The position numbers were made by a program, and so were the translations under genes. From the NCBI GenBank assembly GCA_001630475.1, contig KV419399.1, positions 642,552 to 706,551 of the forward strand: a DNA stretch of 64,000 bases. The letters run 5' to 3'. The notes below the pieces were generated by a model. The model was not told where the DNA came from, ran no database searches, and saw nothing but the letters and a program-made list of their open reading frames with translations. The stretch is from Sistotremastrum niveocremeum HHB9708 (Eukaryota; Basidiomycota; Agaricomycetes; Sistotremastrales; Sistotremastraceae). Shown piece by piece: positions 1 to 64,000 of this stretch. Each line of letters begins with the position of its first letter. Position 1 is the stretch's first letter.

Positions 1-473
1 CCGGCTTTGCATCCGTCGCCCATTATTTCAAGTCAGTGGAAAGCTTGACTATCGATCTCTATAAGCCAGTTGACAATGCGATGTGGGTGAACGCATTGTC
101 TTCCTTCCATCATCTGAAGGAGCTGGTGATCTCTGGACTTCAGCGGGATCTCTTCGAGATTCTCAAGGCGCTTGCTGATACCAAACCGCTCCTTTGCCCC
201 AATTTACGCGTTTTGGCGTTATTGAATCATGCAGGGATATATATAGCGGCGCACCAATCGATCTTCGGTGTTAACAATAATCGACCCGGAGAAGACGCTG
301 TCACCACCGCCGAATCACAAAATTTGCTGGAGCTCGCTGCTGATCAGTTGGAGCTGATGTTGACGCGACGCGACGAGTTGGGTATTCGGATTCAGAAGCT
401 GATTCTCCCCCTGTATAGCTCGTGGGACTCTAGAGACTGGAAATCCCATGTTGACAATGTAGTGATCCAATGA
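1..473 (+). CDS. F-box/LRR-type protein, C-terminal part (cut by window edge)
   Basis: The reading frame is open from the first bases and ends at TGA 471-473, so this is the last exon of a gene that begins outside the window. The visible part (about 157 residues) has the pattern of the C-terminal end of basidiomycete F-box/LRR proteins: leucine-rich segments (SFHHLKELVISGL, LCPNLRVLALL), a charged stretch with LLxxRDELGIRIQKLILP, and an acidic tail with HVDNVV. The same order (CPKLEILxL, then LLKxRDxQNLRIxKLxL, then RHVDAVEL) closes the two complete F-box genes at 4.3-8.5 kb, so this is a third, more diverged member of the cluster. Such proteins are normally substrate receptors of SCF ubiquitin ligases; that role is inferred from the family. 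The F-box itself is not in the window. Confidence 0.6.
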   Translation, partial: GFASVAHYFKSVESLTIDLYKPVDNAMWVNALSSFHHLKELVISGLQRDLFEILKALADTKPLLCPNLRVLALLNHAGIYIAAHQSIFGVNNNRPGEDAVTTAESQNLLELAADQLELMLTRRDELGIRIQKLILPLYSSWDSRDWKSHVDNVVIQ

Positions 474-666
474 TAGCTAACGTTGGGCAATCTATAACTC
501 AAAGATGTCTTGGACGTACATTGATTCTACAACAAGCAATTGTGGCCTGTCGAGTGTTATGCCTGATGGGATCGAGTAAGAAAAGACCAAGATATGGGGA
601 ACAAGCATTTTGATTTCGAGATCAAGCAAGAGACTACAATACAACGTTCGAACAAAAGCACTTCAA

Positions 667-1403
667 TTAGGAGAAATGTGTGTATTTCTGAGCGAGCTGG
701 GTAAACTCCGCGGCTTCTGTGAGGTTCTCTCCTGGCTCCAGAACAGATGGATCTGGATCGAAAAGGGCGAATGTGAAGCTTTTCCAGGCGTCGACGTCCA
801 TGCGCAGGAGACCGATTTCTGCCTGCAGGTCTTCAATCTGTGTCGTTTGTTTCTGAAGATCCAATACAAGGTTGACTCTGAAATGACGAGGGGCGTAAGT
901 TGTATGCAGAGTATGATACTCGACACGAGGCTTACAGTGGCGTGTTCATATTCCTGAGGGTTTCAATGAGTTGAGAAGATTTGAGGATATGAATATGGTA
1001 TATACCGTAGCAGGATAGCGGCCACGGATGCCGCGTCTGCCTGGCCGCGGATTTGACTGGCTTCTGATGAGGGCAGCATAGACCTGACAACGTCGAGGAG
1101 CAATCTGCCATTCTCCGCTCGTTTGCACTGAGATCTTTTCGAGATGTCTCGGCGGCGCATGAGATGGGCGAGAGTTTTGTTCGCTATGCCATCGGGCATG
1201 ACAGGACGCTCTGATAGCGTAGAATATTGATGGATGAGCACGGCGGATGAAGGTCGAGGATCGGTACGTGATGGATTCAAGTTGGGAGCTGCCCCTCTAC
1301 ATTGTGATGTACCTGTGCGAAGAGTCAGTAGGGGCCTGCGCAATAGGACTTGGGTTAGCTCACCGGTATGGAAGCTAGCAGAGGAGGTCGAGTGCTGATC
1401 CAT
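667..1403 (-). CDS. small coiled-coil protein, paralogue 1
   Basis: I do not recognise the family by name. The model starts at ATG 1403 (MDQHSTSSASFHT) and gives about 191 residues. A 51-nt in-frame intron follows residue 13. Further exons carry KRAENGRLLLDVVRSML, then EASQIRGQADAASVA, then an 18-nt microexon (936-953), then a predicted coiled coil (LDLQKQTTQIEDLQAEIGLL) and an acidic end, with stop at 667. The Ser-rich N-terminus, the R-x-E-x-G-R-x-LL...ASQIRGQADA core, the microexon and its two flanking introns are all repeated in the gene at 2750-3428. That repetition is the main reason to believe the model. No signal peptide or membrane segment is visible. The two short open frames on the opposite strand here look like shadows. 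Confidence 0.6.
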
Positions 1404-1454
1404 GTCCGTAACACAGCAGGTTGACAAAGTTATGGTGATACGACTGGATCAGAG

Positions 1455-1473
1455 GAGAGAGAGAGAGAGAGAG
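1455..1473. repeat. (GA)n microsatellite, CT-rich tract upstream of the minus-strand gene
   Basis: This is an uninterrupted GA dinucleotide run of about 9.5 units. It lies some 50 bases upstream of the start codon of the minus-strand gene at 667-1403 and reads as a pyrimidine (CT) tract in that gene's sense. CT-rich tracts next to transcription starts are common in filamentous fungi; a promoter role is inferred from position only. Confidence 0.6.
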
Positions 1474-2749
1474 GAGGAAGCTGCTTGGTTGGGTCGCTGG
1501 GCCAGGAGTGGACATTTGCCATCCAGTCTCGCCCTCCTTATAAAGACCAAAGACATCTTGGTAGCAGTAAGCGGGAGACCCTGCGCTGCCAGTGCTGGTG
1601 ACGGAGTCTTGTCGGATATCGGAATTCGACGTCGCAGAATGGAGATCCTCAACGAAACGCGCGCAAGTGCTGTCGAGAAATTTGTTCCTTGTTTGTTCGG
1701 TCTGTTCTGGCTCTTGGAGCTCGATGCCGAAGAGGCTGCCGGATTAGCGAGTTCCAAAAGTAGCTTATTCGCTTACCATCAGTCAGTCCGGTCCAGTTTC
1801 ACAACCTCGATATCGACGGTCCACCCTATGAATTTGCACTCCGACGCTCTGCCCTGGTCGATCATGCAATTCATAGCTGGTTGGACCGATCGATACTGAT
1901 CGCACGCGTCTCTCCTCGCCCGTCTGTAAATGAAATTGAATGGTCAATGATCGAGCGAACACGATCAACTCTGTCTAGGACACGCGTCCTCTACTATCCA
2001 AGAGTCTGCGGTTGACAGCCGGTTGTCGACTTTCCAGAAAACTCTCTGCAGGATTCGAGGCATTCATCAACCTGACCGTCATTTTTTGTTCTCATTGACA
2101 CGCGAAAGAGACCCTGAAGGCAATTTCAGGGTATTGCTTGCATGTACATGTCGACATGTCCACTACTACGTAGATTTCAAGGGTGCAGTGTTCTTGTGAA
2201 TATGCATACAGTCAACGTTCACTGGGTTTGCTCATCCCCGCAACGCACGTACGCCGTACGGTGACGTTGAGCAGGACTGGGACGCTGATCCATGACGCCA
2301 CGACAACATTGGATCAAGGGTCTGCACGTCTGTCGGCGCTTGTCAAGTGCTCTCTCAGACAGATGGTCGCGAGACGGGCAGACAGACAGAGCCGGCATTG
2401 TTGCGACGGGACAAGCCGGCGCGCACAACAGGTCGCGGAGCCACGTGGATTCACTCGTATATCACCAAGAAAACCTGCGTGACACAAATTTACACTTCGA
2501 ACGTTCAGAAACCGCTAGATACAACAATGCAACTAGCGAATCAAATATTGACAAGTCCGCCGCTCTGTGTAGCTCTCGCTACAACTTTTGCTCTTCATAC
2601 GAATGACCTGAAAATGGCTTTCATGCTAACTTTCAAGCTGAGGTATTACTTCCGTCGGGCGTCCAGAAACTTTGTCCATCTCCGGGGAAGTCTACGTTGG
2701 GATAATCTAGATGAGGACGTCAAGACAAGTGCGCCCTTGTAAACCATGC
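1474..2749. other. intergenic region with a stem-loop and a 14-bp palindrome
   Basis: No convincing gene was found between the two coiled-coil paralogues. Open frames on both strands (for example 2347-2742 on plus) show no recognisable domain or splice pattern. Two structured spots lie close together: an 8-bp-arm stem-loop at 2111-2132 (ACCCTGAA, 6-nt loop, TTCAGGGT) and a perfect palindrome ACATGTCGACATGT at 2146-2159. They lie well upstream of the minus-strand gene at 667-1403 and beyond the end of the one at 2750-3428. Function is unknown. Confidence 0.4.
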
Positions 2750-3428
2750 TTACGAACCTACTGCTGGACCAATCTCATTTCCTATGTAGATTTCGGGGGC
2801 ATCCAAGAGAGCCCTTATGACGGCCGCTTCGAGCGTTCGGATTCGCTCCTGTTGATCGAGGTTGTTTAGAAGTAGCTCAAAGCTGAACCAATCCCGCGGT
2901 AAGAATGCCAGTCTTCATATCCTCAGTGACTCTAAGGAACTTACAAGGTTAAGTCCAACTGCCTATAAATTTACTCAGCTCAGATAGTTTCTGCCTGATT
3001 GCAATGGAACGTACCGTATAATGCTAGTGGCTACTCTCATCGCATCCGCTTGTCCGCGGATTTGAGAGGCCAAAGAGGGAGAGATCCGAGAGATGTGGTC
3101 TTTGACTGCAAGAAGGAGCTCTCTCCCACTCTCACTTCGTTTGTTTTGGGCCCTACGGTCGATAGGCCGACGATAGGCCCGCTGATCTTGCTGGGAACTG
3201 AACGGACCGCCGGCCGACCTTGTCGGCGTTATCGGAGCTTGAGGTGATGTTTGCGAAGTCGTAAGACTGCTAGGGGATGAGAACGGAGTGGGACCTGGTT
3301 ATAATATATGTCAGACATATTTTCGCTCAGTGTAAGAGGTGGGTAAACGGACCATTAGAGTGTCCCGTGGACCAGGCGTCGAGGTCGGCATAATAGACGG
3401 CGCTAGCATTGGAGGCGTATGAGTCCAT
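2750..3428 (-). CDS. small coiled-coil protein, paralogue 2
   Basis: This is a paralogue of the gene at 667-1403, of unknown function. It starts at ATG 3428 (MDSYASNASAVYYADLDAW). Splicing out an intron after SNG gives a Ser/Pro-rich region (PTPFSSPSSLTTSQTSP), then RSESGRELLLAVKDHI, then LASQIRGQADAMRVA, then an 18-nt microexon at 2945-2962 (QLDLT), then a short coiled-coil helix (FELLLNNLDQQERIRTLEAAV), with TAA at 2750-2752; about 168 residues. Compared with paralogue 1, the core R-[SA]-E-[SN]-G-R and ASQIRGQADA motifs, the microexon length and both intron phases are kept, while the N-terminus and C-terminal tail have diverged. An alternative start further upstream (near 3623) would stay in the same frame, but ATG 3428 matches the M-D-x-x-S start of the other copy. 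Confidence 0.6.
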
Positions 3429-3761
3429 GACCGATGGTATAGCTGGAATGATATCAAGAGCGGTGAATGTCGATTTTCTGAAGGCTGGTTCAGCTTGGAG
3501 AGTCATTGGAACGAGAGGCCTGATATTTGTAGGCTCGAGGATAAAGCATCGACGTCCAATTTGTCGGCTCTTGCGAACCGCCAAATTGGGAGTACGAGTC
3601 GCTCGTGGCTGCTGTACGCTCATTTAGGAAGGTGACCAGATCCGACTGTACGGCCAGATGAATATCCATTTTCAGGAATTCGGAGGAAGTGAGGCGATGT
3701 TTTTTGATGTCTGACGCATATGATTAGCGGATAAGGAGATTCGATCATCCATGATCATCTT

Positions 3762-4091
3762 TCACGCCCCCATCAGAGTCGATGGGAGTTGGTCAAGGCC
3801 CAGTAATACGGTGAGGTGCAAGCTGTTCCGCAGGTCAGGGAAACAGAACGCAGCATCCATGATATCATGCTCAGCCCCCAAGAGCTGGCTCGGATTGACA
3901 TGTCTACTGCGCAGACATTCACCATCTTTTCGGTTCGTAGATTTGGCGAGATCAAAATTTGACTGAGGGTAGCGAGTTGTGCCAACATGCGGCGCGGCAA
4001 AAGTGCGTTCGATGTGGGTCCAAGTGTGTAAGGCCCTATCGACAACGTGCCAGCTCTCAATCAGCGTCCCGTCCCGTCTAGCCGGGTCCAT
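3762..4091 (-). CDS. hypothetical protein, weak
   Basis: This is a 109-residue open frame from ATG 4091 (MDPARRDGTLIESWHVV) to a stop at 3762. The composition is protein-like and the early segment (ESWHVVDRALHTWTHIERTF) could be a helix, but no family, signal peptide or membrane segment is recognised. It lies just upstream of, and in the same direction as, the coiled-coil gene at 2750-3428, so it could be an unlinked exon, a small gene or chance. The stretch 3429-3761 holds nothing else I can support. Confidence 0.2.
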   Translation of the reverse strand: MDPARRDGTLIESWHVVDRALHTWTHIERTFAAPHVGTTRYPQSNFDLAKSTNRKDGECLRSRHVNPSQLLGAEHDIMDAAFCFPDLRNSLHLTVLLGLDQLPSTLMGA

Positions 4092-4339
4092 GTCCAGTTC
4101 GTGGTTGATTGTTCGTATTTTCAAGTTAGTCGACTTGCTAGTCTGCCTTTAGTAAAGTGTCGGGGACGTTATGGTAGATGTAGAGGAATGGGTGAACTCG
4201 TTAGGTGGGATGAGATTATGTAAACTGGCCTGTCCTCAGCTCGAGTCGAGCTCAGGCTCGTACCAGTCAGCCTCACCGCAGCTGGTTGCAATACAAGCGA
4301 ACTCAAGAAGATACTCTCGATAGGCTCTGGAGTGCAGCG

Positions 4340-6262
4340 ATGTATAGACATGATCGTCTGAGTGTCGCCGACGCTCTGAGCGCTTTGATTCGCACCTTGG
4401 ACGTCGCGCTGAAGGAAATGTATGTACACGGATCATCAGCCGTTGAGATGGTTCTCATTTTTACTGGCGTTCAGCACTCAAATTGCATCTAATCTAAGAC
4501 TTTCTGAAGCTGAATCTGATTGTGCAGGAGTCGTCCTGAATATCGAGACATCTCGTGAGTAGTCGTTCTTGTTTTGTGATGCTTTCGAGCTAATTGGACA
4601 AGATACTAGGGGTGTCTTGCGGGATATTCTTGCAAAAACGGCATGCATACGGAACAACGTCGAAACGTCCTTCTCAGCTATGATGGTCTACGTGTCTGAG
4701 CAATCCAACTTGTACACGGATATCGCTAGCCTTCCGGAAGAGCTGCTGGCTGAGATATTGACGACATTTGTTGAGATGGAAATGGACCTGGGTCAAGGCA
4801 TGAAGAAAATTGTGTTTCCGGGAGAACGGAAGACACATTCGTGGACCAAGATCTCATCCGTGTACGTGTCACTCGTTTCTGCGCAGCAGAGCAAGCATGA
4901 CACATTCTTCCTGATGTAATCCGCAGGTGCAGACAATGGAACCGTATCATTAACCATACACCAGGGATCTGGAGCTTTCTCGACCTCTCGTGGACGCAGG
5001 AGCCAATCCTTCGGCATGCGAAGCTTTTCAAGGATGCCCCTCTCCACATCTTCTGGGACAACAACAACGGTGTGGGCGCTGCGGAATCCGACTTCATGAC
5101 CGACAACATGGCTCGCGTCGAAGATCTGAGGGTGATCTCAAGATCAACAAATCGTGCCAATCGTGATTACATGCAGTTTCTCGATCTATGGAAAACTTGG
5201 ATCACAGTGCCTGCACTCCATCTGCGCCTCCTGAACATGGTGCTGTGGGGACGCGGAGGCTCGCACCAAACTATATCCCTGCCCAACGCACCTCATTTGC
5301 GACATCTTCGCCTCTCCCGTTGTTTCACTAAAGCACCCTTTCCGTCCTCGCTTCATACCGTTCATATCTCGTCGGATGCCAGGAGCCTGAATCACAACGA
5401 CGTCGTCCGCGTTCTCTCAGAATGCCCTCAATTGAAGTCATGTGTCTTCCACATCACTCCACTGATATCTTCTACGGCCGAAAGAAATTTCGTTCCTCCC
5501 TTTCCTACTCACAAAATCTCCCTCCCTCATCTGCGCAACATGAAGATTGGCGCATTCTCCCAAGAGATACTGGAATGGATATTTATGCATTTCATTCCCC
5601 CAAGGGAAGCTACATATCGCCTATCTTACACGGTCCCTTTCTTGCCGGAAGTATCCTTCTTTGTCCCGGAAGCTTTGAAACCTCACGCGTCTCGGGCTGA
5701 TTCCCTGCGCGCATCAAACTCCGGATTTAACTTTTGGACAGAAGGGGGACTTCCCCACAGCATCACCGCACACCCTGGTGGGTATTCTAATCGATTCACA
5801 TTGGACCCAATCATCGGACTCTTCCCGAATCTTTCACAATTCTATATGGACGACTACACATTGGACTGTCACTCAATTTGGATGGACGGATTACGCCGCA
5901 TTGCTCACTTGACACTGTTGGGTATCTGTGGACGTCATAACGAACTCGCGGAGATCTTAGGAGCCTTCAGTGATCCTACTTTGTGTCCGAAGCTGGAGAT
6001 TTTGGTTTTGAGGGACCTTGGAGTTGAATCTGATCTGCCGGATCCTGATGCATTCGCAGAGAGAGATGACACTGAGGCCGAAGCACACCTCGTTAAACTC
6101 TTGAAGACTCGTGATGCTCAAAATCTTAGGATCAAGAAGCTTATTCTCTCGAGACACAGTTACACCTGGGCGAATGAGGGAAATATTGAGAGATGGATGC
6201 AACATGTCGATGCGGTGGAGCTCATGGGTAAACCGATTCCTGAGACTACTATTGAGTCTTGA
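4340..6262 (+). CDS. F-box protein with degenerate LRR tail, copy 1
   Basis: This is a probable substrate receptor of an SCF-type ubiquitin ligase. Exons read by eye are 4340-4419, 4528-4554, 4610-4861 and 4927-6262, giving 564 residues. The N-terminus (DALSALIRTLDVALKE) is a short helix. The F-box lies at about residues 70-135: YTDIASLPEELLAEILTTFV, then HSWTKISSVCRQWNRII, then TPGIWSFLDLSW. The rest is irregular leucine-rich sequence (APHLRHLRLSRCF, CPQLKSCVF, HLTLLGICG, CPKLEILVLRDL) ending in HVDAVELMGKPI. The start at MYRHDRLSV was chosen because it aligns with MNGNSHPSV of the next gene; an in-frame ATG-like start exists at 4286. The tandem neighbour at 6607-8548 is a clear duplicate with the same introns. 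The target is unknown. Confidence 0.85.
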
Positions 6263-6480
6263 ATCACGAGATACAGAATAGCTTGATGAGATAGTCTCGA
6301 ACTTTTCATGTGAGACTAACAAAGTAGGAGGGAACGATTACGGGCTTTTCGAAATTTCGCAGTAGGCATTTAAGGGCTGGAAGCGTGCTTCGCCGCCAAC
6401 GAACCTGACACTCGCTAGTAAGTTTGCTCGTCTGAAAGCTGCGGGTGCCAGATAGTATCTGGCAAAGGAGTGATTGCGGA

Positions 6481-6486
6481 TATAAA
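6481..6486 (+). promoter_or_regulatory. TATA-like box
   Basis: TATAAA lies about 120 bases upstream of the start codon of the F-box gene at 6607. Assigned from sequence and spacing only. Confidence 0.35.
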
Positions 6487-6606
6487 TTGGTATTTGTCTC
6501 TGTTTAAGGGGGCTTCATTTCACTCTTGACCTCATCGATATCGATATCTCACTGCCGACATCACTCGCAGAATCAAGGAGACAAACTCAAGGATCAGGTT
6601 GGAGCG

Positions 6607-8548
6607 ATGAATGGAAATAGTCATCCGAGTGTCGGTGAGGCTTTGAGCGCTCTCACTCGTACTCTGGAAGCTGCACTCAAAGAAGTGTATGCCCAGCAGC
6701 TGTTGCGAGGCGTCTGATTCTCACTCCAGTGCAGCGCTCAGATTGCATCGAATCTTGGACTTGCCGATTCTGAAGAGTGTCACCCAAGACTTCTTTCCAA
6801 GAATGAAACATCTCGTGAGCTTAGTTATTGAGCGTTTTGCCACAGTCTGATCGAGCTGGACAAGATCTCAGAGATGTCTTGCGCGAGGGTGTGGTGAAAA
6901 TGTCCAGCATACGGAGCAGCGTCGATTTCTCTTTCTCGGCCGCCATGGTCCACTTGTCAGAGCAATCCAACTCATACACAGATATCGCTAGCCTTCCAGA
7001 GGAGCTGCTGGTCAAAATATTGACAAAATTTGTTGAGAACGAAATGGACCTGGACCGAGGCATAATGAAGGTCCAGCTGCCAGCAAAGCGCAAGACACAT
7101 TCGTGGACCCGTATCTCGACCGTGTATGTGAGGCTCGCTTTCGTGCGACGAAGCAAGCATAATTGAGTCTGAATGATGTGATTATTAGGTGTAGGCAATG
7201 GAACCGCATCATGAAGCAGACACCAGGAATCTGGAGTTTTGTCGATCTTTCTTGGGCGCAAGATCCACTTCGTCGGCATGCGATACTCTCTAAGGATGCT
7301 CCTCTCCACATTTTCTGGAATAGCTACAACTGTCTCGACATCACTGCATTCGACTTCATGGCTGAGAATATGACCCGCATAGAGACTCTCAGGATCGTGT
7401 CAAAGTCCGCATCTACTTTCAGCAACGATCATCAAGAGTTTCGTGATCCGTGGAAGACGTGGATCACAGCGCCTGCGCCACATTTGTGCTTCCTGGAAAT
7501 CGATTTGCGGGGACGCGGAGGGTTGCCCCATTTAATATCCCTTCCCGATGCACCCCGTTTGTGGCGTCTCGACCTCGCCAATTGTTTCACTCAAGCGCCC
7601 CTTCCTTCTTCGCTTCGTAGCATCCGAGTCTCATCGGATGCAAGGAGCCTAACCCATCATGACGTCGTGCGCGTTCTCGTGGAATGCCCTTTACTGATTC
7701 TTTGTAGCATCTACATCTCCCCTAAGACGTCTTCCATGTCTGAGACGATCTTGGTCCCCGCATTTCCTTCCTCCAAAATCACCCTCCCTCGCCTACGCTA
7801 TCTGATGCTCGGCGCGTTTTCCCGCGAGATTATTGAATGGATATTCGCGCACTTCATCTTACCCAACACGGCAAGCGTTCATTTATGCGCCGTCCCTTTC
7901 TCTCAACCAGTGTCCTTCTTTGTCCCCGAAATTTTGGCACCCTACGCTCCATGGGCTGAATGTCTGCGCATATCAAAGGACGAATTCAGTTTCTGGACAC
8001 TGGCAGATGATCAATTCCACCATTCCATCTCTGCAAGCACTAGGAGATTTACCGCGCCGGACACGCTGGATCCAATCATCGGATTGTTTCCAAACCTGTC
8101 TCGGTTTTATATGGACTTTTACACACTGGAACGTCATGCCATGTGGATGGACGCATTACGCCGGCTTGGCCATTTGACGCTATTAAGCATCTGTGGACAC
8201 CATACCGAGCTCGCGGAGATCTTAGGGGCCCTCACTGATCCTACCTTATGCCCGAAACTGGAAATTTTAGCTTTGAAAACCCTGGAACTCGAACCGGATC
8301 CGTGGGATCAGTGGGATCCCTCTCCATCCGCAGACAGACACCTTGACAGAGACGATGCGGAGGCTGAAAGGCACCTCTTTACACTTCTGAAGGCTCGTGA
8401 TACTCAAAATCTTAGGATCAGAAAACTCGTTCTCCCGAGACGCAGTTACACCTGGGCGAACGAGAGTAATATTGAGAGATGGACACGACATGTTGATGCA
8501 GTGGAGCTCCTTGGGGAACCGATTTCTGGGACTACTATTGACACTTGA
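6607..8548 (+). CDS. F-box protein with degenerate LRR tail, copy 2
   Basis: This is a tandem duplicate of the gene at 4340-6262. The N-terminal helix (EALSALTRTLEAALKE) is followed by two small introns, then the F-box (YTDIASLPEELLVKILTKFV, HSWTRIS, CRQWNRIM, TPGIWSFVDLSW) and a long leucine-rich tail (APRLWRLDLANCF, LGHLTLLSICG, CPKLEILALKTL) ending HVDAVELLGEPI, with stop at 8546-8548. The final exon begins after the acceptor just before the CRQWN codons. The boundaries of the second exon (near 6780-6822) could not be settled: none of the obvious acceptors gives the phase of the first copy without a stop, so either a non-obvious acceptor is used or this copy has drifted there. Against copy 1 it has a longer acidic insert before the last helix (DPWDQWDPSPSADR). 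Confidence 0.82.
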
Positions 8549-8931
8549 AGCACGAGATTCAGAATGAGATGATGAGATAGACCCGAAATGTAATTTCCAT
8601 GCAATACTGATGAGTAGCGATAAGTGCTAGACGGACAGAACGGCCGTAGTAAAATCTTGATCCAATTAATTCCGGAGCAACGTCGCAAGCAGTTCATGAC
8701 TCGAGATGTGCCCCGCCTCCGCCGGCCTCAACATCGTCTATAGCTACGGGTGCTCAATGATATACGGCGGAGCGGAAAGGCCTGGGGGCGGTTTCGAATG
8801 TAAGTCTCATTTGTCTCGATTGGGTGCAGCCAGTGAACCGTCATTAATTCGACCTCAACAGCTCCTCGAGACACATGAGAATAACGGAGTCATTATTCTC
8901 CAGCGTAATCTAGGGCAACCGCAAGACTTGA
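8549..8931. other. convergent intergenic region
   Basis: This is the space between the 3' ends of the F-box gene (plus) and the arginyl-tRNA synthetase gene (minus). It has no convincing coding content and probably holds both 3' UTRs. Confidence 0.5.
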
Positions 8932-11269
8932 CTACATTCTCTCTAGCGGTGTTAAACTGAGCAGTCTCATGCTTGCTCCAAGAACATCTCTCGCACTGAG
9001 ATACAACCACATTCTCGCCCGAGCGCTTTCCAAGTCACCTTTATCGACTTCACTCTTCACACCCAAAACATCCCAAGCACCGCTTATCGCATGACTCAAT
9101 CTCATAGCGAACGTAACGACACCGCTGGGCTCATGCGTCTTCAACGCCGTCTTGACTACGTCCGGATACGAGCCTAATAGTATTGCTATTTCTCGAGCTT
9201 TGGGATGGGAGGTGAGGAGGGATGTGTTTATTTGTGAGGGGGGAGGTAAAGGGTGAAGTGAGGGATTCTTTCGGGAGATGGAGGAGACTCGGACGTGGGC
9301 GTATTGGAGGTAAGGACCCGTGTCGCCTTCGAACGTCGTCATTCGATCCCAATTGAAGACATAGTTGTTGATTCTGAGAATGATTATATCAATAATTAGC
9401 CCCCGGGAAGAATGAGGTCAAACCGTACCTCTTGGCCTGCATATCCTGGACCTTGACGGCTGTGATGCCGATTTCTTTACTCGTGCCTTCTGGGTCCTCG
9501 ACTGCCTCATATTTCTCTTTGTTCTTCTTCATCTGGTCATGCATGACATTCCCGGCCTCGCGGATGATATCTGCCAAGAATACAGCAGTACCCTTTCGGG
9601 TAGACATGCCCTGCACCTATACAATGAACGATGATCAGCGTCATAGTCATCTTCTGAGGCATGGATAGCTTACCAATCCGTAGTTAACATGTTCTAAAGT
9701 GTTAGCCCAAGGATATTCCAATAGTTGGAGGACCTTGAAGAACTGTGCCAGATGCAGGTCCTGCTGCGACGCGACGACGTAGATCATTTTATCGAATTTA
9801 TATTTCTCATATCGTTCGATGGCGCCACCAATGTCTCGCGTCAGATAGATACTGGTTCCATCTGTATAGGTGGGTCAGTCACAGGATATGATAGCATATG
9901 AGAATGAAGGCGCACCTTTCTTTCGGACGACAGCCTTCTGCAGTTTCCATTTCTCGAGATCAATCAACTTGGCACCCTCTACGTCTGAGATGAGTCCCAT
10001 CTCTTCCAGTCTCGCCAGTGCTTGAGCTTGCGACTCTTTCCCTACTTGGCTTTCGCCAGTGTAGACATCGAAGCGCACGTTGAGCGCTGCGTATTCCTCA
10101 GTGTACTTTTTGACGGAGAGTTCTCGCCACTTTCGCCAGTTGACCAACGCAGTCTCGTCGCCTACGGAAAGGCGTGATGTTGAAAATGGGAACCCGACTA
10201 AGCAACAAAGACGAACGTACCATCCTCCATTCGTTTGAACCATTTAGCGGCTTCGACTCGGACTTCAGGATCTTTTTCGGCTTCTGCGTTGATCTTGACG
10301 TAGACGTCGTACAGATGTTTGATAGCGTCAACTTTGAGTGCCTCTTCCGAGCCATATCTCTCGAAGCCGACGGCGATGAGGCCGAACTGGAACGAAAGCA
10401 AATTAGGATCTCGCCCCGTCGAGAGAGCCATAAAGAGAACGCACCTGGGTCCCCCAATCTCCGAGATAGTTCATGGCGATGACTTCCCAACCACATGCAG
10501 AATAGACATTTGAGAGGAATTGACCGATAATCGTTGATCGAAGGTGGCCCACGTGGAACTGCTTGGCGATATTGGGAGAGGAGTATTCTGAAAGGCACCT
10601 CGTTACAAAGCGATCTCCAATGAATACAGTATGGGCATACCAATAATGACCTTCTTTCCCTCGCCGATCTTGCTTGTCCCGTAAAGTGGTTTTTCGGTTT
10701 CGTTTGTTAATTGATGGATTTGAGTGAGCACTTCGCGGAAGAGGGTGGCAGTGTTGAGCTGATAGTGAAGAAAAGGCCCCTGAGCGACAACGCTCTCTAT
10801 CCATTCGTCGGCTTTGAACTGAACGGTGAGGTGGCAGTCAGTAACCTATTGAGGTATGCCGCTCAGCGGGACGCACCTCAGCCAGGACTTTCTTTCCTGT
10901 AACATCCGGTTTCTCTTTTAATCTGAATCGAGGCAGAGCTACCGTAAAATCGACGCCCTTTTTGCCATAATCCACACCCTCATAAACTTGTTCGACTGTA
11001 AGATCAGGGACGGCTTTTGCGATCGAGGACGCGATCGCGATTCGGAAAGCATCAAAGACGCTGGATGCTGGATCTGCTTTGGAGACCTGGGGAAGGGGTG
11101 GGAGATGTGAGAAGATGGGGTAAGCAGTAGTGCTGCTAGTTGTAGCTGGTGCTACGGGAATCGTTGTAGGTGGTAATTCGGTTGCGGTCGACATTCTGTG
11201 GGTGAATGGGGGGCGAAGTATGATGGGATGTACAATACGGAGCTGGCGAGTCAGGAGTCGGAATGCCAC
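8932..11269 (-). CDS. arginyl-tRNA synthetase (class I), probably dual-targeted
   Basis: It charges tRNA-Arg. The class I HIGH signature appears as [12 protein letters not shown] (about 10,560-10,530), followed by [15 protein letters not shown]. The KMSKS-equivalent loop is [15 protein letters not shown] near 9600. The anticodon-binding DALR-type domain starts near [17 protein letters not shown] (about 9340) and ends in the usual [10 protein letters not shown] with TAG at 8932-8934. There are at least eight short introns. Two in-frame starts are visible: ATG 11269 gives a 25-residue basic, Arg-rich, acid-free leader ([20 protein letters not shown]) that looks like a mitochondrial targeting peptide; ATG 11194 (MSTATELPP) would give the cytosolic form. 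Use of both from one gene is inferred. It is divergent from the gene at 11854, which shares the intervening promoter region. Confidence 0.93.
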
Positions 11270-11853
11270 TTCTGATTAAGATCTGGGTGCAGGGTTTGTG
11301 ACTCGAGCTTTGGGAAAATGAGTCAATTTTTGATATAGGCGTTTGAAAAAAAAAGCATCACCTTGTGGTGGTATTAAATCTGGTGTTTCAGTATAGAGAG
11401 TAATACACACAAGCTATACAGGCTCTGGAGTTCAAATTAGGATCAGCTTTCCAAGTTGAACCTGCAGGCAAGGATGGGGACTTACGATACAAAGCTACAG
11501 CTTGCGGAAGAGAAAATCTGATGGAAGTAATGGTTCTTTCAGAAAGATATCTGATTGATGAAGTGACATGCCTACTAGATCAACAGTTGTGGTCGCTCTC
11601 AGCCAGAAAGACGAAAATTCTGTGCTGAAACTGTTGCCGATATCTCCGAGCGTTTGGGAAGGATCTGACCAAACAACGTCAAACGTCCCGAGCTCATTCT
11701 GCTCCTAAACTCTGGTCGTTGCTTGGATCGTCACGCATCTCTGACCCTTTGGATGCGTGAAGTGGTTGACTCAATCTCAGTACCTATAAAGCTCTTCTGT
11801 CCAACATAAAGAGAGCTTTCGCTGTCTTTAAGCAGTGTCCTCTGCCGACTGCG
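11270..11853. promoter_or_regulatory. divergent promoter region
   Basis: These 584 bases separate the start codons of the arginyl-tRNA synthetase gene (minus) and the two-TM gene (plus). A TATAAA at 11785-11790 lies 64 bases before the ATG at 11854 and fits the plus-strand gene. No coding content was found. Confidence 0.5.
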
Positions 11854-13295
11854 ATGCTCTTCATCACCCCTTCTGATTTCTGGATTCTCGCGAGCACCAT
11901 CTGGGTCACGATATTTGGAAACACCTTCGAGCGAATACCATATATAACTCAGCTTCTCTCATCGAGCCCCAGAGCTTCTCTCGATGCAAAATCTTCAGGC
12001 TCGAGCGATAACGTTGGAGAGCCACATACCGGAGGAGACGAGGACGACCTGTTAGACTGGACGCACGATCACGGATATGAAGATTCGCATTATCCCTTTG
12101 TCGAAACCCGCTACCCGACCGATCGCAGACCAGCCTTCCCTCTTACCGCTGAAGACCAGGAGAACATACCCGCTGTTCCTCGAAATGATGAAGCAGAATA
12201 CTACTGGGATCATGCCGATCGAATTGTTCATGCCACCGATCCATCTCTTGGGCCGAGATTTCATCAAGACGGGACGATCGTACTCTTCTCGATGACACTT
12301 GTTCTTCTCGGCAGCTTCTTCTTAGTGACAGCATTCAAGTGGACGAAGGAGAAAAATAGAAGAAACACAGCCTGTGATAAAGAGGTTAGTGTCCGTCATT
12401 AACACAGCGCCGCACTTGCTAATTAATCCAGCAGACTTATCACTTCAGTTCATTCGATAGGCTGTTGACGAGCCCAAATATTCTTTCTGTTCCCGATACA
12501 CAGGAAACCAGACAATCTGCATCTTCGTCCCCTTCACTTAAACTATCTTCGTTCGATCAATCTCCCTTTCCTTTCGCGAGCCTTTCCGTCGAGGAAAGCA
12601 TGACGAAGACAACTCGTATGAGTGATGAAATTGACGGCAAATGCTACCTAGAGGCCCCTTTCTCCGCCTTTGGCATCATTCGCTCGCTCGGGTCATCAGC
12701 TATATCTCCCAACAAGTCTTCCTCAAAGCCGGAGGATCCCGTTCTGGATGAATACGATTCAACCGAGACCACACCGAAAGCTCGACTACCTTTCTCAATT
12801 TCAGGGTCCAACCATCGTCGCAAAGAAATTCCGAGCTCGTGGATGACTACGCGGAAGCCCATTGATGAGAGCTTAACTCCCATGAGATTAGGAGGCTATG
12901 GAAGAATATCACCTGGTTGCGAAGTCAACATCTCTCACACGCTACAGACTCAAAAATCGGAAGGTAAGGGCTTCTATGCCGTCCTTCTTCGTCCTGATAT
13001 CCGTTTAATTGATACTTGCTTCATAGTAATTCCCTCTCACAACTATGTGAAAGACAACGTAATGTCATCTTCGGTGAACCCATACCCGCCTCGCTACAAG
13101 ACCAAACGTACAACGAACGCCGCGCCCAACGACCTCGACTCTTCTGAAGCCCCGCCGGATCGAATGGCTATAAAACTCCCTGCACTCCTCCAAAAGGCCC
13201 CGGAACTAGACGAGTATTATGAAAGTGAAAAATTCAAAAGCGACTACGAAGCAGCAGTGCAAAGCGCCAAAGAAATTGAGGAGACCGTCGCCTAG
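11854..13295 (+). CDS. uncharacterised protein with two hydrophobic segments
   Basis: I do not recognise the family. Three exons (11854-12384, 12432-12963, 13027-13295) join in frame to 443 residues. Residues about 1-22 are hydrophobic (SDFWILASTIWVTIFG) and could be a signal anchor. A strong transmembrane helix follows at about 147-166 (TIVLFSMTLVLLGSFFLVTAF), with a basic stop-transfer run after it (KWTKEKNRR). The loop between them is acidic (GGDEDDLLDW). The rest is Ser/Pro-rich and probably disordered, with a short charged helix at the end (LDEYYESEKFKSDYEAAVQS). The second intron removes GTAAGG...CATAG and joins SE to VIPSHNY. The intron placements keep one continuous frame, which supports a real gene. 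Confidence 0.6.
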
Positions 13296-13737
13296 GAAAG
13301 CGATGTTTTCGGAATCCATGTCTTTTACTATCAGAACGGATTTTGGAGGGCTAGCAGGATGGTTCATCATTTGCTTGTATCATGATCCTTGCACTCGAGA
13401 AGTTACACTGAGAGCATTAGTTTTTACCTGGTTCGTCAGAGTTGATATTATGGGGACCGTCAACGATCCTTGTACACCTCGAGTTTCTGCTCGTCCAGTC
13501 TGCGTAATGGCCGAGCAGGCCGAGCATCCCATATTTTCAAACTCAGTCGCCTTCAGACTCTTGCTCCGGCCTGGCTGCAGGCCGCATCTGCCTCGCCATA
13601 GCTTATGCGGTTTCAATACGTCAAGACGATCCTTGACAGGGAAGGACTCAAGCTGTCTCAAATCATGCTACAAACATGTGTAGATTTTTCTGGAATCGCC
13701 GTTGTCTGCGACCTTCACGCCGGCCAGTGGTCTTTCA
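13296..13737. other. intergenic, no gene seen
   Basis: This lies between the two-TM protein and the first F-box/pseudokinase gene. Open frames on both strands have no recognisable content. It presumably holds a 3' UTR and the promoter of the downstream gene. Confidence 0.4.
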
Positions 13738-16054
13738 ATGAGGTCCTATTGCTCCGTTTCAGAATTTGCTCCTTCTCTCTATGAACGCCATATACATGAT
13801 ACATCATCCAGGATTGACAACGTTCTCCCCATCCCCATTATCCTCGAGATTTTCTCATATCTCAAGCCATCGATAATGATTGAGCAAGGCAAACACTTTT
13901 GCTCTCCCAAGCATCCATGCAGTGTTGCTTTCCTAGAAATGCAGCCTTTCCTTCAATTACGGCTCGTGTGTCGTGGCTTCAATATCTTGTCTTATATGAT
14001 ATGGCCGAAACATGCTCTGGGCCAATCGTGGGGGCAGGCCGCGATAGACCCTCACATTCGAGTTCAAGCTCGATACGCTGGTTATTCGCTGGGAGGAATT
14101 ATCGAGTGGAACCACATAGATGGAAGATATCGCAATTTCCTCACGCTGCAAGAATACAATTGCGATGGTACGTGGATGATCATTGAAGCCTGAGAGTCTA
14201 TTCCTAAACTTTCCCTTGTATAGATGGATGTTCATTGGCTTATGACACCGGAACTCCAACGGGATGCAGTAAAAATATGCCGGTGGTCGTTTTCAAAGCT
14301 TTGATGCGTCAAAAACAGTATGAATCCGAACTCGATGCCTACCTATCCATCGAACAACTCCGCACTCCTTCTGACCGGTCCATCGCCCCTATGCTCATTC
14401 ATCATGATCAGTTCCCTACCGAATATCGTGAAACTGTCTATTATTTCATCCTTGAATATCTGGGGCCAACCTTGCAGGACATCCTCGCCGTGTCTTACTA
14501 CAAACGGTTTAGTGCTAAGATGACTATGGCAGTGGCTATTCAGTTGGTGAGTTGCACATTCTGTCGTCCTTCGGTCCTGCTTAAGGCTGAATTTTTGTGA
14601 CCGACCTCCTAGATCCGTAGACATCAAGCTATACATTCCATTCGCCTAATCCACAATGGCGCCAAGACCGCCAACTATTGCCTTCCTCCACATCCTAGTG
14701 CGAGCGGAGGCAAAAGCGAGGATTGTAGCCAATACGTCTCCGTCATCGATTTCGGTTTTTCCAGGTCGTATATTCCTCCACCCGAAGGAAGGGATGAACC
14801 GCAGCACAACTCAGGCAATGGAATCTTCCGACCATCGGCAATCGATCATGGAAGAAGTTCGTGTTCATCTCTTGTTTCCTTGTATGAGTGACTCAGATTG
14901 GATCACCAATAGGTTTATCCCCACGCGAGGATCTGGAGGGACTGGCTTATACACTCGCCTATCTTGCTAAAGGTTGTCTGCCTTGGTATCCAGGACCTTT
15001 CGGATACACCTCTTTCGGTCCGTATTCTGCCTATTCCCATAGGAAAAAACGCGCGGTCAGCACCCAGACCATATTCGGAGGAATGGATCCCATTTACAGC
15101 TGGTTTTTCGACTACATTATTGCAATGCCCTGGGGTCATCTCCCAGATTACGAAATGATCCTCCAAAAATTCTCTGCGAGGTGGTTCGCCAAGGGATTTG
15201 GCCCAAATCCTGGAGAATTTTCTTGGTACATTAGGCCTCATCATCCAGATTACTTCCAACCCGAATCATGGAATCATGGACCCAATTTTGCGTTGCGTAC
15301 AGAAGCCTTCCTGCGCAGATGGAAGAGCAAGGACTGGGAAATTTTTGTTCCCGGACCAACTCAAGATGAATACGAATACGAACCTCCGCTACCATCACCC
15401 TCGATGTACCGTTTGCCCCCTCCTACCCTCGACGAGCTGATATTCTTCCAACCTGAACTTCAACCGCTTCCATTGCCTGATGCCGAAGAACTTATGTATT
15501 TCCGGCAGGGCTTGTCACCGTTCCAGATTCCTTTACCGCCGGTCACACGTGAAGAATGGTTTTTTTTCACCTACGAACCTTACGAACCTTACCAAGAAAG
15601 CATGATAGCTTACGACCAGCATGGTCGTGCACCTACAGTAGACGGTCAGCATCTGACTTCTAATGTCACTCACCAAAACACTGGCGAAGGCAATGCGTTC
15701 AGTGACACCTTGCCAATACCGCGAACCCATGAACTCGACTATTTTAGCAGCGAGGTGGATGCCACTGATGTCGCACTCCCTCCTCCACACACAGACGAGA
15801 TTGATTGGTTCAAGGGTCTGGTGGACGGCGTCGATGTTCCCTTGCCGGCCGCCTCTGAGGCCGACAGTTCAGACCGGACTCCGGGGGACTTCGATATGGA
15901 TCACGAGGATTTCCAGTCCTTCGATTTCGGCAAGCCATGTCCAACCTCCACTGGCAACATCTCAGGAGTTCTCCCTGCATGGGAGGTGGCGTTACCGAGG
16001 CCAAACTTTGCAGAGTACGTGTGGTTCTTCATTGAGAATGTTGTTGCAGGGTGA
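13738..16054 (+). CDS. F-box / CK1-like pseudokinase / LPxP-repeat protein, copy 1
   Basis: Exons 13738-14167, 14224-14546, 14613-14856 and 14913-16054 join to 712 residues. An F-box-like domain (about residues 30-95) contains LPIPIILEIFSYL and PFLQLRLVCRGFN, separated by a Cys/His-containing insert (HFCSPKHPC). A kinase-like domain (about 125-350) resembles casein kinase 1: MPVVVFKAL (VAIK-like Lys), LEYLGPTLQDIL (CK1 LGPSLEDL), VIDFGFS (DFG kept) and SPREDLEGLAYTLAYL (CK1 RRDDLESLGY). The catalytic loop reads HNGAKTANYC where active kinases have HRDIKPDN, so the catalytic Asp is absent. From about residue 490 an array of LPxP...(D/E)E..FF units runs to the end (LPLPDAEELMYF, IPLPPVTREEWFFF, VALPPPHTDEIDWF, VALPRPNFAEYVWFF). 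It starts at MRSYCS, matching MRSFCS in the next copy. Likely role, inferred: an SCF adaptor that binds rather than phosphorylates its target. Confidence 0.82.
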
Positions 16055-16642
16055 CTGGTAACTTCTGTCAATGCAAAGACGAATCTTAGACGATCAATTG
16101 TATCTACATGTAGCTTGTCACCATTGTTGTAACGAAAATCAAGGGTCTGCATCCCCGAGTGGGAGCCTGAGTGGTGTTCTGTTTACTTCCGCCTGCATTA
16201 CCCAAATGAACATCAAATCGAACGACAAACTGTACCACTGATGCATTTCATAAACAGAAAACAGGCGACTCGGAAGACCCGGGCTGTACAGCTGTGCTCC
16301 GGTCGCTCCAGTGTCAGGATCTTGAATTTCGCCACGTGGTTCATCTGTAAGTTGTCTCTGCTCGTCCTGGCAACATGTATTTGTTTCAAGTCGCAACATT
16401 ATCTTCGCTAGCCCTCTGAAGCATGGCTAGCTGCTGAGACGTCCCAAGTTGAATGGAATCTCTCCTGAGAATGTTTGATCCTGCGGTGAGAGACCGGCGA
16501 AATTCAAGTTGCCGGCTAGGGACGATCGAAGTCGCCGTTACCGTGCACCTGAAGTCATTGTAAGCTCGACTTGGCCGCATGTTATGCACATGTATAAAGT
16601 GGCTTTGGATTCCCGCTCCCTCTTGCCACCACTCGCAATCCG
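16055..16642. other. intergenic between the two pseudokinase copies, with TATA box
   Basis: No gene was found. A TATAAA at 16593-16598 sits 50 bases before the ATG of the second copy and is a reasonable core promoter. Confidence 0.45.
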
Positions 16643-18961
16643 ATGAGGTCCTTCTGCTCGTTCTCGGACAACTCTCTCGTTCAGTCTTTCAATCTTTACG
16701 ACCATCTTCGATCTTACGATGACTCCATTCAATGGGCTCTCCCTGTCCCGATTATATGGAAAATACTGTCGTATCTTGAAATGCCACCTGACATTATAGA
16801 ACAAGAAGACCATTACTGTTCGCCAGACCATCCTTGTCGCAAAATCATCACCACTGTGATCCGTCCGTTCCTGCAGCTCGGGCACGTATGCCACAGCTTC
16901 AAGTTGATGTCTCGAGATCTGTATTCTCGTCGCCGTCGTGGAGAGACTTGGACAGACACGCAACCAGACCCTTACCACCTCAAGTCTATCGTTCGATGGA
17001 AACATATAGATGGGAGGTACCGACACTTGATGAGTTTGCAAGATTACCGAGATGACGGTCGGTCTCTTGGAATGTTATTCACATCTTCCACGTTCAACAG
17101 TTGAACAGAAGGCTGCTCTCTCGCGTATGATACTGGAACTTCCGTTGGTTGCCACCGGGATCTAATGCCGCTGGTTGTCGTGAAAGTCCTCAGCGGTTAT
17201 AGATACGAGACTCCTGCAGAGCTCGCGGCTTACTCTGCTATAGAGAGTGATGATGCCACTGTTGACGTCTCTGCTTTCGCGTCCATGCTCTCCCATGGCC
17301 AGTTCGAGTATGAGTGGAACACGATCGATTACTTCGTCCTGGACTATTTAGGCCCGACTCTTCTCGATGTTATGCAGCGTTCCTGCTACTCCAGGTTTAC
17401 GGGAAAGATGACGATGGCTGTTGCAATACAGTTGGTACGTGACCATTACAAGCGATGTGTCTCTGAAGCTCCCTCATACTCATGTCTGAACGACACATAC
17501 TGACTGTTTTTCTCTGCAGCTTCGCAGGCATCGTGACACTCATTCCGTTCATCTTATACACAATGGTGCGAAACCTGCAAATTATTGTTTACCACCGAAC
17601 CCAGGCACAGTGGATGACGACATCGTCAATACAAAAATATACATGATTGACTTCGGTTTTTCGACCTTCTTCACACCTCCATCCGAAGGAGGTTCCCCAT
17701 ATGACGTATGTGGGTTTTCAGGCGGCAATCCATGTTTTCGTTCAACGGGTTGTGATGCTGGAGACAGTGAGATGAATTTCATATCAATCGTTTAATTGAA
17801 ACCATGGCTTACGTGCCATATAAATAGGTGTATCTCCCCGCGATGACCTGGAAGGACTGGCCTATACTCTGGCTTACCTCGGAAAGGGCTCTCTCCCATG
17901 GTGGCGAGGGCCAAATGGACATTGGTACTCAGAGGAATATCGATGCAAATACGATGAAAAGGCCGATGCTGGAGTCAATGTCATCTTTGGAGGCATGGAC
18001 CCCATCTATACTTGGTTCTTTGAACTTGTCAAAGGCATGTCATGGGGTGAGATGCCGGACTATGATGCCCTCATTCAAAAATTCTGCGAGCGATGGATCG
18101 AGAAAGGGTACGGATCCGCCCCGGGTGAATACGACTGGTGGATCAAGTCCACGAAGAAAGAAAATGTGCGGCATGAATATCTTTGGCGAAGATGGTGTTT
18201 CACCGGTTGGGAAGTTTTCTTTCCCGGGCCAACTGACGACTATGACGAATACGAACCACCACTGCCAAAGCCAGCCGGAGTCGAGCTACCCAGTGTTGAC
18301 GATGAAGAATTGCTCTTCTTCGATCCAGAACGGAAAGCCTTGCCAGAGCCGGATGAAGATGAACTTCTTTTCTTTAGGCGAGGAATGGATCCAATCCATC
18401 TTCCTCTTCCGGACATTTCTCCGGAGGAAACAGAGTTCTTTCACCATCAATTGTTTGATGCCAGTGTCTTCTCACTAGTACTGAAACTTCCGCGTGTTTT
18501 GCGATCACCTACGCTGGAAGGAATGGCGGAATTTTTCCTCCAGGCGGAAAATCTTAACGTGCGCTCAAATCTGTTTTGATGACATACAAAACGACATAGT
18601 CAAACCTCACGCGATGCTCTCACAGCCCGATCATTGTGAAACTTTCGATGCCACTGAAGTCTCTCTCCCACTTCCAGACTGGAACGAGCTGGAAATGTTC
18701 AAAGGGCAAATGAGCGCAAACGATGTCGCATTGCCCAGTGTTTCTGACGAGGAAAAAGAGGAACTCGAGCTCGCTCTTTTACCAAAGTATTACGGTGAGG
18801 ATTGGAACCTATGCACAATTCACTATCAATATACTGAGCACCTGCCAGACTCTGAAATCATTCAGCGAGAACTGGAAACAGCTTTGTGGATTCCGTTACC
18901 AAGACCAGATTTCGACGAATATTGCTGGTTCTTCGTTAGAAGACGAAGGCGCAGGTGGTAG
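16643..18961 (+). CDS. F-box / CK1-like pseudokinase / LPxP-repeat protein, copy 2
   Basis: This is a tandem paralogue of the gene at 13738-16054 with the same first three intron positions. Exons 16643-17057, 17109-17434, 17520-17766, 17828-18477 and 18521-18961 give 692 residues; the last intron is only 43 nt and is absent from copy 1. The F-box part reads LPVPIIWKILSYL...PFLQLGHVCHSF with insert HYCSPDHPC. The kinase part has MPLVVVKVL, LDYLGPTLLDVM, IDFGFSTFF and SPRDDLEGLAYTLAYLGKG. The catalytic loop is HNGAKPANYC: Lys and Asn of the HRDxKxxN motif remain but the Asp is Gly. Tail repeats include VELPSVDDEELLFF, ALPEPDEDELLFF, LPLPDISPEETEFF, VSLPLPDWNELEMF and IPLPRPDFDEYCWFF, and the protein ends in an Arg run. 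Both copies have lost the same catalytic residue, so the loss predates the duplication. Confidence 0.82.
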
Positions 18962-19128
18962 GCACTGTATGAGACCACGAGCTCGGGCTACGAGTAGATG
19001 GAATGCAGGTGACCGGACTTGAAGCTGAAGTGTCGCGTCGTCGTTTTCGAAGTCGAAGTCTGGAGGTATATATATGTGAACAAGCAGTAATTACAGTTTG
19101 TGATCAAGCCATTGAAGGAAAGGGCGAT

Positions 19129-19812
19129 TTAGATAGTGAGTTGGTAATTATATTCGTCGTCCTCGGAAGCGTTCTGTGCCAGCCAGAGGACGACCGCGGA
19201 AAGCATGAGTGAGACATTCTGAACCACCGCAGCGATCCCGTAGAAGTTGTACTGTTCCGGGTACTCTTGTATGATGTATTTGAGCACCAGCACACACTGC
19301 GAGAACCGTAGTTTTAGATGTCATTCTTACGCTGAACAAAAGAGAAGCGCACCACACTGCCTGCCAGTCCACCTGCCATCATGGCGAACCCGAGGAACAG
19401 AATGACTCTCGCTCTCCATACTGCTCTCGAATCACCCGAGCCACCGAAGGCTCCCTCTCCAGTCAAACGATCCTTATCAATCAAGTTGACGACCAGCAAT
19501 CCAATCATGGATATAATGCCTGGGAGCCAATCCAAGAAGGTGACGTGCACAGGCACGGTATCGTAAGGGGCATCCGGCGGAGGTTGTGCATGTGCAGAAT
19601 AAATGGCAGCATCGAGGAATACCCAGTTTGCAATGGCGAACTAGAGGTTATCAATCCGTTGAGCTCATCTTGGTCAACAGGTTTGAGGGGCGACGTACCA
19701 GGGCTCCTGAGAGGTACACTCCTATCGTTCTACGATGTCTATAGAACGGTATTGAAGGGCATGAGATGAGGAATACCCTTCGTGGGTCGTATGAGGCACG
19801 CGGGAGCGACAT
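19129..19812 (-). CDS. VPS68: Vps68 / TMEM50 (UPF0220) family membrane protein
   Basis: This is a small four-TM protein of the endosomal/vacuolar system; in yeast Vps68 works with Vps55 in traffic from late endosome to vacuole. From ATG 19812 (MSLPRASYDPRR) three introns are removed. Family landmarks in order: RTIGVYLSGALFAIANWVFLD (TM1), VPVHVTFLDWLPGIIS then GLLVVNLIDKDRL (TM2), WRARVILFLGFAMMAGGLAGS (TM3), VLVLKYI, and the last helix with VVLWLAQNASEDDEYNYQL, stop at 19129-19131. The length of about 189 residues matches the yeast protein (184). The N-terminus before RRTIGVYL is the least certain part. It is convergent with the pseudokinase gene, whose stop is only 167 bases away. Confidence 0.9.
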
Positions 19813-20353
19813 TGAGCAAGATTCGTCTGTACGTCGGGGTAGTTCTGCGGAGACTGCGCCAGAGGATGAGGTTGCTGACTAAGCTGCTGACTTCATCTCT
19901 GCTCTCGGCATCATTCGGCACGCCAACAGACTGTTATAATTTGGTAGGTCTGTACTCGAGCACACTCTGCAAGAAAATAAAGACAGATAGCTATCACTCC
20001 TTTCTCGTACTCGCTCTAACTGCCTTCTTACAGCATACAATTTCTTCTCGACCAGGGACGGCCATCCGGAATCCGATAGTATTCCGCTATTTCCGTCCGA
20101 GATCTCAGGTATCATTAATCTAATGTTTACCACGACAGCCGGACCGCTTCTTGTGGAATGCTGGCATCTTCACTTCAGGTTCTTTCAGTCGAATTCTGAG
20201 GACGCATAATACACGTACGCTGATTTTTCTCTCCGACGAATTTCCACGTCTAGTTTCGTCTACTAGTATTTTTGACATACAGTATTACATCGTGATATCA
20301 TTGATGTGGCCTCGGTGCCTTGAGTAGGTTTTGCATGGACCGAAGACATCCAT

Positions 20354-20592
20354 TCAGCTTGTCGATGAAACAAGTGACGAGAATGATCTTCGATTCATCC
20401 TCGAATCGTGACAGTCGAAATCACAGCGTTGAATCCCAGAAGCAGTGACAGTGACCACAGGTCCAGGCCCAGTGGCTACATGTAGTGGCTTCTCATTTGA
20501 AATATCGTTTTCGCGAGACGAGGAAGACCGGATGAGGACTCGGTTGGAAATGATCGACACTATAACTATCATGGATCCAATGGCTAAAACGC
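20354..20592 (-). pseudogene. relic of a DUF6533-type gene, last exon only
   Basis: After an acceptor-like CTACAG the minus strand reads GVLAIGSMIVIVSIISNRVL followed by a polar Ser-rich tail. This resembles the last exon of the DUF6533 genes elsewhere in the window (FAIISILANRMLLNLP). No matching upstream exons (the YDWMLTFDREV or LTFEDEV segments) are found in the following 1 kb on this strand, so it looks like a remnant. It could also be the 3' exon of a gene whose other exons I failed to see. The remaining sequence 19813-21101 holds nothing else recognisable apart from an A-rich spot near 20938. Confidence 0.35.
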
Positions 20593-21101
20593 CTGTAGAA
20601 GGTTGAACGTTCGATGGCGGACCATTGATCACCATTACATGTAGTGTCTTGCAGCAGTCTGTTGATTTTCACTTGAAGATTAGGTGTTTCGTGTCAGAAT
20701 TCTGGCAGCTGTCCATTGCAGGCGCCTGCGGAAGTAAAGTGCTAAAGGGTGACGGAAAAGGAAACGACTCAAATAAGGATTGAGTTACAGTTGCCTTCCA
20801 GAATTCTACACCGAAAAGCCCGACCTTCTTCTGAGTGTTCCTTAATCCCAGGCTCGCCTTAGCGTGCCCTTGAAATTACTTCCGTCTGTCACCAGCATTG
20901 AATGCGAGGCGGAGCGAGCGGCGGGCGGCCATTCTAAAAAAAACTCTTCTAGTGCGCTGGACGACTTGACCGCCGTGCCCTCGGACTTCGTATTTCTTTT
21001 TCATACCAGCCATCGAGGCTCAAGCTCGTAGGAAGTGGACATACTAGTGCTGCCCAAAAAACACGGGTTTTGCGCAGGACAAGATCTTCGTCCTCAATTT
21101 G

Positions 21102-23014
21102 ATGAGCAATGCGACCTTTCCCTCCCATGCAGGCGGTCCGCCAATAAATCCTGGATTTGAAGTCCCTGTGGTAGTCGTGGCGGGTCTGGTTTCGTTTTTA
21201 GTGAAGATACGGGAGTGTGGGCTTTCATCGTTGGTTCTGATGATCCATGACATTCGTGAGTCACCACTATCTCTAATTCTGTGGTTGAAGTTCGGCGCTC
21301 ATTCTAAATCCAGTCATAACATTTGAGGATGAGGTGCTTGATGACGGGTTTCCATCTCGAGGACTGAAGCTCATGCCGAAGGACAGGTTCGATTCTTCTG
21401 GCACCCTGGATGGTCGGTCCACAAAGTCCTATATTTTCTCGTGAGTGTAGGAAGTCGCCTTCTTCGCATGTATATTTATCCGCCCACGCCACTGTCAGAT
21501 GCGGTACAACGGAGTTGTGTCACAAATCTTCAACGTCTACGGTCTGAACCAGTCACCCTATTCATGAAATACGGATTAGCTCACCGGAATCCTCTATCCA
21601 GTATTCTTCAACCCGTCGTCTACTCAGGTTCGTCCAAACATTCATCTCCTTCGTGCTTGACTGAAATGTCATATTCGACAGTTGTAAGTTTCTATTCACT
21701 TCTCGAAGAACTTGTTATTGAGGAGCCTTTAATATTACTAGATGTACGTTCTGCCACTTCCTGCGCAACACAGCTTTCATTTCGGAATAGGCACATTTTG
21801 GATGGGATGGCAGTCTTTCACTTCTATGTTTCTGCACTGGGTTACGCAGGTATGTCACTTATATCCATACCGCCACCCCCCTGATATATCTCTTTGTAAG
21901 GCCACGCTGTGCCAGATAGTCCGAGCATTATACTTCAACAGTCGCCTGATGCTCGGGGTTTGGCTGGCCTTCCTGGTAGAAATTGGAGTGCAGATATACC
22001 TGACGTTGACGTCCCTACCCAGATGTTGGCCGATTCTCACATGATGCCACCACCCTCTGACATTTCCACTAGTGACCGTTTACCCATTCTATCCAGATAA
22101 ATCATTCAAGATGTGCAGCTTCCAACCGACCTCCTCGCAGAACGAGAAGTTGTGGCAATACTGGTTAGAGAACATCCTTCATCCGCTACCTTGCGTTCTT
22201 AAACACTCACCCGTAGGATCCCCGCCATTCTTTTCGAAACTATTCTATTCGTCCTCTGTGCTTGCAAGCTAGCGATCACACTCAAAGACTATATGCTCAA
22301 TCCACGAGAATTCCTCAAGACGCAGAGAAGAAACGTCTCACTGATGGAAACAATACTGCGGGATACGATGTGGTATTTTCTCTGGTGAGCTCGTTTCGTC
22401 TTCTTTATCAGCCACTCTCCTGACATGGTTTGTCAAGTGCCTTTGCCTTCGACTTCGCCGCCCTCTTCATCTTCCGTTACAGCCCCCAAACAATGGCTTA
22501 CACAAATGGCTTCCTCGGCGCAGGCTTTTCGATTGTCGGCACTCGAATAGTATTACGCCTGCACGAAGCCGACGACCGCAGAGTACGAGGAACACTAGGA
22601 GCCACACAAACAGCGGAAGATATCATCGCTGCCGCTGCAGATGCACTCACTGAGTCTGGCCAAAATCGATTCCGACGTGAGTGGACGGATCGCCGTCAGC
22701 AAAGGGATATGCGGAGGTGGTACGACGAGAGTGTAGATCGCATCTCACAGCCTATGGCTTTTCGCACCGTCACGACAGTGGAGACCATGACAGTCGACCT
22801 TCACGTGGATATCGAAGAAGGGCCTGGTGGGTTGTCACCCATCGACGAACGGCTCGAAAATATGTTCGACGACGTCCAAGGAGGAAAATCAACATGCCTG
22901 CAAGAGGAATCTATTGTTGACCCACTCAATTTCAAAACTGTGGATGAGAACACTCTAACTTCTGTAGAAAATAGGCATTTCTCTTTTTCAACTCCCCAGG
23001 ATCGGAGCGGATAG
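21102..23014 (+). CDS. DUF6533-type multi-pass membrane protein, copy A
   Basis: This is a predicted seven-TM protein of a basidiomycete-expanded family of unknown function. It starts at ATG 21102 (MSNATFPSHAGG). With short introns removed the N-terminal signature reads LMIHDILITFEDEVRFFWHP, then WSVHKVLYFLMRYNGVV, the hallmark order of DUF6533 (Tyr/His-Asp, L-T-F-x-x-E-V, Trp, then a helix ending R-Y). Later helices include FWMGWQSFTSMFLHWVTQ, CQIVRALYFNSRLMLGVWL and MAYTNGFLGAGFSIVGTRIV. A cytoplasmic-type tail of about 150 residues follows, with charged and acidic stretches, ending at TAG 23012-23014. The neighbour at 23746-25314 is a tandem duplicate with the same start context and introns but a much shorter tail. 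Middle exon borders (21,530-22,390) are approximate. Confidence 0.75.
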
Positions 23015-23745
23015 ACTGGGTGGCGGGTGCATCCAGCCGTTCATGATGTGCTTGTGAGGCTGCTCTGATCTTCCGGACCTCAGGCTGTTGTCGCTTTTCA
23101 ACATATATATGATGTTTTGCTTTATTTTTTGACTATCTCCTTCATCCGTCGTGTCGCCATTCTTTAGTACATGTCCATCCTTATTTACATCACCGTTCTT
23201 GGAACTTCTTGCCAAAATTCTTCAAGTTGTACTTACTTAGTTGCTATACACTCGAGTACGCTATCGAGTATAATTCATTGATTGCATTTCAACGAGGAGC
23301 CTTGAGAAAGTGGGCACCGTTTGGTACTACGATTTCATAACGGTTGTAAATGTAGACGAGGATCACTGGCGAGGGTACGGGTAGGCCAAATAAGGAAATT
23401 CTTGGCGTTTGACCTTATTCCACAATAGGCCTCCATTCCATTGAACGCGCTGCCGCGGCTTCTGCGACGCTCTTGTCATTGTTGTCAATACACTGGGAAG
23501 GCTCCGCTCCGACATAACTTTTTTTCAAATGGAATTGAGTCCTATGAAAGACTCTTCTTAATATTCTCATAATCAGTTCATTCGGGCTGACCTCAACATG
23601 GTCAAATTAAATCGGTCGTCTCCTATTTAAGCCCTGGAGCTCCTATCGACCTAAGCTTGCCAGCTACCACTATTAGTACATTCATCGGGACAGACAGAAG
23701 CCCTCATCAGCAACCGACACCCCATCTCTGTTCAGCAGCTATTTG
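23015..23745. other. intergenic between DUF6533 copies A and B
   Basis: No gene was found. This is AT-richer sequence that presumably holds the 3' UTR of copy A and the promoter of copy B. A TATTTAAG at about 23624 precedes the copy B start by some 120 bases. Confidence 0.4.
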
Positions 23746-25314
23746 ATGAATAATGCGACTTCAGTGCCAAATGTTTCACGCTTAACGGTTCTCCCACTGC
23801 CAGAGCCTGTGGTAGCTGGGCTCTTCTCGCTGTCTTTCGAAATTCGTGCATATGGTATTTCATCCCTGATTTTGATGTTTCATGACATCTGTAGGTCATC
23901 AATGTCCAGGTTTTGTCATTTTCTAATTTCTTTTTCTCAGGTCTTACTTTCGAAGACGAAGTCCGTGAACAGTGACGTTCAAGAGCTAGCGATACTAAGT
24001 GAAACATCCGACATCCAGGTAAAAGTCTTCTGGTCAAAGAGATGGTCTGTGCACAAGGTTCTTTATTTCTTAGTGAGTTGCCGTACTTTAGATCCAGAAC
24101 GAAAATCATTGACTGCTCCGAATCCCCACTCCAAGATGCGATACAACGGTGTCGTCGTCCAATTCGTCAACGTTTATGGTTCGAATTTTTGTGGTATTCA
24201 CTCTGTTTCGGTCACCTAATATAGCCCTCAAATTAGTATTCTTCAATCCCACCTCTACATCGGTATGCTCGCGGTTCTCAGATCTCGCAAGTTGAATAAC
24301 CTCCATTCGGGAGCCTGAAAAAAGATATCATTTCTTTAGCTGTGAGTTTCTCTCTTCCCTGAGAATTTTTCTTTCTCTCGAATTCTAATAGGAGGGCTTA
24401 GATGTTCGTATATTATTTTCCTGACAGCGACTCCTGTCTTAGCAATTGTCGCAGGCGAATTTTGGGTTTGGTGGCAATCTTTCACTTCGATGTTCCTTCA
24501 TTCGATCACGCAGGTAGGACTCCGATAATCATATCTGATATACCTGACCTCGTAATGTGATAACCTCTCACTCTGAACAGGCCATCCTCTGTCAGATTGT
24601 GCGAGCACTCTATTACAAAAGCCGGCTGATGTACGCAGTATGGCTGGCTTTTCTGGGTCAGATCGCAGTCCAGATATATCTTTCGTTGAAAGCTTTTCCA
24701 GGATGTATGGCACGCTTCCTTAATTTTGGCTGTGTTTTGATATCACTGAATCAGCGATTTCTTATGTCGATGAGCCCGAATGGACACTGAGGGTGTGCGG
24801 AATACAGAGTACCCCGGCCCAGTCTGAAGCCCTCTGGCAGTACTGGTAGGTCATTTCTATCTGGCTTTTACGCCGCCTGTCAAATGAGTCATCGTTCGTC
24901 CCAGGATTCCTTCCATGATATTCGAAGGATTGTTATTTGTATTATGTATCTTCAGATTCGCTACGACCGCAAGTGAGCTGATCTCGAAACCACGCGGGTT
25001 CTTCAGCAAGAGACGGAAAACGGTGTCATTGATGGAGACTTTCTTGCGGGACATGATGTGGTACATAATTTGGTGAGCTGCTTCATTCCGTTTTACCGTT
25101 TTGGGGCTTTACAGATCACAGCGCTTTTTCATTCGACCTGGTTGCTTGTCTCGTGTTGTGCTTTACGCCGCAGATAATGGCGTTCACGAATGGATTTCTA
25201 CTGGCTGGATTTTCAGTGGTGGGGACAAGAATTATCCTGCAGCTTCACGAAGCCGACGAATGCAGAATACGCGGGACATTGGGAGTCATCACTACACTTG
25301 TTGCAGATCTATAG
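23746..25314 (+). CDS. DUF6533-type multi-pass membrane protein, copy B (short tail)
   Basis: This is a tandem duplicate of copy A, from ATG 23746 (MNNATSVPNVSR; the bases around the two ATGs are nearly the same). Spliced signature: LMFHDICLTFEDEVKVFWSK, then RWSVHKVLYFLMRYNGVVVQ. Later segments are FWVWWQSFTSMFLHSITQ, LCQIVRALYYKSRLMYAVWL, SLMETFLRDMMWYIIW and MAFTNGFLLAGFSVVGTRII. The frame closes at TAG 25312-25314 shortly after RIRGTLGV, so the roughly 130-residue polar tail of copy A is missing. Whether the short tail is original or a secondary loss cannot be told from this window. Function unknown; a sensory or transport role is only a guess from topology. Confidence 0.72.
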
Positions 25315-25600
25315 GGGCTTGGTGCCTGATTGAAAGCATGCCCAATATGATGTTGCCGAGCACGTCCCTCGATGCTGTAGTCTGACCATCATGTTCAAGC
25401 TGATGAAAGCCACGAATATATATTCTCGAGTGCCAAGATGCAGAAGTAAGCGCTCAGTTCACGCAAAGGTATCCAAAGGACAGCGTCTTCACTATTGTCA
25501 GTTCCGCCCAGGTAAAAAGTTGTATTTCCAGACCGAGTAGTGAGGGCTTCAATTAGTGATACAAAGTTAATTAAATGTATCAGCGGTGCTTGAGATTGGG

Positions 25601-28160
25601 TCATTCGACCTTTCGCCTCGAGAACTACGCCCACAATCAGTTACTTTGGCTCGAGACAAACAGAAGTTGAAAATGACATACAAGTGTAACAACTGTACCA
25701 TCGTCCAGCGCCTCCTTGTACGGCACAAGTTGGTATCCGAATACACGAGGAAGGAGAATGCGCCAGCCGAACCAATACAGGATGCCGACGACCATTACTG
25801 CGATACCCACAATGCAATACCTATATAGGATCCACGTCAACCATTGAGAGGGTATGAAGGCTGGAGAAGATGAAGGCAACGTACAGCCAGTAGGGAAGAG
25901 GAGGTGTATCGCCAACGCGGTTTGATGGCCGCAAGAACGGAGCAATGAGGACTAGATAATTATTGTTCAGCGGATCATTAGCAGCTCAGGAAGTGGAGGG
26001 GACGTACGGAAGCACGCGGCGGCAAGATAGAACACGGCAAAAGGCAACCAAACTGCAACATCATTATTAGTACATCCATGTATGCGTGCGCACGGTGACA
26101 AGACGTACCCTTGAATGGTCGTCGAAGACCTGGCTTCGTATACCGCAAATATAAGAGACCCTGTTTTAGTATCCGTCAATACGATGCTGCACTACATATT
26201 CGTGATCAGAAATGGACGTACCGATACGATGAACAGGTTGATAATCTGGCCCGGATACCCCTCTACGTCGAGAATGAAAGGGTAAGCAACAGAAGGAGGC
26301 GGCGCGATGATGACGATAACCTAAGAGATGGAGAAATTAGTATGTGTCTGGTTTCGACAACCGAGGTCCCGTACGGAGGGTATGAGATGGATGATAAGTC
26401 CCGGGAGGGGAGATTTACCGGTAGGCCAGTTTGAGGCCCAGAAGCGGTTTCCGAATGGAAGAGGAATGCCTTCTTTCGCCAGTTCTGAGGGACACACGCG
26501 AGATTCAGCTGCCAGGGAAGAGGATAACAGAGCGAGATGGCGCACCCTGGTTGACCCGTGATTGGGCAAAGGTCTAATACGATTGGTTCAGTAGAATGGG
26601 ACAATTCATGTCAAAAACGTACGACAGTGAGGACATTTCCAAGCGCACTATCAGGCACTGGTCAACATCGCTCTTCGGCGGCAAGACGGACGCTCACCTC
26701 AGTGCCACAAACACAGTCAACGCCTTCTGTGCATGTGCCCCGAACACATTCCCGAAGAACAGACTCGCAACCGTAACTCCACTCTTTAGGATCTCAGTCT
26801 TCGTGCTAGCAGCAAAGTATGCCACATTCGCCAATAGGTACAGAACGGCACAAATGCCTAGTCCGAGGGGCCCTGCGATCTTCAGTGTACGGATAGGGTT
26901 GCGGACCTCGTTCAGAACGTAGTTAACGTTGGACCAGCCCGCGTAGGCGTTCAGCACTTTAAATGTCGCCGTGGCATACTGTGACATCCAATGTTAGCTC
27001 CATCCTCGAACGGAAGCGGAAGGGATACAACTTACGTCGTTCGGCTTGTGCGAGCTTCCAGCGAATGCATGTCGGAAGTTCGCATGGGGATCTGCGATGT
27101 GCGTCTTGCCGGATAAGACAACCCAGCCTGTGATGACTACGAAGAGAAGGATGAAGATCTTGAAGAATGACAGGGCATTCATTAGATAGACACCGGCACG
27201 AGGAGTCAGACCGTGGATGAGGGTAACGAATGCAATCACTAGGAGAAGAGAATGAGCATTTGAACATAGAGAAGGAAGGAATGCGGGCACCTCCTAGCGC
27301 AATCCCTCGTTCCGTCCAACGGCCTGCTTCATGCCCTGCAGCGACAAGGATACTGTTGGGACATCAGAAGGTGCCAAAGCTTCGCAAAGTTTTCACCTAC
27401 TTGCTGGCGAACACCTATCCAGTAAACAGTGAGTATGAGGTCGGAAGCTGATCACAGGATACGCACGATACATCCGCTCGCCGTGAATCCCAACAGAATG
27501 GCGTTGCTTGCGAAAATGACGGTTGCAAGGTACTTTGGCCGAGGGTATATTCTCTCAAGATACACTTTCTCTCCTCCAGACTGGGGCCAGATGGTTCCCA
27601 GTTCAAGCCACACGAATAAACCGCCTGTGGTTCGTGAGCTTGGGAGAATACGACGTGTACGATAAGGTGGCTTACAGAATGATAAGACAAAGCCGAGGAC
27701 CCATAACATCATACTCGCTCCCACAGACCCCACACTCCCCAGGATGGAACTCGGGGTGCTGAAGATACCCGTGCCGATGATACGCCCAACACTGACATGA
27801 TAAAGCTCGTTAGAGCGAGTGCAGAATAGGAACTGACGGGATTGAAACGTACATCAAGAGTGTACAAGTGGTCACTCCGAGATGTCTACCCATACCACCC
27901 TTCGCATCTTCTCTTGATCAGTATCGGAATACAATAATCTTAAAACGACGTCTCCACATACCTTCTTCGAGAGTCAGTTCGCCAGGCGATTTATCTAGCT
28001 CTTCGTCGACAGCAATTTTCTCTCCATCGACATGTTGACCCTCGGATTCCGATCCGTGTGATGCTACCGACGCACTACGCCCATGCTCATCTACAGGTTC
28101 TTGCAACTGCTCCTGCTCATTTCGTCGCGAATTTCTGAACGAAAAAAGTGAGAACCCCAT
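25601..28160 (-). CDS. amino acid permease, Mup1/LAT (APC superfamily) type
   Basis: This is a plasma-membrane amino acid transporter, closest in pattern to the fungal high-affinity methionine permeases (Mup1-like). The start is ATG 28160 (MGFSLFSFRNSRR) and about ten or more introns are removed. The soluble N-terminus is acidic (VDEELDKSPGELTLEEG). TM1 carries the unwound-helix signature VGRIIGTGIFSTPSSILGSVG. Then follow GLFVWLELGTIWPQSGGEKV, NILVAAGHEAGRWTERG, LIHGLTPRAGVYLMNALSFF, VLNAYAGWSNVNYVLNEVRN and GPLGLGICAVLYLLANVAYF, all standard LAT/Mup landmarks. The C-terminal helix YCIVGIAVMVVGILYWFGW is followed by LPRVFGYQLVPYKEALDDG, and after the last intron the protein ends VTLFSRRKVE. 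The Glu-rich N-terminal tail fits arrestin-dependent turnover in this family (inference). Confidence 0.88.
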
Positions 28161-29243
28161 CCCAGTCAAAGTTCGCAGGAAGAGAATGACCTACATCCCA
28201 ACTAGAAGGCCGTGTGGAAGATATAGGAGCTAGCTTCTGGTTCTGATTTCTTTAGGAAAGAGGAGCGACATAAGCTTCGAGCACGCAAGCTGAGATGACA
28301 ATGAAGCAACTTGTCGAAGCGACAACTGAGGACATATGAGGTAACTCCGACAGACACATCCGAGAAGCGCGCCAATTGGATTTCACGGAATCCCGAGCGT
28401 GCCGAGGGATGCCGCCCACGGGTGGCTGGTTGTCGCACGACCATAATCGCTGTCCTCAACTGGGTCAGGTTATTTCATCTGAAAGCTCCTATGTCGTATT
28501 GGGTATCAGCTGACCCTTCAATTCACGACAAAAGGGCTATGTCGCTCTGAATACTCTGGCGACTCAATGCCGCCTACTTCGAATTCTTGCAGTTCTTTTC
28601 CCCAACTCGGAGGCACCATTAGTTTCCTGAGCAGAGCTCCAAGCTGTCCGTCTTGAACGACGCGTGAACGAAGACGTGCCGTGATCCGATGCCTTTCAAA
28701 CCCTCTCTTATATGAACAGGCTTCTAGTCTTGATTCTTTGCCGCGACTCGTCGGTGGATTCATTGATACAAGCTATGCTAAGGAATATTCAGCCCCTGTA
28801 TCTTGTGACTGGAAGACCTCTCCGTTTACTCTAACTCGCAACCTCTAAGTGAAGTATAGCGCAGAGCCTTCGCAGTGGCATTAGTCGGTTCGTGCGTCAT
28901 CGATCAGTCAGATCGTAAAGCTAGCTAGATTCGGCAGCCAAAAAAGGTCTTTAGCTCTTATTTCAACAGCACGATGCTTCCAGGTTGACATTGGCCCATC
29001 AGTGAGCCCTGTAATAAGCTCCCCTGTTATCGCCATCGTTGGTGCACATAGCACCATCGTACAGCCTCTCTGAATCCCACAATCCACAGCATCGGAGTCG
29101 TTCTATGGACGCACTGAGTCGAATATCCATCCGGAAAGGAGGCTTAAATTAACCAGAACATTCAAGATAATAATAGGTAAAATAAACAACATAGTTCACG
29201 CCCTAGAGTTCCCGCCCAGGGTTTCTTCTCCAACTTCGAAGAA
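28161..29243. other. intergenic, permease promoter side
   Basis: This holds the upstream region of the permease and the 3' flank of the DUF6533 gene C. An 81-residue minus-strand frame from ATG 28763 to 28518 (MNPPTSRGKESRLEACSYKR) has no recognisable domain and is not called. Nothing else is supported. Confidence 0.4.
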
Positions 29244-30830
29244 TCAAGGTCCCACCGTCTCAGAAGACTCAGATGAGACTGAAATCTCCACACGATTCTG
29301 ATGACCAGCGAATACCAGGCTTAGCGTCGCATCTGGAGTGCCTTCTTCCAGTCGAGTCTTATCGTACAAAGCTGGGAGGTTTAGAAGCATGCGATTTGCG
29401 AGGATGGATATCAGTCCAAAGGTTGGGCCAAGTGCCGTGTTGAAGACATCCTCCTAAAATCACAAATTCTCTTGATTATAAGATGTCGGCAAGGCTTGGA
29501 ATAACTTACGGACGTAAACCGGAATAGGAAGGTCATTGTTGTGAAGATCGAAAGAACTCTTTCAGCGCACTCGGTCAATGGAAGACGCCAAAAAAGAATA
29601 AATCCACTCACGAAATATAGAAAATGAAGGAGTCGAAGAAGAGTACGGCAACAAGCTTCTCCCCGAGGGTAGGGTTTTGCTCTGGTCGTAGGATCTTAAT
29701 TCCCCACTTTTTAATTGCCTTGTGCGCCATAAGTACGAAATCAATGGTCTCAAATATTAAAATAGGAATCCTTGAGAGGATATGTCAAGAGACGGAATTT
29801 CTGAAGAAGCATGCAGGTCATCACAGACCAGTATGCCCAGAAGAAATTGCGCTTGAACGTGACATCACAAAGAAATATTCCAGGAACGGGTTCATTCGTC
29901 AGAATACCTACGAACAGTTCAACGGAGATCACGAGGTGAATGAATGAATTACCGTTAGCGTCTCTGACTTGCATGCTGGCCGTCGCAATTGCAGCCGTCG
30001 AAGTACACAATAGAATAAGACAAAGAGCGAGTAAAAGACGTTGGTTGCATCCATATATTGCGTAAACTCGGTAGGCTAGGACCATCTCGACGATAAATAT
30101 TTCGGCCGTCTCTGGGAGATAATATCGACTGGAGAGACGAAAGCCTTAGATTGTAAGACTTACGGGTTCCGAGAAGCCAGTTTGCCAGCCAATAGTGACC
30201 TGGGAAGTCAATGAAGGACAGAGAGGAAACAACCAAGAATCAGCATACATCTGTATGTCAACGATTGGGTGGTCTCAGTAGTCAGTCCCCCCTGGTTTGA
30301 GTGTTAAACATACAGCTTCCGGATTATTAGCTTTACCCAAGTTTGGACACGAGTGGCGCACCTGATAGGACGGACGAGGTATCGATTGCACTATGGCCAA
30401 AGTATCGGAACGGATACCCTTCGATTGTATTTCTCTTCTGCTTACCAGCAACATTGAATATTTCTGCCATGATAGGCAGGTACCGACTCTGATTAAACAG
30501 TGAAGAGCCTGAATAAATAATCGGTTGTGTCACTCACTATGCAATACATGACGTTTGGCACGGTAAATCCTCTATTCTTAAGAGTCCGTGAGCTTAAACG
30601 CCTCCCGATGACCACCGCAACAACTTACCCAGACATAATTGACCTCTCGATCGAAAGTCAACATCCAATCATAAAGGAGCAACGTGAGCGCCGCCACTGC
30701 CGGAATGCATATAAGTGCCAATGTCATGATCCTTGACAGGGCGTTTGTACGCACCTTTTGTCTGCTTGGCCACGGTATACAGTCTGTACGCTTCTGTGAG
30801 AGCGTCAAACAGATTGGTCAAAGTCGACAT
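29244..30830 (-). CDS. DUF6533-type multi-pass membrane protein, copy C
   Basis: This belongs to the second DUF6533 subtype in the window, with copies D and E. It starts at ATG 30830 (MSTLTNLFDALTEAYRLY), followed by VAKQTK and an intron, then the domain signature LLLYDWMLTFDREVNYVW. Next come GFTVPNVMYCI and SRYLPIMAEIFNVAG. The middle helix pair reads MVLAYRVYAIYGCNQRLLLA then LCLILLCTSTAAIATASMQV. It is followed by TNEPVPGIFLCDVTFKRNFF, RIPILIFETIDFVLMAHKA, and the last helix GPTFGLISILANRMLLNLPA, with a Ser/Glu-rich tail ending VGP and stop at 29244-29246. About nine short introns are at the same places as in copies D and E. Predicted seven TM, function unknown. Confidence 0.78.
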
Positions 30831-32247
30831 TGTGGGTAACTCGAGTGCCTTTCGCGGAAGAATTCTCCAATCTCGACATCGTAGCCTCACTTTAAATGTT
30901 CTCTTTGTCGAACTTCTCCATCAAAGGCAGAAGGACCGCTGAGTGCTTCCTGGAAAAATTCGACCAGTAGCTGATTGTGCGGCTGGGAAATCCGGGAGAT
31001 GAAAGGAAGATATTATGCTGGTGGGGATCTCATCATGATCATCATATCAGTGTTTCCGGCCATTGCGGAAGATGACCGGATATCGAAGCAGATCTACACC
31101 AATAACGCTGGGCATATTGTTCTCGGCAGCTCGAGGAGTAGCATATTTGGTCTGGGGAATCCAATGAATTCTCACCCTCGGTGCAGGTCGTGTTGTTAAT
31201 ATACTTGGGAGGTAAACACTCTTCAGGCCCTTACCAATACTCTTATGATGGATGAGTTGATGGCGGCCACAAAAACTCATAAGAAAATCGGAAAGAAGAA
31301 GGAGCGAACTTGACTGGGCATCAAAGAATGTTTGATAGACTCGATAAGAATATGGGGAGTTTGGTTTCTTCCGAGGCATCGTCTCGCCGTCATAGATACG
31401 ACTCACACTGCAGGCTGGTCTCGAATCATGATGAGGCGCCAGATGAGCTGCTACCGCCGTTAGTTGCATCAAGAGAAGGAGAACACGAGACTACCCTCGT
31501 GGCGCGATGCACGCTCAGCGCTCGGGTCGTGCGAAGACATACGCATATACGGCTGACGTGAGAATATATACATGTATATGTTCTCTGCCGCCTCGCAAAC
31601 TTTCGAAATTAGCATAGGTCAGGATGGCAAGGAGACGATAATTGTTAGCAGGGTAAGGTATTTGTTTGTGGAGATTGTTTAGAAACCTACAAATGACGGA
31701 CCATCATGGGCGCTGGACACATACTGGTGCTGCTGCCAGACTACCACCACAGTTCGACTCCATAATTTGTCACCAAGCCAGCCATTGAAACTAACGACTT
31801 GCGAGCAGCGAGTTCATGCTTAAATCCAACAAACGGCGCCAAAGTAAATTGAGACTCATTTCTGTTGGGGCGCCTTCTTGCTCACCAGTGCGACAGTCTG
31901 GCTAAAATGAATTGGTGAAAATGAACGCGGATTTTCTCAGGGAAATCTGACCCGACTGATTTATCTTGCTGATAGAAAGGAATGAGAGAACGGAGGTTCG
32001 AACTGTGGGCTCGCATTCAGAAATCGGCGTACTCCGGGAAGAGCCAAGGGAAGAGCTCCGGGAAGCAGTTCCGCAAAGAGCCGAATTGCGAATTACCCCT
32101 GGCTGACAAATTGACCAGCTGCTCGATGAGACAACAGCTCTCTAACTCAGGTTCAGAAGCTCATGGCAGCGCTGAAGAGCCCGATGAGCGCCAGGGGGCT
32201 GATAAAGTCGTCGCACCAGTACTGGGGTTGAAATTGCTGCCACAACC
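30831..32247. other. intergenic, no confident gene
   Basis: This is 1.4 kb between DUF6533 copy C and the first metacaspase. Open frames at 31047-31472 (minus) and 31982-32296 (plus) show no domain and no convincing splice support. The sequence just before the metacaspase (31980-32240) is Ser/Glu-rich when translated and may be 5' UTR or an extra exon. Confidence 0.35.
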
Positions 32248-34640
32248 ATGCCCGCCCTGCCTGCTTCATCTATTCTATCTCAACCGCCCCCTGTAGACTC
32301 TGCGAAACCGCCGAACGACGAATCTGATGTTAATGTGAGAAGAGGGCCATCGAGCGTCTGGTTCCGAAAACGGCCTGCAAGGAACGTGGAAGATCGTCCG
32401 CCGATCAAACGAGCTTTGCTCATCGCGTTCAACTACGAAAATCGGAAAGAGGAGGGCTGGGCATTGCAGACAAATGAAGATGCAGTTAGAGTTGCCGATC
32501 TGCTCAAAAGTATTCATATCCACGATCGATCGATTACATCAGTCCACTAACCCGCTATAGGACGATTTGGTTACCTCGAAGAAAATATCAAGCGGATAAC
32601 TGACCGTCAAGAGCAAGCAGAAGCGTTGCATAGTCGTGTCACTGTACGGCGTGAACTGCTAAATTTCGTCTCGGGTGTTCGCCCGGGAGATCAGCTTTTC
32701 TTCTACTGTAAGGAGTTGCCACCCTCCCTCATGCCTTCTTTACAAATCGTCGCAGTTGCGGGGCATGGAGATCAAGTGGCAAATTTCACCGGGACGGAAA
32801 CCGATGATCACGATGAAGGTATGTGCTTGATCGTGCAAAAACTAATGCTGAGAGTTCTTTTGACTGTCGACCCCATTCTCTAGAGATATGCACGCCGACA
32901 CACGATTTTGATCCCCCGGTTTGGCCCCCGACAGCGCCCATCGATCGACTAGAGGAAGGACTGCGTGACGACGAGTTGAAGGACGATAGTCACCTTTCAG
33001 CCGTATGTAACATGAGCTCTGCCTCTTCCGACCTTGTCTAACGCTACTTTCGACCTCCAGTTCTCGAAGGCGACAGGGAAACTAAAAGACAACGTCAGCA
33101 GTCGATCTTGTCCCACTATGCCCTCACTCATAGTGTTGCAACCAATTCAGATTCTTCACAAGATTTTGGTCCGAAAGTTGCCTGCCGGGTGTCGATTGAC
33201 CGTAAGTGGCTACCCACTCCCGGCGCGATTATCAGAACTTCATGTACCTTGACGGAGTAGGCTTTAATTGATGCCTGCAATTCGGGCACGATGCTCGGTA
33301 CTTTGCTACTGTAATATTGCATGCAGCAGAGTGCTGAAATCTGCCCATCTAGATCTCCCTCACTATCATTGTAATCATATCGAGGACCCTCAGGTTGGTC
33401 TCCCAGGTAAGAGTATCTCTCCTTAGAATATCGAGGCGGGCCTGAGACTCACTTGCTTCTACTAGAGGCCCCGTCTCCTCAGCCCTGCAGTGCGTTTCTT
33501 CATTTCCCCCTCACCCAGCAACATTCTCATCCATATTCGACACCAGAGGCATGCGCCGAAAAGAAAGGCATCTTTCCTAAACCAAAGAGACAAGACACTT
33601 GGAACAGCTTCACAGCGCCACGCCAGACTCGATTCTTCCGCACGATTATCAACACACTATCTTCTTCTGCCCTACCTACACAGCCTGAAGCGCCTACTCC
33701 TACTCCTACTCCTTCCCCTTCTCCGGCCCCTCCATCTGTCAATGTCAATGACAACACGTCCACCAACGAACAGTCTACCGGACTTCTCTCAACTGTCTTT
33801 GCTCCGTTTTCCTGGGTCTATAACGCATTCTCACGAGTAGGATATCAAGACACGCCCTCAAATGACTCCGCCAGTATCAAACCTACGGAACCCCCCTCCG
33901 ACATCCCCACCATCCCTGCCGTCCCCGAAACTGATTCCGTAACACCTCCTCGAACCCCAGTCCGCCAAGATACGAACGACTCTCTCAATATCTTCGAACA
34001 AGGAAAGATATCTGCCCGTCGACGCTGTGGATCTCCCGAGCGTCAATCGAGAGATCACGAGGCGGAAGAGAGGTTGAAGGCGGACGTGGTGCGTTCTCTC
34101 TTTGCCGATGTGGTTTGATGTTTAAGGATGAGGGTGCAGGTATGTTGGAGTGCTTGTCGGGATGGAATGCGGACTTTTGGATCGAAATCGGGTGGATATA
34201 TGACCGAGGTAAGCCCTGTCTGTCAGTTCTGTCGTTTGAGTCTCCTTAATATTCGCCCAGGCCTTCTGTAATACATTCGGTAAGCTACATGCAGACCCCG
34301 AACTGGATTCCTTAATAAACAATCGCGCAGCAGACAATCCAAATCTCACATTTGAACAAGCATTCGTAGAAGTAAAGTGAGTGCTTAATTCTCCTTGCTC
34401 AGATGAAGTTCTTTGACACGTTCGTGCGAACAGTCGGAAGTTGCGCGCTAAAGGACTAGAGATGCAGCAGAAATACCCGTCCATTGAGAAGGCCGATCCA
34501 GAGACTTTTAATGAATGGGGATCGCTGCAGGCGCAGCTGGGGAGTTATAGAACATTGGTGGGTGTCTAGGTGTCGTTCCTTCCTTGACGGGCGTAATATT
34601 CATCTCTTTATAGACTCATTCTGATGTTATTTGCATTTGA
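32248..34640 (+). CDS. metacaspase (caspase-like Cys peptidase), copy 1, with disordered insert
   Basis: This is clan CD, family C14B. From ATG 32248 (MPALPASSILSQPPP) the p20 part reads KRALLIAFNYENRKEEGWAL, then RFGYLEENIKRITD, then GVRPGDQLFFYFAGHGDQV, which contains the catalytic His (GHG; split by an intron at the F codon). ILVRKLPAGCRLT follows, and then ALIDACNSGTML with the catalytic Cys, then DLPHYHC. The usual D-[SC]-C-H-S-G is D-A-C-N-S-G here. Next is a Pro/Thr/Ser-rich segment of about 200 residues (33,460-34,118). The p10 part follows: WSACRDGMRTFGSKSGGYMT, AFCNTFGKLHADPEL, EMQQKYPS, and stop at 34638-34640. Metacaspases cut after Arg/Lys and are usually Ca-dependent. The exon between DDELKDD and KILVRK (32,990-33,150) is not resolved. 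Confidence 0.82.
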
Positions 34641-35089
34641 GGAGTATCTTGGTGCTCAAGGCCTTCATCCTGGGAAGGATTCACTGATGTACCCACACTA
34701 TTGCCAGTCTATTGGAGACCATAGCGCATGTAGAAAATGATATGAGGCTGGCTCTCACTTATTCTGTACTCCGTTTATCCGGTTTTCTGTATTTTAGATA
34801 TCTTTGGAGGCATTGTAAATTGTATCCTCTTGACTCCATCTTCGATAATTATCTGTTCAACAGTGTGACTATATTCGAAGGCACGGCTCACCAGCAAAGC
34901 GCTCGGCTTCGTGCGAAAGGGCTGCCCGCACATCCGACCTCTGACAGTTCTTCTTTCTAGGAGCCGAGTAACACTAAAGTGTCTTTCAGTTCCTGGCTGA
35001 CAAACGAATGCAACATCTTCAGATGAGACAATGCCTCCTTTCGAAGCAGCCCACCGAACGCCCCGGTGGTCTGATTAGTCTCTCTGACT
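34641..35089. other. intergenic between metacaspases
   Basis: No gene was found. An 82-codon frame at 34712-34960 lacks recognisable content. It probably carries the promoter of the second metacaspase. Confidence 0.4.
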
Positions 35090-37738
35090 ATGGACGATTC
35101 AGAGGTCGCCTTGCCATCTGCTGTCTCTCAGCCACTCCCGACAACGATTTTTGAGAATATCGACGATAAACTCAAAGAGAAGGTGATTGTAGACGAGGTG
35201 TCTCAAATTGGGAAGCCCGAAGAGCAGGCTGCTTCGGGAGGACGCAAAAGAGCTCTCCTTGTAGCTTTCAATTATGAAGCTAGGAAAGAAGAAGGAGTGC
35301 CGCTTCTGGGAACGCATAGAGATGCTGAAAGGGTTGGACGTCTCTTACAAGGTAAGCAGATCTACTTTCGATTAATGAAATTGTTTTCGCACGTCCGTCA
35401 ATCGTTGATCTAAGCGCGTAGATCGGTTTGGTTACGCTAAACAGGACATCATCTTCATCTTCGACAAAGGATCGTATCCCAATCGAGGGGAACTATTGCA
35501 TAAATTGAAGGACTTCGTCAGCGAAGCTAGAGCAGGGGATCAATTATTCTTTTATTGTAAGTTAGCCTAGGTGACACTTCCATGTTCAAGCTCCAGATAC
35601 CCAACCTTCATGACAGTTGCTGGTCACGGTGATCAAGTGCAAAGTTTCACGGGAACCGAAACAGATGGCTTCAATGAACGTACGTTGGCAGAGTGGACTA
35701 TCAATCGCCTTCTTCCTAAGCTCACCCATTTGCTAGGTCTCTTATTACCCGCTGATCCTGTGGGAGAAAGTGCAGGGTCAGATGTGGGGTCAAAGGAACA
35801 TTCATCAGATGATAAAAGCATTAAACTTCGCCGGGAAATTCTGGATGTGTGTAGTTTGCCACACTCAAGTCGATTGGGCTTCTTTTGACTGCATCCCACT
35901 TCCCTTAGCATCGTATATCGAAAGCCGGAGTGACGGACAATGTAAGCTGCTGTTTTCGTTGATACCATGTGGTCTATAATGTCGATCCAGAATCTCAACA
36001 AAATATTAGTCGGAAATTTACCTTCCGGCTGTCGATTGACCGTACGCCTTTCATCGAGCTGACACCTTGTGACGATAATGATTCAATTAGGCATTAATCG
36101 ATGCCTGCAATTCTGGCACTATGCTTGGTCCGTCTGGGTCTTGGTCTGATCGCAGGAATAACTCACGGTCGGACAGATCTTCCTCATCATCACTGCAATC
36201 GCCTTATGATTCCCGACTCGAAGGACGACTTACATCGGTCGGAATGCCGTTCGTCCTTCGAACAATGATTGATCCTATCTCGCTGACGTATGGCTCATGA
36301 ATTCAGGAGCGTGTGCAGAGAAGAAAGCTCCTGGGCCGAGCAGACAAAGCACGTGGCACAGCATTGATTTACGAGACAAAAGCGACAAGAATCCTCATCC
36401 TCAGCCCCATTCCGGCGAAAGCTCAACCGCAGGTCCATCAGTCCACATTCGGTCACCTCTGGCACCTGCCATTACGGAAACTGACGCTCCTCGTAATTCT
36501 TCTCCTTCTCCAACTGGATCTCCACCCCATTCCCGCTCTTCTTCTCCACCGCGGTCCCATTCTCCTCTCAGTCATTCTGCTCCTGATCAAGTCTCAATAC
36601 CTGCTCAGCTTATTGCCGATCAGCCTGCGGCAACAGTACCAAACCCTCCGAGTGTTAGACTCACCCCAGCTCCTGCTGTGCTTGAACCTGAACCTCCTGA
36701 GGAGGCTACAGGATGTTTGTCGATCCTCCTTCGACCCTTCCTTCGACTCGGTCGCGTCTTTTCCTTACGACAATCCACAACGTCGGAGCATGGCGATGAA
36801 GTCGTTTCACCTCCCAATGTTGAACCTCCGCGGGAACCCCCAGTTTCTCCTCCAGACGCAGAACCGGCAATGCCACTTCCATCATCTCCGCACATCGTCG
36901 ATGCACGAGCACCAGCCTTGTCTCCAGTAATAGAAGAGGGCTCGAATGACACGCCTGAACCTAGCAATGCAACACCCCTCCCACTACATGAACCGCTCCC
37001 TATTGTAAACCAGATGATGCATCAATCGGTGACAAACCTCCGTCTACCCAAATCCGGTCCACAACGCCAAGAATCAGGGAGCTCGCTCGAATATATCATG
37101 TTAAAGGGCAAGATTCCGCCTTACCGACACGCTGCATCACCAGAGCCTCATCTGGATGAAGCTGAGGAAGCGCAAGAAAGACCTGATGTTGTGCGTCGCT
37201 CGATTGGCTCAAGGGGCCAGAGGGCATCTGTGACTGATTGGTGATAGGTCTCGTGGAGTGCTTGTTCAGATGGGAAGCGAGCGTTTGGCTCTCCCCGCGT
37301 CGGCGGATTCATGACTGATGTGCGTCTGCTATCTACGCACTGCCCGTTTGTAGTCGAATTTAATCCTGCTGGCATAGGCATTCTGCAGCACGTTCGTCAA
37401 TGGTATGCCACGATATTCCACGACGGATTAGTGCAGACTTCGATCGGAGTAGAAAAAGAAATAACGTTCAAGGAAGCTTTTACAGAGATTAAGTGCGCTG
37501 CCGCCGTCTTTCCTCCTTCGTTAGTTGACGTCATCTGTTCTGGCTAGCCGCAAAATGAGGAACAAAGGTCTAGAAATGCAACAGAAGTATCCTGACAATG
37601 ATGATAGGGATGAGTGGGGATCGTTGCAAGCCCAGCTCGGGAGTTTAAAATTTTTGGTAAGCATGGCACATCTGAATGTACAATGAGAGGCAGGCTGATG
37701 GCACCTCGTAGACGCATTCAGATCATGTTCACTGTTGA
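35090..37738 (+). CDS. metacaspase, copy 2, with longer Pro/Ser-rich insert
   Basis: This is a tandem paralogue of the gene at 32248-34640. It starts at ATG 35090 (MDDSEVALPSAVSQPLP). The p20 part reads KRALLVAFNYEARKEEGVPL, RFGYAKQDIIFIFD, RAGDQLFFYFAGHGDQVQSF (catalytic His), KILVGNLPSGCRLT, ALIDACNSGTML (catalytic Cys) and DLPHHHCN. Then comes a disordered region of about 300 residues (36,300-37,230), rich in Pro, Ser and Glu. It shares only the entry motif ACAEKK...Q-[DS]-T-W with copy 1. The p10 part restarts at WSACSDGKRAFGSPRVGGFM and ends GLEMQQKYPDND, WGSLQAQLGSLKF, THSDHVHC with stop at 37736-37738. Introns in the p20 and p10 parts match copy 1. Rapid change of the insert against steady ends suggests a tether rather than a folded domain. 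Confidence 0.8.
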
Positions 37739-37928
37739 GAGCGAAGTCGGGAGCCCCAAATACTGGCATTCAATTTGAGTACATGTAGGAACTAGTCAGG
37801 CAGGGAGAGCACTGCGATTGCCCGAGTACTGGAATCAGGGAAGCCATTCGACCACCATATAGTCGCAGCAATATTCAAATGTAGGATCAATATATAAGAA
37901 CGCAGGCGATTATCAAAAAAGTTCTGTT

Positions 37929-39306
37929 TCAGTCCTTACTCGGACTGGTGTCAACCTCCATTCTCACACTATCCCCTTCGTTCACCGAATCATCAACCGC
38001 TTCCGGATGTGACTCTAGACTATTCGAGGGGACGACCTTTCCAGGATGTTCGGGTGGTGACGACGGTCGCGGACGCCCGGGTTGTGACATCGAGACGCCT
38101 AAAGCAACAGGAGATGCAGGGAGTCCAGCTACACCAGGTGGAGCAAGAGTATTTGCTCCGGCTTTCTTCGATTTCGGCGAAGCGTTGAAGAAACCACATT
38201 TTGGACATTTATATTCTATACACAGTTTTGAGATATTTTCCGGCGGAGGAAAAGATTATGACGTACGGGTTGTCTCCCATTCGCTTTCTCGCACGAGTCC
38301 GTTATGTGAAAAACAGTTTTGGCAGATGAGGGCGTAGCGTGAATGTGCCCCTGAGCTGGCGTCGTCCTCACCCAGAAGCGCGTCCGCTACCTTATCGTAC
38401 CATTGTTTCCGGGGAGGAGGGAGTGGTTGAGGTGCAGCTAGAGTAGCGCAAGTTTGTGAGAAACTCCGGGAACGATCATCGGAAGACTTACGCGACAAGG
38501 AGGGCGGAAAGCCGTTCGGTCGAACGGGTGTATTGGGATTGATGGGTGTGGGGGGGTTAGGTCTTGAAGCTGAAGCAGCCCCTTGTGGTCTTTGTCTTAA
38601 ACCGACCGGGGTTTGGGGTGCTTGCGCAGAGGGTCTGGAGGGAGTTGACGGTTCGTCGTATCGCTCGATTAAATTCTTCGTGCTGTAGTAATTGGTCTTC
38701 TTCTTGATCTCCTCGATTGTGTTACGCTGCTTGATCATCAACTTCTTCAGGTGCTTTTCTGCATAGTAAGTCGCGTTAGTGCGCAGTTCGCGGGCTGAGT
38801 CGAGAATCCATCGTACCTTCGGCGTTTCCTTTACGCGTGTACCAAAGTTGAACGAGTCGTCTGATGAAAAGAACACTTCCGGCATAGCTAGCGTTAGCGG
38901 GATGCCATTAAACAAGAATGAAACGACTCACAGTACTGGTCCAACAACCACAGGTAGTCCCTGCAAAGTCTTCCCTAAATTCGTCTCTCTGCCGCCTCGA
39001 CCCACGGGACCAAACTTCGGTAATATCCCAGTATACCAAACTCCAACATAAGCCACCCAAGCCGCAAGGGTATATAAAGTGATCAGGAGCGTCGCGCGTC
39101 GCTCTCTGAGTCGGATCTCAGACAGTCGAGTCTGACGCGCTTCAATTTCCAATTTCAGTGATTGAAGTATGGCTTCATAGTCGTCCGAGTCTTTCTTTGT
39201 TTAATGAAGAAATAATGATTCATTAGGGAGAGAGGTTAGAATGGTGTTGCGGTGAGGTAGAGCAGAATATGCGTACCTTCTTGAACCAGTTGCCCAAGAA
39301 CGTCAT
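37929..39306 (-). CDS. LNP1: Lunapark (ER junction protein)
   Basis: It stabilises three-way junctions of the tubular endoplasmic reticulum. It starts at ATG 39306 (MTFLGNWFKK), followed by a coiled region (DYEAILQSLKLEIEARQTRL). Two hydrophobic hairpin segments follow: ATLLITLYTLAAWVAYVGVW and LPVVVGPVLYAGSVLFIRRL. Then LVQLWYTRKGNAEEKHLKKL and QRNTIEEIKKKTNYYSTKNL, the typical Lunapark helix before a Pro-rich linker. The zinc ribbon shows as YALICQNCFSHNGL and QYKCPKCGFFN (two CxxC pairs, the second after an intron). A Pro/Ser-rich tail ends DTSPSKD at 37929-37931. About 380 residues. The short N-terminus before the coiled coil lacks room for a canonical MGxxxS myristoylation start: it begins MTFLG. 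Confidence 0.92.
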
Positions 39307-40817
39307 GGATGCTTGTAATAAGCCGTGAGAATTTTCCAGCTCCGCCGGCGCCTCGCTTTCTCGCAGCCTCGACGACGAGGAGCTCGACGATGTGCTTGCT
39401 TTAAGATCTATACTCCCTCAATGCATATTGGGTTTTCTTGCCGCCATGGATCAAGCAGTTTGGAATATTTTATCTCTCGCTCAATTCGGTCTGGCTCCCT
39501 CCCGTTCGCCAAGAAAACTGTGAGGGCAACACCAGCTCCAAGTTCGGCTGCAATGACGCCGTAACACTGGCATATTCGTCTGAATTTGGACGTGGATGCA
39601 GAGAAAAGACGAAAATGAAGGCATCCAATGCAACTCAAGCCCTCTCAAAGTCGTTGGTGTCATCAACTTTGCGCAAGTTTCAGCGAACTCAACTCACGAT
39701 CGCCTTTGGAATCCCAATGTGAAAGTTAGCGGTACCGTATCCCTGTATGATGCTCATTCATGCGCTGGCATCAGCGCTTCTCAAATCTATGGCTTAGAAC
39801 TGGATTGAACTCTTGTACTTGCAATGCATCACTATCGAGGCGGTCATGGTCTTCCTGGCAGCTGCCGTTTGTCTTCCTTATCAGCTCGTCTCCTGTAATC
39901 CACCGAGAGCGCTAACGACTTGAGACGATATCCAGACTTCCACGACACCTGATGGGCTCTTGCGCTCTTACATGTATTCAGGTATGTTTCCATCTGAAGA
40001 CTAACTCAGCTTGAGTGCTTGATCTGGACTTGGGACAGGCGTTGCAAGGTCAAAGAAGTTGAGTGGCGACTCAATTGATGCCCCTAATTACCTAGCCTGG
40101 TTTCATGTCACCCGAAAATTTTGCTGTCGAAGGTTGGAAAGATACTCATAGTGCTGTATAGGACACCATACCATGCTTTTGTCCTGAAAATAATAATATC
40201 CAGAGATCATTGCACTTCTCCTATGTCTGATCAATCCTACAGTAATACCTAGATAGCCCATAGGATATCGAAGAATCTCAGTTGATTCTGCGGTTTGCGC
40301 TGTTCTCAGCCGACTAAGACCCTGATGGTCCGAGGAATGTTCCGACATCAATATCCCGACCGTACCTTACCGTCAACCCACTGACCACTCTCGTTGCGCA
40401 TGACAGTGCGACTACCACCTACGAATACCACAATTAGCATGGACCAAGCCTCTTCGCCCATGAAGATGCGCTATTTTTAGGAATAAATTCACCAAGGCTC
40501 ATGTTTTGCCATGGTTGGCTGACGACGCAACCCCATGAGAGTTGAAACACGTATAATCGCATCTCACTTCACTGATGGCTATTACTCAATGGGCTTTGTT
40601 GCAGTTCAGGTAGAAATCCGGCCCTCCGATACTCATCTGATCCTCAGGAGAAATCCCGCCGTTGTGGCCATGCAAAGAACTCGAAGACTGTCGATTCAAT
40701 CGAGCCTTCTTTTCCAGTGTGACCAATTCCCCGAACTACGGCGCCCTGGCCCGTTTTGTTGAGTCAAAACCCTAGACGTCCGTAAGATGATGGACGGTAC
40801 TCTTTCTCGCTCAAGAA
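39307..40817. other. intergenic with degenerate hydrophobic frames
   Basis: No confident gene. Short hydrophobic stretches occur on both strands (plus: WIELLYLQCITIEAVMVFLA near 39,815; minus: VIAAELGAGVALTVFLA near 39,520) but stops interrupt them and splice sites do not join them. They may be decayed membrane-protein exons or chance. The Lunapark promoter must lie at the left end. Confidence 0.35.
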
Positions 40818-42294
40818 ATGACTCCTGGTAACCTCAACCAAAATCTGATCAACGCGTACGAGCAGTACACAGTCGCAGAGCAAACCAAAGGTGTTTTGGA
40901 TGTCGCTCTGCTCGTCCATTCAAACTCACAGTGCATGATCAGTAGCTGCGCTTGCTGTACTCTTGTATGACTGGATGTTGACGTTCGACCGAGAAGTGAA
41001 ATACTTTTGGGTGTGTTGTGTGGTCATTTGAAGAAACGCGATTTGTCTGACTGACAGAGAAGAAACTGGAGTTCAGCATTCCAAGGATTTTATATTTTAC
41101 TGTAAGTACTCCATTAGTGTCATGATGCTTCTCAATCTGATTACAACGTCAGAGTCGATACCTGCCTATCATCGCGGAGCTACTCAACGTCGTAGGTTAG
41201 TGCGCCTCCCCAAAAGGAACTCTCCAACTCATGATGTCGAAACAGTTCAGTCTCTACCTCGGCCCTCAGTGAATGTATCGTCAATTATTATTGAGCTCGA
41301 CTTCCACTGACTCTGTTACAGCTGTAGGTACTGTGCGATATCAGGATCTATTCTTACCTGCTAGCGATGATGAATCCAGATGTCAATATTGGCTAGGGAG
41401 TTGGACCAGTGGAACACGTAAGTCGTTCCCATCCGGCAAGGTTTTAGCACCAACGGCACTATAGACACGGCGGAAATTTTCATCGTCCAGATGATCTTGT
41501 CATACAGGATCTATGCTGTCTACGAATGCAATCGACGTCTGTTGATATATCTATCCATCCTCCTCCTGTGTACGTCGACGGCCGCCACTGCAACACTCAG
41601 CATGCAAGTCCAAGCTACCAAAGGTGCCCAAGTCGACATCAGAATATGGATTTTTCTAATTGATTTGCAGGGACTTTGACAAACGAACCTGCTCCCGGAA
41701 TTTATCTCTGTGATGTGACTGCGAAGCTTACTTATATTTGGGCATATTGGTGACGTTTTCCCCTTCGATATTGACAATAAAAACTAAGCGCTTACTCCAG
41801 GATACCTATCTTGATTTTTGAGACTGTTGTGTTCGGGCTCATGGCACACAAGGCACTCAATCAATGGGGAGTCAAACTGCTACAGCCAAAAGCAAGTCCG
41901 TCGGTCGGTGAGAAAATGGTGACGGTATTATTCTACGACTCCTTCATCTACTTTGTAAGGTCCGAGTTTTTCTCCGCTGAACTTAAGCTTGAACCCACTC
42001 TGATCCTCTGATAGCGTACTTGCGGTTTTCACAACGTTGACTTTTCTCTTCCGATATACATCTGTATGTCCATCCGAAGGTCTTCGTCGGGTTTAGTCTA
42101 AACATGGCCCTACTCAGGAAAACGTCTTCAACACTGCTCATGGACCCTCCTTCGCCATCATCTCCATCCTCGCAAATCGTATGCTTCTGAATTTACCCTC
42201 CACGTACGAGTTGGCACACCGGGATGAATGCAATGTCCCCACACTGCAGTCTATGAAATTCGAAAGGCCCAATGAATCGATGCAGTGCCCTTGA
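40818..42294 (+). CDS. DUF6533-type multi-pass membrane protein, copy D
   Basis: Same subtype as copies C and E. It starts at ATG 40818 (MTPGNLNQNLINAYEQYTVA), then EQTK and an intron, then LAVLLYDWMLTFDREVKYFW. The next exon is KKLEFSIPRILYFT, then SRYLPIIAELLNVVG. Later: MILSYRIYAVYECNRRLLIY, LLLCTSTAATATLSMQVQA, TNEPAPGIYLCDVTAKLTYI, RIPILIFETVVFGLMAHKA and VTVLFYDSFIYF. The last exon has GPSFAIISILANRMLLNLPS and ends NESMQCP with TGA at 42292-42294. The exons join without frame damage, so it may be functional. A small TIR element starts six bases after the stop codon, so this gene's 3' UTR and polyadenylation signals are likely provided by, or read through, that element. Confidence 0.75.
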
Positions 42295-42299
42295 GGCTA

Positions 42300-42638
42300 C
42301 TGTACTAAAAGGACCATAGCGGATGGTCCCTTGTCCCCGAGGTCGCCGGCTCCGCTATATTTTACGGTTTGTCCCTTGTCCCTGAGCATATTTTTGACCA
42401 GTAAATAATTAAAATATTCCGAAAAATACCGAAAAATATTCTAAAGTGTGCAGAAACACGATATACAACCATCCGAGCCCCCAATGACCCAAACAGAGAT
42501 AGAATACTACATTTTATCGTATTTTAGGCTAATTTTTTACACAATGTCCCTTGTCCCCGGGAGTCCGGCCGCATCACCGCAAGGTACTTTTTGATGTCCC
42601 TTGTCCCCACCTGCTCCGCAATGGTCTTTTTAGTACAG
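42300..42638. mobile_element. MITE-like element with TA target duplication (Tc1/mariner-type ends)
   Basis: This is a 339-bp non-coding element. The left end reads CTGTACTAAAAGGACCATAG and the right end is its inverted match (CTATGG-like block, then TTTTTAGTACAG), with one or two mismatches over about 25 bases. TA dinucleotides flank both sides (42298-42299 and 42639-42640), the target duplication expected for the Tc1/mariner group. The interior is AT-rich with four direct copies of GTCCCTTGTCCCC. It has no transposase and would depend on one elsewhere. The near-match of the ends suggests a fairly recent insertion. Confidence 0.8.
42326..42608 (+). repeat. four direct copies of GTCCCTTGTCCCC inside the MITE
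   Basis: Copies are at 42326-42338, 42371-42383 (last base T), 42546-42558 and 42596-42608. All four lie in the same orientation although the element ends are inverted. Two lie near each end, at about 26 and 71 bases from the left end and about 30 and 80 from the right. Subterminal spacing suggests protein-binding sites, for example for a transposase; this is inference. Confidence 0.7.
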
Positions 42639-42640
42639 TA

Positions 42641-44202
42641 TTCATTTCGCGTAGTTTTCATGTTGCTTGAGGGTTTCTACACATTCCTCCGTTGGTGCAC
42701 CAACTTACTACTCGGTTACGGTGTACGCGTTTACCATATTGGGATGTATTACATAATTACGTCAACCAGGAAAGGCTAAATCCGCTTACGTCCGAGTAGA
42801 CGTTGCAACCATCCTCTTTGACAGTCAAGACGAAATTTAAATCAACGTTTGAGACGCTCACCTCGAAACTTCTGTTATTCCTTTCATCCGTGAGCTAACG
42901 CCCAAATTCAACTACGTATATTAGGCTGTTTTGACATTCGGAATTTCGCATAATGGACGAGCTCGCGAAGCTAACACAGCCCAGCAGGCGCAAGGGCATT
43001 CATGACATTCCTTCAAGATGAGCGCTTCCATTTCAGCTGGTGAAGACAATGTAATCGATCAGGAATGACCTGCCTTAGAGCACAGGATGCTGCGCAAGAA
43101 GTAACTCAAGCTGTCAGTTGGTTTCGTATTTAGTCTGCCTGGACCATCTGATTCAGACCGGTTGCAACCCCCGCTAACATGGCGTGTTCTCTCAGAATGC
43201 TCGGATATCTGACTACTGCTTTCCTCGTGATCTGCATGTTCCTTGGCTACATTCCGGAAGGTGAGCATCCTAATTTACAGAATTGGTGGAGGAATGTTTT
43301 GCTTATCAGAGCTCCGAGTACGTGCAGAGGCGTGCTTCCGCCCTCAACCTTCACTCCAAACTTTCGACTCTGTACCCTCTTCCGTATGATTAATTCACCT
43401 CCCCTCGTAAATCGGACGACCAGCTCGCTGACTCCTGATGCAACGTCCAGTGCACCGCCCTGTGTCAACCAGTCTCAAGTGCATATACTCGCTGTTCCAA
43501 AAATGGAGAAATACGAGGCGCATGTCTATGTAGCGCTGAAACGATCTCCTCAGCATCCGCCTGCTCTCAATGCCTCTCCCATGCGCGTGATCGTGCGCGT
43601 GAGGAACGAGAGGATGCCGCTTTTCGTGCATTAGTCGAACGTTGTCAGTACCCCTGATTTAATCTCGGTTTGTCTATTGCTGATACAATACGGACCGATG
43701 GAAGGGAAAAGTGGTCAAAGTGCTCATCGTTACCTTGCTTGCAAGGTTTAACTCCCGCCCCCAAAATTGAAGCCTGTTCCTGACTGACCGGCGGTTAGAG
43801 TCCGTTAGTCCGTCGCTTACTCCTGCTCGCTTGACCTTCAACTGAAGCTCGTTCCTGACTGACCGGCTTTTAAAGCCATATTTCCGAGAGTGTCAGAGTA
43901 ATTGAATCATCAGATCAGTAAGCGAGACTACCCAGTGCTTTCGTCTTGACCGGTTGAACATCGAGTATTGTCAGTATTGTCGCGCTGTCCACTGAACCAC
44001 GAAAAGCAACTTGAATACAGCCGCGACAGATCAGATGATTCAGATCCACCCCCATCCCCTCGGCCTTCGGAAAGGTCAAATTGATGTCGCTCAGCCATGC
44101 ATGAATAGTTACACTGGATCCTACAAGTTCACCTTCGCCTCAATGCAACGGACATATTGATGATGACATGATCAGCACCGGCTGGGCCGAGCACGTCGAC
44201 CT
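42641..44202. other. intergenic; short hydrophobic ORF, no confident gene
   Basis: An ORF from ATG 43179 begins MACSLRMLGYLTTAFLVICM, which resembles a signal peptide or single TM helix, but the frame after residue 30 has no recognisable content and a GTGAGC donor occurs there. It may be a small secreted or membrane protein whose later exons I cannot place. The rest (43,640-44,200) carries a short direct repeat and nothing else. Confidence 0.3.
43776..43867 (+). repeat. 17-bp direct repeat, 75 bp apart
   Basis: GTTCCTGACTGACCGGC occurs at 43776-43792 and again at 43851-43867, each preceded by a GAAGC-like pentamer. This is a local duplication of about 75 bp that has since diverged between the repeats. 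No function assigned. Confidence 0.6.
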
Positions 44203-44204
44203 TA

Positions 44205-45134
44205 CTGCTCTTTGCAAAATTCACGGCGCGGCCCGTTTTGGCGTCGAAATTTTCCGCGTCAAAAATTTCCGCGCCGAAAATTTCACTCGAGATAGAATAG
44301 CGTGTAGCTCACTCAATCCTGGGTAGAATAGCTTGATTCTTGTATCATTGCAATCGTACTACATTGTGCTACACGCTGATACCAAATTTTTGAGAAACGA
44401 GCGTCATCAAAAACTCACCTTATACAACTCTCCGCCCTCGTCATCAGTCTCGTGCAGTTACCACACCTTTTACACCCGAGAACAATGCAAGCTTTGAAGA
44501 AATCGATCGACCTTTGTATATATACGAGTGGTGCAGATTACGCCGTTGCGCAATATTGACAATATTTCCAGTGCAATAGAGTCGGCGAGGGAAAGTGACA
44601 TTCAGAGGCTCATGATGTTGCTTCAAGCACTTCCGCGATCCATAGGCCAAGGTCCCATACTGCGAGGAGAACAACTTCCATCGGTTTACGAGACTGTTGT
44701 CGAACAGACGGTCTCGATGAGTGCGTGTTGTCTTGGAATATGTGGGCACAATGCAAAGTGCAACCGTGCGGCCTGACAGCACCTCTAGACAGTTTTCTGG
44801 CCTTAATTTACGATACCAGATTCGTACGAGATGAATGGCGGTTGACCCTGTCTGCAAGAAAGACTGATAGACCACCTGAATGTTCGATTTTACCCCCTTG
44901 CTCTCAAGGGCCCGTATGAGGTGAAATTTCGACCTCGCTCTTTTCTCACAATTTTGGTATCAGCATGTAGCACAAGATCGTACGATCCTGATGGTACAAA
45001 AATCAATCTATTCGACCCAGGATTGAGTGAGCTACACGCGAATCTATCTCGAGTGAAATTTTCGGCGCGGAAATTTTTGACGCGAAAAATTTCGACGCCA
45101 AAACGGGCCGCGCCGTGAATTTTGCAAAGAGCAG
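44205..45134. mobile_element. non-autonomous TIR element with long inverted repeats and TA duplication
   Basis: This is a 930-bp element. The outer ends are CTGCTCTTTGCAAAATTCAC and its inverted copy, flanked by TA on both sides (44203-44204, 45135-45136). The inverted similarity continues inward for about 200 bases: GGCGCGGCCCGTTTTGGCG, GAGTGAGCTACACGC-type blocks and TTTGGTATCAGCGTGTAGCA all recur in reverse at 44930-45130. Each arm carries three tandem 15-bp AT/GC-alternating units. The central 500 bases are unique and hold a 143-codon minus-strand frame (44444-44875) with no transposase motif. Arm divergence is roughly 10 percent by eye, so it is older than the MITE at 42300. The TA duplication and CTG ends again suggest a Tc1/mariner-type mobiliser. 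Confidence 0.8.
44243..44287. repeat. three tandem 15-bp units in the left arm of the TIR element
   Basis: The units are GTCGAAATTTTCCGC, GTCAAAAATTTCCGC and GCCGAAAATTTCACT, back to back. The reverse of the same array occurs in the right arm at about 45053-45096. The regular phasing of AAATTT blocks with GC-rich spacers looks like iterated protein-binding sites. Confidence 0.7.
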
Positions 45135-45868
45135 TAAACACCGCTGAAGATATCTATTTGAGTAATCTCTGTCATTCTGTTCACTGCGCAAATACGCCTG
45201 TTTTCAATATCGATTTCTTCTCAGGTCCTCAGTTCTCTCCTTGTAGCCGGAATACCTTCCCAGTCGAATATTGTGACTCTGTCTACGACTCTACGATGCG
45301 TCACTCTTACTTGAGGTGATGTTATTAGGGTTATTCGTGTCAACCCTCGGACGATTCTCAATCCCAACTCTGATTGCGCTCGTGCAGATACACTGAAGTA
45401 GGACAGTCAGTGGACGCGCTCGAAGTCGATTCTCGTGGTTTCTCTGCTCTCACGACAGAATGCTGTCTCCTCCTTGGTCATGAAAGCGCTGCTGCGATTT
45501 GGCGGTGTTGTTGCAACCTTAATAGGAGGCTTTCGGATGTCTTGGAAATTCGTATCTGGTCGATCTCATCCAAAATGAGTGTTGCCTCGCTCTGTATCCG
45601 GTATTCTTAGAAAGCTGCCGTGTGCATCTTCCAAGGGATCGTCAATATCGGTATGGGAGGAAGCAACTGGTTGAATAGCAAAGGGTTCTAAACGCTATCG
45701 GGAGCTAGTGCGAGTAGTCCACCGAGAAAGAGTCAGGAGAGAGACTAGACAGAGGGAAATTCGCCTTCTCCGAGCAGAAATTCAGGAGCCTGGGAACACC
45801 TTTGCTCTCAAGGTTCCTACTCTCATGGATGATTTGGAACATGGCTGACTTCGATCTAGGATCCCGAC

Positions 45869-46817
45869 ATGAACGAGCCCGACTCTGCCGATATCTCCCC
45901 CAGCCATATGTCCACCAAACTGAACCAACCAATCAATGCATCTACATCTGCCACACGACCCGCCAATCGTTTGACATTCAATGAACATCCGTCCAGCCTA
46001 CCACCGCCAACTTCAACTTCTATCCCCCACATGATCACCGCTCTCCCGCATCTTGGATATCATGTCGCTCCAATCGCCTCTCTTTCGCTCCATACTCGGC
46101 TTTTCCTGGACATTCTTCATGACTCACACCAACACCATCGTCCGCCCCTTCCGCTGCATCGGCGTCTGCATCCCATGCATCTCCAAGGCACTCTTCGTCA
46201 ACTGCCGCACCAAGCACCAGCCCTCGTACCGTCCTTCCTCTCATGGAATGCCAAAGTCAAATGCATTGCCCTCCTCAAAGGGCATCAAAAGAGCCTGGAG
46301 CCATGATTGCAAAGTCGTATTCCGAATAATTTTTCATGAGGACTTGCCACTCTTTTTCTGTTACATATTCTCAACGCGTGGTGGGATTATGCCACAATTT
46401 CAAGGTGCCCAAGTCGAATTGCCCGCAAGAGCTTCAACAGATATTCAGTAATCACATGAAGTGTCGTTTGCAGACCAACCTCGATTCGAGGTTGAGCTAT
46501 AATGTTACTTTCTTATATAAATCTGTGACTTGCAGCTCCAATTTTCTCAATGCCTCACCTTTCCAAGCAGGCAAGGTCAATTTCGGCACAGCCGAAGATT
46601 CCCTAGTCCCAAATCTCGTTGGTTGCAGATATTTGAGGCGGCGGACGACGAGCTTCCTTATCAAGATGGCATGCCTGATGAAGAATACCCGAGTCTGGAT
46701 ATGGACAGCTTCTGTGTTCCTGCACCGTGTCCGAGTGCTGGTGGATCTAGCTCTCGGCCTGGTAATATGCTCAGCGACGCGATGGGAAGTGTCGAACGTG
46801 CCATGAAAGAATTGTGA
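45869..46817 (+). CDS. uncharacterised protein, gene model unresolved
   Basis: Two protein-like stretches on the plus strand may belong to one gene. The first begins at ATG 45869 (MNEPDSADISPSHMSTKLNQ), Ser/Pro/Thr-rich. The second, after an acceptor-like TTGCAG at about 46,533, reads WLQIFEAADDELPYQDGMPD, then EEYPSLDMDSFCVPAPCPSA, and ends SVERAMKEL with TGA at 46815-46817, which has the look of a true acidic C-terminus. I could not find a single set of introns joining them, and a basic helical frame at 45,695-45,780 (ELVRVVHRERVRRETRQREI) may be an earlier exon. No family recognised. The stretch 45137-45694 shows nothing I can support. Confidence 0.3.
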
Positions 46818-47561
46818 TTGTCGTGTTCAGTCTTTCAGGTTTTGTAAGCATTCCATGTATGAAAGATATTCAACTGTTATTTCTTTCGAGACAAGTCTAA
46901 GTAAACAAGATAGCTATTGAACATTTGTTGAACAACAAGTAAAAGAGAACAACAACGGACGACTTCGTAGAATCCTCCGTAGCTAATCCAACAAGAACAA
47001 GAACAACAGAGTAGGAAAACAATCAAGAGACAAAGGTATATACAGATAAAAAAGGGGTTGTATGAACATCGAAGAATAAAGGGTGTATAGGATCGTCCCA
47101 TTTAGTTGTGAAAGTGAAAGGTTGGGTTAATGAAGAAGGAAAAGAAAGCATGGGTGTTGTTACGAGGTGGTAGCACAAGGGTGATTTCCAACAACAAGAA
47201 CAGTGACAACAAGAGAGATAGAGGCCGAGAATAGATATTCGGAATGGGTTCCAGAACGGACCGAATGGATGATACAGTGAATTTTTGCATGTACAAGGCT
47301 GGGATACCCAATCCGTAGCGGTGGAGCTCGCACTGCGGTCCGAGCGTGCGAGTCGATTCGAGTCGAGGTCGAGTAAAAATACAAGAAGATGAATTGTGGA
47401 GACGAGGCGAAAGATTGAGTTGGAATGAGATTGGAAAGGAGATGGAGCCGATGATTAAATGAGTGACGGAGTAGTGTATGAACTTTCCGTATGTGCAGTG
47501 ACGTTCATATGTACATTCGATCTCGGGAACTGTTTCGAGAGACGACGAGCGAGGTGGGCGA
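46818..47561. other. convergent 3' region downstream of the HMG-box gene
   Basis: On the minus strand this AT-rich stretch is the likely long 3' UTR of the HMG-box gene. Open minus-strand frames here (for example 47102-47659 overlapping the gene end in another frame) are pyrimidine-rich shadows without domains. Confidence 0.4.
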
Positions 47562-49922
47562 TCAGTAGTTGAAGTGGAATGAATCCTGAGTGGGAGTAGG
47601 AAGAGGGCTGGAGAGCATTTGCAATCCAGTGAGAGATGGTTGATAAGGCTCAACTCCAAGCTCTTTCAACATCTCCGAAGTGAACCCAGGCATATCAGAC
47701 ATATAATCCATACTCTCATCTCCGTTCATACCAACGCTCATAGGAGCATCAGGAACAGGAGACGCAGGGCCTGAAGTAGAAGTCGGAGCACAAAGATGAA
47801 GACCCTTCGTATAGTTCATAAGCGCATCCCGCGAGCCGTGGGACATCGAGGTATTAGGCTCGTAGAATTGCATGTAATCGAGTAACGAAGAATCGGAGAC
47901 GGGAGGTTGAGGGATGGAGTCGAGGACGCCCATGTGCATGTGCGCGAGACCGAGGTGGATATCCATCTCGAGGTTCTCGAGATTGGGGTTCTCTTCTGTT
48001 GCGGAGAGAGGTGCAGTGGGACTGCGAGGGACGGAGAAGTCGTCGTCTGAGTATGAAGGAGTGGATGGGCCGGGAGAGGATGATTCGGCTGATGGACCTG
48101 AGTCGGAGTCGAATGGGACACCGAGATAAGGTGAGAGGTAATTTGACTGTGAATGCGCGGTGAGGGGGCTGGGAGAAGGAGCGTAAGAGGAGAGGCTGGA
48201 AGATGAGGCTGAGGCTGAGAGTGAGGTGAGAGCAGTCTCGATCTTCAACGATGGGTGAAGAGTCGGGATAGCGATCTGGGAATTTTGGGAATTGAAATCT
48301 GGCAAGGACTGCGCAGAGTGATTCCAAGACATGAAGAAAGCGTTATCTGCGTGGTCCTGTTCTTGCTCGAGAGGAGAGATGGGCGACATGATTGCGGACG
48401 GCTCGGGGGCTCTCGACTCGGCAGTCTCGAAGCTGAAGCCGCCGAAGAAAGGATGCGAGGATTCGACGGCTTGGGAGTGGGAGTGACCGAAATCAAAGTT
48501 GGGTGGGAAACGAGTGAGAGTGGCGGAGGAGGGAGGAGAAGCACTGCGGGCTGAACGACGTCTCCAATTACGCTCTGGATAAGGAGACTGTTCAGACTGC
48601 GGTACGTCGAAGAAAGTCTCAGTGGCGGACGCTCCGATGGGCATAGAGGTGGTAGCACGAAGTGCCTTCGGTTTGCGGGCGGCGGGAGGAGATGAAGGAC
48701 TAGGGAAAGCCGACTGGGCGGTGGGAAGGAGTTGTTGGGGTACGGGAGGGCACGAAGAGCTTCTTCGACCGAGTCCAGCAGCTTCGAGCTCGCGAGACTG
48801 GGGAGTTTGGATCTCGGTGAGCTTCAAAGAGTCCTTGCGGTTGAAGAAAGCAGATGCGCCGAAACCGTTCTCGTCGTCGAACTTGCGCACCAACTCTTCG
48901 AGCTTCTCTCCTTTATGTCCGGCCACGAGCAGCCTTGCGATCTGTTCGCAACGACGGGGGTCCTCGAAAGGGCGAGGGGGGAGAGTTCGCTTTGAGCGAG
49001 ACTTGGTGGGAGAAGAGGGTTCGTTCGACTCGGACTTGGACGTTACGGTGAACGTCTTGGTCTTGCCGTCCTCATCTGCAGTCGTATTGACGAACTTGGG
49101 AATTTTCTTTTTCTCCGGTTTCTTAGTCGTAACCTCTTCGCCACTGCTCCCGCCTCCGCCTCCACCACCAGGTACGCCTCCTCTCACAAATCTATAGTCG
49201 GGATATTTCTTCTTATGTTCTGCCCTGACCGCACGTGCCCGATCTTGCCATACCTGGCGCTCCTCGAACGACAGTCGTTGCCAACAGGCGCCAACAATTT
49301 TTGACAGCTGCGAGTGGTTGCCCTCGATCGTGCCGGGGATGTGCTGTGACAGCGAAGACGCAAGTCAGCGTGAGAACAAAAGGAAGTATAGAGATGCCGT
49401 GCGAAGATGTCGAAGCGCCGGAAGAAGCAGCACTTCTAGCGGGACGTGCAAATATATGCAAATATGCCGGCGGAGACAATGGAACGGCAAGAGAGTCGAA
49501 GTAAGTGGCGGAAATATAGACTCACCTGTTGCTTTATGAAGCTACTCCTGAAGAGAATGAACGCGTTTGGTGGTCGTGGGATGTGGTTATTGCTCCTTTT
49601 CTTGCCGTGATGTGGTTTGGCCTTTGAAAGAGTCTCATAGTCATCGACAAGGGGAGCGGGGAAGAGCAAGTCCGATGGCGTGCTGGAAATAAAGGAGAGC
49701 GAGCCGTCGGTCTCGAGAGAGTGGAATGAATCGGCAGTCATGTTCGGTGCGAATGCGATGGTTTGATTCTGTTCCTCAGAGATTGGCGGCGTAGAAACAT
49801 TCCAGCAAGTCTCGTAGGCTGAAATTAAAAACGATAAGATTCTAGCGGCGGAATATATGCGCTCGGACGGGACACTAACGCTTTGATGAAAAGGTTGTCG
49901 GGGACTTTGGCGTTCGAGGCAT
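47562..49922 (-). CDS. HMG-box (MATA_HMG type) transcription factor
   Basis: This is a sequence-specific regulator. The model starts at ATG 49922 (MPRTPKSPTTFSSK); a short intron (donor GTTAGT) joins it in frame to PYETCWNVSTPPI. A later in-frame start at 49741 (MTADSFHSLE) is possible. The HMG box covers about residues 93-164: HIPRPPNAFILFRSSFIKQQ, then, after a 182-nt intron (49344-49525), HIPGTIEGNHSQLSKIVGAC, WQRLSFEERQVWQDRARAVR, AEHKKKYPDYRF. The RPPNAFILFR start and the intron inside the box are typical of fungal MATA_HMG factors. A Gly run follows, then basic KKPEKKKIPKF, and a long Ser/Pro-rich region ending TPTQDSFHFNY (about 705 residues). Relatives control mating, sexual development or cap expansion in mushrooms; which applies here is not determined. 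Confidence 0.88.
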
Positions 49923-50648
49923 CTTCCAAGTTGAACGAAGGGGACAGTTGAAGAGAGGGAGAGCGAGGACGACAGAGGTAAGGGAGTGGTAGTAGAAGAG
50001 GAGAGCGAGGGAGCAGAGGACGGGTGGCCGGGAATATGATGGCTTGTTATTGCCTGTCCCAGTCCCGGGGGAGCCGTGTCGGGTTGACGGGACTATTTTC
50101 CGCTATACTCTGGCTCAGGGAAGCCACAACAGCACCAAATACAGATCTCCGATCGGGTCACTTTAGTCAGGGCGTGAGCGCGTGAGCGCTGCCGCCCCGC
50201 TTGGGCCGTCCCACTAAAGGTTCAATACATTTCTCTCCTTGTTTCAGCTGCTGGCAACCACTCTAATTTGCTTTATGACTCATCGTCTTACGTCGAGGTA
50301 CACTTACAAAACATTCTGGAGGATCCCGAACTAGTCTGTGAATATTTTCTGGATTTTCTAGCTTCGGGAGCAGTTTAGCCTCCGCCCACGAATATCCCCA
50401 TTTTTCGCCCGATTCATCTCCGGAACCCATATCGGGCGAGATTTGACCACATGCTCAAACAGAAAACCAAACATCCACCAAACATGCGCTGGCTTCCAGA
50501 CTTTCCTAGCCGAAGCCGCCGGTCCCATGTCCCCTTGATGAGCGGAGTTTGTATCGGGGTGTCGATGGCATTGACGCTATGCCGGGTCGCAGCTACTCTA
50601 TAAATCTGGCTGCATGTACACGTTTCTCATCCCGGCCGGTGCCCTCTC
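49923..50648. promoter_or_regulatory. upstream region of the HMG-box gene
   Basis: No gene was found. The first 130 bases upstream of the start are purine-rich on plus (CT-rich in the gene's sense), consistent with a fungal promoter or 5' UTR. Confidence 0.4.
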
Positions 50649-51050
50649 ATGGCGCCGAACGATAACGAGGCAGATCCGGGTATCCTAGATGCTTTCCCCA
50701 GGCCGTCGACGCTCGGTCGTCTTGTGGGAAGTCTTATTCTTTTTCTGTACGGCTTGTATCTCTCTTTCTTGTTCTCCTAGCCGTCTTCTCGGGTTTGTAA
50801 CTTGGCCTTGTACTCTCTTTCTCTCCGAGCCGTTAGTCTGTTTATCGAGGCTATTTTCGCGAATTTTCCCTGTGCCATGCGAGTCGATGTATTGACCACC
50901 TCTGCCTTCTCGAGGACATTATATCCGCATGGTCACTGGCTATGGGCGGCTGGCGATGAGCTTCTTCTTTGTGGTGCTCTCCTCGAGATCGTAGTAATCG
51001 CTATGCTGGTTGCTCTATGCCTCTTGACCGAATACTGTATCGACGACTGA
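50649..51050 (+). CDS. possible small membrane protein, weak model
   Basis: ATG 50649 opens MAPNDNEADPGILDAFPRPS. If an in-frame 57-nt intron (GTGGGAAG...CTCCTAG) is removed it continues RVCNLALYSLSLRAVSLFIE and ends with a hydrophobic helix (LLEIVVIAMLVALCLLTEYC), stop at 51048-51050; about 115 residues. Without that intron the frame ends early. Further hydrophobic frames lie downstream on plus (51,060-51,355 and 51,800-52,100, the latter with VVIIKLVFLRPVLYFRRLAN) and may be more exons of a multi-TM gene. No family recognised. Confidence 0.25.
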
Positions 51051-54000
51051 ATGCTTATCGTCGTCGTGAAAATTTCGATTGGTTGTAAGCAGGTTATTTC
51101 GTACCTGGATTTATTATTTTATTATATCTCATCTCATTTCATTCCAAGATCTCATCGACTTTTCATAATGTCGCCAGTTCCTCTCACAACGACCTTCCCC
51201 AAATACATCGTTCTCAGGTCCAGCCATTCGCGATTTGGATCTCAAATCTCGATCAGACCCCTTCTGGGGTACGTTCCCTCTGACAGCTCATTTCTGAGCG
51301 CGATCTCTTCGTCTCTCTTCACAGCTATCTTATCAATATCAAGATACAATCTCTAACTGCAAAGGTATTCCACTGCAATACACTGCGCTATGGCACTCAT
51401 GCTATCGCCCTTTATTTCCTTATCGCGGATGATCGGCAGGCACGGAGATCTACCCGCTATGGCCACGGCCCAAGTACTGCGTATTTTATCGATGGGAAAA
51501 GGCACATGCTCAGCTCGATCAACCCGGATCAGAATGATTCCTTACGCCGAACATACTGCGCCACATTCGTCACCGCTAGTCTAGCCATCGACCTTTTTCT
51601 GCGGAGTCCCTTTATCTGACCCCGGGCCACACTTGTAGTCCTAGCGCTGCTCTCTCGACCATTGACTTTCTGCTCAGTGGGAATGATCAGATGTTCTGGT
51701 AGTCTTCGTACATCACTAAGGTTGATGTTCGAGGCGGACGACGAGCAACGAGTATCGAATCTCCCTTTCATCTTTATTTAGCGATTTTTACCTGATCTAC
51801 GTTGCGATTAGATCTGAGTGGCCTTGTTGTCATTATAAAGTTAGTCTTTTTACGCCCAGTCTTGTATTTTCGTCGTCTTGCTAACTTGTGCTTATGGCAT
51901 CTCGGAATTCTTTTCGATCGGAGGCGAAGGAGCCTTATTCCTGATGTGTTACCGAGAGCCTTGATCAAGGACCAGGAATCGTGGCTATCGAGACTCGAAA
52001 CAGAACATCACGGTGGCCAGCAACGAGGCCGTCTTGGTCGTCATTTTCGCGATTCTCCTACGAAGACCTGCAGGGCCGAACACGGGGTCGAGTTTTCGCA
52101 AGAATGATAACTTACCCTAGAATTGAACTACAAGTCATCAATCCTCGATTCTCGGTATCATCCATCCGTGCAAGCCGGCAGCCCTCGATTAGCAGAAGGA
52201 ACGCTCGTTGATATCCTAGAGCTCAAGACATCGAGATCATCATGGCACCATAGTCCTTCCGAATATGACAGCCTCCGCCAGCCTGCGAACTGAGATGCCT
52301 ATCCTCTCATCCGTACCGTGCCAATCCGACGATCAAGACAACTTCTCTCAGCGCGTGCCATGACATCAAAGAATTGGCATATAGTCCCGTTATCTAACTT
52401 TCCCATCATCATAGAGCGTCAATCAGCCGTCTTCTTCGTGCATGATCAAACCCGGAAGAAGCAGAGTTAACATAGAAGAGACAAGATCACTTTATTCCCC
52501 GCGTGAACCCCCATCTTCAAGACATTACAAAAACGAGGCTACAAAGGAAGAGTAGTGCAAGCAAGTAATCCCCTCGCCTTTGAATGAACTTCGTCAAGAT
52601 CAATGAAGTCATATTTTGCGATCATGATCATCCCCAGAGGTGTGCCTCAATATACGACTTCCCTGAACTCACGAGAGCATGTCAAGACCCTAATCGTTGT
52701 AGACCCGGGCTCAATCTTGTCACGCGCTCTTGGTATATACTTGTATTCAATTCAAAACCCCCCGCACCCACGGACACTAAGAACCGAGCTCGGTTCCTGA
52801 ACTGGCCCAACTCCGAAGACCCAAATTTGATTCTTTCTATATAGAACGCTAGGAAGAGTCGAATCCTAGGCGAAGCATAAACTTGGGGGAACCCATGATG
52901 GCAAGACGGCAAGGCTGTGATTTCTTCCGTACCAATGGCGCTTATCAGGGATGAAGACCAAGGAAGGCCATGTGGCCTTTACTGGAGAGTGTGGGTGGTG
53001 TCACGAGGCATATATGCTATAGATGTGGGGACAAGACAGTTGAGTCGAGGAAGGTGAGTTGTGTGGTGGGGTTCGGATTTCGTGCGAGTCGGAGGCTCCG
53101 GCGTTCGTTAGCGGTCTCCGTACGGGGAAGAACTGCGACGCTCGGGCCTCGGGGTTTCACGATTCCAAGAGTCCGAGCGCAAAACGACAGTCGTTGACCG
53201 ATCCTACGACGGCCATCAAGCTTCAAGAGGCAAGGGTACTCATAGTCAGCAAGCGAGTGTATGACGTAGAAACAGGACGCAGTTTCAGGTTAGACAATGA
53301 AAGTCAGCCAAGGTACCAGAGAGTTTGCAACGCCAAACTATCGAGGTTCAGCTTCCTCTCATTGTGACAAGAGCAAGAGGGTTTCAATGGACGTGTAACC
53401 CATGGGGAGTTTTCGTAAGAAGTCGCTATGCCATCCGGAAAATCAATCAAGGGGATGCAAATCGGGTACCTTTTCGCCATTGATCAAGATTTTTGAACCC
53501 AACACGTAAAAAAGGGGAGTAGGCACCACCGGCGCCACCGGTACCAAACGTATATCGGCCTCCAATGCTAAGAGATGTGACCTAGAATGGTAACAGAAAA
53601 GTGGCTCGTTATGATAACCGAGACCGCAGAAAAGGTTATGTGATCGGCGATTTAGTGCGTCCGCTCGCTTGAGTGTGTAGTCGAGAAGGTTAGCGCATCG
53701 TCTTGTTTCATGTTTTGCTCTCCTCTTCTTGAAGAATCGTGAACCCCAGAGAATATAAGATATCGAATCTCGATGGATTTTTCGAACGTGGAGCGTCTTG
53801 TTTTTTTTTCTGCCAGGTTCGCATGCCTCGATGTTCTCGAACGTCCAGGCGCTCTTGTTCTGCCTACGAGTTAGCCTTACGATAGGCTTTCCAGAGAAGA
53901 CAAAGTTAATCGGTTGACGACAATCGATCCTGACGTTCTTCTTTCAATTTAGGTTGCGAGGTGGTGATTGCCTTCGGACACTTCGCTGCTAGTGGTGCGT

Positions 54001-55714
54001 AGCATGATCATAATCCGGGCTGTATGCATCGACATAGAAGGTCATTGAACAGAGCTGATGAGTCAGGCGTAATATTAGATTCCTCTCACACCCCGTGACA
54101 TATTCCGTCTCTTTGGTGGCATCGCGAATTAGGTCGACCGCTTAGCGGACGATGTTTCAGGAACCCTCGGTGCCGACCAGGACAGACTTTCGAAGAGACC
54201 GAGAAAATAAAGCAATTAGGCTATGTCGATTAGAAGCCTTCTTGTTTGACAGTTCGTGGGTGAAACAAGACTATATCTTTAAGGGAGACCGTCGCTGTTG
54301 CCCGATGGGTCCCTGGTTCTAGTCAGATTGCGTAGTCCGCTCCTGTCGGTGCCCAATCCTCGGGGGCTTTAATCCGCTAGCTAGCAAGAAAAAAGGTGGC
54401 CTGCTACATCGCTTATCGCCAGATTCATCGACTTCAAAATCCTCGAAAGACAAGGGTAGAGAGACGGCTTATTGCATCAGTGTCAATGTGAAACAGGTAC
54501 ATCCCAGGCACCACGTCCATGGAGAAGCTTACAGAGTCAACTGAGTGGACCTGAGATAATAATCAGATTGGTCCTGCCGTAAATAGCGCCTCGTCAGCGA
54601 TCTTATGCCCGTTGCAGAGTTTTCAAGCGATCCTCTCGGCATCTAGGAATAACTACATTAAATATCTTGAAAATTCGTGAGGTGGAGCTGACAGAGGGAC
54701 CGCTCACGTTTCACAGCTTACTCCATGGAGAAGACAAGTCTAACGGAATAAATTGACAATTTTCCTTCATCTTCTTCCTCTTGTTCGTGCATACAGTCGG
54801 CATGTCCCGACTGAAAATTCGAAGTCGAGGAGCGACGCCATAAATCGAGGGCACGCACTCGAGAGAGAGATATCTCGATGTAGCCAAGCGCAGAAAAGGG
54901 ACGGAGAAAATCTATAAGCTTATCGCAGGCTTCGAATTCCAGAGCACGCGAAGAAATCGATTAACACTCGATTTGAATCGCGTTCCGGACGAGAGATAGG
55001 AGAGACAGTCGCCTTAAAATATTCAGGAGGGGTGAATTGAAGGGTATGACATGTACGCACCGATATGTATGATTCATTGTCTAGGTATAGCCCCCGTAGC
55101 AATGCGTGATTTTTCACCCGGCTCGGTGGGTCCATTTCTGAGCTCGGCTCCTCGCGAGTTGGGAGCGGACAATTCGTCGCGAGGCGTATTTTCAGGGTGT
55201 CTCAGATACTGTGCTCAGGAATATACGTCGGTGGGCATCTGTGAAAAAGTTCAGTGTACCAGAAAAACGCGCACCAAGAGACTGACAGCCCAAATATAAT
55301 AACGGACGAGCAACTGGATGGTATTGAGAGATTGCTTCAATCCCTCAGTTTCCTGAAGTTGAGATATACATGCCTTTGAGATACCCTGTGCGTTTTGCGC
55401 TCGAGGGAAACGAGGGCCAAGGGTGAGACAACGACTGGCATGAACGCGACGCCCACAGTCGCAAACAAACCATCACGTTTCGGGGATTTCGGGTATGCCA
55501 CCAGGCGTGTACTATCCGGCGTACTGTATGTGTATCGTCATAAGTTTACAACGGACACGCCTCAGCGTAGATATATGAGATATATTCCGCCAATACGTGT
55601 ACAGCGAGGTGACGATAGAATTTCTGTTTTCGATACTCATAGGGCATGTATGCTACAATATAATACAATATTATCGATTCTCAGAGGGCTGAGCCTAGAC
55701 AAAAAAAGATGGGT
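51051..55714. other. gene-poor region
   Basis: This is about 4.7 kb with no supported gene. Frames are short and stop-rich, with no domain and no paired splice sites. The left 1.1 kb may hold further exons of the weak plus-strand membrane protein. There are no obvious tandem arrays, TIRs or LTR-like ends. Such a gap is unusual here, where genes otherwise lie 0.2-1.5 kb apart. Confidence 0.4.
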
Positions 55715-57314
55715 TCAATAAACCACACTGATACGTGTCACAGTTACTCCCGTTGGATGTTTAGGCAGTCCTCGCTCGCTTCCTGGCTTTACATTCGGGA
55801 GCGGTGTCAGATTATCTGACTCATGGGTTGCTGCATCATATGTCGTGGGCAAGTTCAACAGCATACGATTCGCCAAGATGGAGATTATCGCAAACACGGG
55901 ACCGGTCATAATATCGATTACGCTCTCCTACAGCAGGTTAAGTTTCGATGCAACTGGTGGTTCAATCAAAGACTCACGGAGGCATACCGGAAGACGAAAG
56001 TCATCATCGTGAAGAGCACAAGAACACTGGCACGAGAGTCAGATAAATGATTCAAGGTACCATGCGGAAACGAACCAAATGTAATACGTGAATGAATCAT
56101 AGAAGAGGATCCCAATTAGTTTGGCTCCAACGGTAGGATTTTGGTCATGTCTGAGTATTTTGAGTTTCTTCCATTTGCTCAGTGCCTTGTACGCCATGAA
56201 GCCGAAAACAACTGTTTCGAATATCAATATCGGGATCCTCAATGTTTCAGTCAATACAAGACCGGATTGACATGCATGAAGGAAAAGCCTACCAGTATGC
56301 CCAGAGGAAATTGAGTCTTGAGGTCACGTCGCAAAGATAGATTCCAGGGACGGGTTGGTTAGTCCCTGCAAGTATGTCAGAATAACCAAACCACGAGGAG
56401 ATAAAGCATACCGTAAGACACTTTTGCTTGTTTGATCACTGTCGCCGTTGCAGCGGTCGAAGTGCACAGAAGGAGAAACGACAGGAACATCAAGACCCGT
56501 CGATCTCGTTCGTATATCGCGTAGATCCGATAGGTAAGGACCATTTGGACGATGAATATCTCGGACGTTTCTGATGTTCCTCTATGAGAAAAGGTTTGCC
56601 GAAGTGGTATGAAAACGCTCACGCGTCCCGATGACCCAATTGGAAACCCAGTATTCACCTAAGCCTCAGTCAGACAGCGATGTTCAGTATAAATTACGCA
56701 AACTTACATCTACAAATTCATCGTCTTGTCAGGGGTCAATTCCTTTTGATATAACGAGGAAAATGAATACAACTTGGTTCAATAGGTCAGCACTTGCTAT
56801 ATTGTAGATCAAATACGCAAGACCGTGACGTACTTTCAAGGACGGGCGAGGGAGAGATTGCACTGAACAAAGTTGAGAGTGATTGAGCCTGGACCAAGAC
56901 TCTGTACATATGATGCCCGACATACCGGCGACATTGAATATCTCCGCAACGATTGTAAGGTATCGGCTCTGAGTTCGTTGTGAGTATATGACTGAGCTGA
57001 CGGACAAGTACATACAGCGAAGTAGAAAATCTTCGGGATGCTGAGCTTTTTCACCTACAGAGTGTTATCGATACTGAAGATTCAATCCCGTACCAAAAAA
57101 TTGAATTTACCCAGAAGTACTTCACTTCACGATCGAAGGTCAGCATCCAGTCGTACAGGAGGACCGTAAGCGCAGCCGCTGAATTTCATGGTTCAAACAC
57201 ATCGTACTTGTACAGAGGACGGAGGGATGGTTTACCTCTCGTCTGCTTCCCGATATTATAGTGCTCATATGCATTGATGAACTCCTTAATCAAGCCGCCA
57301 ATCGTAACAGACAT
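55715..57314 (-). CDS. DUF6533-type multi-pass membrane protein, copy E
   Basis: Same subtype as copies C and D. It starts at ATG 57314 (MSVTIGGLIKEFINAYEHYN), then IGKQTR and an intron, then AALTVLLYDWMLTFDREVKY and FW. The next exons are VKKLSIPKIFYFA and SRYLTIVAEIFNVAG. Later: MVLTYRIYAIYERDRRVLMF, LLLCTSTAATATVIKQAKV, TNQPVPGIYLCDVTSRLNFL, RIPILIFETVVFGFMAYKAL and LIGILFYDSFTYYIW. The final exon carries GPVFAIISILANRMLLNLPT and a polar tail ending RISVVY, stop at 55715-55717. Introns match copies C and D. It is 13 kb or more from either relative and on the opposite strand from D, so this subtype spread by dispersed rather than simple tandem duplication. Function unknown. Confidence 0.78.
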
Positions 57315-57685
57315 AGTAACGGACTCAAAAGTCAGAGGGAACACAGAAGCCGAGATAGGGTACGCGATGGACCCTCTACTTTATACCCGAGCCCTGCACA
57401 CACGGATCCTGTCGATCTCTAAGGCTGTACATCAGGTCATTCTCGGTCGTCCTTGAGTGATGGACAGCTCTAAAGTAGCAAACTTGAAGATGGATGTGGG
57501 CTCCAAATCGAGTTACGTGAGCCATGAAACTTGGACCGGCATCATCAATCGTGATCGTACCGCATGTAATTAATACGAGGTCGCCCGGACTCTACCGGTG
57601 ACGAGGAGGATCAGTTTCATCTCGAGAAGCCATCCAGACTGAGTATGCCGGCGGGTCGAAATGCTAGATACATGGATGGTACTCT

Positions 57686-58114
57686 TCATTCGATTTTTTC
57701 AGCGAGGCTCACTTTCAAGCAAACGAGTTCGGGGCTTGAGTCATAATTCCAAGTGAATTCTGATGTCGAAGTCAGATCGAGTGATGGCCTGCCATGATGG
57801 AAGGCATATGTTGATGGATTGATGCCATCGAATTCTGCAACATAGCCCACCGGATATTGCCGGAATATACTCCAGAAAATCGTAGAGGGCCTCTGCTCAT
57901 CGCAGTACCAGTAAATTGTATTCAGTCTCATCAGAAAGGGGTATTCTATTGCAATGTAGACATCCTCAGCTTCCAGAACACTAGGACGGTATAGATGGTG
58001 GCGAGTTCGGTTAATTTCGGCATCCAAAGAAAAATGTAACCGTTTAGGCTTCCCCGTGCGACTAATTTGCAGCTGATCCTGCCCCCAAACTGAGACCGGA
58101 GGTTTCAATAGCAT
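57686..58114 (-). CDS. hypothetical protein, 142 residues
   Basis: This is a single open frame from ATG 58114 (MLLKPPVSVWGQDQLQISRT) to 57686 with protein-like composition: mixed beta-type segments (HHLYRPSVLEAEDVYIAIEY), aromatic-rich patches (NTIYWYCDEQ, TIFWSIFRQYPVGYVAEFDG) and no membrane helix. I do not recognise a family. It may be an exon of a larger gene, because a GTGACC acceptor-free flank precedes it. The flanks 57315-57685 and 58115-58807 hold no other supported gene. Confidence 0.35.
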   Translation of the reverse strand: MLLKPPVSVWGQDQLQISRTGKPKRLHFSLDAEINRTRHHLYRPSVLEAEDVYIAIEYPFLMRLNTIYWYCDEQRPSTIFWSIFRQYPVGYVAEFDGINPSTYAFHHGRPSLDLTSTSEFTWNYDSSPELVCLKVSLAEKIE

Positions 58115-58807
58115 TCCGGGATTGTATCAGCGGATATTTAGTCATACTGTATGGCAGCTACGACAAAATTGGGCTCTTCGGGGCCCGAACAAGCGCTTCC
58201 TGGCAGATGCGTGACCTCCAGGAGAGGCTATATAGACAAAAAGATTAAGGAAGAAAGTCTGTCCTTATGCCCAGGACGATCTCGAAATAGGGATTGATAG
58301 ACGACGACTGGGGATCGAGCAGCACTTTGGGGTATTGGGACATAAGAGTTTGCAGCCAGCAGGATTCATGGAAGAGGCTTATTTGAAATATACAGATACT
58401 GACGCATGTGAGAGGCACGCAACATCTTCTCCGGTGATACAGTGGATTTTTGGGGAAATGCATGAGAAACTGTGCCGCACTGAGCGGTTTCCGGCTCTGA
58501 TTTCAGGGAATCAAGAACTCATTAAAACCAGTGAAACTCAAATTGAGACAAAGGCACCTTTTTCACGCTGGATGAATATATGATGCAGCTGTGACCCGAG
58601 TGCGATAGAATGACTGTAGTGCGCAAGCAGATTCAGAGAGAGAATATTTGCATCTGTTTGCACAGTCGGTCTCGCCACACTGCCGAGATGCCGACCCAGA
58701 CTCTCGTGGCCGGATTCGCTTTGGCAATATACTAGGATGAAGCAGGAACGGATGCTCTACGGCCTTCATTTCGTTTCTTGCATTCCGAGACATCTTTATA
58801 AGCCTGG

Positions 58808-60569
58808 ATGATGCTCAAAATATTGCTGATGGCTTCGCTGGTTGTGTATCTCCTGCTAGTCCGACTGCTGCGTTACAGACGACTTCGGGAGCTTGAACGA
58901 AGATACCAAGCTGACACGAAGCTTACCCCTATTGAGGCGCAGAGGATTGCCCAGGTCGCTATCCAGTATGAAACTCCTTTTACGCTGGAACTTGGGGTCC
59001 AGTCAGCCCTGTTCAAGACATATGGCATCGTAAGTCATCCTACTCGAGTTCATATCTCGTCTCACCTGACGTTTGACGATCATATCATATGATCAGCCTT
59101 CCATTGCCAAGCTTCTTCTTTCCACGAATCAGATGTCCTCGTTGGGGAACCTAGGGCGGAGAACAGCTGATGTGAGCAGTGACTAGTTGGGTTTTTTCGA
59201 ATTGATACGGCTGACAGATGAACCGTAAAGACTACGGCAATTATTGGAACTTTCTTGTGTGCTCCTCTCGACGGTTACGTTAAACACGCCACGAATGATG
59301 GCGAGGGTGACCCGCGTGCAGCTATCGCTATCGCTCGTCTGAATTGGATTCATGGTCACTACAACATCGTTAGTCTCCAAACATATCATCCATCTCATAT
59401 TGTCTGACACGTTCTAGTCTAATGACGACTATCTTTATACCTTATCGCTATTCATATTTGAGGCCATTGTGAGCAAGATATCTCGGAGCCTCGCAACTTT
59501 ACCTGAGCCTGTCAATTCAGCGCTGGACTGAACGATATGAATGGAGACCACTGAGCGGTATCGAGAAACTGGTTCGATACCTTGTCTTTGGAGCCTGCCC
59601 CGATCCTGATAGTTTGACTGTCGTAGGCTGTGTTCGAGACGTGGGTTGAAGTGGGGAAACGAATGGGAATTGAAGATATTCCGGTGTCCTATCATGAATT
59701 CTACGACTGGGCGCACGTACGTGCTAACCATCCTCTGGATATCTTTCCTGAACGCTTCAACAGAACTACGAGGAGATGAACATGGTTCCAAGCGAAGATA
59801 GCCATGTCCTAGGCAATACCACCCTCGACCTTCTGTTGCACGGATTCCCGGAAACCCTCGGCATAAGGTCTTTCCTAAAGAGAGTTTACATTTGCTTACT
59901 GGACGAGCGCTTACGGATCGCCCTAAAGTGAGTCTATGTCACTCCGGTCCTAATCAAGAATTCTGATCAACCTCATAAAGATTTCCTGTGCAGCCCAGCT
60001 GGCTCAAATCACTAGTGCAGACTGTGCTTCATGCGCGAGCCGCCTTCGTTCGACATGGCTGTCTTCCTCGATGGCGACCGAGCCTTCATGTCCCCATCGA
60101 CGTCCCCCCAACCCTCCCGGGAAAGACGCCTCGTATCCCTTTTCTCCAGTGAGCGTCACTCGTAAGGCTTGAGTTACTGATTACTAATTGCAATACTGTC
60201 TGAACAGCCGAGAAGCACACCCTTGGTATTATCCAGAACCGCGTGGGTTAGAGTATCTGTCCGAGCAAGTGAAGTTGAAGCTAGGAGCGGAGCCTTCTCT
60301 GTATCCTGGGCCCACATGGAAGAGTCAGGGTTATCGTCTGGAGGAGATTGTAAGTCTTGGATTATATGTCGTGAAATGGAGTTAACTTTTGCCTGCTCTT
60401 TTCAAAGGGACCGGTCCGGTATGAAAATGGTGAGTCGGATGCCCTACTTCTTTCATGGTCTCTTACATTGTCTACAGAAGGGCACGAGGAGGTTATGAAA
60501 GAAGCTGAGAGAATTCTAGGAAGACCAATCGTCGGTAGATGGTCCTTGAAAGCTCGTTGTCCTTTTTGA
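58808..60569 (+). CDS. MpaB-like (DUF2236) ER-bound oxygenase family protein
   Basis: This family includes MpaB of mycophenolic acid biosynthesis and rubber/latex oxygenases, which bind haem and cleave C=C bonds. It starts at ATG 58808 or 58811. A TM anchor at residues 2-19 (LKILLMASLVVYLLLVRLL) has a basic flank (RYRRLRELERRY), as expected for ER anchoring. Further segments are FTLELGVQSALFKTYGI, ARLNWIHGHYNISNDDYLYT (the conserved H-x-x-Y block), LSLFIFEAIRWTERYEWRPL, WVEVGKRMGIEDIPVSYHEF, NYEEMNMVPSE, a helical C-terminal half, and an end at GRWSLKARCPF (TGA 60567-60569). About nine introns, including two of about 43-50 nt. The substrate is unknown. The small ABM monooxygenase gene follows in the same direction 262 bases downstream. 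Confidence 0.85.
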
Positions 60570-60831
60570 AAGTCCGAGATCTTGGACAGGCCAAATGTCC
60601 CAAATACTGGTCATGGCTTTTGAGATAATTTAAATGCAACTTTGCACGGCAGTCTTATAAATTTTGGTCGAAGGCCGACTTCGGAGATTAGATCCGAAAT
60701 CGCCGATTGACGCCATCGACTCGCGTCGATTATCGCTAACCTGTTATATCTGCATCGCCGACGCTCTCTCTCGATCTAAGCACTCTCATAAACCCCCAGC
60801 TAGCCTAATTTTACTGTGACATCCCTTGAAA
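60570..60831. promoter_or_regulatory. short intergenic region upstream of the ABM gene
   Basis: These 262 bases lie between the MpaB-like stop and the ABM-domain start. AT-rich on the left, with a CT-rich run (CGACGCTCTCTCTCGATC) about 70 bases before the ATG. Confidence 0.4.
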
Positions 60832-61340
60832 ATGAGCTCAGACCCCAGCAAGATCACTGACGGCCACATCATCCTGGTCGCAACTGTACGCGTCATCTAC
60901 GAACTTAACTTCGCATTCATGAACTGATCCTGTCTCGTTTCTGCTTTCCCATCATTATGTAGCTCGACGCGGTCCCGGGACAGGAAACTGAGCTTGCGAA
61001 CCTGCTCAAAGCGGTCGTTGCTGTAGCCACATCTGACCAGGAGCCTGGATGTCTCACCTACCGAGTCGTTCAATACGAGACGAAGTTTGTGGTCTTTGAA
61101 GAGTGCGTAACGATATTTTGGGTCTCCCGATCCCTTGACGCTGTGTCGATAGATATGTTGACACTGCGGCCGTGAAGCAACACTTTGTTTCCGATGCTTT
61201 CAAGGCCTTTGCGGCGTCTCACCCTACTACTTTGGTTGGAGTACGCATGCCAATCTCGTTTCCAGATAATTATTGCTGATCGAATTTGATGTTAGGGAAA
61301 GCCAGGCTTTGGGTTCTACAAGGAGTTGACGCCCGCTTAG
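60832..61340 (+). CDS. antibiotic biosynthesis monooxygenase (ABM) domain protein
   Basis: Four exons (60832-60885, 60963-61102, 61153-61240, 61296-61340) give 108 residues, a complete single ABM (dimeric alpha/beta-barrel) domain. Landmarks: HIILVATLDAVPGQETELAN (first strand and helix), EPGCLTYRVVQYETKFVVFE (the E-P-G-C-x-x-Y motif), EYVDTAAVKQHFVSDAFKAF (helix with the conserved Y-x-D-x-x-A-x-x-x-H) and a C-terminal KPGFGFYKELTPA. No signal peptide. ABM proteins are cofactor-free monooxygenases or small quinone/heme-handling enzymes; the substrate here is not known. Head-to-tail with the MpaB-like gene, so a shared metabolic task is possible but unproven. Confidence 0.9.
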
Positions 61341-62536
61341 ATTATTTCTGATACGCAAATGAGATGTACCCAGAAGTGAAGACAATACAACAATCTCAAA
61401 TGATAATCATGACACCAGACCGACTCTTCTCTTAAGCCAGTGATAATGAACCCAGCCTCATCGAGCAAAGCGTATTGGAAAGGGTCAAGTACGCCAATTG
61501 CTACCGATAGCTGGTGGATTATCCTCCGGCTTGGGTCGTAGCCACAAAATCCGATTGACGGGAGAAGCATTGTGAACGAGACATCTCAGCTTATGGAACA
61601 GTCCAATGTAAGGACTCAAACGCAGTGCGGGCCATTACTGCTGATGCACGAGACTGTAAGGAGACACCGAGAAGTGTTCATATAGCCGCCCACCCCCTTG
61701 CAAGAGGGCGTCCAGTCCAGCAACATGAGAAGGCGAATGCGAGAAAATGCCCTCTAAAATATGTGAATTCGTATATGTTCATTTCCCTGTCTCTCTCAAC
61801 TCGGTACTGCTTGCGGCGAAGCCGAAAGCCGCCGAAATTGATCCCGACTTCGGGCACAGCACACCTATAGCGTTGCGGATATTTGACTCCGTTGGATTGA
61901 CCTTTGAACTGACCATTATTGGCTAGAAAAGCTGACCGCCATGGACTCATCGTTGCACTGTCCATATTTCTGTGCCCATTGAGAGATATCTGCCTTGCTT
62001 ATCATCTAATCCGAGTTATCTGCCGGACACGAGGCATTTAAAGGGTCTTGACTATATGGGGTTTTCGAGATCATGCTATCTTTACATATATTCCCTTGCA
62101 CCACGGGTAAGAGCAAGAGGCGGTGACTGTCCTGCCTCTCGTCGACTCCTCCGCCCCAATAATACAGCGCTGTCGTTTCAAAGGACTGCATCACTGGAAA
62201 GAATGACCGATGGCGTGCCATCAGTCATCAGCCAAGCTATACAACCTGGGTATGTGTGCGATCGGGTGCAAGGTCCAGCTCAGACTAATGTCGCTGATGG
62301 TAAGTTTACTCCTTACCGCAGCACCGACTCTCGAACGCTGAGATCACTCGTAGTCTTGAATATAGACTATCCAGGACGTAACCATCTCCGTATAGGATTG
62401 CTGGATCACAGACGTAGCTCAGTGAAGACTCTCAATCCTGCGCGCAAGACAGCGATCGCTGCATCATTGGAGACGAAGACTTTGATACATTAGCGCTGCG
62501 GTTGTCTCGAGCGTCTAGCATCGCCACATCACATCC
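61341..62536. other. unresolved region
   Basis: Open frames on plus near 61,972-62,493 include MTDGVPSVISQAIQPG (ATG about 62,201) bounded by plausible splice signals, but no gene could be assembled and no family recognised. The left part (61,341-61,960) shows nothing supported. Confidence 0.3.
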
Positions 62537-63061
62537 TTGGCTGCCGATATCGTTGATTCGCCCCGATGCTTTGTCTGTCAACTCTTCGCGGGAGCTTGCG
62601 GTGAACTGAGATGGTTGTGCAAAGACACATCGTCATGTGAGGTCATGCTAAAGGACCACCAAAATATCAGTCTCAATTGTTCATCGCTCATCAACCTCTT
62701 GATCCAGTCGACAACGCCGCTGCTTGGCAATATCTTCCGACTCGCGCTCATTCACGTTGTGACGGCGTTTGCAGTATTGGTCTTCGATGTTGGCGTGATC
62801 CATGGCGGACTTCATCAGGAGTGGCGTCCTCGGCTTGTTGGGATCAATGACTCCCAAGAGTCAAAGTCTGCTATCTCAGTTCTTGCAAAATCGCTTCGGC
62901 GCATCGGAGAAGCATTCCCTGTCACCATCGCTGGTGATAGCGTAGAGATCGATGGTGCTTTTGATGAGAATTATCACGGGAAATTTCGATGTGAACGCCC
63001 AGAATGCTGATGGTTTCCGAAGGACGCTAGTCGAAGCATTAGCCAAGGACCTAGCATGATC
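62537..63061 (+). CDS. uncharacterised protein or decayed gene, weak
   Basis: A plus-strand frame at 62537-63010 includes a hydrophobic helix (LGNIFRLALIHVVTAFAVLV) and a helical stretch SAISVLAKSLRRIGEAFPVT. It ends near RCERPEC. At 62,980 another frame takes up a protein-like end (DVNAQNADGFRRTLVEALAK, then DLA and TGA), so there is either a small intron or a frameshift there. No domain recognised. Upstream exons may lie in the previous kilobase. Confidence 0.25.
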
Positions 63062-63350
63062 GAGACCTTTCTCATCTTGGACATTGCCCTAGAATTTTGC
63101 TATCGAGTATAACTGCTGTATGCATTTGAATGACTGTATAGCTTCACTCGACTGCGATCTGTGAAAGCAAAACGACCTGGAATATTCTCCATCAGTAACG
63201 CCACAAACAGACATAATGAATAGCAAAGCCTGACAAACCTTTGACGTCTCCTAAAAGGCGCTCTCCGTATTCCGCAAGTCCCCTCCGAAGCACTTTTCTC
63301 CCAGCGAGACCATCCTTTGCAGCCTTTCACTCGTTATCTTTTCACTCGTT

Positions 63351-64000
63351 ATGAACACCAATGGAAGACAGATTCGTCCCAGGGGCAGTGCCCAAGGACC
63401 ATATAGCCCGGGCAGAGCGCAAGCAGGTGAGCGTCTTGTCGTCGGCGCGACACACCCAGGAGGGAGGTTGACGAAAAGCGCGCGTATGTAGCTCAGAATG
63501 AGACAGCGGCGCTCATGGAGGGCGAGGCCATAGCGAGCGGTGCTATAGCAGGTCTTCGTCCCTCGGAGCAAGCAGGAATGGTCCAAGATGCGGCCGAATA
63601 TGTCGAGAGGACAGATCCTTTGGATTATGAGAACCGAGCACGAGGCGAGCTTCATATTCTGGGATACATGTCCTCGCGACTTATAATCTGCATTAGGCTT
63701 GAGACGAAGGTCTAGCATCAGCCAAGGTGCATTTGAGATGCCGAACGCTGAGACCGGAAAAGGTGGCATTGAGATTAAAGCATTACTGATCAATTACTGA
63801 TGCACCAGAAGGCAATGTGACCTCAAATATGACCGCTGAGATAGGTGGCACAGTCTTGAGGGCTGGAAGTGGCTCCGTTCGACGCGCTGGTCAAGTCAAG
63901 CAATCGCGCCACGGAAGACGGGTCGTTATGGAAGGCACAGCCTCTCCCATAGTCGTGAGGGGGCAAGTGACAAGCGGACACGAAATCAGTGGTAGGAAAC
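63351..64000 (+). CDS. uncharacterised protein, 5' part (runs off window)
   Basis: ATG 63351 opens MNTNGRQIRPRGSAQGPYSP; a donor at 63427 and acceptor at 63490-63491 join GRAQA to QNETAALMEGEAIASGAIAG in frame, then LRPSEQAGMVQDAAEYVERT. A later stretch near 63,814-64,000 (GGTVLRAGSGSVRRAGQVKQ) has the same Gly/Ala/Gln/Arg-rich style and may be a further exon. Low complexity, no signal peptide, no recognised family. The end lies outside the window. Confidence 0.35.

Follow-up and report, generated by a model that had tools for sequence, protein, structure and literature searches.

F-box proteins choose their targets through LRR, WD40 or other repeat folds, and certain F-box proteins function outside SCF. 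Tribbles pseudokinases are ubiquitin-ligase adaptors on a kinase-like fold, and VRK3 is a CK1-group pseudokinase whose kinase fold has lost its catalytic residues. To our knowledge, COP1/SPA and Tribbles are not CK1-type and carry no F-box, and we know of neither an F-box nor an LP repeat tail in VRK3. COP1/SPA and Tribbles resemble the genes described here in placing a ubiquitin-ligase subunit or adaptor on a kinase-like fold (for SPA1, PMC8024647), but COP1/SPA is linked to Cul4/COP1 and contains WD40 repeats (PMC8024647). A survey of fungal F-box proteins pairs them with WD40, LRR and ankyrin domains, and a term search did not find 'kinase' in its main text (PMC7991009).

The two genes lie in a window of 64,000 nucleotides, the whole stretch of DNA that was analysed, from Sistotremastrum niveocremeum HHB9708. 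Both halves of an F-box are present, as in the Fbxw (WD40), Fbxl (LRR) and FBXO receptors; in contrast to these, the F-box is interrupted by an insert and the second part is a predicted CK1 pseudokinase. Likewise, unlike in the CK1 family (CK1 gamma/delta, Hrr25, Yck), the CK1-like domain is fused to an F-box and a repeat tail. Among the literature matches listed, which were mainly on F-box topics, no report of this three-part architecture was found. We put a probability of roughly 0.55 on the reading that both genes encode SCF substrate receptors, which would bind their targets via the CK1 pseudokinase and a multivalent tail.

Gene models and the evidence for a fusion

Two spliced genes were modelled on the plus strand, gene 1 at 13738-16054 and gene 2 at 16643-18961, with predicted products of 712 and 684 amino acids that are identical at 294 of 725 aligned positions. 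The introns were modelled as GT-AG, and the splice sites of these sequence-only models were chosen by hand for an open, homologous reading. The models reproduce the gene coordinates of a first-pass annotation, and its claim that F-box, CK1-type pseudokinase and repeat tail sit in one gene model holds for both predicted genes, which are composed as follows:

Gene 1, exon 1: 13738..14167, plus strand, conserved MRS..C start, split F-box (residues ~29-85), HFCSPKHPC insert, linker
Gene 1, exon 2: 14224..14546, plus strand, GCSLAYDTGT block, VVFK (putative beta-3 Lys), putative alpha-C Glu, hinge EYLGPTLQDI
Gene 1, exon 3: 14613..14856, plus strand, catalytic loop LIHNGAKTAN, IDFGFS
Gene 1, exon 4: 14913..16054, plus strand, remaining CK1-like C-lobe (CK1 match to ~residue 438), then tail
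Gene 1, exon 4, repeat tail: residues ~482-712, ending at the stop, plus strand, repeat pattern
Gene 2, exon 1: 16643..17057, plus strand, split F-box (residues ~32-95), HYCSPDHPC insert, linker
Gene 2, exon 2: 17109..17434, plus strand, GCSLAYDTGT block, VVVK, hinge DYLGPTLLDV
Gene 2, exon 3: 17520..17766, plus strand, catalytic loop LIHNGAKPAN, IDFGFS
Gene 2, exon 4: 17828..18558, plus strand, C-lobe (SPRDDLEGLAYTLAYLGKGSLPW), then first tail repeats
Gene 2, exon 5: 18626..18961, plus strand, remaining repeat tail, LPRPDFDEYCWFF close to the end, stop

The intron at 18559-18625, ahead of the last exon, was modelled in gene 2 alone.

With splice sites set by hand and by similarity, from sequence only, neighbouring genes might have been joined into a false fusion. 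We regard this as very improbable: three further copies (a, b1 and b2, one carrying a reading-frame change) are found on a second contig, where the three parts follow one another as in the window, and an adjacent-gene artefact is rejected on this shared order at five loci. The N-terminal part of b2 and the b2 tail, each queried alone, matched only at the five loci. The introns of the four intact copies coincide in position and phase, with one b2 intron off by one alignment column. This must be taken with caution, since similarity to the two window genes partly guided the choice of splice sites in b1 and b2, which biases the comparison towards agreement. Further evidence against joined neighbours comes from the open frame of exon 2, in which no Met precedes the conserved GCS[LV]AYDTGT block in any of the five copies, so that translation of the block is most simply explained by a transcript initiated in the F-box exon. 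A simple counting script put dN/dS between b1 and b2 at 0.34 in the F-box region, 0.16 in the kinase part and 0.23 in the tail. The fusion is thus real as predicted gene structure, given the five loci, the restriction of the b2 end-part matches to them and dN/dS values below 0.35. In viral and bacterial/archaeal contigs, collections that are not fungal, no relatives were confirmed.

A CK1-like domain without the catalytic aspartate

In phmmer searches against the PDB, the top matches of both proteins were CK1 kinases (gene 1 residues 218-438, E=1.8e-19; gene 2 residues 213-436, E=3.2e-23). A profile search gave CK1 homology at E=3.1e-26, covering the sequence from the hinge LGPTL onwards, and it is for this part that membership in the CK1-type kinase domains is assigned. 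The likeness to the CK1 family accordingly lies in the C-lobe, where RDDLE..LPW is kept; VRK3 also matched, weakly (E=0.00035) and less well than CK1. The N-lobe region alone yielded nothing significant in a profile search against the PDB (two matches, E 0.61 and 1.5), and NCBIfam gave a single weak kinase match in one of four proteins (E 0.033). FunK1 (Pkinase_fungal, PF17667) is a kinase-like family present in the same genome with 38 matches, a number that fits the link to Agaricomycetes that we take this family to have. None of the 38 falls at the five loci and PF17667 did not match any of the four full proteins, which rules out FunK1 membership.

All five copies carry H[NT]GAK[PT]AN at the catalytic loop. 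The HNGAK[PT]AN loop that the first-pass annotation had seen in place of HRDxKPxN is thus confirmed (HNGAKTAN in gene 1, HNGAKPAN in gene 2), and the HRD aspartate that an active kinase would show is replaced throughout, while four canonical CK1 loci examined in the same genome all retain it. The annotation had also described the VVK lysine and the DFG as kept; the DFG stands, whereas gene 1 reads VVFK and the lysine is assigned by position, since the N-lobe alone has no significant PDB match. The putative alpha-C Glu was taken from invariant columns of the copy alignment. Since the catalytic Asp is gone, usual phosphorylation would be precluded, and the domain is probably devoid of this activity.

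A domain that is still catalytic, either as a kinase with another base or as a non-phosphate transferase like selenoprotein O, is an unlikely alternative; in that case it is an enzyme, and not just a scaffold, that the F-box would deliver to SCF. It draws on the loop Lys, loop Asn and DFG, which are identical in five of five copies, and on the kinase part having the lowest b1-b2 dN/dS of the three parts. There are precedents as well: SelO AMPylates without a catalytic Asp (PMC12409994), and the E3 subunit SPA1, whose kinase-like domain is weakly conserved, reportedly showed kinase activity (PMC8024647). Against it, Arg and Asp of the HRD are both replaced, and no GxGxxG glycine loop can be made out in a stretch that has no reliable CK1 alignment, where all five copies carry GCS[LV]AYDTGT ahead of VVxK. 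Moreover, SelO was absent among the matches listed from general searches of the PDB.

As to the ATP-sensing role that the first-pass annotation had suggested, the nucleotide-binding residues of the C-lobe are kept in the CK1-like domain, but its glycine loop cannot be recognised. A further reading, which we hold to be quite doubtful, retains the SCF receptor but has the Asp-less CK1 fold bind nucleotide, as an ATP-gated target-binding switch or a transferase of a different chemistry, for which the LP..DE..F tail would be the pseudosubstrate or lock in cis.

The first-pass annotation had also considered the fold as a phospho-peptide-binding module, an idea that lost its support because the CK1 anion-pocket residues are not kept. 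These are presumably R178 and K224 of CK1 delta, which we take to serve in the binding of phospho-primed substrates. At the Arg position of the CK1 TGTARY motif, genes 1 and 2 and copies b1 and b2 have I, C, N and N, and copy a has Y, directly preceded by an Arg; the four aligned copies carry P, E, Q and E at the second, Lys position, although the alignment is weak in that stretch. A CK1-style phosphate pocket is rejected on these replaced Arg and Lys positions.

A split F-box

In each gene model the F-box is split by a His/Cys insert into two halves, LP..(6)I..YL and L..VC..F. PF12937 is the best Pfam match of gene 1 (17.3 bits) and the sole one of gene 2 (17.0 bits), both under the cut-off of 24.3, and at E up to 10 it was found in three of four full-length proteins. 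The uncut N-terminal regions matched an F-box in four of five copies, none above the cut-off. After excision of the insert (~25-28 residues between the F-box halves) all five matched, three above the cut-off (gene 1 with 32, gene 2 with 27.2 and copy a with 25) and two below it (b1 with 23, b2 with 21), and none of ten shuffled controls matched; the cut points were picked with the F-box in mind, a choice for which the shuffles do not control. We assign the region to the F-box by profile, with the reservation that the uncut scores all lie under the cut-off. The genome also contains a Skp1 match (E 1.1e-20).

The low uncut scores, the absence of a match for uncut b2, the insert with its His/Cys motif and the N-terminal-part profile, which found no PDB match at E up to 10, are also what a protein outside SCF might show, be it one with another small helical domain or with non-ligase Skp1 binding, acting as a regulator or decoy of the CK1 pathway. 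We consider this rather unlikely, as the insert-excised regions all match an F-box profile and the shuffles do not.

The repeat tail

Each gene ends in an acidic tail with repeats of the form LP..[DE]E..F. The tail had been described as an LPxP repeat array; the repeats are there, but LPxx(x)[DE]E..[FL] describes them better. This pattern, written after the sequences were seen, occurs five times in gene 1, eight in gene 2, four in b1, six in b2 and four in a (with one overlapping reading each in gene 1, gene 2 and b2), as compared to a mean of 0.06-0.26 and a maximum of 3 units in 5000 shuffles per copy. Strict LPxP is found six, five, two, four and two times in gene 1, gene 2, b1, b2 and a, counts that a fraction of 0, 0, 0.0066, 0 and 0.0134 of the shuffles reached. 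There is also a likeness between the LP tail unit and the LP at which the F-box begins, which is noted here as an idea only.

A putative receptor family

In the SCF receptor reading, the split F-box would bind Skp1, and the CK1-fold domain lacking the catalytic Asp would bind proteins as a scaffold and so present targets or regulators. The acidic LP..DE..F motifs may allow multivalent docking, whether by binding targets or by folding back onto the pseudokinase. Duplication has led to at least five genes of this architecture in the genome, the copies described above, including the one with the reading-frame change. If the pseudokinase is indeed the recognition part, protein degradation would be directly linked to a kinase fold within a single chain, and these genes would exemplify the natural evolution of a kinase-like fold towards ligase targeting.

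Gene structure and copies of the fusion family

The two window genes are full-length tandem paralogues with predicted gene models of 712 and 684 aa, each beginning at the first in-frame Met of its open frame, and GT-AG introns of 51-85 bases. They are identical at 294 of 725 alignment positions, and synonymous sites are near saturation (pS 0.79 overall), which argues that the duplication is old. A whole-assembly search, whose match counts are lower bounds, revealed at least three further copies with their parts in the same order; every other match scores weakly (E 9e-6 to 0.009) and falls within one of four canonical CK1 loci.

Loci of the fusion family
Window 13738-16054, plus strand: gene 1 (g1)
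Window 16643-18961, plus strand: gene 2 (g2)
Contig C46 95669-97808, plus strand: copy a
Contig C46 103978-106069, minus strand: copy b2
Contig C46 106539-108718, minus strand: copy b1

The first-pass annotation had placed an F-box, a CK1-like domain and a repeat tail in one gene, and as gene structure this is borne out at five loci. That the fusion merely joins adjacent genes was rejected on the same part order at all five. The N-terminal part and the tail of b2, each searched apart, match these loci only. The four intact copies share their intron positions and phases, apart from a shift of one alignment column at the first intron of b2 and one additional intron in the tail of g2. Part of this agreement is built in, since resemblance to g1 and g2 entered the scoring of splice sites in b1 and b2. 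In all five copies the exon 2 frame lacks a Met upstream of the GCS[LV]AYDTGT block, which speaks for a transcript that would start in the F-box exon. Between b1 and b2, a simple counting script gives dN/dS values of 0.34 for the F-box region, 0.16 for the kinase-like part and 0.23 for the tail. Copy a carries a frame change near residue 200, inside the kinase-like part (about 2340-2400 of its sub-region, L038), reflecting either decay to a pseudogene or an assembly error. Exons 2-4 of b2 share one 555-aa open frame (reverse-complement 4892-6556 of its sub-region, L039), and since two of its introns (60 and 66 bases) are stop-free multiples of three, their retention would leave a readable protein.

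The F-box region

Searched against all 24,736 Pfam models, g1 and g2 match F-box-like at residues of about 29-85 (E=0.0042) and 32-95 (E=0.005), both below the curated cut-off. An insert bearing the motif H[FY]CSPxxPC sits between the F-box halves LP..I..YL and L..VC..F and likely explains these low scores. The F-box predicted earlier is matched by profile in most copies, namely in three of four full proteins and four of five uncut N-terminal regions, but none of the latter exceeds the cut-off and that of b2 yielded no F-box-like match in the Pfam search. With the insert (about 25-28 residues) excised, all five match and three pass the cut-off of 24.3 bits (g1 32, g2 27.2, a 25, b1 23, b2 21); none of ten shuffled versions matches any family, a control that does not extend to the hand-chosen cut points. 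The N-terminal profile found no match in the PDB.

Elsewhere in the window, a tandem plus-strand pair at 4700-8548 (ORFs 4901-6262 and 7163-8548) resembles common fungal F-box proteins, with LPEELLAEIL near 4730 followed by QWNRI...TPGIWSF; ORF 4901-6262 alone has no Pfam match at E up to 1. A 600-aa open frame at 47562-49364 (minus strand) begins, by eye, like an HMG-box transcription factor.

The kinase-like domain

The CK1 assignment holds from the hinge onward, where CK1 kinases of known structure are matched by g2 (E=3.2e-23), g1 (1.8e-19) and a four-copy profile (3.1e-26); the N-lobe alone has no significant PDB match. Of the four full proteins, two (b1, b2) match Pfam Pkinase, below its cut-off. 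The altered catalytic loop with a preserved DFG recurs in all five copies: Gly aligns with the CK1 catalytic Asp and Asn or Thr replaces the loop Arg, while the loop Lys and Asn are also retained. D-I-K is present at all four of the canonical CK1 loci that were inspected in this genome, in one case directly followed by an intron. Loss of the HRD Asp usually abolishes phosphotransfer; nucleotide binding may be possible, because the loop Lys, Asn and DFG are retained. The Lys of VVxK and a Glu 11-12 residues downstream do not vary among the four aligned copies and are consistent with the beta-3 Lys and the alpha-C Glu, an assignment by position only given the unmatched N-lobe. A glycine loop is not recognisable in the domain.

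CK1-style phospho-peptide binding, as proposed initially, is not upheld. In none of the five copies does an Arg occupy the aligned place of the TGTARY Arg, although copy a carries one a single residue before it, and the second-position Lys is retained in none of the four aligned copies; both are presumably phosphate-pocket residues of CK1.

FunK1-type (PF17667) kinase matches cluster on another contig (C13, about 400000-461000).

The acidic repeat tail

Pro, Glu and Asp are abundant in the tail, which spans about 186-231 residues. The LPxP repeat first described is present in strict form (g1 6, g2 5, b1 2, b2 4, a 2) but covers only part of the units, which are better written LPxx(x)[DE]E..[FL]. 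Counted with this single pattern, which was composed after the sequences were seen, there are 5 units in g1, 8 in g2, 4 in b1, 6 in b2 and 4 in a, against means of 0.06-0.26 and a maximum of 3 in 5000 shuffles; the totals for g1, g2 and b2 each include one overlapping reading. The first two unit starts lie 18 residues apart and LPxPxFxEYxWFF stands close to the C-terminus in all five copies.

Comparison with known systems

The family resembles CK1 by sequence but departs from it at residues of the active kinase, and its likeness to F-box proteins rests on profile matches that carry the reservation of sub-cut-off scores. In principle its nearest analogues are ligase subunits built on a kinase-like fold, such as the SPA proteins (PMC8024647), together with Tribbles. 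Neither group is known to contain an F-box or to be of CK1 type. SelO, with absent kinase residues (PMC12409994), and SPA1, with weakly conserved ones (PMC8024647), caution against taking such changes as proof of inactivity. A survey of fungal F-box proteins names WD40, LRR and ankyrin as partner domains, and its main text nowhere uses 'kinase' (PMC7991009). Among the matches listed from the open-access literature, there was no account of an F-box, CK1 pseudokinase and tail architecture. The family likely has members in other organisms.

F-box proteins attach to Skp1, and a second domain picks their targets. Here, the selecting part would be the pseudokinase together with the multivalent acidic tail. 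As far as gene structure shows, S. niveocremeum has a genuine fusion family that was duplicated and kept under selection, and whose architecture would represent a variant F-box receptor with a putative mechanism.
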